Assembly (NCBI GenBank): GCA_913009315.1
Contig: CAJVZA010000012.1
Coordinates: forward strand, 1-36,843
Direction: 5' to 3'
Length of the DNA stretch: 36,843 nucleotides
Source of the DNA: an uncultured Hippea sp.
Lineage (GTDB): Bacteria > Campylobacterota_A > Desulfurellia > JAADFJ01
A program made the translations under genes and the position numbers. A model generated the notes under the pieces. It was given only the letters and a program-made list of their open reading frames with translations, did no database searches and was not told the DNA's origin. Shown here piece after piece: positions 1 to 36,843 of this stretch; position 1 is the stretch's first letter; each line of letters starts with the position of its first letter.

Positions 1-228
1 TGCATTCGGGCCTCTGTTAACATATTGATGAAAATATGTCGTGCTTCGTGGGCATCCCAAATACAAATATACGAGTGTAATTAAATCAAAAAAATAGACA
101 AAAATATCCCGATTAAGAATAACTAAATTTTTAAAATACGCATACCGGATATATATAGGTATGGACAATACTTTCAATCGTATCGTAAGTGCATATATCA
201 CCGATACAATTTACTCTCTGATAGCAAG
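1..228. other. Non-coding AT-rich stretch with inverted repeats
   Basis: No convincing reading frame is seen on either strand. Two inverted repeats stand out. CATACC (141-146) pairs with GGTATG (158-163) around an AT-rich loop. ATCGTATCG (177-185) pairs with CGATACAAT (202-210), 8 of 9 positions matching, around a 16-nt loop. Such clustered imperfect dyads occur at transfer origins, attachment sites and protein-binding regions, but no nic consensus is recognised, so no function is assigned. The stretch lies just past the predicted RNA terminator and may still be inside the conjugative element. Confidence 0.4.
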
Positions 229-550
229 AAAAAAACCGAGCGTTAAACAATGAACAACACTTGTTGCACATCTAAGCCGCTACCTTTTTCCGGTCTTACT
301 TTTTCGCTTTCGCGAATAAGAATCTCGTGCCGCGTGTACAGGGGCGTTTTCTGAAGTATAGGACTCGCAATTTTACATCGCTCTAAAACTGCACCTATCT
401 CCTGGTCCAAGTGATAAAAGTTACCAATTTTTTATCCTTGCTTACAATCATTATCCAATTTACTCAAAACCAACCGTGTCAGTTGTTTAACCTTATTGGT
501 AAGATAAGGTGTAGTGTTTTTGAGGTTGAAGATAATAAAGGGAATTTAAT
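229..550 (-). ncRNA. Predicted structured RNA of about 320 nt, unknown family
   Basis: A perfect consensus promoter at 557-585 should start a leftward transcript near 550. The transcript has no good ORF but folds into a series of local hairpins: ACCUUAU/AUAAGGU (510-490), AAACAAC/GUUGGUUU with one bulge (488-467), GAUAAAA/UUUUAUC (436-413), GCGAU/AUUGC (381-367), and a GNRA-capped stem UUCGC-GAAA-GCGAA flanked by CUUA/UAAG (320-295). Near the 3' end, ACCG and AGCG (294-278) pair with CGCU and CGGU (242-235) to close a branched domain. This is followed directly by seven U residues (235-229), as in an intrinsic terminator. It does not match what I know of 6S, tmRNA, RNase P, SRP RNA or common riboswitches. 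It could be a regulatory RNA of the element or the 5' leader of something further left. The folds were found by eye. Confidence 0.5.
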
Positions 551-556
551 ACTTTA

Positions 557-585
557 ATTATAGCTTAATACTTGATAAATGTCAA
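557..585 (-). promoter_or_regulatory. Perfect consensus sigma-70 promoter, leftward
   Basis: Read on the minus strand this is TTGACA (585-580), a 17-nt spacer, then TATAAT (562-557). Both hexamers match consensus exactly and the spacing is optimal. The -35 box overlaps the stop codon of the ybjQ-like gene, so the promoter starts a new unit rather than serving the tra operon. The start site would fall near 550. Confidence 0.8.
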
Positions 586-923
586 GGACTTTTTTCGCAA
601 TTTTGAACATTTTTTTTGACTTCGGTTCCGTATGCAGTTGCCATAACCATAACGTTGCTTTTGTTTTTAACAATCATATTGTTGTTGATTTGCACATTGA
701 TTATGCCGTCGACACCGTCGGATTCGGCATCCTTTATCATATTGTTTATTGCTCTTTTGATAGTATTTTGCATAACCCTTTCGTATCCAATATCATTGCC
801 GCCCATTTTGTCTTTCATATTAGACATAAATTGACTTATAGCACCTGTTTCTTTGATACCAACACCTACTGCGATGCCTAATAATTGACTGTTTTGTACC
901 TGATCGCTTGCTATAATAAACAT
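582..923 (-). CDS. YbjQ/UPF0145-family small protein
   Basis: A 113-residue cytoplasmic protein that resembles the YbjQ/UPF0145 family (PF01906), sometimes called heavy-metal-binding because of its fold. Visible family features are an early LGIAVG strand, a central MGG-x5-Y segment, a helix rich in Ala/Ile with GVDGIINV, and a C-terminal strand ending MVMATAYGTEV. The biochemical role of the family is poorly known. The start is supported by an AAGGAGG just upstream of the ATG. It begins 9 nt after the traN stop and is therefore the last visible gene of the tra operon. This is an unusual place for this family, which suggests an accessory or host-interaction role. The extension after GTEV is basic and not family-typical. 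Confidence 0.65.
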   Translation of the reverse strand: MFIIASDQVQNSQLLGIAVGVGIKETGAISQFMSNMKDKMGGNDIGYERVMQNTIKRAINNMIKDAESDGVDGIINVQINNNMIVKNKSNVMVMATAYGTEVKKNVQNCEKSP

Positions 924-932
924 CCCGCCTCC

Positions 933-3900
933 TTATTTTTTGATACTTTGTTGAAATTTGGTGACAGCATTGCTTGTGGCATTGCCGATTCCGGATGCAG
1001 CCGGATTAATTTGCTTGCTTGTTATATCACTAAAATATTCACTAAAGTTTATTTTAGTGAAATCTATTTTTTGAAATTCAGTTGGTGTAAATCCACGACA
1101 ATTAGGAGTTTTCGGCTGACCCCACGAAATATTGATTTGAGATTGAGGTCTTCCTTGTTCTTGAATAATTCTTGCAAGAGGAGAAGAGAAACAGCAGAAC
1201 GTTTTTTTATGCTGTAAACATAAACCTAAAAATTTACTTGAACAATATTCACCTATATAGTGACATTGCCCATCTTTCCCGTCTAATTTATGCCAGCTCC
1301 TCATTTTGCCTAACAGCCTTTCGGTAGGATTAGCTCTTACAAGTCCCAAAAAGGATTTACTCTTAACGCAAAGATTAGCAAACGCATCGCCAACATCAGC
1401 TGTCCTGCATCTCATATCTCTACCATTAAAAATATATATTTGTCCTTGACATTTTCCTGCTGCATCTACAGTGTCGTTATTTTTTTTGTCAGTGGCCCCC
1501 TGCGTTGTATCGGTATTAGTAACAGAACCGCTAAGTTGTTTGCATGTCGTTTTCGAACATAGACTTGTACCATTTACATCATAACAAGGATATTGGCTGC
1601 CGTACGGGCAGGTATTTTTGCCGGCATAGCATTTGTTGGTAACAGGATTATATGATCCTGACTGGCAAATAGGAGTATCTTCGCAAAGCCTTGTAATATT
1701 ATTGTATGCGTATTGAGATGGACAATTATGGCCCGCATCGATAACACATTTATCGGTAGTTGCAGAATAAGAACTTCCTGATGGACAAACGGGTGCTATC
1801 TGACATGTATTTGTCGATGAATTGAAAGTATAACCCGAAGGACATAGCGTTGCCGCTGACAATTTGCACTTATTTATTGTATTGTCAAAAGTTCCATAAG
1901 CACAAACAGGTGAGCTTTGACAAACATTGAGACTTGAATTGTAGGTGTAAGAAGATGGGCAGATATATGAAACCGCTGCTTCGCATTTATCGGTAGTTGT
2001 ATTGAGTGTTCCATTGCTGCAAATAGCAGACTCATAACATGTTGATCCTGTTAAACTCATACCTGAGGGACATATCCACGAGTTGGACGTTGAGCATTCA
2101 TTTAATGAGGTATTATATGTTCCGCCGGTTGCACAGGTGGGCGCTTTCTGGCAGACATTAAGGCTTGAATTGTAAACAAAGTCCGTTCCACATGTCGGTG
2201 TATAACCGATTTCGCATTTATCGGTAGAACCGTTCAGGCTTCCGTTTGTGCAGATTGCACTGACTTCGCAAAGTTCATTGGAACTATTGTAAGTAGTGCC
2301 GGACGGACATGTATTTGCAGGTGTGATTTCACATCTATTGCGTGAAGCATTATATGTTTCGCCTGACGGACAGGTAGGCGGAGAATACTCGCACTTGCTG
2401 TCGGTACTGTTGTAGGAGTAGCCTGACGGACAGGTGGGTATGCTCGAAGTAGTACATTCATTTAACGAACTGTTAAAACTACTGCCTGCCGGGCAGCTTG
2501 GACTTGCCACGCAAGCTGATATAGCCGAATCATAAGTAAAACCTGACGGACAGGACAATGTAGGAGTAATTTCACATTTGTCGGTAGTTGTGTTGAGCGA
2601 TCCGCCTGACGAACAGGTCGGATTGGCTATACAAAGTGTGCCGGAAAGAGAATAACCTGACGGACAGGTGTAATATGAATGATTCGAACAAGAACTACTT
2701 ATGTGACACTGGTTATTACAGGTAGTGGAATCGGAGTATGTTTGTCCGTTTACAGTGCAAGCATAATCAGTAGTCACAAACGGTATCCATACACCATAGC
2801 TTCCCCCTTCAAAAAACCGAATGCGTCCGTTTGATACTTGAATGCCTTCATTACCTACTTGACTTGTGCCGTTGCCGTTTAATAATATCCATGCGCCATA
2901 AGTGAAAGCGCGAGCATCTGGATTTCTTTTGAAAAATTGAATGGAATTGACTGTGGGATTCCAATAAATGTATATGCCCTCGTAATTAGACTTGCCACCG
3001 TTGGTTAATGATACCCCTGTATTATTATGTCGATAGTAGTTCCCATTATGTGTATATATCCTTTCATAATAGTGAATGGTATCGCCTCCTAATATAATGC
3101 CGTCATTACCTGCTTTACTTACGCCGTTGCCCGAATACCCGGTTACTGGATTGCAACTACCATATGAATAACAATTATTAGTACAGGTGCTGCTATTACT
3201 ATAAGATTGCCCATTATAATAACAATCATATCGTCCTGTGTAAGTTGCTGCTCTTTCACATCTGTCGGTTGCAGGATTATACGTTAATCCGCTTGGACAA
3301 GTCGGAGTTTCCTGGCAAGTTGATCCGTTTAGCGTATAGCCTGAAGGACAGGATGTTATGACGGTTTTAACACATTTTCCGGCAGTCGCAGAATAGCTAC
3401 TTCCCGACGAACAAGTTGGAGATTGTACGCATAAATTAACAGAATTATTGTAGATATAGCCGGATGGACAGGAATTGCCGGGCGTTGTCTGACATTGATC
3501 GGTGGTTGTATTAAGCGATCCGCCTGGACAAGCGGCAGATATATAACATATACCGCTTGAACTATCATAACTGTTACCGGATGGACAAACCCGTGTTGAT
3601 GATACAACGCATTTGTTAAAACTTGTGTTATAAGATGTGCCGGTAGGGCAAGAAGGAGATGCTTGGCAAACATTCAGGCTTGAATTAAATGTAAATCCTG
3701 ACGGACAAATTTTGGTTGTTATAGATTCGCACTTATCGGTTGTTGTGTTTAAATTACTGCCGGACGGACAGCTTGCAGATACTACGCATCTGCTAAGTGA
3801 TGAATCATAGTTATATCCGGCAGGACATGAAGCAGATGCAGATTTTTCACATCTATTGGTAGAGGTGTTGTATGTGGTGCCGGATGGACAGGTAGGCGGT

Positions 3901-5120
3901 GAATATTCACACTTGCTGTCGGTACTGTTGTAGGAGTAGCCGGTAGGACAATTGTATGTAGTTGATGATTCGCATTTATCGGTTGTAGGATTATAAGTTC
4001 CACTGCCTGAACAAGATACAGGTTTTGTGCATGCTTTAAGCGTAGAATCATAGTTGTAACCGGACGGACAAGATGAACTGCTGATTACTATTTCGCATTG
4101 ATTAGTGACTGTATTAAGTGATCCGCCTGACGGACAAGTGGGAGCAGCAAGACATTTGTCAAGCGAGTTGTCATAAGTGTAACCGGTAGGACATGACGGA
4201 TTTGTACTTGTCGATTCGCACTTATCGGTTGTTGTGTTTAGTGTTCCACCCGACGGACAGATGGGGGTGCTCGTGGTGTCCGTACAAGCTACCTGATCTA
4301 ATGGACACAAATAGCTGCTGGTGCTTCCGGTAGTCCATTTGCATGTAATGCTGGAAATACCACCTGATGTGCAATAATTTTGGCCTCCGCAGGAACTCAT
4401 ACTCCAGGTGCCGTTATGCCTTTGATCGCATGTTGTATATGAGCCGCAGGTATATGAAACGGATGTGCTTCCGGAATGCAAATAATTGCATACCGAATTA
4501 GGGTTTCTGAAATCATCATAGGTCGATAACGGATTTCCGTATGGTCCTTTGGGAGGAGAGAATGTTTGAGTATTATCAGGTGGAATAACAGTGCATTTCG
4601 CATATTCGCCTTTATCAATAGTCCCATTACCGTTAAGATCAACTGCACAGACAAAATCAGAAGAATTAAATCCAAAATCGGGAGTAGAAGTATCGGCAAT
4701 GCCTGTAGGCAATTGCACACTGCTTAAAAGAAAATGATATTTGTCTGATTTGGCTTTTAAGTCATTGCCGCATTTCCAATATTGATTAGGAAATGATTGG
4801 CTGTCTGTGCAAATTATTTCATTGTTTATATCAATCAGGCTGCTGCTACCTAAAGCATAAAAATAACTTCCGAAATGACTTTTCAGGTCATTTTTTACCG
4901 TTTGGGATAAAGAGGAATAATCTAATATGGAATAACTGTAGCCGTTTGTATTTAGATTGCTGTTTACATCATCTTTTTGAGAAAAAGTAAAAGTTTCTTT
5001 TGTTATGGCATACGCGTATGAACTACTATTAAAATCACCTATAGGTGTAACCGTTAAACTTGCTGCGTATGTATTTGCTGTTAAAAGCAGAAATATAAGT
5101 ATTTTGATGAAATCATACAT
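933..5120 (-). CDS. traN: Giant TraN-like mating-pair stabilisation protein
   Basis: A secreted 1395-residue protein. It starts with a signal peptide (MYDFIKILIFLLLTANTYA); this ATG has AGGA upstream and lies past the stop of the preceding gene, so it is preferred to an ATG 24 nt further upstream. Residues about 1220-1395 match the conserved TraN C-terminus: FNGRD-x2-C, a Cys-rich run with FCCFSSPLARIIQEQGR, then CRGFTPTEFQ and a DFTKINFSEYF motif. Between lie about 35 tandem units of 17-22 residues of the form CPSG-x2-YN-x-(S/T)-x3-C, interrupted at about 627-810 by a different domain. An EF-hand-like loop (DLNGNGTIDKGE) lies near residue 155. F TraN is an outer-membrane adhesin of about 600 residues that binds recipient surface proteins. 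The repeats more than double that size and probably form a disulfide-rich stalk or variable receptor-binding surface. Confidence 0.85.
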   Translation of the reverse strand: MYDFIKILIFLLLTANTYAASLTVTPIGDFNSSSYAYAITKETFTFSQKDDVNSNLNTNGYSYSILDYSSLSQTVKNDLKSHFGSYFYALGSSSLIDINNEIICTDSQSFPNQYWKCGNDLKAKSDKYHFLLSSVQLPTGIADTSTPDFGFNSSDFVCAVDLNGNGTIDKGEYAKCTVIPPDNTQTFSPPKGPYGNPLSTYDDFRNPNSVCNYLHSGSTSVSYTCGSYTTCDQRHNGTWSMSSCGGQNYCTSGGISSITCKWTTGSTSSYLCPLDQVACTDTTSTPICPSGGTLNTTTDKCESTSTNPSCPTGYTYDNSLDKCLAAPTCPSGGSLNTVTNQCEIVISSSSCPSGYNYDSTLKACTKPVSCSGSGTYNPTTDKCESSTTYNCPTGYSYNSTDSKCEYSPPTCPSGTTYNTSTNRCEKSASASCPAGYNYDSSLSRCVVSASCPSGSNLNTTTDKCESITTKICPSGFTFNSSLNVCQASPSCPTGTSYNTSFNKCVVSSTRVCPSGNSYDSSSGICYISAACPGGSLNTTTDQCQTTPGNSCPSGYIYNNSVNLCVQSPTCSSGSSYSATAGKCVKTVITSCPSGYTLNGSTCQETPTCPSGLTYNPATDRCERAATYTGRYDCYYNGQSYSNSSTCTNNCYSYGSCNPVTGYSGNGVSKAGNDGIILGGDTIHYYERIYTHNGNYYRHNNTGVSLTNGGKSNYEGIYIYWNPTVNSIQFFKRNPDARAFTYGAWILLNGNGTSQVGNEGIQVSNGRIRFFEGGSYGVWIPFVTTDYACTVNGQTYSDSTTCNNQCHISSSCSNHSYYTCPSGYSLSGTLCIANPTCSSGGSLNTTTDKCEITPTLSCPSGFTYDSAISACVASPSCPAGSSFNSSLNECTTSSIPTCPSGYSYNSTDSKCEYSPPTCPSGETYNASRNRCEITPANTCPSGTTYNSSNELCEVSAICTNGSLNGSTDKCEIGYTPTCGTDFVYNSSLNVCQKAPTCATGGTYNTSLNECSTSNSWICPSGMSLTGSTCYESAICSNGTLNTTTDKCEAAVSYICPSSYTYNSSLNVCQSSPVCAYGTFDNTINKCKLSAATLCPSGYTFNSSTNTCQIAPVCPSGSSYSATTDKCVIDAGHNCPSQYAYNNITRLCEDTPICQSGSYNPVTNKCYAGKNTCPYGSQYPCYDVNGTSLCSKTTCKQLSGSVTNTDTTQGATDKKNNDTVDAAGKCQGQIYIFNGRDMRCRTADVGDAFANLCVKSKSFLGLVRANPTERLLGKMRSWHKLDGKDGQCHYIGEYCSSKFLGLCLQHKKTFCCFSSPLARIIQEQGRPQSQINISWGQPKTPNCRGFTPTEFQKIDFTKINFSEYFSDITSKQINPAASGIGNATSNAVTKFQQSIKK
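1615..2675 (-). repeat. Intragenic Cys-repeat array 2 of traN (about 18 units)
   Basis: About 18 hand-counted units of 51-66 bp encode the C-proximal array of the giant TraN. Units alternate between a form with YNSSLNVCQ and a form with YNTTTDKCE. The DNA repeats are also visible directly, for example the recurring cctgacggaca and gcatttatcggtagt words. The segment coding for the NSTDSKCEYSPP unit (around 2392-2423) is nearly identical to one in the other array. Confidence 0.8.
3245..4268 (-). repeat. Intragenic Cys-repeat array 1 of traN (about 17 units)
   Basis: About 17 units of the same CPSG...C type form the N-proximal array. It is separated from array 2 by roughly 570 bp coding for a non-repeat domain that contains two CxxNGQ(S/T)YS(N/D)S-type Cys modules. 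The 32 bp at 3912-3943 recurs at 2392-2423 in array 2. This is direct evidence of past duplication or gene conversion between arrays, and gives sites where unit number could change by recombination. Confidence 0.8.
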
Positions 5121-5128
5121 ATTTTTTC

Positions 5129-7654
5129 CTAATTTTGACTGCATATCATATCATGAGCGGCTTCATCTGCTGATGTTAAGGCCGAAATTGCTCTTGCACT
5201 GCCATCTATGCACGCACAGTCATTTTTTAATGAGTAACCTGCCGGTATAGGACATGACCACGCCGCTGCCGGATCGGTTCTTTCACAAGTGACATATTTA
5301 GTACCTGTAGTTTGTGTTCCTTTTACGGGATTTCCCATATCAGGTACAACACTGTCTTTCTTGGTATTATCGATAACCACACAAGCAGGAATGCAGTCAC
5401 TCTTTTTAAATTCGCCTGTATTAACGGTTATGCTGCCATTTGTATGTCCCTGTAAGGTATCAGCATAGTTAAGCTGACTACCGCTGTAACTTACATTTGA
5501 GTCAACTGTTCTTGCTCGCGATACGTCAGGAGCCGACACTGATGGTGCGGGACATGTATATGTCTTTTTTACTACCCAATAAATATCTGTTCCTGATGTT
5601 AAAACACCGGACGATGAACCTGTATAATTTATCGTTGAACCATCATCACATACATTCCACGAACCACCCATTGTATTATCTGTTAGTGTGGTACAATTAG
5701 GAAATACGGGAGTTCCTGCCGGCGAGTAATTAGAAACGGTAGTCAAACAATTCATGCCGTTGTAATCGCATACCTCCTCTTTCTTTAATTTACAGTTCTG
5801 CGAAATACCCGAACAACTGCCATTTGTAACCAACGCTGGTTTTGCAACATCTGCCGTAAAGGATACTTTAATAGATATATGTGGGTACTGCACACCGCTT
5901 CCACAAGTGGTGCCTACTCGGGCTTCTAATGTTTTATTTGTATCAGTTGATCTATAAAAATCATGTATCCAATAAATATTAGCACAACCTGTATTTGTTG
6001 CTTGAACCGTTACTGATATTTTTTTAACCGGAGCGGCATATCCGCCATTTGCAGGATAAACATTAGTATCTATTTCATTTAACTGATTGTTAGCGTAAAC
6101 GTTTCCAAGAAATTTTCCAAAGTATTGCGAATATGATCCTGAACAGCCGTTTTCAAAAGCATCGAAACCGCTATCATAATGATATGTTCCTGATTCGGTG
6201 TACCAACAACCGCTATGGTTTTTGTAACCGCTAAATACATTATTGTTACTTGGGAAATCATTAGTCGATTGAATATAGAAAAACTTTTTTTTGTTTGTGT
6301 CCCAATAAAAATTTACCCAAATCTGATCATCTAATCCCGCATCCGTATTACTTTGCGATGATTCTGTTATTGGCGGTTGCGAATAATCTAACTTTACAAA
6401 TCTACTAATTTTACATGATGTTGTTGTTATCGGATTACTTTGCATATAATTACTGTTAGTTAGTTGACTATAATAACTATTCGGATTACCTGATTGCTTG
6501 AATACTTCTGCATCAACACCTGATATTTCTCCTGCACTATAGTCTTGTCTTAATTGATTAGGAGATGCTCCATTGTATGAATTATTGCTGTTAGATGCTG
6601 CTGAACAGCTTCCCGAGTCTGCACCGTAATATCCAATGGACATTGATGTTTGATCCAGCTTAGATTTTGTTACGGCAACATTTTCCTCACTTGACAGATG
6701 TCCGACTAAACCGCCTCCAAGAGTTGTCATAATATTATCAAAATCATTCCAAAAAAGATTGCCGACACTGGCATTGATAGCAAAACAATTACCCAATGAA
6801 GAAGCGGTTGTTTGCTGGACATAATAAATCATTTTATCACTTGTTAATGCGCAAACCGGAGACGAACAAGAATTTTCGCAATCTGATAGAGAAGAATATA
6901 CATTTCCATTTGTACTGCATTTATTATTGCTGTCGCATTTTGTTCCAAGAGTTTCTTTACATGCTTTAAGGCTGTTATATGTGATATTGTTACCGGTATT
7001 CTTGTGTTTAATTCCCCATGTATAATATTTGCAGTTGTGCCATGTTCCTGGATCGCAGCTGATAAATCCGTTTGTACAGACTCCCGATATTGGAGGTGTC
7101 GTTATGGAATCCGTAAAACTACCTGTCAACCCTATGTCCGTTCTTATGTAAGCAACAAAATCGCCTGTAGATTGCGGTTCGGCAAAGATATTTAAGAATT
7201 GCTTCGAACTTGGACATACCAATTTTGTATTACCTGTCAGCGGAGTACAGGTACCACCTTGGCAATTATTATTGCAATCGGTTTTACTTGTATAAATGTT
7301 TCCAACATGAGCCGTACATCCGTATGAGATGCCTGTTGTTTTCATAAGCGTATTTGTAGTGAGGGGTTTGCTGTAATTGTTATTTAAATTGGATGGATTT
7401 TTTAGACTGTTTGCCAATGATTTGCTGGAATATGCCTCTGATTTAGCTTGTGATATGCCGGTAGAGTTATTAGGGACGGTTACTTCCGTATTACTGCCGG
7501 ACTGAACTGTTTGAGTAACCGGAGGAGAAGAATATGTCTGCATAGTTGAATTAACGGATGGTGATTGATATGTTTGTATAGTAGTGCTTAAACCGCCTGC
7601 TATGGCATTATTTGCAAACAGAAGTAAAGTAAAAATTAATAATAGCTTTTTCAT
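5129..7654 (-). CDS. Large secreted Cys-rich protein, TraN-related
   Basis: An 841-residue exported protein with a clear signal peptide (MKKLLLIFTLLLFANNAIAG). A longer frame runs upstream into traU, but this ATG follows the traU stop by one base and is chosen. The N-terminal 120 residues are Ser/Thr/Gln/Asn-rich (TYQSPSVNSTMQTYSSPP). The remainder carries many Cys. Near residues 640-720 the pattern NCKLKKEEVCDYNGMNC followed by WVVKKTYTC resembles the central part of classical TraN proteins, which the downstream giant TraN appears to lack. It occupies the slot of trbC/traN in F-like operons, between traU and traN. I infer an outer-membrane or surface component of the mating-pair apparatus working with the giant TraN. 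No enzymatic motif is seen. Confidence 0.6.
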   Translation of the reverse strand: MKKLLLIFTLLLFANNAIAGGLSTTIQTYQSPSVNSTMQTYSSPPVTQTVQSGSNTEVTVPNNSTGISQAKSEAYSSKSLANSLKNPSNLNNNYSKPLTTNTLMKTTGISYGCTAHVGNIYTSKTDCNNNCQGGTCTPLTGNTKLVCPSSKQFLNIFAEPQSTGDFVAYIRTDIGLTGSFTDSITTPPISGVCTNGFISCDPGTWHNCKYYTWGIKHKNTGNNITYNSLKACKETLGTKCDSNNKCSTNGNVYSSLSDCENSCSSPVCALTSDKMIYYVQQTTASSLGNCFAINASVGNLFWNDFDNIMTTLGGGLVGHLSSEENVAVTKSKLDQTSMSIGYYGADSGSCSAASNSNNSYNGASPNQLRQDYSAGEISGVDAEVFKQSGNPNSYYSQLTNSNYMQSNPITTTSCKISRFVKLDYSQPPITESSQSNTDAGLDDQIWVNFYWDTNKKKFFYIQSTNDFPSNNNVFSGYKNHSGCWYTESGTYHYDSGFDAFENGCSGSYSQYFGKFLGNVYANNQLNEIDTNVYPANGGYAAPVKKISVTVQATNTGCANIYWIHDFYRSTDTNKTLEARVGTTCGSGVQYPHISIKVSFTADVAKPALVTNGSCSGISQNCKLKKEEVCDYNGMNCLTTVSNYSPAGTPVFPNCTTLTDNTMGGSWNVCDDGSTINYTGSSSGVLTSGTDIYWVVKKTYTCPAPSVSAPDVSRARTVDSNVSYSGSQLNYADTLQGHTNGSITVNTGEFKKSDCIPACVVIDNTKKDSVVPDMGNPVKGTQTTGTKYVTCERTDPAAAWSCPIPAGYSLKNDCACIDGSARAISALTSADEAAHDMICSQN

Positions 7655-7655
7655 T

Positions 7656-8681
7656 TTAAAAAGCGCAGCAATCAATCTTATCATATACAGCCCACACAAA
7701 GTTGCTATTATGCAACGGTATTGGTAAATTTTGCAGAGAATCCCACATAAGACCGGTTCTTCCAAGCGGTTGTCTTAAAGGAAATCCTACAGGATATACC
7801 GGAAAAATATTATATTGACTTTTACGCATAATAGGCATCGGAAATGCTCCACATAAACCTACATTGCCCATTGTTCCCCAAAGCAGCAGCTCACGGTGCA
7901 TTTTAAATAACAGTCTGTCAGCGATAGCGGCGTTAGCCTGCGTATAATCAACATTGCGAACATGTCCTGTTAATGGATATGCGCTGCCCCAGCTGCCGTT
8001 ACACCAAAATAAAGGATCGAGTGAAAATCCTGCTGCTGCTGCAATGCTGTCAGCTGCGCAGGCTATCTGCGTTACGGGATTGCCGAATAAAATTGCTTCA
8101 GGATTAATAATAAGCGAAAGAGCATCATTCTGCCACAACGGATCTATTTCCGTAAGGTATCCTATGTCCAATCCCGTTGAGTTTTGCAAACAAACAATGT
8201 CGGTTAATATATCCAGTAATGCAAAAACAGGGTATTTAATATAATGCGCCTGAATAGATGCTCTGTGGTTTTGCTTTCCTCCTTTTGTTTTGCGTTCGCT
8301 GCCTGCTCCAAGTCCAAGTATATCTATAGGAATCTGCATACCAAGGCTCGGACTGCAAAAAGGAGAATGCACCGTCTCTATCATTGCAATGGGTGCCCAA
8401 AAGCCGAATTTAAGACCGGGTACCGGAACCGGACCTTTGAAACAAATACATATCGGCGAACCGCCTATCGGAATATCTTCCAAACCTGACGGACCGGGTA
8501 CTATCGGTACCCCGCCGAGAGTAATAGGAAATACGTTATACAAAGTAACTAATGATTTTAAAAAAATACTTATTGCTGTTGCCGGACTGGCTCCGCATCC
8601 GGATACAAAGGCGCTGCTTATTGCCGGCCGATAAATTATTAAAGATATAACAATAAGACATAATGAAAAAATCTTTTTCAC
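7656..8681 (-). CDS. traU: TraU, F-type conjugation protein
   Basis: A 341-residue periplasmic protein of the TraU family (F-type T4SS, pilus assembly and DNA transfer). It has a signal peptide (IFSLCLIVISLIIYRPAISSAF) and, directly after, the conserved opening GCGASPATAISIFLKSL. Family hallmarks follow: GGSPICICF, GFWAPIAMIE, PFCSPSLG, and many Cys and Pro. Its length matches the family (about 330). It starts with GTG inside the traW stop (GTGA overlap), implying translational coupling. traW-traU order is as in F. Confidence 0.92.
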   Translation of the reverse strand: MKKIFSLCLIVISLIIYRPAISSAFVSGCGASPATAISIFLKSLVTLYNVFPITLGGVPIVPGPSGLEDIPIGGSPICICFKGPVPVPGLKFGFWAPIAMIETVHSPFCSPSLGMQIPIDILGLGAGSERKTKGGKQNHRASIQAHYIKYPVFALLDILTDIVCLQNSTGLDIGYLTEIDPLWQNDALSLIINPEAILFGNPVTQIACAADSIAAAAGFSLDPLFWCNGSWGSAYPLTGHVRNVDYTQANAAIADRLLFKMHRELLLWGTMGNVGLCGAFPMPIMRKSQYNIFPVYPVGFPLRQPLGRTGLMWDSLQNLPIPLHNSNFVWAVYDKIDCCAF

Positions 8682-9346
8682 TTTTTTCTTCCTGTAAGAG
8701 TAAGTGCTATAACATCTACCCGCATGCGTAATGGATTTTTTTTGCTGCGGCGAATAACGCTTATTGTATTTTTTAAATGTAAACGATCTGCAATATGTCT
8801 GGTTAATTCAAAAACAGCCATTTTTGTCTGTTTTTCAAAATGCCGGATATTTGAAAACTTACTTTTTACAGTTAGCAACATAGTATTTAACTTATATAAA
8901 TAATGCTTTTTTATATAATTTGTTTCAATTTTATTATTTATGTTAAAGATTATTAATGTGGGAATAATCTTTCCAAGAGGCATATACGCCAACGGATTAA
9001 ATGAAAAACCTTTAGGATAGAGTATTCCGATGACCTTGCCTTCTTTGTTTACTCGCGGTATATCAAATGTTAAAGTATAGGACATATCTACGAGATAACT
9101 TTTTGATTTATTTGCAGGCGGCAAATAGACAGTTCCTTTTGGTATATAATTGTTTAATTGCTTTTTGAATTTTTTTTGCAGCGCAGTAATATTTATATGC
9201 TTTGCCCTCTGCTGAATTTCAGAAAGCATATCCTGCTCTGCGATCGGATAAGTTCTACCTGCCATTTGAGCTTTGACGGCAGTTAATGCAAAAGCATTAG
9301 GCAAACAACCTGCCAAAAATATAAAAAGTGCTACAATAAAAGACAA
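8678..9346 (-). CDS. traW: TraW, F-type conjugation protein
   Basis: A 222-residue exported protein of the TraW family, needed for pilus assembly in F. A hydrophobic N-terminus (SFIVALFIFLAGCLPNAFA) acts as signal peptide. The family motif RTYPIAEQDMLSEIQQRA follows at residues 31-48. The core continues with YLPPANKSKSYLVDMSYTL and GFSFNPLAYM. The start codon is TTG, preceded by GGAAGAG and abutting the stop of the 54-residue ORF upstream. The LAGC string could also be read as a lipobox. Confidence 0.85.
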   Translation of the reverse strand: MSFIVALFIFLAGCLPNAFALTAVKAQMAGRTYPIAEQDMLSEIQQRAKHINITALQKKFKKQLNNYIPKGTVYLPPANKSKSYLVDMSYTLTFDIPRVNKEGKVIGILYPKGFSFNPLAYMPLGKIIPTLIIFNINNKIETNYIKKHYLYKLNTMLLTVKSKFSNIRHFEKQTKMAVFELTRHIADRLHLKNTISVIRRSKKNPLRMRVDVIALTLTGRKK

Positions 9347-9511
9347 TTAGCTCTTCCTTTTAAATGTTTTGGGTAAACGCAGATATGAATTATAATATCT
9401 ATCTACTGTTTTTTTATTTATTTCAATATCATCAATTTCCATCTCGATTTCCTCATCATTCTTATTCTTTTTGTCCGTCTTTCTTTTGTTGTGCTTTTTT
9501 TCAAACTGCAT
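9347..9511 (-). CDS. Small charged protein between traF and traW (54 aa)
   Basis: A 54-codon ORF with a very strong ribosome binding site (TAAGGAGGAG, 8 nt before the ATG) that exactly fills the gap between the peptidase gene and traW. Its stop codon touches the traW TTG start. The product is highly charged: a basic N-terminus (QFEKKHNKRKTDKKNKN), an acidic middle (DEEIEMEIDDIEIN) and a tail with YYNSYLRLPKTFKRK. It has no signal peptide or membrane span, so it should be cytoplasmic. No family is recognised. Its fixed place inside the tra operon suggests a role in transfer, or translational coupling of traW. Confidence 0.7.
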   Translation of the reverse strand: MQFEKKHNKRKTDKKNKNDEEIEMEIDDIEINKKTVDRYYNSYLRLPKTFKRKS

Positions 9512-9524
9512 AAATTACTCCTCC

Positions 9525-10016
9525 TTAAAAAATTTTATATGCTCGACCTGTAATGGATTTGCTATTTACGAATCCCCAGTATCTGCTGTCGTAACTGTTT
9601 GCTGCGGTACCTATAGCAAACAGTTTGTTCTTAGGCACAATTTGATTAAAAGCAATATGTTTCGGACATTTTGGAATAGCTTTGGTACATGCCCTGCCGA
9701 GATAATGTTTTCCCCGTTTATTGATACAATAATATTTTAATCCGACGGTAATTATTCGTTCTCCCGGCATACATCCAACGAATTTAATAAGCCTTGTATT
9801 TTTATGAAGGATTTTGTTTCCTTTGAACAAAAAAGTAACATAATCATTATCTCTAAGTTGGCTCAGGCCTTTAATATATTTGACATAAAACAGTTTGCCT
9901 TTAATGCATGTGTCCATGTTTATGCTGATATGTCCGATTGTTCTGGTATATACAACGCCAGCTGTGATTACTATAAGCAGTGAAACAATAACAATATATT
10001 TACCTGAGAATTTCAC
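9525..10016 (-). CDS. traF: TraF-like S26 signal peptidase
   Basis: A 163-residue membrane-anchored protein of the S26 (TraF/LepB) peptidase superfamily. One transmembrane helix spans residues 7-23. Box with the general-base Lys is visible as RLIKFVGCMPGER (Lys78), and the late box as GTAANSYDSRYWGFV (136-150). The nucleophile Ser is not obvious: the expected SxP-x-G site reads MDTCIKGKLF (34-43), offering Thr36 or Cys37 instead. Such peptidases mature the pilin or other exported transfer proteins. The gene overlaps the trbI end by 17 nt. The F gene trbI is normally followed by traW, so the peptidase is an insertion into that order, as in other F-like (SXT/R27-type) systems. Confidence 0.8.
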   Translation of the reverse strand: MKFSGKYIVIVSLLIVITAGVVYTRTIGHISINMDTCIKGKLFYVKYIKGLSQLRDNDYVTFLFKGNKILHKNTRLIKFVGCMPGERIITVGLKYYCINKRGKHYLGRACTKAIPKCPKHIAFNQIVPKNKLFAIGTAANSYDSRYWGFVNSKSITGRAYKIF

Positions 10017-10317
10017 TCGTAATATCCCTTGCGTTGTGGTTATTGACGAATATGCCTGTTATTACCACATAGCCGGTTTTGTTATATTTATCTAACCGCT
10101 TTTCCAACGACAACATATATTTCTTTATTGCCTTTTTCATTTGTGTGTTGGATAACTTTTGAGATAAAAGGTTTTTTGATTCATCTTGTAAAGCCTTACT
10201 AACATTAAATTGATAGAATTTCGGATATGGATTTATGTAATTATTAACCGCTACTGCTATTACTCCGCCTAAAATCCCAAATGCCAAACTAATAATAATT
10301 GTGCGTGCTATCTTCAA
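10000..10317 (-). CDS. trbI: TrbI, F-type conjugation protein
   Basis: A 105-residue bitopic inner-membrane protein of the F-type TrbI family (pilus outgrowth/retraction in F). An N-terminal transmembrane helix (TIIISLAFGILGGVIAVAV) is followed by the periplasmic part with FNVSKALQD, repeated small hydrophobics, and the family ending GYVVITGIFVNNHNARDITSEI. It starts with TTG overlapping the traC stop (TTGA), preceded by AGGTGA. Placement directly after traC is the F order. Confidence 0.82.
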   Translation of the reverse strand: MKIARTIIISLAFGILGGVIAVAVNNYINPYPKFYQFNVSKALQDESKNLLSQKLSNTQMKKAIKKYMLSLEKRLDKYNKTGYVVITGIFVNNHNARDITSEILR

Positions 10318-12794
10318 ATTTCACCTCTTTTTCTTGCTTTAATACATCGCTTAACGGCATGATCAAGATCTTCACATTGCTTAAGTTGCTCATCTCTAAA
10401 AGCAACCTCTTTTGCATCCGTAGTGTATAACCAATAGAAATATGGCGGCAACAATAATCTGCCGATACCCCGCCCGAAAGCTGCACTTATAATGAATATT
10501 TCACTGTATTGCCCTTTGGCTGTTCTTAGCGTATTTTTTAGGATATCTTTTTCATAGTTGCTTAAAGTTATTAATTTATCAGATTGAGCCTTGTCCCATT
10601 CCTCAGGCTGCTGCCAGAAGGTTAAGAGATAATCGCTATTGGCTTTGAGCACTCTAACTACACTGTTCGCATTAAGATCACTCAGATGCTGTGTAATAAA
10701 TACTAAGCTGCCGTTGAATTTTCGATATTCTCTACTACCCATCTCAATAAAACTTAAAACCTGTTCATTTTTTATAAAACGCCAGGCTTCGTCCCAAACA
10801 ATCACCTTTTTTATTGTTTTATCGCCTTGATATATTTCCTGATTGAAATGATAAAATATGGTAGTGAGCAGCACATTAGTCAGCTTCTTATCATCTTTGA
10901 TCTGACCCAACTCAATTGTTGTTAATTCATTAGATAAATCTACCGCAGATTGCCCTTCAAAAAACTTTTCATATTGTCCGCCTTTGCACCATGGCAATAA
11001 GTTGAACATAGCCAGTCGTTGAAAATCTTTTGCCTTTTCACGAGCTGCGATAATATTCATCTCATCTCGAATGAAGGTAATGGTGGTATCATGTCTATGT
11101 TTTTTTAGAGCATTCCGAATCGACATTTCAATGACACCTCTTTCAGTATCGGAACATCTTTCGGTGGGCTTAATCATCTGATCAACGATGTCCACAAGAA
11201 AACTCATATCACGGTCAATATCCTTTATATTTGAAAACGGATTGATGTTAATGGGATTGGAAAATGACGGTTCAATAAAATTACCGGAGAATAAATTGGT
11301 AATGCCGTAATAACTTCTACCGACATCGATAATTCTTACTTTTACATCAGGTTGGCTTCGATAATTGAAAATAAGGTGATTAGTGAATACGCTTTTACCT
11401 TGTCCCATAGGTCCGACGATACAAGTATTCATACCGCCTTGCGTATCCCACATATCGAGAAACATGAGCTGTCCGCGGCGACTTATTAATGGTATCGTCG
11501 GGGTACCGCTTCCTTTCCAATCGGACTGTATCGGGGTTAAATTGGCCGCGTTATAGGAAAACATGGTTTTAAACCTTCTTAGGTTATTATGTGTAATGGT
11601 TTCGGTAAGATTTAACGGTGTTGATGCAAGCATAAACGGCAACGGAACCGTTTCTTCCTGTAATTCTATTCCTTTGCTATACAACATATTTTTTACAATG
11701 TGAGTTGACCTGGATAGTTTATCAGGGTCTTTATCATAAAAATACCAGAACAGATTGCCCTTCCAGAGAACCTGTCCCTCTTCAATTTCTCTTGTTAGAA
11801 CGGTTACATCCTGCTGTCTACGCTCGATATTGCCGGACAGCGCGCTGAAACTTTTTTGTTTCATTATCATTTCCGACTTACTTCTAAGACCGGCCATCTC
11901 TTTACTGTTCTGTTTTCGCAATAAAAACGAAAATATAAATGGCGTATTGATCTGATTTTTATTCATGTGTTGAATACTTCCTACATATTCATTCACATCA
12001 ACAGAAGTGAGCTGACCTGGAAATACTTTTACGCTCATCACCTTTCCATAGTTTTGATCTATAGACAAGGTATTGTTATGAGTATCCTGGCATACCACAG
12101 TATCTCTGTTTATTATTTGTTCCCTTATTTCCATGTTGGGATCATAAATTATAGGGTCCGCTTTGGAATGTCCCGGATTAAATAATAAGCGATAGATAAA
12201 CACAAGATTATCGGCATTCAAATTAAATGGATGCAATCCGGCCTGATCGAATGTGGTGCTTATATTCCTTTTAATTGTCAAAATGGAATTTCGTTTTTTA
12301 TCGTATTCTTTGATCGAACACGGTATTTTACATGTAAAGAATACTGTAACATTCTTAATTACAGACGACCAGCCTTCGGTAATATCTTTATTTGTGTGAT
12401 TTAGAAGATATTGACTATATATCTCTGATATTGATTTGTATTTATCGCTTTTCAAATTCACATAATCATTGAGAGCAGGCTCTATATAATTATTCGACCA
12501 ATAATTCCATTGAATAAGTGTATTGTCCGGGATACTATTATCCTTGTATAATCCGTTTTCCAGTAGAATAAGTGTTTGTTCGCCTATTGCAGGTTTCGGA
12601 TAAACTTCAAAGACAAAGCAAGCGTAATTGTCATCGGTAAAATAGATCTGATCTTTTTCGTCATAACTTACAGGCAACAAATAGTCGGATAAAGGAATAC
12701 GATAAACCATACTCAAAAGGTCTTTTTGTTTAACCCCATCGATATCTTCGATATCCAGTAATTTTTTACCTAATTGACTTAATTTACTTAACAT
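10314..12794 (-). CDS. traC: TraC, VirB4-type conjugation ATPase
   Basis: An 826-residue ATPase that energises pilus assembly and transfer. The start chosen is the ATG of MLSKLSQLGKK, which overlaps the traV end by 11 nt and has GAGGA upstream; a longer frame would run 100 nt into traV. The N-terminal TraC region holds DYLLPVSYDEKDQIYF and related strands. Walker A is GPMGQGKS (about residue 461) and Walker B is KKVIVWDEAWRF (about 665), followed by the conserved FITQ motif. Length matches F TraC (about 875). It is a peripheral inner-membrane motor. Confidence 0.95.
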   Translation of the reverse strand: MLSKLSQLGKKLLDIEDIDGVKQKDLLSMVYRIPLSDYLLPVSYDEKDQIYFTDDNYACFVFEVYPKPAIGEQTLILLENGLYKDNSIPDNTLIQWNYWSNNYIEPALNDYVNLKSDKYKSISEIYSQYLLNHTNKDITEGWSSVIKNVTVFFTCKIPCSIKEYDKKRNSILTIKRNISTTFDQAGLHPFNLNADNLVFIYRLLFNPGHSKADPIIYDPNMEIREQIINRDTVVCQDTHNNTLSIDQNYGKVMSVKVFPGQLTSVDVNEYVGSIQHMNKNQINTPFIFSFLLRKQNSKEMAGLRSKSEMIMKQKSFSALSGNIERRQQDVTVLTREIEEGQVLWKGNLFWYFYDKDPDKLSRSTHIVKNMLYSKGIELQEETVPLPFMLASTPLNLTETITHNNLRRFKTMFSYNAANLTPIQSDWKGSGTPTIPLISRRGQLMFLDMWDTQGGMNTCIVGPMGQGKSVFTNHLIFNYRSQPDVKVRIIDVGRSYYGITNLFSGNFIEPSFSNPININPFSNIKDIDRDMSFLVDIVDQMIKPTERCSDTERGVIEMSIRNALKKHRHDTTITFIRDEMNIIAAREKAKDFQRLAMFNLLPWCKGGQYEKFFEGQSAVDLSNELTTIELGQIKDDKKLTNVLLTTIFYHFNQEIYQGDKTIKKVIVWDEAWRFIKNEQVLSFIEMGSREYRKFNGSLVFITQHLSDLNANSVVRVLKANSDYLLTFWQQPEEWDKAQSDKLITLSNYEKDILKNTLRTAKGQYSEIFIISAAFGRGIGRLLLPPYFYWLYTTDAKEVAFRDEQLKQCEDLDHAVKRCIKARKRGEI

Positions 12795-13215
12795 GCTGCT
12801 GATCCTCGTCTGTGAGCGGTGTGGAAATTCTTGATTCAGGGCGGTTTTTTTGTTCCAAATATTGCCCCATGATCCATTGGCCATGTTTAATAACTACGAA
12901 AGTATATTGCTGCATGTGAAGCGTTGAGTTTTTGTCTGTCCACGGCAGTATAAATATTCTTAGTATCTTAGGTTGTGTCCTCATAGGTGTCGGAACGGTC
13001 TTTAGCATGTGAAGCAGTTTGTTATTTTTAGTATAATTAATAAGCTGTTTTGCTTTATTGATATTACTTTTACGATTAGCCAACACCAATTCTCTTCCAT
13101 CGGAAAGTCTTATTATTTCTTTGTAATTTTTGATTATATGGGTAGTATCACGAGCACAGCCGACTAAAGCTAAAACAGCCAATATTATTATACTCCTACT
13201 GAATATTTTGATCAT
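12784..13215 (-). CDS. traV: TraV C-terminal half as a separate lipoprotein
   Basis: A 143-residue lipoprotein with signal peptide and lipobox LALVGC. The start is the ATG of MIKIFSRS, with AGGAG 8 nt upstream; the longer frame overlaps the previous gene. The C-terminal 60 residues match the end of TraV proteins: PMRTQPKILRIFILPWTD, then YTFVVIKHGQW. TraV is the VirB7-like lipoprotein that anchors the TraK/TraB core complex in the outer membrane. In F these residues belong to one protein that also has the N-terminal part encoded here by the gene just upstream. The two pieces overlap by 20 nt, and each has its own lipobox. Confidence 0.75.
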   Translation of the reverse strand: MIKIFSRSIIILAVLALVGCARDTTHIIKNYKEIIRLSDGRELVLANRKSNINKAKQLINYTKNNKLLHMLKTVPTPMRTQPKILRIFILPWTDKNSTLHMQQYTFVVIKHGQWIMGQYLEQKNRPESRISTPLTDEDQQHVK

Positions 13216-13426
13216 CTGTATCTCCTGTAATTTGTTTTTTCGGTTGCTTGGGCGCAGGTACATATTTTTTAGGATGCATCGTTAATTTATATATCGCATC
13301 CACACTTCCCCCATAGCCTGTATGATTGCCGTTTGAGGTTACCGCAAAATTGCTATGATAAGGCATTAAAAGACTTGAACAGCCCGATAGTAAAAGGATA
13401 CCGAAGATAATTACTATCCACTTCAA
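13196..13426 (-). CDS. traV: TraV N-terminal half as a separate lipoprotein
   Basis: A 76-residue lipoprotein with lipobox LLLSGC, then SSLLMPYHSNFAV and GYGGSVDAIYKL. This corresponds to the N-terminal module of TraV (GC, F-x-C, then C and an Ala-Tyr helix), but the two non-lipid Cys typical of TraV are replaced (FAV, GYG). The ATG overlaps the traB stop by 4 nt. The tail is Lys/Pro/Gln-rich. The 20-nt overlap with the next lipoprotein suggests both pieces are made in step and both sit in the outer-membrane core. Alternatively it is a VirB7-like entry-exclusion lipoprotein. Confidence 0.6.
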   Translation of the reverse strand: MKWIVIIFGILLLSGCSSLLMPYHSNFAVTSNGNHTGYGGSVDAIYKLTMHPKKYVPAPKQPKKQITGDTDDQNIQ

Positions 13427-14646
13427 AGCGAGACTCCGCTAAGCAAGATGATATTAACATTCCTGCCTGAATCTATCTCAACCACAGGGAACATCTCTTT
13501 TGCGAGATTCATATAAAACTCGGCAAGTTTTTCTGTCGCTTTACTCACACCCCCGCCGATACCCATTTTCAGCATCGTTTTACTGTCAAGAGCCGATGTT
13601 GTTGTGGATCCCCCTGTTAATGGACTTATGGAAACCACTTGCTGAGATTGTTGAAATGCCTGACCGACACCCTGCAGAAAGCCTGCCGCCAATGTCCTTG
13701 CGAGCATAGCACCCTGCTTACTTACAACGCGGCCGGCTAATCCAACCTTACCGTCTTCACCGGTAACATATCCGCTGATTGATTTAGTTATGCGTTTACC
13801 CTTAGGAGTGACACAGCTGATTTTATCGACTCTTATATATGCTCTTTCGCTACTTAAATCACCTTTTGCCTCTCCTTCAATAAAGCAATTTCTAACATCG
13901 CTTTTCCACTTATTCGGCAACTGCGCATAATTGGTTACCCTCATTAGAATCGGTATCGGCTGTGATTGGCCACCTCCGGATGTAGGAGCATCTATACCAT
14001 TCAGAAGAACTGCATCCATAAAGCTGCCGGCAGGGATAGAGGATTTATCGGGTTTTTTCTGTTTTTTCGCATTTTGTTTGCTGTTATGAGAATTATTTGC
14101 CGCGGGTGCCGTTTGTGTAATGTTTATTAAATTGTTAAGCTTAATGTATCGGGTAACAGGAGCTTTCTGCTTATATTTGCCTCGCGTAAATCCTCTATTT
14201 CGCTGCCGCCTGACAGGTGACGGTGGATACGATTTTCTGCCAACTATTGGCAGAAACGGACTGTTTTTGTTAGATTGTGTTACTTTTGCATTATGCTGAG
14301 TAGGTATGTTGCTGAAAGATTTCCTTGTCTGATGTTGTGTTAAAATCTTTCGTATTTGTCTGATTTGTTGCGTGTTTGTATTTCCCTGTTTAGCGATCTT
14401 ACCTAATTTGCCTTCGCTGTTTACAAGCCAACTGTTGTTAAGATTATTTTGATGTTGATTATCTTGAATTACGATACGATTTTTTTGAATATTTGTTTTA
14501 TGGTATTTTTCATGTCCATATAGTGCAACTATTGCCACTATAAGAATAGTCAATATGACTGCACCATAAAACATTATTTTTTTCCTTCGGTTTTTATCTG
14601 TCAGTACAATATTTTGGTCATGACTTTGCTTGTCGTTAATCTGCAT
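13423..14646 (-). CDS. traB: TraB, VirB10-like core protein
   Basis: A 407-residue bitopic protein that bridges inner and outer membranes. The start is ATG with GGAGG 8 nt upstream, overlapping the traK end by 11 nt. A transmembrane helix (IMFYGAVILTILIVAIVALYG) lies near residues 24-44. A long Gln/Asn/Lys-rich, Pro-containing linker precedes the conserved beta-barrel: IPAGSFMDAVLLNGIDAPT, NCFIEGEAKGDLSSERAYIR, GYVTGEDGKVGLAGRVVSKQ, and the C-terminal FPVVEIDSGRNVNIILL. These are diagnostic of F-type TraB. Size is near F TraB (475). Confidence 0.93.
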   Translation of the reverse strand: MQINDKQSHDQNIVLTDKNRRKKIMFYGAVILTILIVAIVALYGHEKYHKTNIQKNRIVIQDNQHQNNLNNSWLVNSEGKLGKIAKQGNTNTQQIRQIRKILTQHQTRKSFSNIPTQHNAKVTQSNKNSPFLPIVGRKSYPPSPVRRQRNRGFTRGKYKQKAPVTRYIKLNNLINITQTAPAANNSHNSKQNAKKQKKPDKSSIPAGSFMDAVLLNGIDAPTSGGGQSQPIPILMRVTNYAQLPNKWKSDVRNCFIEGEAKGDLSSERAYIRVDKISCVTPKGKRITKSISGYVTGEDGKVGLAGRVVSKQGAMLARTLAAGFLQGVGQAFQQSQQVVSISPLTGGSTTTSALDSKTMLKMGIGGGVSKATEKLAEFYMNLAKEMFPVVEIDSGRNVNIILLSGVSL

Positions 14647-15790
14647 TGTAATCCTCCGAAATAATAAACATTCTGGTTGCCTGAGACGCAGATAACTCAT
14701 GATTAACTATTGCTATTGCTATAGGATTATTGACTATATTCAAAAATTGAGATTCTTTGATATATATTGGTTGTTTTGCAACAATTACATACTCATATAT
14801 GCTGTATGGTATTCCTTTATATATATTTTCTAATATTATATCAGCCTGTTTGTATTTTCTGATCAGCTTTCCGGATCTGATTTTTTCAAATCCATGTGAG
14901 ATGTTTCCTGTATAACTGTTTTTTATCAGGTTGATAATATTGTTGATGTGCGTTGAACTCTTTAAAACAATACTATTAACATTACTGATATTGGCATGGT
15001 ATTTAAGGTAAACCGTTTGAGCAGGTATCTTTTTCGGTATAAGTATCAGACTATATGTGTTGTTATTCGTTACAATAAAGATATCACGCGGTATATTGCC
15101 GTAGATTAACTTATTTGTTCCATTTATATTTTTTTTATCTATTGGAAGTATTTTAATATAAACGCTACTATTTATCTTTTTTACCTGAACAGATTTTTCT
15201 TTGCTATTTATTACATACAATATTTTATTTGGAGCTACTATGCGGTTTATATCCTTTAACGATATCGGAACCTCTATATATTCTTTGGAATATCGAATCG
15301 TATGAGATATTAGTTGACGGCTTTTAGATTTCGGTTTAGGTTTTTGAGTGATAGTTTTTTTGTTGGATTTTTTAGCAAGACTTTTATGGAATAAAGTTAT
15401 TTTTTTGATTGTGGATTTATGTTTATCGGCATTAATTATAAAAGATTTTCTTTTGGAATCAGACAGGCGACCGATCTTTGACATAGAATTTTTGATCGAT
15501 TTTGTATAAAAAGTAATTTCATTGCCACTTTTAAATATTCTAAGAACTTTGCGAACTCCGAAGTTCTTATGTATCTGTTTATTATTACCTCTAACGAAGA
15601 TATCCCCTTTGACTGCCGTTCTGATAACCCATTTGGGATTACTAAAGGTAATGATATTGTTGCTTTTTGATATATACGATAAACGACCGGCGTTGGATAT
15701 ATTCAGAGTTATAAAATGCGCATAAGCGGATATGGGTAATCCAATACTAATAATAGCCAATATAATTAGAATCTTTTTCATTTTTTTCAT
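14636..15790 (-). CDS. traK: TraK, VirB9-like secretin-type protein
   Basis: A 384-residue exported protein with signal peptide (ILIILAIISIGLPISAYA). Beta-rich N-terminal half: LNISNAGRLSYISKSNNIITFSNP; C-terminal half: RDIFIVTNNNTYSLILIPKKIPAQTVYL. These match TraK, which binds TraV and TraB to form the outer-membrane core. At 384 residues it is much longer than F TraK (242). The extra length includes a Lys/Ser/Arg-rich stretch around residues 110-160 (AKKSNKKTITQKPKPKSKSR) not typical of the family. The ATG overlaps the traE stop (ATGA) with AAAGGA upstream. Confidence 0.85.
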   Translation of the reverse strand: MKKMKKILIILAIISIGLPISAYAHFITLNISNAGRLSYISKSNNIITFSNPKWVIRTAVKGDIFVRGNNKQIHKNFGVRKVLRIFKSGNEITFYTKSIKNSMSKIGRLSDSKRKSFIINADKHKSTIKKITLFHKSLAKKSNKKTITQKPKPKSKSRQLISHTIRYSKEYIEVPISLKDINRIVAPNKILYVINSKEKSVQVKKINSSVYIKILPIDKKNINGTNKLIYGNIPRDIFIVTNNNTYSLILIPKKIPAQTVYLKYHANISNVNSIVLKSSTHINNIINLIKNSYTGNISHGFEKIRSGKLIRKYKQADIILENIYKGIPYSIYEYVIVAKQPIYIKESQFLNIVNNPIAIAIVNHELSASQATRMFIISEDYNAD

Positions 15791-16380
15791 TGCACAGTCC
15801 TTTTAAATTTGTTTTGGTATTTGCTATAAGACATAACCTTGAAGTCGGATACACTGAATATATGATTGCTGAATGTGTAATGTATTAAAATCGCTATTTG
15901 TTTGGTAGAAACAAGACTATTAGTCATAAATGTTTTTTTATAGCCAATTACAACAGCGGTATTTTGTGTTTTTAAATGTATTTTTATTTTATTAATGACA
16001 AACCAGCTGGATATATCATATTGTTTAATGTTTGCTAACCTGGAAACAATATAAGATTGCAGGTTATGGTAATCCGAAGGATTAAAGTACGCCAATAGGT
16101 CGTCGAACTGTCTTTTTGCTGACGCAGCAGTATAATTCTCATACAAATTAACGATATGTGTAATCATAACCGTCATATATGCTTTATTTGCATTTGTTTT
16201 ATTTATTACAAATTTTCGCTGAATGTTTGGTATTACAATGATACTCGTATTTAAAGACATATAGGCTATCGTGATACCTTGCGCAACAATACCTGCTATT
16301 AAAAGAGCTATCACGCCTTTTAATAAATTACTGCGATGTACGGTATTTTTATATTCGTTAAGATATTTATCGGTTTTCAT
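15787..16380 (-). CDS. traE: TraE, VirB8-like conjugation protein
   Basis: A 197-residue inner-membrane protein of the TraE family. One transmembrane segment (LLKGVIALLIAGIVAQGITIAYM, residues 19-41) precedes a periplasmic VirB8-like domain with KAYMTVMITHIVNLYENYT and FNPSDYHNLQ. Length equals F TraE (188). The start ATG overlaps the traL stop (ATGA). Required for pilus assembly; likely contacts TraK/TraB. Confidence 0.92.
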   Translation of the reverse strand: MKTDKYLNEYKNTVHRSNLLKGVIALLIAGIVAQGITIAYMSLNTSIIVIPNIQRKFVINKTNANKAYMTVMITHIVNLYENYTAASAKRQFDDLLAYFNPSDYHNLQSYIVSRLANIKQYDISSWFVINKIKIHLKTQNTAVVIGYKKTFMTNSLVSTKQIAILIHYTFSNHIFSVSDFKVMSYSKYQNKFKRTVQ

Positions 16381-16649
16381 TCGTAGAATTTCCTGACATG
16401 AGCCGGCGGTGTTTTTTTAATTGTCAGAAATCCCATCTGCCATGTTTTATGAATTAAAAAATTTTCTGAATTCTTATTTTTTATATTGCCGTAGAATTTC
16501 ATAAGAACAACACCCGCAATCACTCCGATAATAAGTTCTTTGAAAGGCATACTTATTATCACGGGGAGAACAAATGCTGCAAGGTCATCGACTTCCCAAA
16601 ATAAAAATGGCATTGGTTTGTCTATCGTTTTTGGAAAATAAACTTTCAT
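16377..16649 (-). CDS. traL: TraL, F-type pilus assembly membrane protein
   Basis: A 90-residue small membrane protein of the TraL (VirB3-like) family. It opens with FPKTIDKPMPFLFWEVDDL, and has one to two hydrophobic segments (AAFVLPVIISMPFKELIIGVIAGVVLM) and a basic tail. The ATG at 16649 is preceded by a full AGGAGG; a GTG two codons earlier lies inside that Shine-Dalgarno and is rejected. First gene of the tra operon in the window. In F the pilin gene traA lies immediately upstream; here that place is taken by a non-coding gap and a sigma-like gene. Confidence 0.9.
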   Translation of the reverse strand: MKVYFPKTIDKPMPFLFWEVDDLAAFVLPVIISMPFKELIIGVIAGVVLMKFYGNIKNKNSENFLIHKTWQMGFLTIKKTPPAHVRKFYE

Positions 16650-16681
16650 AAACACCTCCTAAAAAAATCTCTCTATATACC

Positions 16682-16710
16682 TTATATGCAGGGGGTTGAA
16701 AAAATGTCAT
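16682..16710 (-). promoter_or_regulatory. Possible tra operon promoter
   Basis: In the 86-bp gap upstream of traL the minus strand reads ATGACA (16710-16705), a 17-nt spacer with a C-run, and ATATAA (16687-16682), about 26 nt before the traL Shine-Dalgarno region. The -35 is one mismatch from consensus, and the -10 is poor for sigma-70. It may depend on an activator or on the sigma-like protein encoded next door. An AT-only dyad at 16720-16740 could end the upstream transcript. Confidence 0.35.
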
Positions 16711-16735
16711 TTTATTTTTTTTGAAAATAATTTTT

Positions 16736-17623
16736 TCAAAATGAGGAACGCAATTGATTTTTAATATATCTTTTGCATTTTTTGTTTATTAGTAATTTTT
16801 GCAGTTTTTTAATTGCGGCAGCATAAATTTTACTGATATTTGATTTGTCGCATTCAAAGCGATTCGCTATTTCGTCTATTGCCAAAACATTTTCACCAAA
16901 CACTCCAAAGCGCTTACTGATTACAAATGCTTCAATTGGCGTTAATTGACTAATTAAATATTTTGTTATTTTCATGTAAGTCTTTGTGCTCAAATTAGTG
17001 TCATTCTTTGTATTTTCAGCGTAAGAGTAAGAACAAGGAATATTTTCTAATTGATCTTTACTTATATTTATATTTTTAGGATATTTATTTACCGTTCCGG
17101 TTATCACTATTTTTTTAGTTTGAATTTTTATCGTAATTTTTGTTTGAACAAATTTAATATCATATCTAATTGAAATAAGAAAATTGTTTATGCTGCCGAT
17201 TGCAGAAGATGACTTTGTCGAATAAATATTTTTATATTGTATGAATTTGTTAGATTTGATTATATTCAGAAGAATATCTCGATATTCATAATTAATATCA
17301 ACAAAAAATGAGATGTTAATAATTGGATGAAGAATAGTTTTAAAGATTATATTCCTCGCTTGAATATATGTGTAAGTTGAGAGACTTGATTTGGATTGAT
17401 CAAACTTGTTTTTTTGTTTGATTTCGCGATATGCGATATAAACAATTTGGCTTATTTCGTTGTAAAAATCTGCGTAGCTGCCAATATTGTAATAACAAAA
17501 ATATTTATTTGACAATTTAACTATTATTTTTTGCATTGCATTTACAGTTTGCACATTTTTGTTTTGTTCAAACAAAAAAATGTTTTTGATTTCGGTATTC
17601 TGTATCAAAAAATCATGCTGCAT
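16736..17623 (-). CDS. Sigma-70-like regulatory protein
   Basis: A 295-residue, very Lys/Ile/Asn-rich protein. The C-terminal 60 residues look like sigma-70 region 4: QLTPIEAFVISKRFG, then DEIANRFECDKSNISKIYAAA and a helix with IKKLQKLL, i.e. the HTH that reads -35 boxes. An upstream segment (AYREIKQKNKFDQSKSSLST then YTYIQARNIIFK) resembles the end of sigma region 2 (core binding, -10 recognition), although it is degenerate. It lies between the replication origin and the tra operon, same strand, 86 bp before traL. I infer a positive regulator or alternative sigma factor for transfer genes. The start is uncertain: this ATG has GGAG about 13 nt upstream, and the frame is open further upstream. 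Confidence 0.6.
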   Translation of the reverse strand: MQHDFLIQNTEIKNIFLFEQNKNVQTVNAMQKIIVKLSNKYFCYYNIGSYADFYNEISQIVYIAYREIKQKNKFDQSKSSLSTYTYIQARNIIFKTILHPIINISFFVDINYEYRDILLNIIKSNKFIQYKNIYSTKSSSAIGSINNFLISIRYDIKFVQTKITIKIQTKKIVITGTVNKYPKNINISKDQLENIPCSYSYAENTKNDTNLSTKTYMKITKYLISQLTPIEAFVISKRFGVFGENVLAIDEIANRFECDKSNISKIYAAAIKKLQKLLINKKCKRYIKNQLRSSF

Positions 17624-17833
17624 AATTATGCGTGAACTCCTACAATCCAGGCAGCATTTTTTGCCAGCGGCAGGCAAAAAGCTCGCAGCGCCAGCGGGGC
17701 GGGGGTAGGGGGTGGAGTCTTTTGGCCGATGTTGGTGGGTTTTCTGAAGAGTAAATGAAAAAAAGATGGGTATTTTTTTTCTTTTTTGCCTATAAAAAAA
17801 GCGTGCCTAAAGCAAAGCCTTTTTTTATTAGGC

Positions 17834-17874
17834 TCTATAGAATCTCTATAGAGAGATCTATAGACCTCTATAGA
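17834..17874. repeat. Four phased TCTATAGA palindromes
   Basis: The perfect palindrome TCTATAGA occurs at 17834, 17845, 17857 and 17867, i.e. centre spacings of 11, 12 and 10 bp. Two copies are extended to CTCTATAGAG (17844-17853, 17866-17875). Near one-turn phasing places all sites on one DNA face, suggesting cooperative binding of a dimeric protein next to the iterons. Confidence 0.75.
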
Positions 17875-17883
17875 GACGTGGGG

Positions 17884-18026
17884 TTTGACGGGCAAAATTG
17901 CCAATTTTGATGTCCTTTGACGGGCAAGGTGATGTCCTTTGACGGGCAAGGTGATGTCCTTTGACGGGCAAGGATTTTGGTCATTGATGTCCTTTGACTG
18001 GCAAGGTGATGGGGTTTGACTGGCAA
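17884..18026. repeat. Six iterons of TTTGAC(G/T)GGCAA
   Basis: The 12-bp core starts at 17884, 17916, 17938, 17960, 17993 and 18015. Four copies have G at the variable position and the last two have T. Spacings are 32, 22, 22, 33 and 22 bp, close to three or two helical turns. The three central copies are embedded in longer identity including gatgtcc before and gg after the core. This is the signature of Rep-binding iterons; the Rep-like gene ends 50 bp away. Confidence 0.85.
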
Positions 18027-18076
18027 GGTTATATATCGAATTAATAATAGTCAGTATATTATAATCAACCATATAA

Positions 18077-19246
18077 TTATCTAATAAATTTGACATTATT
18101 TGTCCCGCGATATTCAAAAGTTCTGTTTTTATTGTTGTATGTGATTCCGAACCGTGCCAGATCTGCTTTATATTTTGATATATACTCCAATGCACTTCTT
18201 TGCATTCTTATATTTTCAGTCGGGTATCCGATTGTTTTCATCAATTTCATAAATCCAATATGTATTATGGTCCCTTCGCCGATGACAATTTTATGCGTCA
18301 TAAAAAAGTCGATGATTGATAGAATCAACGCTGACCCTTCGCCTTTTATATTCATTAGTTCATCGAGCCGTTTGTCATAATTCATTGCAAGATTCGAGTA
18401 AAAATAGTTTTTGTATGCGCCTGACAAGATAATCCTGCATGAATTGTCTTTGTTCCAGCCGATTGAGTCAATTATGTGAAAACTTATTCCCTCTTTGTTG
18501 TCTTTTGTACTTACAATCACAAAGGTATCAGCTATTTCTTTTAGCGATTCAATCAGCTTGTTTCTTGCTCTTCCGCCCCACCTCATTCCAAGTCTTTTTG
18601 CTATTCCGTATAAACTAAAGTTTATTGATGCAGTTGGGTGTTTGTCTTTGTCTTTTGCAAACCTTGCATTCCTGCCAACTTCCGAGCAAGATGCCATGAC
18701 CAAATCAAGAAGCATCTTATGCCGTTGAGTAAGGAGTCTGTTACGGGTTTCTATTGTGCCATATTCAGTATCCCTGATTAGTATGTTTTTATTTTTTACA
18801 AATTCTTTATATATCTTGCTTTTTGAACTGACTTTGTTAATCGGTAAAAACGGACATGTACGCAACAGTTGAAGCGGATACATCGAGGAGCATAGTTTTT
18901 TTAGAGGAGCAGCCGGATCTGTGCTTTCCTGCGGTTTTTCCGGCGCATCGGATGTCGATGAGTTTAGCTTATTTTTTCTGCCTTTTCTGCCTCTTTTTTC
19001 TGTCGGTTCGATTACGATAGGGATATCTTCCCGTGTCGGCTCGCTTATCAGGCGGATATATATTATATTGCCATCTGATGTTCCTTGTACTATTGCTTCG
19101 CTGCCGTCACGGAATTTTTTTGTGAATCTGGCGCCGATTGTTTTGCTTTGTTTTTGATCATCAATTTGAAAAAAGCCGTTTTCATCAACATACAGCTCCA
19201 GATCTTTGTTATCAGTTGTATATTTGATGATTTTCGTGTAGCTCAT
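18077..19246 (-). CDS. Putative replication initiator (Rep)
   Basis: A 389-residue soluble protein. The N-terminal 120 residues are a small beta-rich module, then a basic Ser/Pro linker (RGRKGRKNK). The rest shows winged-helix-like features: NRLLTQRHKMLLDLVMASCSEVG, FSLYGIAKRLGMRWGGRARN and LIESLKEIADTFVIVSTKD. This pattern is what plasmid initiators of the TrfA/RepA winged-helix type show, but I do not recognise a precise family. The assignment leans on context: its 3' end adjoins an iteron array, and it is translationally coupled (ATGA) to a primase-helicase. It would bind the iterons and open the AT-rich region. A transcription regulator is the alternative. Confidence 0.6.
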   Translation of the reverse strand: MSYTKIIKYTTDNKDLELYVDENGFFQIDDQKQSKTIGARFTKKFRDGSEAIVQGTSDGNIIYIRLISEPTREDIPIVIEPTEKRGRKGRKNKLNSSTSDAPEKPQESTDPAAPLKKLCSSMYPLQLLRTCPFLPINKVSSKSKIYKEFVKNKNILIRDTEYGTIETRNRLLTQRHKMLLDLVMASCSEVGRNARFAKDKDKHPTASINFSLYGIAKRLGMRWGGRARNKLIESLKEIADTFVIVSTKDNKEGISFHIIDSIGWNKDNSCRIILSGAYKNYFYSNLAMNYDKRLDELMNIKGEGSALILSIIDFFMTHKIVIGEGTIIHIGFMKLMKTIGYPTENIRMQRSALEYISKYKADLARFGITYNNKNRTFEYRGTNNVKFIR

Positions 19247-21234
19247 ATTCTTACTTCTTCCAACACTCCGCCGGTTATTTTTTTGGCATAAAACGGATCC
19301 AGCGGCGGGGCATAGTTTAATTTTGTAAACAAAACCTTTGCGTGAAATTTTATTTCTTCTTCTTCTAACATTAGCCTTTGGGCATCCTCATCCGTCAACG
19401 ACTGTATTTGCATTACGAACCTGCTGTTATCGACGAGAGCTGTCGCTCCCCTTGCGGCAGTTGAATCCGATACACCATTGAGCAGCGCGGATTTCGAAAT
19501 GTGGTGGAGCAGCAGAATCGATGTTCCTGTGTTTGCGGACACCGTTTCGATTATGTTTAACAACGCAGCCATATCGCTGTTGCCGTTGCCGTCAAGTTCA
19601 TGTATTCTTGACAGAGTGTCGAGAATAACGAGTCGTTTACCTTCCGCAAACCTCAAGAGCCAGTCGATCCAGCGATGATTCGGCTGAATGCCTTTGATCG
19701 TTTTTTTGGCAAGATTAAAGCCTTTGCCGACTATACTTGTTATCGTCAGATTGTCGTAAATTGACTCAAGCATCTGATCAAGCCGATGTAATTGTAATTT
19801 ATTTTCATGCCCATCATCATATTTTTTATAATACTGCAAGATTGCTTTTGTCCTGTATTTTAGATTGATAATCGGGTCCTCAAGACTTACATAGCCAACC
19901 TTACCTCGTTTTTTTCCGGTAAATATTCCAAACATATCAGCATATTTTGTTTCATCCGCAACGCAGGCTGCAAACTGCATTGCAAGGAACGATTTGCCGA
20001 TGCCGCCTGTTCCAAGAAACAGTCCTACTGTTTCCGTTTCAAATCCGTGCCAGATCCAGTCGATTTCAGGCAGGTCTTCGTTTAGCAGGTTGGATAAGGA
20101 TATTTTATCATCCGTGTTTGTTATACTGTTTTCCTTGTAAACTATTCGTTTCAGGTTGCAGGGTAAAACTTCATACTTTTTGCGAAGCTCTTCCTGGCGT
20201 TTTTCGTCAAGCTGTCTTGCATATTCTTTCAGAGTTACGATTTTTAAGTTCCGGATGATCAGATTTATCTCATCCTCGCGCTTGTCTTTTAGCAACTCAT
20301 CAAAATCTTTTGCTTCGTATCCTGTTTGTTTGCATACAATGTATGTTTTCTTTTTGTCAATTTTTGTTTGTAAAAGATTTTCCGCTGTCTTTTGTCCTGC
20401 CTCATCCCAATCGGGTGCCAGGACAGGAATCCTGTTGTGGGCCGCTATTCTTTTTACGATTGATTCTTTGTAGTTTGATGTTGATCCGAGGGCAATTGCG
20501 CTCATACCGTTTGCCGCCAGAGCGAGGGCGTCAAACTCGCCTTCCGCAACAAATATGAGTTCGGATTCCGGTGTTTCCTTTTCCTGCTGCGTTATTTCGT
20601 GGAAGCAGAATGCACCATTATCGTCCGTGACTTTCACGGTCATAAAATCTTTTGAGAACGGCTTGCGCATGTGAAGTTTTGTTACATGTCCGTAGCTGTC
20701 GTCGTAAACGAACACAATGTAATCGCTGTATTTTGCAATGTTTTCGAGTTTTTTCTCAAAATCGAAATCGGAACTTGATTTGAAGCCTTTTTTTAGCAAA
20801 CCAATCGGCTTACTTTTTATGAACTTGCCGATATTTGCTGTATCAATTCGCTCTTTTAAGTATCCCCTCGCTGTCATAGCAGCGGTATCTTTTTTTGCAA
20901 AAAGCTGATCCTTGAATGATTTTGCAAGTTCGATTGCCCGTTTGTTTTGCGTAAGCTGGCGTTTGATTTCAGGATTGTCTTTGTCTTTTGTTACATCACC
21001 GCTAAGCGTTTTCAGTGTGCCTGTAAAGCCGCAGGCGAAGCAGTAGAAGAATGCCCGGCCATTGTCTTTTCCGAGTGAAACAGAAAGCGAGGGGCTGCGA
21101 TCGTCATGCTCAGGGCAAAGTCCCTGCGTGTGCTGTCCGAAATAGCTTTGCCGGCGCCAGGCAAAATTGTGGTCGGGATATTTTTTTTCAAGAGCGTTGA
21201 CCAATCTTCCTAATTCATCTATTTGGTTGGGCAC
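19243..21234 (-). CDS. Primase-helicase fusion (CHC2 zinc, Toprim, RecA-fold)
   Basis: A 663-residue replication protein. A zinc-binding primase domain shows Cys40-x2-His43 and Cys65-x2-Cys68 (CPEH, CFAC). A Toprim domain follows with EGEFDALALAANG and the acidic APDWDEAG. The C-terminal half is a RepA/RegA-like hexameric helicase: Walker A GTGGIGKSF near residue 415, a VGYVSLEDP strand, Walker B RLVILDTLSRIHE, and SILLLHHISK. Similar fusions serve plasmids, phages and ICEs. It should prime and unwind element DNA from the neighbouring origin. The start is GTG preceded by AGGAGG. The stop overlaps the rep start. Confidence 0.88.
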   Translation of the reverse strand: MPNQIDELGRLVNALEKKYPDHNFAWRRQSYFGQHTQGLCPEHDDRSPSLSVSLGKDNGRAFFYCFACGFTGTLKTLSGDVTKDKDNPEIKRQLTQNKRAIELAKSFKDQLFAKKDTAAMTARGYLKERIDTANIGKFIKSKPIGLLKKGFKSSSDFDFEKKLENIAKYSDYIVFVYDDSYGHVTKLHMRKPFSKDFMTVKVTDDNGAFCFHEITQQEKETPESELIFVAEGEFDALALAANGMSAIALGSTSNYKESIVKRIAAHNRIPVLAPDWDEAGQKTAENLLQTKIDKKKTYIVCKQTGYEAKDFDELLKDKREDEINLIIRNLKIVTLKEYARQLDEKRQEELRKKYEVLPCNLKRIVYKENSITNTDDKISLSNLLNEDLPEIDWIWHGFETETVGLFLGTGGIGKSFLAMQFAACVADETKYADMFGIFTGKKRGKVGYVSLEDPIINLKYRTKAILQYYKKYDDGHENKLQLHRLDQMLESIYDNLTITSIVGKGFNLAKKTIKGIQPNHRWIDWLLRFAEGKRLVILDTLSRIHELDGNGNSDMAALLNIIETVSANTGTSILLLHHISKSALLNGVSDSTAARGATALVDNSRFVMQIQSLTDEDAQRLMLEEEEIKFHAKVLFTKLNYAPPLDPFYAKKITGGVLEEVRI

Positions 21235-21249
21235 ACATCCTCCTTTTAT

Positions 21250-21426
21250 TTATTTTTGTTTACTTTTTTCAAAAATACGGATAGGAATATCGATGATTTG
21301 AAGGACAATAAACGCAGGTATAGTAACGGGCAATGAGGCTATAATTAGTAAAATTGAGATGAATAGGATAATGTTTTTGGGATGCGCGCCTCTGGCGGGG
21401 CGCGCCCCGTTTTTTTCCCCCGTCAT
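21250..21426 (-). CDS. Possible 58-residue membrane protein
   Basis: An ATG 5 nt after the stop of the double-HTH gene opens a 58-codon frame ending 15 nt before the primase start. The first 17 residues are basic and hydrophilic (TGEKNGARPARGAHPK), followed by a long hydrophobic stretch (NIILFISILLIIASLPV to LQIIDIPIRIF) and a basic end. It could be an inner-membrane peptide. Caution: codons 7-16 come from a GC-rich palindromic patch (ggggcgcgcccc) unlike the surroundings, and no good Shine-Dalgarno precedes the ATG, so translation may begin elsewhere or not at all. Confidence 0.4.
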   Translation of the reverse strand: MTGEKNGARPARGAHPKNIILFISILLIIASLPVTIPAFIVLQIIDIPIRIFEKSKQK

Positions 21427-21431
21427 TGCGA

Positions 21432-21920
21432 CTACATGACTTTGATTTTTATGGTTTTTGTTTTGAAGTAGTTTTCAAGGTCTTCTTTTGCGTATAAAAC
21501 TTTTCTGCCAAGTTTTCTGTATGATATTCCGACCTTTCGGCAACGCTGCTGTGCAAGATATTTTGCTGACATGCCATAATAGAATGCAACTTCCTTCGGG
21601 GTGAAGAACTTTTTGAATTTTGGGTCGAGATATTTGTCTTTTTTCTTTTGCTTATTGCCAGAGACACGCATCTTGGGGGCGGATATTGGTATGGTAATGC
21701 CAAGGTTCTCTTTAACCCACTCAACCACCTTTCGTGATTGCTGATCGCCTCGTATTGTGCGTGAGACAGATGCCGGAGACATATCGAGCATTGTGGCAAT
21801 GTCTTTAATCTGAATGTTTTTTTTGAAGAGAGCAATACGGATGTCTGAATATACGCGTATTGCTTTTTCTTGAGATTCTGATAAACTTTTTCGCATGTTT
21901 AAATCTTGTTGTAATTTCAT
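21432..21920 (-). CDS. Double-HTH protein, XRE-like plus excisionase-like
   Basis: A 162-residue DNA-binding protein. Residues 17-70 look like an XRE/Cro-type HTH (IRIALFKKNIQIKDIATMLDMSPASVSRTIRG). Residues 108-155 form a MerR/excisionase-type HTH (FTPKEVAFYYGMSAKYLAQQRCRKVGI, then RKVLYAKEDLENYF). It is first in the leftward operon that runs through the primase and rep, divergent from the repressor gene. It may activate or repress that operon, or act as recombination directionality factor. A -10 box ends 7 nt before this ATG, so either translation is leaderless or it begins at the in-frame ATG 24 nt downstream (21896). Confidence 0.65.
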   Translation of the reverse strand: MKLQQDLNMRKSLSESQEKAIRVYSDIRIALFKKNIQIKDIATMLDMSPASVSRTIRGDQQSRKVVEWVKENLGITIPISAPKMRVSGNKQKKKDKYLDPKFKKFFTPKEVAFYYGMSAKYLAQQRCRKVGISYRKLGRKVLYAKEDLENYFKTKTIKIKVM

Positions 21921-21955
21921 AATCGATAGTATATACCCATTATTTCATAATTCAA
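21909..21955. promoter_or_regulatory. Divergent promoter/operator region of the control switch
   Basis: Leftward: TTGAAT (21955-21950), 16-nt spacer, TATACT (21933-21928). Rightward: a weaker TTGTAA (21909-21914), 17-nt spacer, TATACC (21932-21937). Two identical TTTCATAAT words lie at 21915-21923 and 21943-21951, 28 bp apart, flanking the promoter cores. They are the best candidates for operators of the XRE repressor transcribed rightward. Overlapping promoters would give the mutually exclusive expression expected of a lysogeny-type switch. Confidence 0.55.
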
Positions 21956-21971
21956 GGTTTTTGATGAAAAA

Positions 21972-22580
21972 ATGAGTATAAAAGATAGACTTAAAATCTT
22001 AGCCAATAACTTAGGAATAAAAATTACGGATTTTTCTAAGAAAACCGGTATCCCATATAGAACTTTGCAAAATTATTTTTTGGGAGAAAGGCAGCCTTCT
22101 GCTGAAAATCTACAAAAAATAGCTACTCAATTGGGTGTAAATGTTAATTGGCTTCTCACCGGTGAAGGTGAGATGTTAAAGTCCGATGCTGTTAATACCG
22201 ATAAAATTGAATCTGCCGGCATGCCTCAAGATTTTATTGATAAACTGAAAGACGATCTAAGAAACAAAGATGACAGCTTTTTTGCGTCTCTGTCAATGAG
22301 CAAGGATAGAATACTCGATGTACTTCTTGGAAAAGTAAATTTAAAACGGGTTGAAGTTATCGAACTTGCGCGGAAGCTTAATCGATCGCTTGATGAATAT
22401 ATGTATCTTGCCGGTTATGTTCCTGATGTGTTCGATCGGGTGTTAAAGAATCCCAAAATGATGGAATCACTGCGGACTGCCGGTAATCTGACTGATCAGG
22501 AGATAGACCAGGCTATCTATGCTTTTGCAGATGTGATGAAAAGGTTCGAAAAAGATCAGAAGTTAAAGAAAAAAAAGTAA
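21972..22580 (+). CDS. XRE-family repressor (ImmR/CI-like)
   Basis: A 202-residue repressor. Residues 1-62 are a canonical HTH_3 domain (LKILANNLGIKITDFSKKTG, then TLQNYFLGERQPSAENLQKIATQLGVNVNWLLTGEG), ending in the WLLTGEG motif typical of phage-type regulators. A second HTH-like stretch (DRILDVLLGKVNLKRVEVIELARKLN, about 116-145) follows. The C-terminus is acidic then basic. There is no LexA/S24 autoprotease domain, so induction would need an external protease, which the next gene supplies. The gene is divergent from the double-HTH gene. A weak AAGG precedes the ATG. Confidence 0.85.
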   Translation: MSIKDRLKILANNLGIKITDFSKKTGIPYRTLQNYFLGERQPSAENLQKIATQLGVNVNWLLTGEGEMLKSDAVNTDKIESAGMPQDFIDKLKDDLRNKDDSFFASLSMSKDRILDVLLGKVNLKRVEVIELARKLNRSLDEYMYLAGYVPDVFDRVLKNPKMMESLRTAGNLTDQEIDQAIYAFADVMKRFEKDQKLKKKK

Positions 22581-22602
22581 CATAGCTGGGGGGTAATTAC
22601 TT

Positions 22603-23067
22603 TTGAAAACTGCGAGATTAGCTGCAAGACAATTATTGAAAAATTATAGCTTTATTGATTATGTTACCAATTTGTATGCTATTGCCGCTAAAACAGGCAT
22701 TGTAATATACAAAACAGATAAATTGCCGGATAATGTTCTTGGCTCAGCAAGATTAACAAACACAGGTATTTGGGTAATCGTTGTAAACAGCAATCAAATT
22801 TTTACAAGACTAAGATTTACAATAGCTCACGAGATAGGTCATATTGTCTTAAATCATTCTCATTCGGAATATCATTTGGCAACGCCGCATAACACATGGC
22901 AGGAACGGGAGGCAAATATTTTCGCGTCGGAATTATTAATGCCTGTTACGAAGTTTAAGGATTTATATTTCAACCGACATATCACAGATGATTTGGATAT
23001 CGCGAAATACTTTAAAGTTTCAAAACAGGCAGCAGACATAAGAATAAGTGAAATCACAGGTAAATGA
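22603..23067 (+). CDS. ImmA/IrrE-family metalloprotease (antirepressor)
   Basis: A 154-residue zinc metalloprotease of the ImmA/IrrE (COG2856) type. The zinc motif HEIGHIVLNH is visible at about residues 77-86, and the downstream EREANIFASELLMP (about 103-116) gives the third ligand Glu and the family helix. It starts at a TTG after GGGGGG, 22 nt past the repressor stop. In ICEBs1 and related elements ImmA cleaves the ImmR repressor after DNA damage or quorum signals to start excision and transfer. The same job is inferred here. Its stop overlaps the recombinase remnant (ATGA), so excision functions probably once followed directly in the operon. Confidence 0.88.
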   Translation: MKTARLAARQLLKNYSFIDYVTNLYAIAAKTGIVIYKTDKLPDNVLGSARLTNTGIWVIVVNSNQIFTRLRFTIAHEIGHIVLNHSHSEYHLATPHNTWQEREANIFASELLMPVTKFKDLYFNRHITDDLDIAKYFKVSKQAADIRISEITGK

Positions 23068-23168
23068 ACGTAGGCATCTGGATAAGGATTTCTACCGATG
23101 AGCAAGCTCGCGGTGAATCGCCTAAACGTCACGAGACAAGAGCCAGGATGTATGCCGAGATAAATTAA
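23064..23168 (+). pseudogene. Truncated serine recombinase (34 codons left)
   Basis: The ATG overlaps the protease stop (ATGA). The first 33 residues are a serine recombinase N-terminus: VGIWIRISTDEQARGES with the catalytic Ser9 and conserved Arg7, then PKRHETRARMYAE. The frame stops (TAA) straight after, where full-length proteins continue for hundreds of residues. A short frame at 23229-23297 (VSKQVMEIQLKAIDSELL) could be a leftover of the C-terminal coiled region, but is too short to be sure. The enzyme cannot be active. The element must use another integrase, is fossil, or was reshaped at this edge. Confidence 0.8.
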
Positions 23169-23411
23169 AAAGTGTATGCTATATGCAATATCAATCTAAC
23201 ATGACGTGTTATGTAAAATGTTCAGTGTTTCAAAACAAGTTATGGAGATTCAACTCAAAGCGATAGATTCTGAGCTTCTTGCGCTTAAAATCTAACCAAA
23301 ATTTTCGATATTAGGATACAAATAGGATACAAAAACAAAAAGAACCATTAAATTTCTTTTTTTTCTTTTCCCTTTTGCTCACAAATCTTGTTGACATATA
23401 AGGGATTATTG

Positions 23412-23488
23412 TGGTGCCCTTGACAGGAGTCGAACCTGTGGCACAGGGATTAGGAATCCCTTGCTCTATCCATCTGAGCTACAAGGGC
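23412..23488 (-). tRNA. tRNA-Arg (anticodon CCT), CCA encoded
   Basis: Minus-strand cloverleaf: acceptor GCCCTTG/CAAGGGC, D arm GCTC/GAGC, anticodon stem AGGGA/TCCCT with loop TTCCTAA (anticodon CCT, reads AGG), T arm ACAGG-TTCGACT-CCTGT, discriminator A, then encoded CCA (23414-23412). All stems pair without mismatch. The 3' end faces the conjugative element, the usual geometry for element insertion at a tRNA 3' end. Confidence 0.96.
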
Positions 23489-23792
23489 ACGAGGGCTATC
23501 CTAAAACCAATTTACAGTTTGTCAACAATATATGAAAATTTTTGATAGTTAATGCAGAATAAATTTGTTATTTTATTCTGCTGCAACCATAGTTGATTGT
23601 CTTTGAAAAAATGTGAAATAGATTTGTTGTACGTTCTTTCGTTGCCTGTAAAGCTTCTGACAGTCATTTTCTGATAAATCAGAACCGCTGCGCAAACATC
23701 CACAGAAGCTTACCTTGTCTATGAAAAACCTCATAAAAAGCTGTGAATCTGCTTATCGCGCAGTGGTCTCATAATCAATCCGGCGGGTTTAT
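23489..23792. other. Intergenic region with partial dispersed repeats
   Basis: No convincing gene is seen. It carries two partial, oppositely oriented copies of the dispersed repeat seen at 30348 and 36696: a diverged minus-strand copy at about 23676-23711 (cttctgtgga...gcgcagcggttctgat when read on that strand) and a plus-strand copy at 23741-23772. A 63-codon minus frame across it has no family features and is not called. Confidence 0.5.
23741..23772 (+). repeat. Partial copy of dispersed repeat
   Basis: Reads ctgtgaatctgcttatcgcg followed by cagtggtctcat. It matches the inner half of the copy at 36696-36784 (reverse strand, ctgtgaatctgcttattgtg then cagtggtctcat) with two differences. The AACCGGTT end is missing here. 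Confidence 0.7.
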
Positions 23793-24176
23793 TTATTTAG
23801 CATCATCAATAATTTTAATCATCGCCTGTTCTACCTCTTTTGCGGATGTTTGAATCTTCTCCACATTAGATAAAGCTGCCAGCAGCAGAGTGGGCTTTAG
23901 CGTTCCAATTTTTGTTGTATTACCTTCACGGTATACGGAAATTCTGCACGGAAGCGCCATGCTTACACTCATGTCGCCTTCCAATACTTGTTTTGCTATA
24001 TAAGGATTGCACAGCTCTATTAATTGGCACTCAGGGCCAAAAGCCACACCCTTTTTTTCTATAGTTTCCTTCATATCATGAACACCGAGAACACCATAAC
24101 CGTTTTTCTTTATTGCTTCACTAAGATCGGCAACAGCTTCTTTAACAGACTTAACAGTTTCAACAATATATTTCAT
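23793..24176 (-). CDS. DUF302 family protein
   Basis: A 127-residue cytoplasmic protein of the DUF302 family (PF03625). Family features: YIVETVKSVKEAVADLSEAIKKNGYGVLGVHDMKETI near the N-terminus, CQLIELCNPYIAKQVLE, and the MALPCRISVYREGNTTKIGT core. Function is not established for the family. The start is the ATG with GGAGG 6 nt upstream; a longer frame adds four residues without support. It stands alone between the tRNA and recG. Confidence 0.85.
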   Translation of the reverse strand: MKYIVETVKSVKEAVADLSEAIKKNGYGVLGVHDMKETIEKKGVAFGPECQLIELCNPYIAKQVLEGDMSVSMALPCRISVYREGNTTKIGTLKPTLLLAALSNVEKIQTSAKEVEQAMIKIIDDAK

Positions 24177-24474
24177 AAATACCTCCAATATTTTGTCATA
24201 AGTTACAATGAGTACATTTTAGTTAAAATAACCTGAACCAACATTCATAATCCGGTTAGACTTCTAAGTACATTAGAAAGAATAAGTTCATTTGCAGGAA
24301 GGACAAGTGAGATATTCAGAAAATCTCAAATGATCGCATTGTTGAAAAAAGCATAGAATCCTTTTTGAGCCAGCATAAACCGCACTTTTTCAAAATCGAT
24401 TTTTATCGCCTTAATGCACATTACTCGCAGTAAACGCAGGAATTAGACCCCAAAAGAGACTAATTTTATAAATC

Positions 24475-26493
24475 TCATCCCAGTAAAGCTGCCGTTACAG
24501 GATTTGACACCATCTCAGGCGCTATGTCACGAGTTATTTGTCTGATCATTGTTATGTCCCGCTGCCAATTCAGATATCTGAAACCGGCAAATCCCGATTG
24601 ATTCTCACCTATAAACTGCCCCGGACCTCTTATCTTGAGATCTTCTATACTTATCAGAAATCCATCATTGCAGGATTCAAGAAATTTAAGTCTCTGCAAT
24701 GCATCCTCGCCAATCCGGTCGCTTACGGCGAGGAAACAATACGATTGAATTGACGCCCGCCCTACTCTGCCCCGCAGCTGATGGATCTGAGACATTCCAA
24801 AGCGGCTTGCGTTTTCAATCAGCATTATTGTTGCGTTTGCTACATCAACACCTACCTCTACCACAGTTGTCGAAACAACTATCTTAGTCTGTCCGTTCCT
24901 AAACCGCTCCATAACCTTTTCGCGTTCAACCGTATCCATCTGACCATGAAGCATTTCTATTTTAAAGGAAAAAATTTCCCTCAGATGCTCGTACTCCGTC
25001 TTCACATTTTTTAAATTCAATTTTTCCGATTCATCTATCAGAGGAAGTACTACATAGCAAAGCTCTCCTTTTTCTATATGCTTTTCGATAAATCTGTACA
25101 TCTTCTCTCTGTTTTCCGGAATTACCACTCTCGTCTTTACAGGCTTTCTTCCCTCCGGTATCTGTTTTAATTCTGAAACAGTAAGCTCCTTGTAATATGT
25201 CATAAGAAGTGTTCTCGGAATGGGAGTAGCTGTCAGCATAAGCAGGTGCGGACAGATCGATTTATTGATAAGCGCCTCACGCTGCAGTACTCCAAAACGC
25301 TGCTGTTCATCTATTACGGCAAGACCAAGTTTTGCAAACTCCGTTTTTTTAGATATCAGAGCATGGGTACCGACAACTATAGAGGCTCGGCCTGATTTTA
25401 TTTTTTCTCTGGATTCATTTTGACTTTTCGTTGACTGTTTTCCGGTAAGCATTACGGTTTTCAAAGAAAGCGGTACCGCAATATGATTCATAGAATGAAA
25501 ATGTTGATGGGCTAACAGGTCGGTAGGTGCCATAAATGCAGTTTGGTAACCGTTTTCAGCAGCAGCCAACGCTGCCGCTATTGCTACGACGGTCTTTCCG
25601 CTTCCAACATCGCCCTGCAAAAGATGGAACATTGCTTTATTCTTATTCATCAGTTCTGAAATATCAGTTATCGCCTTTCTCTGGTCAGCCGTAAGCTCAT
25701 AAGGCAGATTTCGCTCAAGCTTATCTATAATATTATAAGAAACGATTCTGAAAGCTTTGCTTTTTTTGATACTCTCGGAAAATCTCGATCTTTTTATAAC
25801 AAAACTTACCGCTTCGTTATATTTCATTCTCCTGTTTGCGGCATTAAGGCTGTCCTCAGAAGGTATATGCATAAACTGCCATGCCTGAAACATATTTGGA
25901 AGTTCATACTTTTTTATAAATCGATCAGGCAGTATATCATAATCATACGGAAGCGCTTCCATGACCTCAGACAAAACCTTTGGTGCGATATTTGCCATAA
26001 ACTTAATGCCCTCAGAATATATCGGATAAATCCTGCCTTGATATTCCGCTATATCGGATTTATTTATGATTTTAAAATTCGGATGTATCATCTGTATCTT
26101 AAAATCATTCTCTATTTTACCGTAGGCAAGAATGTACGTGCCTTCTTTTAAAAGATATCTTAATGATCTGAAATTGCCGTTAAAAAAAAGCAGTTGAATT
26201 TCATACCCGAAGCTGTTAAGTAAAGCGGTAAATATCCTTGTTCCACGCAACGTTTTTGAGATACGAACCGATACTATGTTCCCCGCAATCAATGCATATC
26301 TCCCGTTTTCAAGCTGATCAGGCAAGTCGATTTTTCTCCTGTCCTCAAAGCGAATTGGTGCCGTGCAAAGCAGATCCCATACAGTTGTAATACCTTTTTT
26401 ATAAAGGATTTCCGCTCTTTTTTTTCCTATACCTTTAATTTTAGATATATCTTCGGTTAATATTGTAATTGCCTTTTTGCTGATGTCGTCCAT
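24475..26493 (-). CDS. recG: ATP-dependent DNA helicase RecG
   Basis: A 672-residue RecG, which remodels stalled replication forks and Holliday junctions. An N-terminal HhH-like stretch (ISKIKGIGKKRAEILYKKGI) and OB-fold wedge region (APIRFEDRRKIDLP) precede the helicase core: Walker A LLQGDVGSGKTVVA, Walker B box as DEQQRFG (usual form DEQHRFG), TATPIPRTL, and STTVVEVGVDV with QLRGRVGR in domain 2. Length is normal. It starts at an ATG with no Shine-Dalgarno; a good promoter ends 6 nt before it, so the mRNA may be leaderless. Confidence 0.96.
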   Translation of the reverse strand: MDDISKKAITILTEDISKIKGIGKKRAEILYKKGITTVWDLLCTAPIRFEDRRKIDLPDQLENGRYALIAGNIVSVRISKTLRGTRIFTALLNSFGYEIQLLFFNGNFRSLRYLLKEGTYILAYGKIENDFKIQMIHPNFKIINKSDIAEYQGRIYPIYSEGIKFMANIAPKVLSEVMEALPYDYDILPDRFIKKYELPNMFQAWQFMHIPSEDSLNAANRRMKYNEAVSFVIKRSRFSESIKKSKAFRIVSYNIIDKLERNLPYELTADQRKAITDISELMNKNKAMFHLLQGDVGSGKTVVAIAAALAAAENGYQTAFMAPTDLLAHQHFHSMNHIAVPLSLKTVMLTGKQSTKSQNESREKIKSGRASIVVGTHALISKKTEFAKLGLAVIDEQQRFGVLQREALINKSICPHLLMLTATPIPRTLLMTYYKELTVSELKQIPEGRKPVKTRVVIPENREKMYRFIEKHIEKGELCYVVLPLIDESEKLNLKNVKTEYEHLREIFSFKIEMLHGQMDTVEREKVMERFRNGQTKIVVSTTVVEVGVDVANATIMLIENASRFGMSQIHQLRGRVGRASIQSYCFLAVSDRIGEDALQRLKFLESCNDGFLISIEDLKIRGPGQFIGENQSGFAGFRYLNWQRDITMIRQITRDIAPEMVSNPVTAALLG

Positions 26494-26499
26494 ATATAT

Positions 26500-26528
26500 A
26501 ATATAACGATATCGATTTGGTTTAACAA
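26500..26528 (-). promoter_or_regulatory. recG promoter, probably leaderless
   Basis: Minus strand: TTGTTA (26528-26523), 17-nt spacer, TATATT (26505-26500). The recG ATG begins seven bases after the -10 box, where transcription would normally start. No ribosome binding site exists between them. Confidence 0.6.
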
Positions 26529-26585
26529 CAGTTCGATAAAGAGTGTTTTATCTGCTTCGCTCTTTATTTAGCTCACAATGAGGGT

Positions 26586-26591
26586 TATAAT
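26586..26591 (+). promoter_or_regulatory. -10 box of ppsR-thi operon
   Basis: A perfect TATAAT lies seven bases before the ppsR ATG, with only a weak TTTATT 17 nt further upstream. This mirrors the recG side of the same divergent gap and implies a leaderless transcript, unless the GAGGG at 26580-26584 acts as a distant Shine-Dalgarno for a transcript begun further upstream. A stem ATAAAGAG/CTCTTTAT (26536-26567) lies in the gap. Confidence 0.5.
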
Positions 26592-26597
26592 AAGCCT

Positions 26598-27428
26598 ATG
26601 AATAAAAAAAGATTACTGCTGGTTTCAGATGGAACCGCTGAAACCGTTAAAAAAGTTACCGAAGCCTTTCTCGTGCAGTTTGATAATCCTAATGTGACGG
26701 TAACCAGATTCGGCAGAGTCAAAAATACGGAGCGTTTATCGGAAGTTATAGAAGCGATTTCGGAGCAATCAAATGTTATGGTACTTTTTACCATTGCCAA
26801 TACAAGGTTGAGAGATATTCTGCATCGATATTGCGAAGATAATAATATATTTCATATTGATATTTTCGGATTTTTTTTGAGGAAATTTGAGGAATTTCTG
26901 GAAAAAAAGATGTCAGGCAGATCAGGGCTTCTTCATAAGATAGGAGACAGATATTTTGATAGAATTGCCGCTCTTGACTATACATTAGCCCACGATGACA
27001 ACAAATCCGTCAAAGATATAGAGCTGGCCGATATTGTTATTCTGGGATTATCAAGATCCGGCAAAACACCGCTATCGCTTTATCTCGCAGAGGATGGATA
27101 CCGTGTTGCCAATTTTGCACTTGTAAAAGGTGAAAGCTATCCGGCTATATTAAATGAGATTGATAATAACCGCATCGTAATTCTGACAATCGATCCGGAG
27201 AATCTGCTCGGCATTAGGCGGCACAGAGCCAGGAAACTGCACTTGAGCAACTCGAACTACTGCAGCAGAAGTTTTATCTATGAGGAAACCGAAATGATCT
27301 ATGAACTCATTAAAAAACACCCCGAATGGCTTAAGGCAGATGTAACAGGAAGATCAATTGAAGAAATAGCCTCAGAGATTCTTGAAGTAATCAATAAAAA
27401 AGGCAGCATAAGAATGCATAATTTATGA
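26598..27428 (+). CDS. ppsR: PEP synthase regulatory kinase/pyrophosphorylase
   Basis: A 276-residue protein of the DUF299/PpsR family (PF03618). It phosphorylates and dephosphorylates PEP synthase (or pyruvate phosphate dikinase) on Thr, switching gluconeogenic PEP production. The N-terminus LLLVSDGTAETV matches the family opening SDGTG-T; the P-loop-like LGLSRSGKTPLSLYLA is at about 151-166; then VDP-like ILTIDPENLLGIRRHR. Full length for the family. It is one base from thiS, so it heads the thiamine genes, although no functional link is obvious. Confidence 0.93.
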   Translation: MNKKRLLLVSDGTAETVKKVTEAFLVQFDNPNVTVTRFGRVKNTERLSEVIEAISEQSNVMVLFTIANTRLRDILHRYCEDNNIFHIDIFGFFLRKFEEFLEKKMSGRSGLLHKIGDRYFDRIAALDYTLAHDDNKSVKDIELADIVILGLSRSGKTPLSLYLAEDGYRVANFALVKGESYPAILNEIDNNRIVILTIDPENLLGIRRHRARKLHLSNSNYCSRSFIYEETEMIYELIKKHPEWLKADVTGRSIEEIASEILEVINKKGSIRMHNL

Positions 27429-27429
27429 G

Positions 27430-27627
27430 ATGAAACTATTGGTAAATGATAAAACCGTAAAACTTGATATAAGAACAGTAGCAGAGCTGATCAGCAGTTT
27501 AAAACTTAATGAACGAATGCTCTATATTCAGGTAAACGAACAAACTATAAAAAAAGAGGAGTACGGAACTAAGATGCTGAAAGAAAATGATCATATTGAT
27601 ATTATAAGTGCAGTCGGGGGCGGATGA
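27430..27627 (+). CDS. thiS: ThiS, thiamine sulfur carrier
   Basis: A 65-residue ubiquitin-like sulfur carrier. It opens with KLLVNDKTVKL, has VNEQTIKKEEYGTKMLKENDHIDIISAV and ends in GGG, the C-terminal glycines that become thiocarboxylated. It donates sulfur to ThiG for thiazole synthesis. ThiF, needed to adenylate it, is not in the window. The stop overlaps the thiG start. Confidence 0.93.
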   Translation: MKLLVNDKTVKLDIRTVAELISSLKLNERMLYIQVNEQTIKKEEYGTKMLKENDHIDIISAVGGG

Positions 27628-28385
27628 TGTTAAAGATAGCTGATAAAGAGTTTTCTTCACGACTAATTATCGGAACAGGTAAATTTGCATCTAACAGTAT
27701 TATGAAAGAAGCAATTCAGGCCTCAGGAACCCAAATGGTCACCGTTGCCTTAAGAAGGGTTGACCTGGATAACCCCGACAGCGATATGACAAAAGCAATA
27801 GATTTTAGCCGCCTTCAGATTTTGCCGAATACTTCAGGAGCGCAGACAGCAGAAGAGGCGGTAAAGATCGCCTGTATCGGCAGGACAATGGGACTTGGAA
27901 ATTGGGTGAAACTCGAGGTTACACCTGACCCATGGTACCTTTTGCCGGACCCAATCGGCACCCTTAAGGCTGCGGAACTTTTGTCTAAAGATGGATTTGT
28001 TGTACTTGCATATATGAATGCGGATCCGGTCCTTGCAAAACGATTGGAGGATATAGGAACAGCGGCAGTCATGCCTCTTGCCAGTCCAATCGGTTCTGCA
28101 AGAGGAATAAAAACCGGCGAAATGATCCGCATAATTATTGAAAATTCAAATCTTCCGGTTATTGTGGATGCAGGTCTCGGAACACCTTCTGATGCCGGAT
28201 ACGCTATAGAGATGGGTGCCGATGCGGTTCTTGTAAACACTGCTATCGCCGCATCCGATGATCCGGTTAAGATGGCTAATGCCTTCAGGCTTGCAGTCAA
28301 AGCCGGAAGGATGGGCTATGAAGCCGGACTAATTGCATCAAAAGAACATGCGTACGCAAGCAGTCCCGAAAAAAATATTATATGA
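27624..28385 (+). CDS. thiG: ThiG, thiazole synthase
   Basis: A 253-residue (beta/alpha)8 thiazole synthase that joins 1-deoxy-D-xylulose 5-phosphate, dehydroglycine and ThiS sulfur. Motifs: FSSRLIIGTGKF near the start, VKLEVTPDPWYLLPDP with the imine-forming Lys, MPLASPIGSARGI, and VIVDAGLGTPSDAGYAIEMGADAVLVNTAIA. Length is typical. Two consecutive ATG codons are possible starts; the first overlaps the thiS stop. Overlaps thiH by 4 nt. Confidence 0.97.
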   Translation: MMLKIADKEFSSRLIIGTGKFASNSIMKEAIQASGTQMVTVALRRVDLDNPDSDMTKAIDFSRLQILPNTSGAQTAEEAVKIACIGRTMGLGNWVKLEVTPDPWYLLPDPIGTLKAAELLSKDGFVVLAYMNADPVLAKRLEDIGTAAVMPLASPIGSARGIKTGEMIRIIIENSNLPVIVDAGLGTPSDAGYAIEMGADAVLVNTAIAASDDPVKMANAFRLAVKAGRMGYEAGLIASKEHAYASSPEKNII

Positions 28386-29500
28386 TACGCGAAAATTTTT
28401 TATCACTGCTTGATAATAATCCATGGGAAAAGATTTCCGGTAAAATAAAAAATGCCGGACTTGATGATGTGGACAGAGTATTGAAGAAGAACAAACTCGA
28501 TATGGACGACTTTGCTATATTGCTCTCAAAGGCGGCAGCTGAAAGAATATCCGTATTAAAGAAGAAAGCTCATCAGCTTACAACTCAATATTTTGGAAAG
28601 GCACGTTTTCTTTATGCTCCGCTTTATATCACAAACAGATGCATAAACAGCTGCGTTTACTGCAGTTTTAGTGAGAAAAATGACATCAAAAGAAAATACC
28701 TGAATGATACGGAAATAGCAAATGACGCTGAATACCTGCACAATCAGGGGTTCAGACACATTCTGGTGGTCAGCGGCGAAGATCCGATTATTATGAAAAG
28801 CAATTATCTAATAAATACAATTGCACTTCTGCACAAGAAGTTTCCTTCAATATCTATAGAGGTTCAGCCGCTCACGGAATCGTTATACAGAAAGGCAGCA
28901 GCTGCCGGATGCGACGGACTAAGCCTTTATCAGGAAACTTATAACCGTGATGTTTATAAGACCGTTCATACCGGAGGTCCTAAAAGGAATTTCAAATGGA
29001 GAATCAATGGACCCGAACGTGCCGCCTGTGCCGGAATCAAGAGGATTAATTTTGGAGTGCTTCTCGGACTTGCCGATTTCAGAACCGATATCTGGTTTGC
29101 CGCATTGCATGCAGCTTATATAAGAAAGAATTTCTGGAGGACGCAAATAGGATTCTCGTTTCCCAGAATAAGACCGTTTGTCGGCAGTTACCATCCCGAT
29201 GTTGAAGTCAAAGACAATGATATGCTCCATCTGATTTTAGCATTAAGAATCATGTTTCCTCAGGCATCGCTCGTGTTATCGACAAGAGAACGACCCAAAT
29301 TTCGGGATATGCTTCTATCTGTGGCCGCTACCAATACGAGCGCCGGTTCAAAAACAAATCCGGGCGGATACAGCGATAATTCAACCACAGGTCAGTTTGA
29401 TATAAGCGACAACAGAAGCCCGTCTGAGGTCATCGAAGCAATCAGCGCAGCAGGACTCTACCCCGTACAAAAGGATTGGGATATTGGACTCACGGGCTGA
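28382..29500 (+). CDS. thiH: ThiH, tyrosine lyase (radical SAM)
   Basis: A 372-residue radical SAM enzyme that cleaves tyrosine to dehydroglycine for ThiG. The [4Fe-4S] motif CINSCVYC (C-x3-C-x2-C) lies at about residues 87-94; LSLYQETYN and HTGGPKRNFKWRI are typical ThiH strings. Use of ThiH rather than ThiO (oxygen-dependent glycine oxidase) fits an anaerobic or facultative lifestyle. ATGA overlap with thiG; 17-nt overlap with thiE. Confidence 0.97.
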   Translation: MIRENFLSLLDNNPWEKISGKIKNAGLDDVDRVLKKNKLDMDDFAILLSKAAAERISVLKKKAHQLTTQYFGKARFLYAPLYITNRCINSCVYCSFSEKNDIKRKYLNDTEIANDAEYLHNQGFRHILVVSGEDPIIMKSNYLINTIALLHKKFPSISIEVQPLTESLYRKAAAAGCDGLSLYQETYNRDVYKTVHTGGPKRNFKWRINGPERAACAGIKRINFGVLLGLADFRTDIWFAALHAAYIRKNFWRTQIGFSFPRIRPFVGSYHPDVEVKDNDMLHLILALRIMFPQASLVLSTRERPKFRDMLLSVAATNTSAGSKTNPGGYSDNSTTGQFDISDNRSPSEVIEAISAAGLYPVQKDWDIGLTG

Positions 29501-30149
29501 CAAGCTTAAATCGATATTTGAGAAAGGCGCCATATACCCTGTTATAACGCCTTCATTCTGTATCTATGATCCAATTGAACTTGTTAGAAAGATTTCCAAT
29601 GATGTTGATATTGTCCAGCTTAGAATAAAAGAGGGATCCGATTCTGATAAGATTTATCTTGCCAGAAAGTTCAGGGAAAATTTTAAAGGCCTTTTAATAA
29701 TAAACGACAGAGCTGATATTGCTCTTCTTTCCGAAGCGGATGGAGTTCATATCGGTCAGAGAGATTTATCGGTTGATGATGTAAGGAAAGTTGACAGCAA
29801 TCTCTTGGTAGGTGTTTCAACGCACAATGAAAATGAAATTGATGCAGCCATAAAAACGGGTGCCGATTACATCAACATAGGTCCTATATTTTCAACACAA
29901 ACCAAAACAGTTTCGCAGCAATCTTTAGGTATCGAATACCTAAAATCTGTTTCTCAAAGAATAAATATACCATTTAGCGTAATGGGCGGCATAAAACTTG
30001 ATAATATAGAACAAATTGTTGACGCCGGTGCAAGAATTTGCGCCGCAGTAACAGCTATCACGCAAAATGCAGATCCAGGGAAAACGGTCAAAATATTTAA
30101 TGAAAAAATTAGATCAGCAATCAAAAAAAATTATAAAAATCCTATATAA
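29484..30149 (+). CDS. thiE: ThiE, thiamine-phosphate synthase
   Basis: A 221-residue TIM-barrel enzyme that couples the thiazole phosphate to HMP-pyrophosphate. Motifs: VDIVQLRIKEG, LLIINDRADIALLSEADGVHIGQRDL, GVSTHNENEIDAA, INIGPIFSTQTKT, and SVMGGIKLDNI. The start is TTG inside the end of thiH, with AAAGGA 8 nt upstream. Last gene of the ppsR-thi run. No TPP riboswitch is recognised ahead of the operon. Confidence 0.95.
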   Translation: MDSRADKLKSIFEKGAIYPVITPSFCIYDPIELVRKISNDVDIVQLRIKEGSDSDKIYLARKFRENFKGLLIINDRADIALLSEADGVHIGQRDLSVDDVRKVDSNLLVGVSTHNENEIDAAIKTGADYINIGPIFSTQTKTVSQQSLGIEYLKSVSQRINIPFSVMGGIKLDNIEQIVDAGARICAAVTAITQNADPGKTVKIFNEKIRSAIKKNYKNPI

Positions 30150-30347
30150 CTTCAAGAATATCTCCATCAATTCCGAACATTCAAATTGAAAGTCCAAATC
30201 CGCCTTATCAAGGTGCAAATTGCGGGTAATCGCAAGACTATTGCCAAAATTTGTAACGTATAGGAGACCTGTCTGCGTGCGGCGCCCGCACAGGCAGGCG
30301 AATTTGGGACTCAAGATGATCGTTTACGGATTAACAGAAGTGCCCTT

Positions 30348-30444
30348 AACTAACCGGTTAGTACCTCAGATTTTAATTTCTAAATTTCTAAATCTTGCTA
30401 TTTATTTGGCTTCTGTGGAAGCGTTTATTGTGCAGTGGTCTCAT
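30348..30444 (+). repeat. Dispersed repeat, full copy (left of catabolic operon)
   Basis: It begins with the palindromic AACTAACCGGTTAGT, continues acctcagattttaatttcta and ends ttattgtgcagtggtctcat. The same string, about 90 bp with scattered changes, occurs in opposite orientation at 36696-36784 beyond the catabolic operon. Partial copies lie near 23676 and 23741. No transposase is encoded within, so it resembles a MITE or other non-autonomous repeat. Confidence 0.75.
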
Positions 30445-30523
30445 ATTATGCGGGATTTAAAAATGTACTTAACTGTTTGTGAAAAAAAGAGTTGCAAGTC
30501 CATCATTTTTGCTATTACATTCC

Positions 30524-30551
30524 TTGACAAAATAATTAGTGGTGTTAGAAT
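30524..30551 (+). promoter_or_regulatory. Promoter of the CoA-transferase/ligase operon
   Basis: TTGACA (30524-30529) exact, 16-nt spacer, TAGAAT (30546-30551, one mismatch). The start site would be near 30558, giving a leader of about 128 nt before the first transferase. No operator is recognised. Confidence 0.6.
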
Positions 30552-30685
30552 TATAACTACGTAAGCTACCTAAATGCTATAAACCATATTAATGAGGAGG
30601 TGACGCACCAACAAGTGAAAAAAGTGAAAAAGTAGTGATAGATGGTTAATTTATTGCACAGATGAATGATCATAGAGGAGGAAAA

Positions 30686-32086
30686 ATGGGGGATAATGGT
30701 AAATGCTTGTGGCCTTTGTCACCGGCACCAACATTCGATGAGGTATATCAGGGTGCACCTGAACAGGAAATAGAGTATAATCGTTTCCTTGAATCGGTGA
30801 TGCATCCAAGAGAATCCGGCAAAAAGCCTGAAGCTCTTGACGGGATAAGAGTTCTTGACTGTTCAACCGGAATGGTTATTGGACATTGGGCATCTTCAAT
30901 GCTTTCGGAGCTTGGGGCTGAAACAATACAGATTGAGCCTCCCGAGGGTGATGAACTACGTAAACTCACACCTTTTGGAAGAAAAGATTGGTATTTCAAG
31001 GACAAAGAGAATGGAGAAGAGATTGGAATGCATTTTCTTCATGAAATGAGAAACAAACAGTCAATAACATTAAACCTTGAAACAGAAAAGGGGAGAGAGA
31101 TTCTAAAAAAACTTGCCGCAAATGCTGATGTTCTGATTGAAAATGCAGCACCGGGGCAATTTGATGCATGGGGAATAGGCTATCGCCAGTTATCAAAGGC
31201 AAATCCAAGACTTATTTATTGCTGGGTAGGACAAAAAGGACAATGGGGTCCGGATAAAGATAGACCGGGAGAACTTGAGCCTACTGCTCAATGTGCATGC
31301 GGATTTACGCATGGAACCGGTTTTCCTAAATCGTTCGGAGGTGTTCCGACTCGTTCCGGTTTGTGGATGTGTGATCATGTAGGTGGAACAACTGCTGCTA
31401 TGGGTATCATAACAGCACTTATATATAGAGAACAAACTTCCAGAAAAGGTCAGTTTATTGAAGCTACCGGTGCAGAAGCAATTATTCGTATTAATGATTA
31501 CAACTGGGCATGGTACGGAATGGACGGCAGTATAAGACCAAGATACGGCAACTGGGATCTTGCTATCAACATCTATGCCGTTAACCCTGTTGTTGACGGA
31601 TATCTAATGGTTGGCGGAGGACACGACAGGCTCTGGTATCGTATTTGGAAAACAGTCGGTAAAGATAGGCCTGATATTGAGGAATTGATAGTTCTCGATA
31701 AAGATTTGCGCGTTGTAACAAACAGAGTGTCGCATTATGCCCAGGTAAAAACTTATACCGCTCTATGCGAATGGGGCAAAGATAATACAAGGCAGGAAGC
31801 GGAAGACAAGCTGCTATCTGAAGAGGTTGCCTCAGGAGGAGTTCTTTTCATAGATGAGGTTGCAGAATATGCACATTTCAAATATAGAGGACATGTCAAT
31901 GTTATAGACGATGCACTTTATGGCAAGGTTCTCTACGGGACAAGTCCGATTTTTGCCGAAAAAACTCCGGCACGCTTGAAGTGGATTGGTAGACCTATTG
32001 GATACGACAATAGGGATGTATATCCGAGATTATTAGGTTATACAAAGAAAGATTTGAACAGCCTTTCGAAAGAGGGGGTAATCTGA
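30686..32086 (+). CDS. CaiB/BaiF CoA-transferase, subunit lacking catalytic Asp
   Basis: A 466-residue family III CoA-transferase homologue. Family signs: LDGIRVLDCSTGMVIG, LSELGAETIQIEPPEGDELR, IENAAPGQFDAWGIGYRQL, NPRLIYCWVG and the C-terminal LKWIGRPIGYDN. At the position where active members carry the covalently acylated Asp (YD-x3-Q in the next gene) this protein has LEPTAQ, with Glu198. It is probably the non-catalytic partner in a heteromeric enzyme, as in two-subunit systems such as benzylsuccinate CoA-transferase BbsEF. The ATG after GAGGAGG is chosen over one 24 nt upstream. The stop shares a base with the next start. The substrate is unknown; an aromatic or dicarboxylic acid is plausible. 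Confidence 0.85.
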   Translation: MGDNGKCLWPLSPAPTFDEVYQGAPEQEIEYNRFLESVMHPRESGKKPEALDGIRVLDCSTGMVIGHWASSMLSELGAETIQIEPPEGDELRKLTPFGRKDWYFKDKENGEEIGMHFLHEMRNKQSITLNLETEKGREILKKLAANADVLIENAAPGQFDAWGIGYRQLSKANPRLIYCWVGQKGQWGPDKDRPGELEPTAQCACGFTHGTGFPKSFGGVPTRSGLWMCDHVGGTTAAMGIITALIYREQTSRKGQFIEATGAEAIIRINDYNWAWYGMDGSIRPRYGNWDLAINIYAVNPVVDGYLMVGGGHDRLWYRIWKTVGKDRPDIEELIVLDKDLRVVTNRVSHYAQVKTYTALCEWGKDNTRQEAEDKLLSEEVASGGVLFIDEVAEYAHFKYRGHVNVIDDALYGKVLYGTSPIFAEKTPARLKWIGRPIGYDNRDVYPRLLGYTKKDLNSLSKEGVI

Positions 32087-33447
32087 TGAGTAATAATACA
32101 GAATACGGTAAACAAAGTTTTGAGAAATACTGCGAAGAGGCATTCGGAATCAAGAATGTTTTTGAAAAACCTGAAGCGTTCAAAGGATACCGGGTTTTGT
32201 CCTGCACGCAATATATTCTGGGACCGGCGGCTGCGAGCTACTTTGCCGAACTTGGTGCTGAGGTAATCAAGATAGAACTGCCCAAAGCGGGTGAACCAAT
32301 GAGACATACAACTCCGTTTAACGAGCCGTATTTGTATCCTCTTTCAAGATGGTATCCCGATAAGGGAACCGGTCTTGGCTTTTTTGGCGCAAATCCAAAT
32401 GAGTATTTTGTCGGATTAGATTTTCATAAGGAAGAGGGCAAGGAAATAATGCTAGCCCTCGCCGCAAAATCAGATCTAATGGTTGAGAATTATCGTCCTG
32501 GAACATTCGACAGATGGGGTATCGGATATCGTCAGCTAAAAGAGGTCAATCCGAAACTTGTCTATCTATGGGCAGGTGGATTCGGCGGATTCGGACCTGG
32601 AAGATCAAGAGCATCGTATGATATTCTCGGTCAGTCACAAGGCGGCAACTTCTCCATTACCGGACAGCCTGCAGATATGCATGGTCATCCATCCAAACAT
32701 ACGATCTGGCTTGCCGACTATTGGGGCGGAATGATGGGCGCAATAGGAGCTTTGGGCGCACTCTATTGGAGAAACAACAAATCGGGCGAAGGTCAGATGA
32801 TAGAGTATTCTCAGGTTCACGGGATACAAAGACAGCTTGAATATTCGCTACCTATGTGGGGCAAGTTCGGTATAGTGCGTCAGAGATGGGGAAATTGGGA
32901 CACCGAGTTATCTATTCATGGCATTGTGATGTGCGGAAAGTCTTCATATCCCGATTCAGACAATCCTCAGGAGCAGGAGGAGGGCTTTATATTGATTAGC
33001 GCACATAAGGATGCCGATTTTGCTCGATTAGCCGAACTGATGAATAGAACTGATCTTTTGGATGATTATGCCAGTCACAGTGCACGTGTTTCTCCTGAAG
33101 GTCAAAAATATCTTTATAGTGAGATTGCAAAATGGGCAGCTGACAAAACAAAGGAGGAAGCTGCTGAAATATTGCACAGTCACGGCATTAATTGTCAGCC
33201 GGTCTGTAATTCTAAAGAAGTTGTGGAAAATCCTCATTGGCAAAAGCGAGGTGCTATTACATGGATTGATGACCCGTCATTCGGTGATGTATTGACTCAG
33301 GGTGCATTTGTTCATATGTCTGATACTCCTCCAAGAGTAAAATGGGCGCTCAAACCTGTTGGTGCCGATAACCATTATATTTATCAGAAACTTCTTGGGT
33401 TTGACGATGGAAAGATCACCGACTATGAAGATAAAGGTATTATCTAA
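32086..33447 (+). CDS. CaiB/BaiF CoA-transferase, catalytic subunit
   Basis: A 453-residue family III CoA-transferase. Motifs: FKGYRVLSCTQYILGPAAA, FAELGAEVIKIELPKAGEP, VENYRPGTFDRWGIGYRQL, NPKLVYLWAGGFG, then SYDILGQSQGG with the presumed catalytic Asp179. A glycine-rich GGMMGAIGALGALYW helix and C-terminal VKWALKPVGADN follow. It is about 30-35 percent similar by eye to the preceding subunit and translationally coupled to it (TGATG). Together they should transfer CoA between carboxylic acids without ATP. Equivalent pairs act in anaerobic toluene, methylnaphthalene and phthalate pathways. The exact substrate cannot be read from sequence. Confidence 0.88.
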   Translation: MSNNTEYGKQSFEKYCEEAFGIKNVFEKPEAFKGYRVLSCTQYILGPAAASYFAELGAEVIKIELPKAGEPMRHTTPFNEPYLYPLSRWYPDKGTGLGFFGANPNEYFVGLDFHKEEGKEIMLALAAKSDLMVENYRPGTFDRWGIGYRQLKEVNPKLVYLWAGGFGGFGPGRSRASYDILGQSQGGNFSITGQPADMHGHPSKHTIWLADYWGGMMGAIGALGALYWRNNKSGEGQMIEYSQVHGIQRQLEYSLPMWGKFGIVRQRWGNWDTELSIHGIVMCGKSSYPDSDNPQEQEEGFILISAHKDADFARLAELMNRTDLLDDYASHSARVSPEGQKYLYSEIAKWAADKTKEEAAEILHSHGINCQPVCNSKEVVENPHWQKRGAITWIDDPSFGDVLTQGAFVHMSDTPPRVKWALKPVGADNHYIYQKLLGFDDGKITDYEDKGII

Positions 33448-33461
33448 GACCGGAGGTATGA

Positions 33462-33842
33462 ATGTCTATTTTAACTTGTGAAAAGTGTGGAGTAACAAAT
33501 TATCTTGATCCTTATACTTTTTGGGATTATGAAGGTAATTTTAAATGTGCGGGTTGCGGAGAGCTTTATTTTGTAAAAAAGGTTAACGGACAGATCAAGA
33601 ATGGCCCGACTGCGGGGAAGGGCAGTGAATATAGGCTGCCCGGTTATGCTGAAAAAAGAGAAGGCAATAACTTTACTCCTATGAATGAGGAGGGCAATGT
33701 TTCTCCTCCGGCCAAGGCGAGGGCTGATTTTCAAGGAAAGCCCATTGATATGGAAGAGAGTGTAAGGGGTAATTTGGTTGCCGGCAGACCTTTGAAACCA
33801 GAGGAGCTCAAAGGTGGAATCTGGAAGGAAATTTTAGAATAA
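33462..33842 (+). CDS. Small zinc-ribbon protein (126 aa)
   Basis: A 126-residue soluble protein. An N-terminal zinc ribbon shows CEKC (residues 6-9) and CAGC (31-34) with the pattern TCEKCGVTNY and FKCAGCGELYF. The rest is hydrophilic, rich in Gly, Pro and Lys, ending GGIWKEILE. GGAGG precedes the ATG. No family is recognised beyond the ribbon. Its tight place after the CoA-transferases suggests a structural or assembly partner in the same pathway. Small zinc-finger proteins of this kind also occur in bbs-type operons. Confidence 0.6.
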   Translation: MSILTCEKCGVTNYLDPYTFWDYEGNFKCAGCGELYFVKKVNGQIKNGPTAGKGSEYRLPGYAEKREGNNFTPMNEEGNVSPPAKARADFQGKPIDMEESVRGNLVAGRPLKPEELKGGIWKEILE

Positions 33843-33854
33843 AGGGAGGAATAG

Positions 33855-34037
33855 ATGGATATACTTTGCAAATCTTGTAAAAATTTTCGTCCGGCATTAG
33901 CTCCGCAGATGATTCCTCATATTTATGGTTACTGCGATAAGCTGGATTATCCTTTTTCCAAAGGGATTTTTCAGGATGCGGAATTGGGAGCTTTTGTTGC
34001 ACCGAAGGAATGCGATAAATACGAAAAGAACGATTGA
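33855..34037 (+). CDS. Small four-cysteine protein (60 aa)
   Basis: A 60-residue protein with Cys spacing C-x2-C (CKSC, residues 5-8), GYCDKLDYP and a final ECDKYE: four Cys suited to binding zinc or an iron-sulfur cluster. A strong GGGAGG lies upstream, and the stop overlaps the next TTG start. No family is assigned. Similar one-cluster proteins of this length (C-x2-C, G-x-C, C near the end) are common beside anaerobic catabolic enzymes. Confidence 0.65.
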   Translation: MDILCKSCKNFRPALAPQMIPHIYGYCDKLDYPFSKGIFQDAELGAFVAPKECDKYEKND

Positions 34038-34384
34038 ACTTTAAAAAGCGTGAGGAAGAGGAAGAGATATCTTCTTCCTCTCAAACTGAGATTTGGCTCT
34101 TATACCGAGAAAAATGCTATAAAGATAGTGAGATTGTAGAGTTTTTAGACAAAGCTTGGGAAGTGTTGCTTGATACGGGCTACGCAGGAATTTTTGGAGC
34201 TTACAGAGGTGTGCATTGCTGTGAGGATAAACATGAAGTTTGCGTAACATTTCAAAAGCAGTTAAGTACCAATAATCAAATTATGATGGTTGCATTTGAT
34301 AGTAAAATGGACTGGCGAGTTGATTTTGCGTATAAAGAGCTTGTAGAAAAAGAAATAGAAAATATAGCACAAAGAAAGACATAA
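34034..34384 (+). CDS. Hypothetical protein (116 aa)
   Basis: A 116-residue soluble protein starting at a TTG that overlaps the previous stop (TTGA). The N-terminal 20 residues are highly charged and Ser-rich (KKREEEEEISSSSQTE). The rest alternates helix and strand, with ARG-free core GIFGAYRGVHCCEDKHEVCV containing three Cys. An ATG in the charged region does not occur, so the start is uncertain. Not recognised. Its place inside the operon suggests a part in the same pathway. Confidence 0.5.
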   Translation: MNFKKREEEEEISSSSQTEIWLLYREKCYKDSEIVEFLDKAWEVLLDTGYAGIFGAYRGVHCCEDKHEVCVTFQKQLSTNNQIMMVAFDSKMDWRVDFAYKELVEKEIENIAQRKT

Positions 34385-34397
34385 AAAGGAGGATGAG

Positions 34398-34823
34398 ATG
34401 AAATTTGAGAAGATCAGATTTTTTTATAGCAGTGATGTTTCTCCGGCTAAGCAGTTTGCATGTAACAACAGCAAAGCTGTTGAACTTTTAGAGGCGTTAA
34501 AGGTGAAAGGAATCGAAACGGAAGCAATTGATGTTGCCGGTAAAAGCGAAGATGACACATTTATGGATTATCACCGCGCAGGCAATGGACCGGCTGCTTC
34601 GGTTCGACCGGTATTCGGAACCAAAGGAGCATTGGCACCTGATTTCGGAAGGACAGCTCCGGCTTTGTTGTGCTATAAAAACAAGGAAGATAACTATCCG
34701 GAAGAAGTTTTTCCAAGAATGGATAAATCAACATCGAAAATAATAGACGTCGAACAAGCGCTTAATACCCTGCTCAATGTCAGCGAGTATTCAGAAACAG
34801 ATAAAGACACATTCGAAACTTAA
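34398..34823 (+). CDS. Hypothetical protein (141 aa)
   Basis: A 141-residue soluble protein with AAAAAGGAGG before the ATG. It begins with a strand and helix, IRFFYSSDVSPAKQFACNNSKAVELLEALKVKGI, that could be a thioredoxin-like or small beta-alpha fold, though no CxxC is present. A Gly/Pro-rich centre (GNGPAASVRPVFGTKG) follows. No family is recognised. It immediately precedes the ligase gene. Confidence 0.5.
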   Translation: MKFEKIRFFYSSDVSPAKQFACNNSKAVELLEALKVKGIETEAIDVAGKSEDDTFMDYHRAGNGPAASVRPVFGTKGALAPDFGRTAPALLCYKNKEDNYPEEVFPRMDKSTSKIIDVEQALNTLLNVSEYSETDKDTFET

Positions 34824-34841
34824 AGCATGGAGTGTGGATAA

Positions 34842-36500
34842 ATGAAAAAGATTCCGGAAGAATTCTTACCGCCAAAAGAGATGTGGCCTGACTATACTAT
34901 TCCTGAGGAATTTGGCAAACTACCTGAAAAGGTTAACTTAGGTTATGAGTTTCTCGACAGAAACATTGAAAAAGGATTTGGAGATAAAGTAGCAATAAGA
35001 TTTCAAAACATAGAAGTTACATATAACGCTTTAAAGCGTGATTCCGATAAACTGGCAAACAGTCTGAGGAGATTAGGCATAGGCGAACAAGATAGAGTTG
35101 CTCTAAGAGGTGCCAATACTCCGGAATCTATTGTGACAAATTTTGCAATAATGAAAATAGGTGCAATACCGGTTCCGATATCGCCTTTGTGGTCTCATCA
35201 TGAGATTGCTTATGCGGTAAACAATTCTGTCAGCTCAGCTATCTTTGTTTCAGCTCCGTTGGCTCCGGCAGTAGAGCAGGCAGCACTGTCATTTGATGAC
35301 AACAAAACCCCTGTTATTATAATTGGCGGCAACGCTTCTGATGCAGAATCAAAAGGATTTTACTCATATCAAAAACTCATTGATGCAGAGTCTGAAAATT
35401 TCGAGTATACTTATGTTTCACCTGATGATGTAGGCGTTTTGCTTTACACTTCAGGTACCACCGGCGCTCCCAAAGGAGCCGTTCATTTTGTAAGAGAGCT
35501 AATATATGAGTCGGATATTGTGGGTAAATATGTGTGGAAATTTGGAGAGACTGATGTGCTTGGAGGTGCAGCTCCGGTAAGTTTTGCTGCAGGCTACGGA
35601 ACATTTGCTCTAATTCCGTTCAGGCACTCCGGCACAATTTCTCTTATTGGAAAGTTTAAGCCTGATGAGATGATGAGTACAATTCAGAATCACAGAATCA
35701 CTATCCTTACCGGTTTACCAACTGCATATAGAAAACTTTTGGAGATGAAAGACTTTGATTCTTATGATATTTCGTCGGTCAGAATGTGTACAACCGGCGG
35801 AGACGCACTGGGAGTGGAAACTTTTGATGCATGGAAGAAAAAAACAGGGATTCAGATCATTGAAGGTTTGGGTGCAACCGAGATGGTTCATCTGGTAACA
35901 TCCAATGCCGTTGCCAAGTCACCTAATCCGAGATCGATCGGTTTAGCTCTTCCAGGATTTAAACTCGCTATATTTAAAGAGAGTGGTGAGATATGCACCA
36001 CCTGCACTCATCCGGGAGAAATAGGTCTGCTTGGAATGAAGGGTCCGACAGGTGCTCTTTACTGGAGACCATATATTGATAATGGAAGATTGCTGAAAGA
36101 GCAGAAGGCAAGAGTACAGAACGGATGGAATATTTTAGGAGATGCGGTTTATCAGGATCTTGATGGATTTGTCTATTTTGTAGCAAGAGACAGTGATGTT
36201 ATAAAAAGCTCAGGATATAGAATAGGACCTGCTGAAGTTGAAGATATCATAAAAAAACATGACAAGGTCAAGGATTGCGGCGTTGTAGGGATTCCGGATT
36301 CTATTATAGGAGAGAAAACGAAGGCTTTTGTTGTTTTGGAAAATGGAGTTAAACCGTCTGACAATCTAACAAAAGATATTTTAGATTTTTGTAAAGAATA
36401 TATAGCTGTTTATAAATTACCGAGAGAAATAGAATACACAGATTCGCTTCCCAGAACAGTAACTGGAAAATTGCTTAGAAGAATCTTAAGAAAGCAATAA
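34842..36500 (+). CDS. AMP-forming acyl/aryl-CoA ligase
   Basis: A 552-residue adenylate-forming CoA ligase of the benzoate/2-aminobenzoate-CoA ligase type (ANL superfamily). Motifs: P-loop LLYTSGTTGAPKGAVHF (about 200-216), the GLGATEM loop (about 344), and the hinge DSDVIKSSGYRIGPAEVE; catalytic Lys in PRTVTGKLLRR near the C-terminus. It activates a carboxylic acid with ATP to its CoA thioester in the cytoplasm. Together with the transferase pair the operon has two routes to a CoA ester, so either two substrates or a start-up and a recycling route. GGAG is 11 nt upstream. A hairpin follows the gene. Confidence 0.9.
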   Translation: MKKIPEEFLPPKEMWPDYTIPEEFGKLPEKVNLGYEFLDRNIEKGFGDKVAIRFQNIEVTYNALKRDSDKLANSLRRLGIGEQDRVALRGANTPESIVTNFAIMKIGAIPVPISPLWSHHEIAYAVNNSVSSAIFVSAPLAPAVEQAALSFDDNKTPVIIIGGNASDAESKGFYSYQKLIDAESENFEYTYVSPDDVGVLLYTSGTTGAPKGAVHFVRELIYESDIVGKYVWKFGETDVLGGAAPVSFAAGYGTFALIPFRHSGTISLIGKFKPDEMMSTIQNHRITILTGLPTAYRKLLEMKDFDSYDISSVRMCTTGGDALGVETFDAWKKKTGIQIIEGLGATEMVHLVTSNAVAKSPNPRSIGLALPGFKLAIFKESGEICTTCTHPGEIGLLGMKGPTGALYWRPYIDNGRLLKEQKARVQNGWNILGDAVYQDLDGFVYFVARDSDVIKSSGYRIGPAEVEDIIKKHDKVKDCGVVGIPDSIIGEKTKAFVVLENGVKPSDNLTKDILDFCKEYIAVYKLPREIEYTDSLPRTVTGKLLRRILRKQ

Positions 36501-36519
36501 TTTGCCCAATAGTTAGTTA

Positions 36520-36554
36520 TTAGAGACGCTTTATATATAAAAAAGTGTCTCTAA
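36520..36554 (+). terminator. Terminator-like hairpin after the ligase operon
   Basis: TTAGAGACGCTTT (36520-36532) pairs with AAAGTGTCTCTAA (36542-36554): 13 bp including one G-T pair, loop of 9. It lies 20 nt past the ligase stop. The T-tract that follows is poor, so termination may be partial or the hairpin may protect the 3' end. Confidence 0.6.
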
Positions 36555-36695
36555 TAAAACTGTTGCGTTGGATTTTTTGTGTGCGATATTGTTTTTAAAC
36601 TGTAGAATATTTCTAAAAGTTAACTTCTCGTCAGATCATATCCCGCAATCTGCTGTAACTTCACCTTTTTTCGTTAGACTTGGATTTACCGTTTA

Positions 36696-36784
36696 ATGAG
36701 ACCACTGCACAATAAGCAGATTCACAGAAGTCAAAGAAAGGGTGAGATTTAGAAATTAAAATTTGAGGTACTAACCGGTTAGTT
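36696..36784 (-). repeat. Dispersed repeat, inverted copy (right of catabolic operon)
   Basis: Reverse strand reads aactaaccggttagtacctc, then attttaatttctaaat, then cttctgtgaatctgcttatt and gtgcagtggtctcat. It matches 30348-30444 over its length. The AACCGGTT ends of the two copies point outward and the ggtctcat ends point towards the operon. Confidence 0.75.
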
Positions 36785-36843
36785 TGAGAATTTTAATTTC
36801 CTGAAGATTGCCCTTTATTTGACTTCCCTGCGGGCTTTATGAG

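Follow-up and report, generated by a model that had tools for sequence, protein, structure and literature searches.

A strong sigma-70 promoter stands where the traN-side operon of an ICE ends, and we tentatively propose that it may drive a short, constitutive transcript from the intergenic sequence, about 320 nt long and probably non-coding, which would end near position 229 of the window, that is, of the complete 36,843-nucleotide contig C12. The proposed transcript would be mostly untranslated, would stop near a U-run at 229 and would be confined to this ICE or very close relatives; perhaps it is an element-specific small RNA. Should it be functional, the simplest arrangement would be a constitutive small RNA acting in cis, antisense to transcripts that read through from an apparently converging operon, or alternatively one acting in trans by base pairing. 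Any function, including the regulation of transfer, entry exclusion or host RNA polymerase suggested by a sequence-only reading of this DNA, is speculative. In its present state the locus is an orphan promoter with a putative transcript that lacks comparative support, and is mainly a candidate.

The promoter lies across the end of the last gene of the operon, and the features from which the transcript is predicted are as follows:

582-923, minus strand: 113-aa ORF of the YbjQ_1 family (putative heavy-metal-binding; PF01906, E 8.8e-13), last gene of the traN-side operon
557-585, minus strand: perfect sigma-70 promoter, TTGACA-17-TATAAT (sequence, promoter scan, shuffles)
229-550, minus strand: inferred transcript of ~320 nt, starting ~7 nt past the -10 box and ending at the U-run (from promoter and U-run)

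A 17-base spacer separates the -35 box TTGACA (585-580) from TATAAT (562-557), and the -35 box shares bases with the TGA (584-582) of the YbjQ-like ORF, which itself follows a 1403-aa TraN (F_T4SS_TraN, E 1e-24). The earlier observation of a consensus promoter over the last stop codon of the tra operon was therefore correct. This is the sole 12/12 sigma-70 site in the window, where the mean expectation from 300 dinucleotide shuffles is 0.057, and it stands at the junction of a gene end with roughly 500 weakly coding bases. Judged from the sequence, it is a real promoter, somewhat above chance expectation, and it probably drives the transcript; an autonomous small RNA gene should have its own promoter, and the 12/12 consensus would supply one. 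Consensus promoters appear to be in use in this ICE, because its second 12/12 site (C15:10884, minus strand, on another contig of the genome) immediately precedes a Cro-like HTH gene that has a good ribosome-binding site.

The extended reading of this genome covered two contigs, C12 and C15. The 49-bp 3' end of a tRNA-Arg at window 23409-23457 recurs as a direct repeat with 98% identity at C15:3669-3717, adjoining a tyrosine integrase (C15:3865-5019; Phage_integrase, 4.5e-35), and further on C15 encodes a TraD-like coupling protein and TraG (TraG_N, 1e-50), as well as pilin-like and TraH-like proteins identified by eye. Because of the repeat, the integrase and the transfer genes on C15, we assign the two contigs to opposite ends of a single ICE, whose predicted att ends are marked by the repeat. 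We infer that C15 and C12 adjoin; if they do, the RNA, whose direction on C12 is leftward, would point towards the traG operon of C15, which runs rightward. Inverted repeats lie just past the U-run at window 172-209 (ATTGTATCG...CGATACGAT) and, beyond it, at about 140-163 (CATACC...GGTATG), and these may serve the facing operon as terminators or operators. Elsewhere in the element, the TraD-like protein (C15:16245-20255) has an HD domain (PF01966, 8.8e-6) within the C-terminal half and may be fused to a further transfer function, and a protein encoded where the traLEKB operon begins (window 16736-17677, minus strand) carries a sigma-70 region 4-like C-terminus and may be an ICE-encoded sigma-like regulator. 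The end of C15, at about 32280-32335, contains apparent Illumina adapter sequence (AGATCGGAAGAGC...) that is read as the TraG C-terminus (RSEERRVGKECRSRWSP) and looks like an assembly artefact.

Within the predicted transcript, the following structures can be drawn:

448-538, minus strand: predicted 5' junction domain of an outer stem, a CUCAAAA/UUUUGAG stem and two hairpins (minimum-energy fold; not above background)
408-440, minus strand: predicted hairpin (drawn from the fold)
353-402, minus strand: predicted long hairpin (minimum-energy fold)
294-321, minus strand: hairpin UCUUA-UUCGC-GAAA-GCGAA-AAAG-UAAGA with a GNRA loop (sequence and listed pairing)
229-293, minus strand: branched closing domain with U7 run, a possible weak terminator (sequence and pairing; absent from the terminator scan)

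The RNA had been described as structured, with at least five stems, one of them with a GNRA loop. Such stems can indeed be drawn, including UUCGC-GAAA-GCGAA, but as a set they fall within the fold background of the same element. The fold of 225-552 has a z of -1.98, with 4 of 100 shuffles equally good, and that of 229-552 has a z of -1.83, a value equalled or undercut in 19% of 192 equal-length stretches from C12 and C15, coding stretches included; the stability above background expected of a conserved structured RNA was thus not found. Among 120-nt tiles on this strand of the region, the lowest z was -1.71 and none reached the background 5% tail of -2.71. A similar division applies to the closing branched domain and seven-U terminator that had been reported. 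The seven-U run (235-229) and the branched stem exist, but the stem before the run is weak and bulged (CCG/CGG, a 9-nt bulge, then AGCG/CGCU), the terminator hairpin scan listed no terminator at 229, and, in the minimum-energy fold of 225-552, the U-run pairs with GGAAAAAG instead.

Comparison with other sequences returned no relatives. Rfam (4227 families), applied to the whole window at gathering scores, identified tRNA only, and positions 1-700 gave no match up to E 5, in agreement with the initial view that the RNA is not placeable in a known family. Searches by blastn against the own genome, 60 relatives, plasmids and phages produced chance-level matches only; an exact 32-base core was not found in viral contigs; and a single-sequence covariance model of 229-405 recovered only itself in the own genome and related tra loci, and in 145 other genomes no match went below E 0.15. 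Homologous elements were sought via TraU, TraC and YbjQ. TraU identity to the nearest tra systems is 42-44%, and that of TraC to the best plasmids is below 30% among the matches listed; on these comparisons, the ICE is remote from every element searched. In one Nitrospirae locus (L040), a radical-SAM-like gene (identified by eye) follows traN after about 30 bases, and there is therefore no room for such an RNA there. Because no homologue emerged from blastn, the covariance model or neighbouring genes, we see no sign of selection on the transcript.

Taken as an RNA gene, the locus has in its favour the U7 at its end and a transcript that holds no ORF with a credible start; against it stand a fold within background, a weak terminator, the lack of a homologue and unremarkable base pairing with the ICE's translation starts, none of the 46 being outstanding. 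A somewhat unlikely alternative is that there is no functional unit here, only a promoter, accidental or relic, in AT-rich spacer DNA, transcribed spuriously into RNA whose folds are ordinary and random. In its favour, a perfect promoter turns up in about 6% of shuffled windows, the fold z is typical for the element and no search revealed conservation; against it, the site is exact, is placed exactly after the last gene and is followed by a U-run at a plausible distance.

The transcript had also been said to contain no ORF, which overlooked the following frame:

243-431, minus strand: 62-codon open frame, stop at 245-243, TTG at 410 (ORF list; no Shine-Dalgarno at the TTG)

This frame is stop-free from 431 to 246, would encode 55 aa from the TTG and spans most of the 3' half. 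By chance, a start-to-stop ORF of at least 55 aa occurs in 8% of whole-transcript shuffles and 1.7% of 3'-part shuffles, and an open frame of at least 62 codons in 15% and 8%, respectively. The 62-codon frame is compatible with chance, and it makes no strong case for a gene because shuffles yield such frames often enough. That the transcript is instead the mRNA of a small protein of 55-62 aa, possibly from a decayed or frameshifted gene, is distinctly unlikely. The frame does cover most of the higher-GC 3' half, its GC by codon position (0.55/0.31/0.42) follows a gene-like pattern, and the 1.7% obtained with 3'-part shuffles is low, but the start has no Shine-Dalgarno, the codon usage score is neutral, between genes and non-genes, and no homologue was found in 25 genomes of the class, plasmids, phages, Pfam, PHROGs or viral contigs. 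Two tblastn matches (E 0.5 and 2), to unannotated parts of Paraburkholderia plasmids, were judged to be chance. Homologues or a credible translation start would identify a small protein gene, and the frame has neither; with codon usage also ambiguous, that candidate was rejected.

The preferred reading thus stays with a constitutive, probably non-coding transcript of this element. A more ambitious version of it, in which the transcript would be an element-specific new structured RNA required for or controlling transfer of the ICE family, in a role like that of sgm-sRNA but unrelated to it, is highly unlikely. The structured functional RNA originally put forward is not supported, given a fold within the element's background, the absence of a homologue in anything searched and an open frame over much of the 3' half.

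The hairpins could also act as DNA, in a single-strand origin, an oriT or a recombination site. The sequence GCGAAAGC forms an exceptionally stable DNA mini-hairpin, a stability that would suit such a site, as would the position in an intergenic gap of a conjugative element. Even so, this is most improbable: no relaxase gene adjoins, a genome search for TraI_2 gave one sub-threshold match, on contig C26, and a complete double-strand promoter suggests ordinary transcription.

A guide-RNA role was tested because the same ICE has an IscB inside its tra operon. This divergent IscB (C15:23660-25285; L054:4161-5786, plus strand) is a 541-aa frame with RRXRR and HNH that scores 97 bits against an NCBIfam cut-off of 175, and its best PDB matches are IscB structures; upstream of it is a sub-threshold HEARO-like RNA (19 bits against an Rfam cut-off of 83). 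At a second locus (C15:13542-14064; L053), a HEARO RNA (RF02033) above the Rfam cut-off, at C15:13832-14064 on the minus strand, is followed by a truncated IscB of 90 aa, the N-terminal part only. A structured guide RNA transcribed from its own promoter is conceivable, but both IscB loci carry in cis an RNA with the HEARO 5' signature GUCAA(C/U)UACCCC...GGAGCUUG, whereas the GUCAA-UACCCC...GGAGCUUG 5' domain is not in the window RNA, which has no HEARO match even at E 5 and nothing significant by blastn against C15; the reading of the transcript as a trans-encoded omega RNA for IscB is largely refuted, its probability vanishingly small, and we dropped this candidate.

Among known regulatory RNAs, the HEARO or omega RNA of IscB (RF02033) is comparable as a structured RNA that occurs in the same ICE, once above and once below threshold, and differs from the window RNA by its 5' signature and by the failure of the latter to match it. 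FinP-type antisense RNAs of F-like plasmids resemble the candidate in being small, constitutive and part of an F-type transfer region. FinP itself, however, has about 80 nt and the traJ leader as its antisense target, whereas the window RNA overlaps no traJ-like leader and does not pair remarkably with the translation starts of its ICE. In Salmonella Genomic Island 1, sgm-sRNA arises by processing of the 3' end of a longer primary RNA. It is encoded between mpsA and oriT, is conserved across elements of the SGI1 family and has been shown to be needed for mobilization (PMC9299015). Like it, the window RNA would be an RNA of an integrative element, beside transfer functions, with a promoter that is strong by sequence and with stem-loops; unlike it, the window RNA has no oriT or relaxase nearby and no conservation, and is known from sequence alone. 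Although location and ancestry differ, sgm-sRNA sets a precedent of an integrative element dependent on an RNA of its own, and if a discrete RNA is made from the promoter described here, this ICE would be a further case of a small RNA encoded by an integrative element next to its transfer genes.
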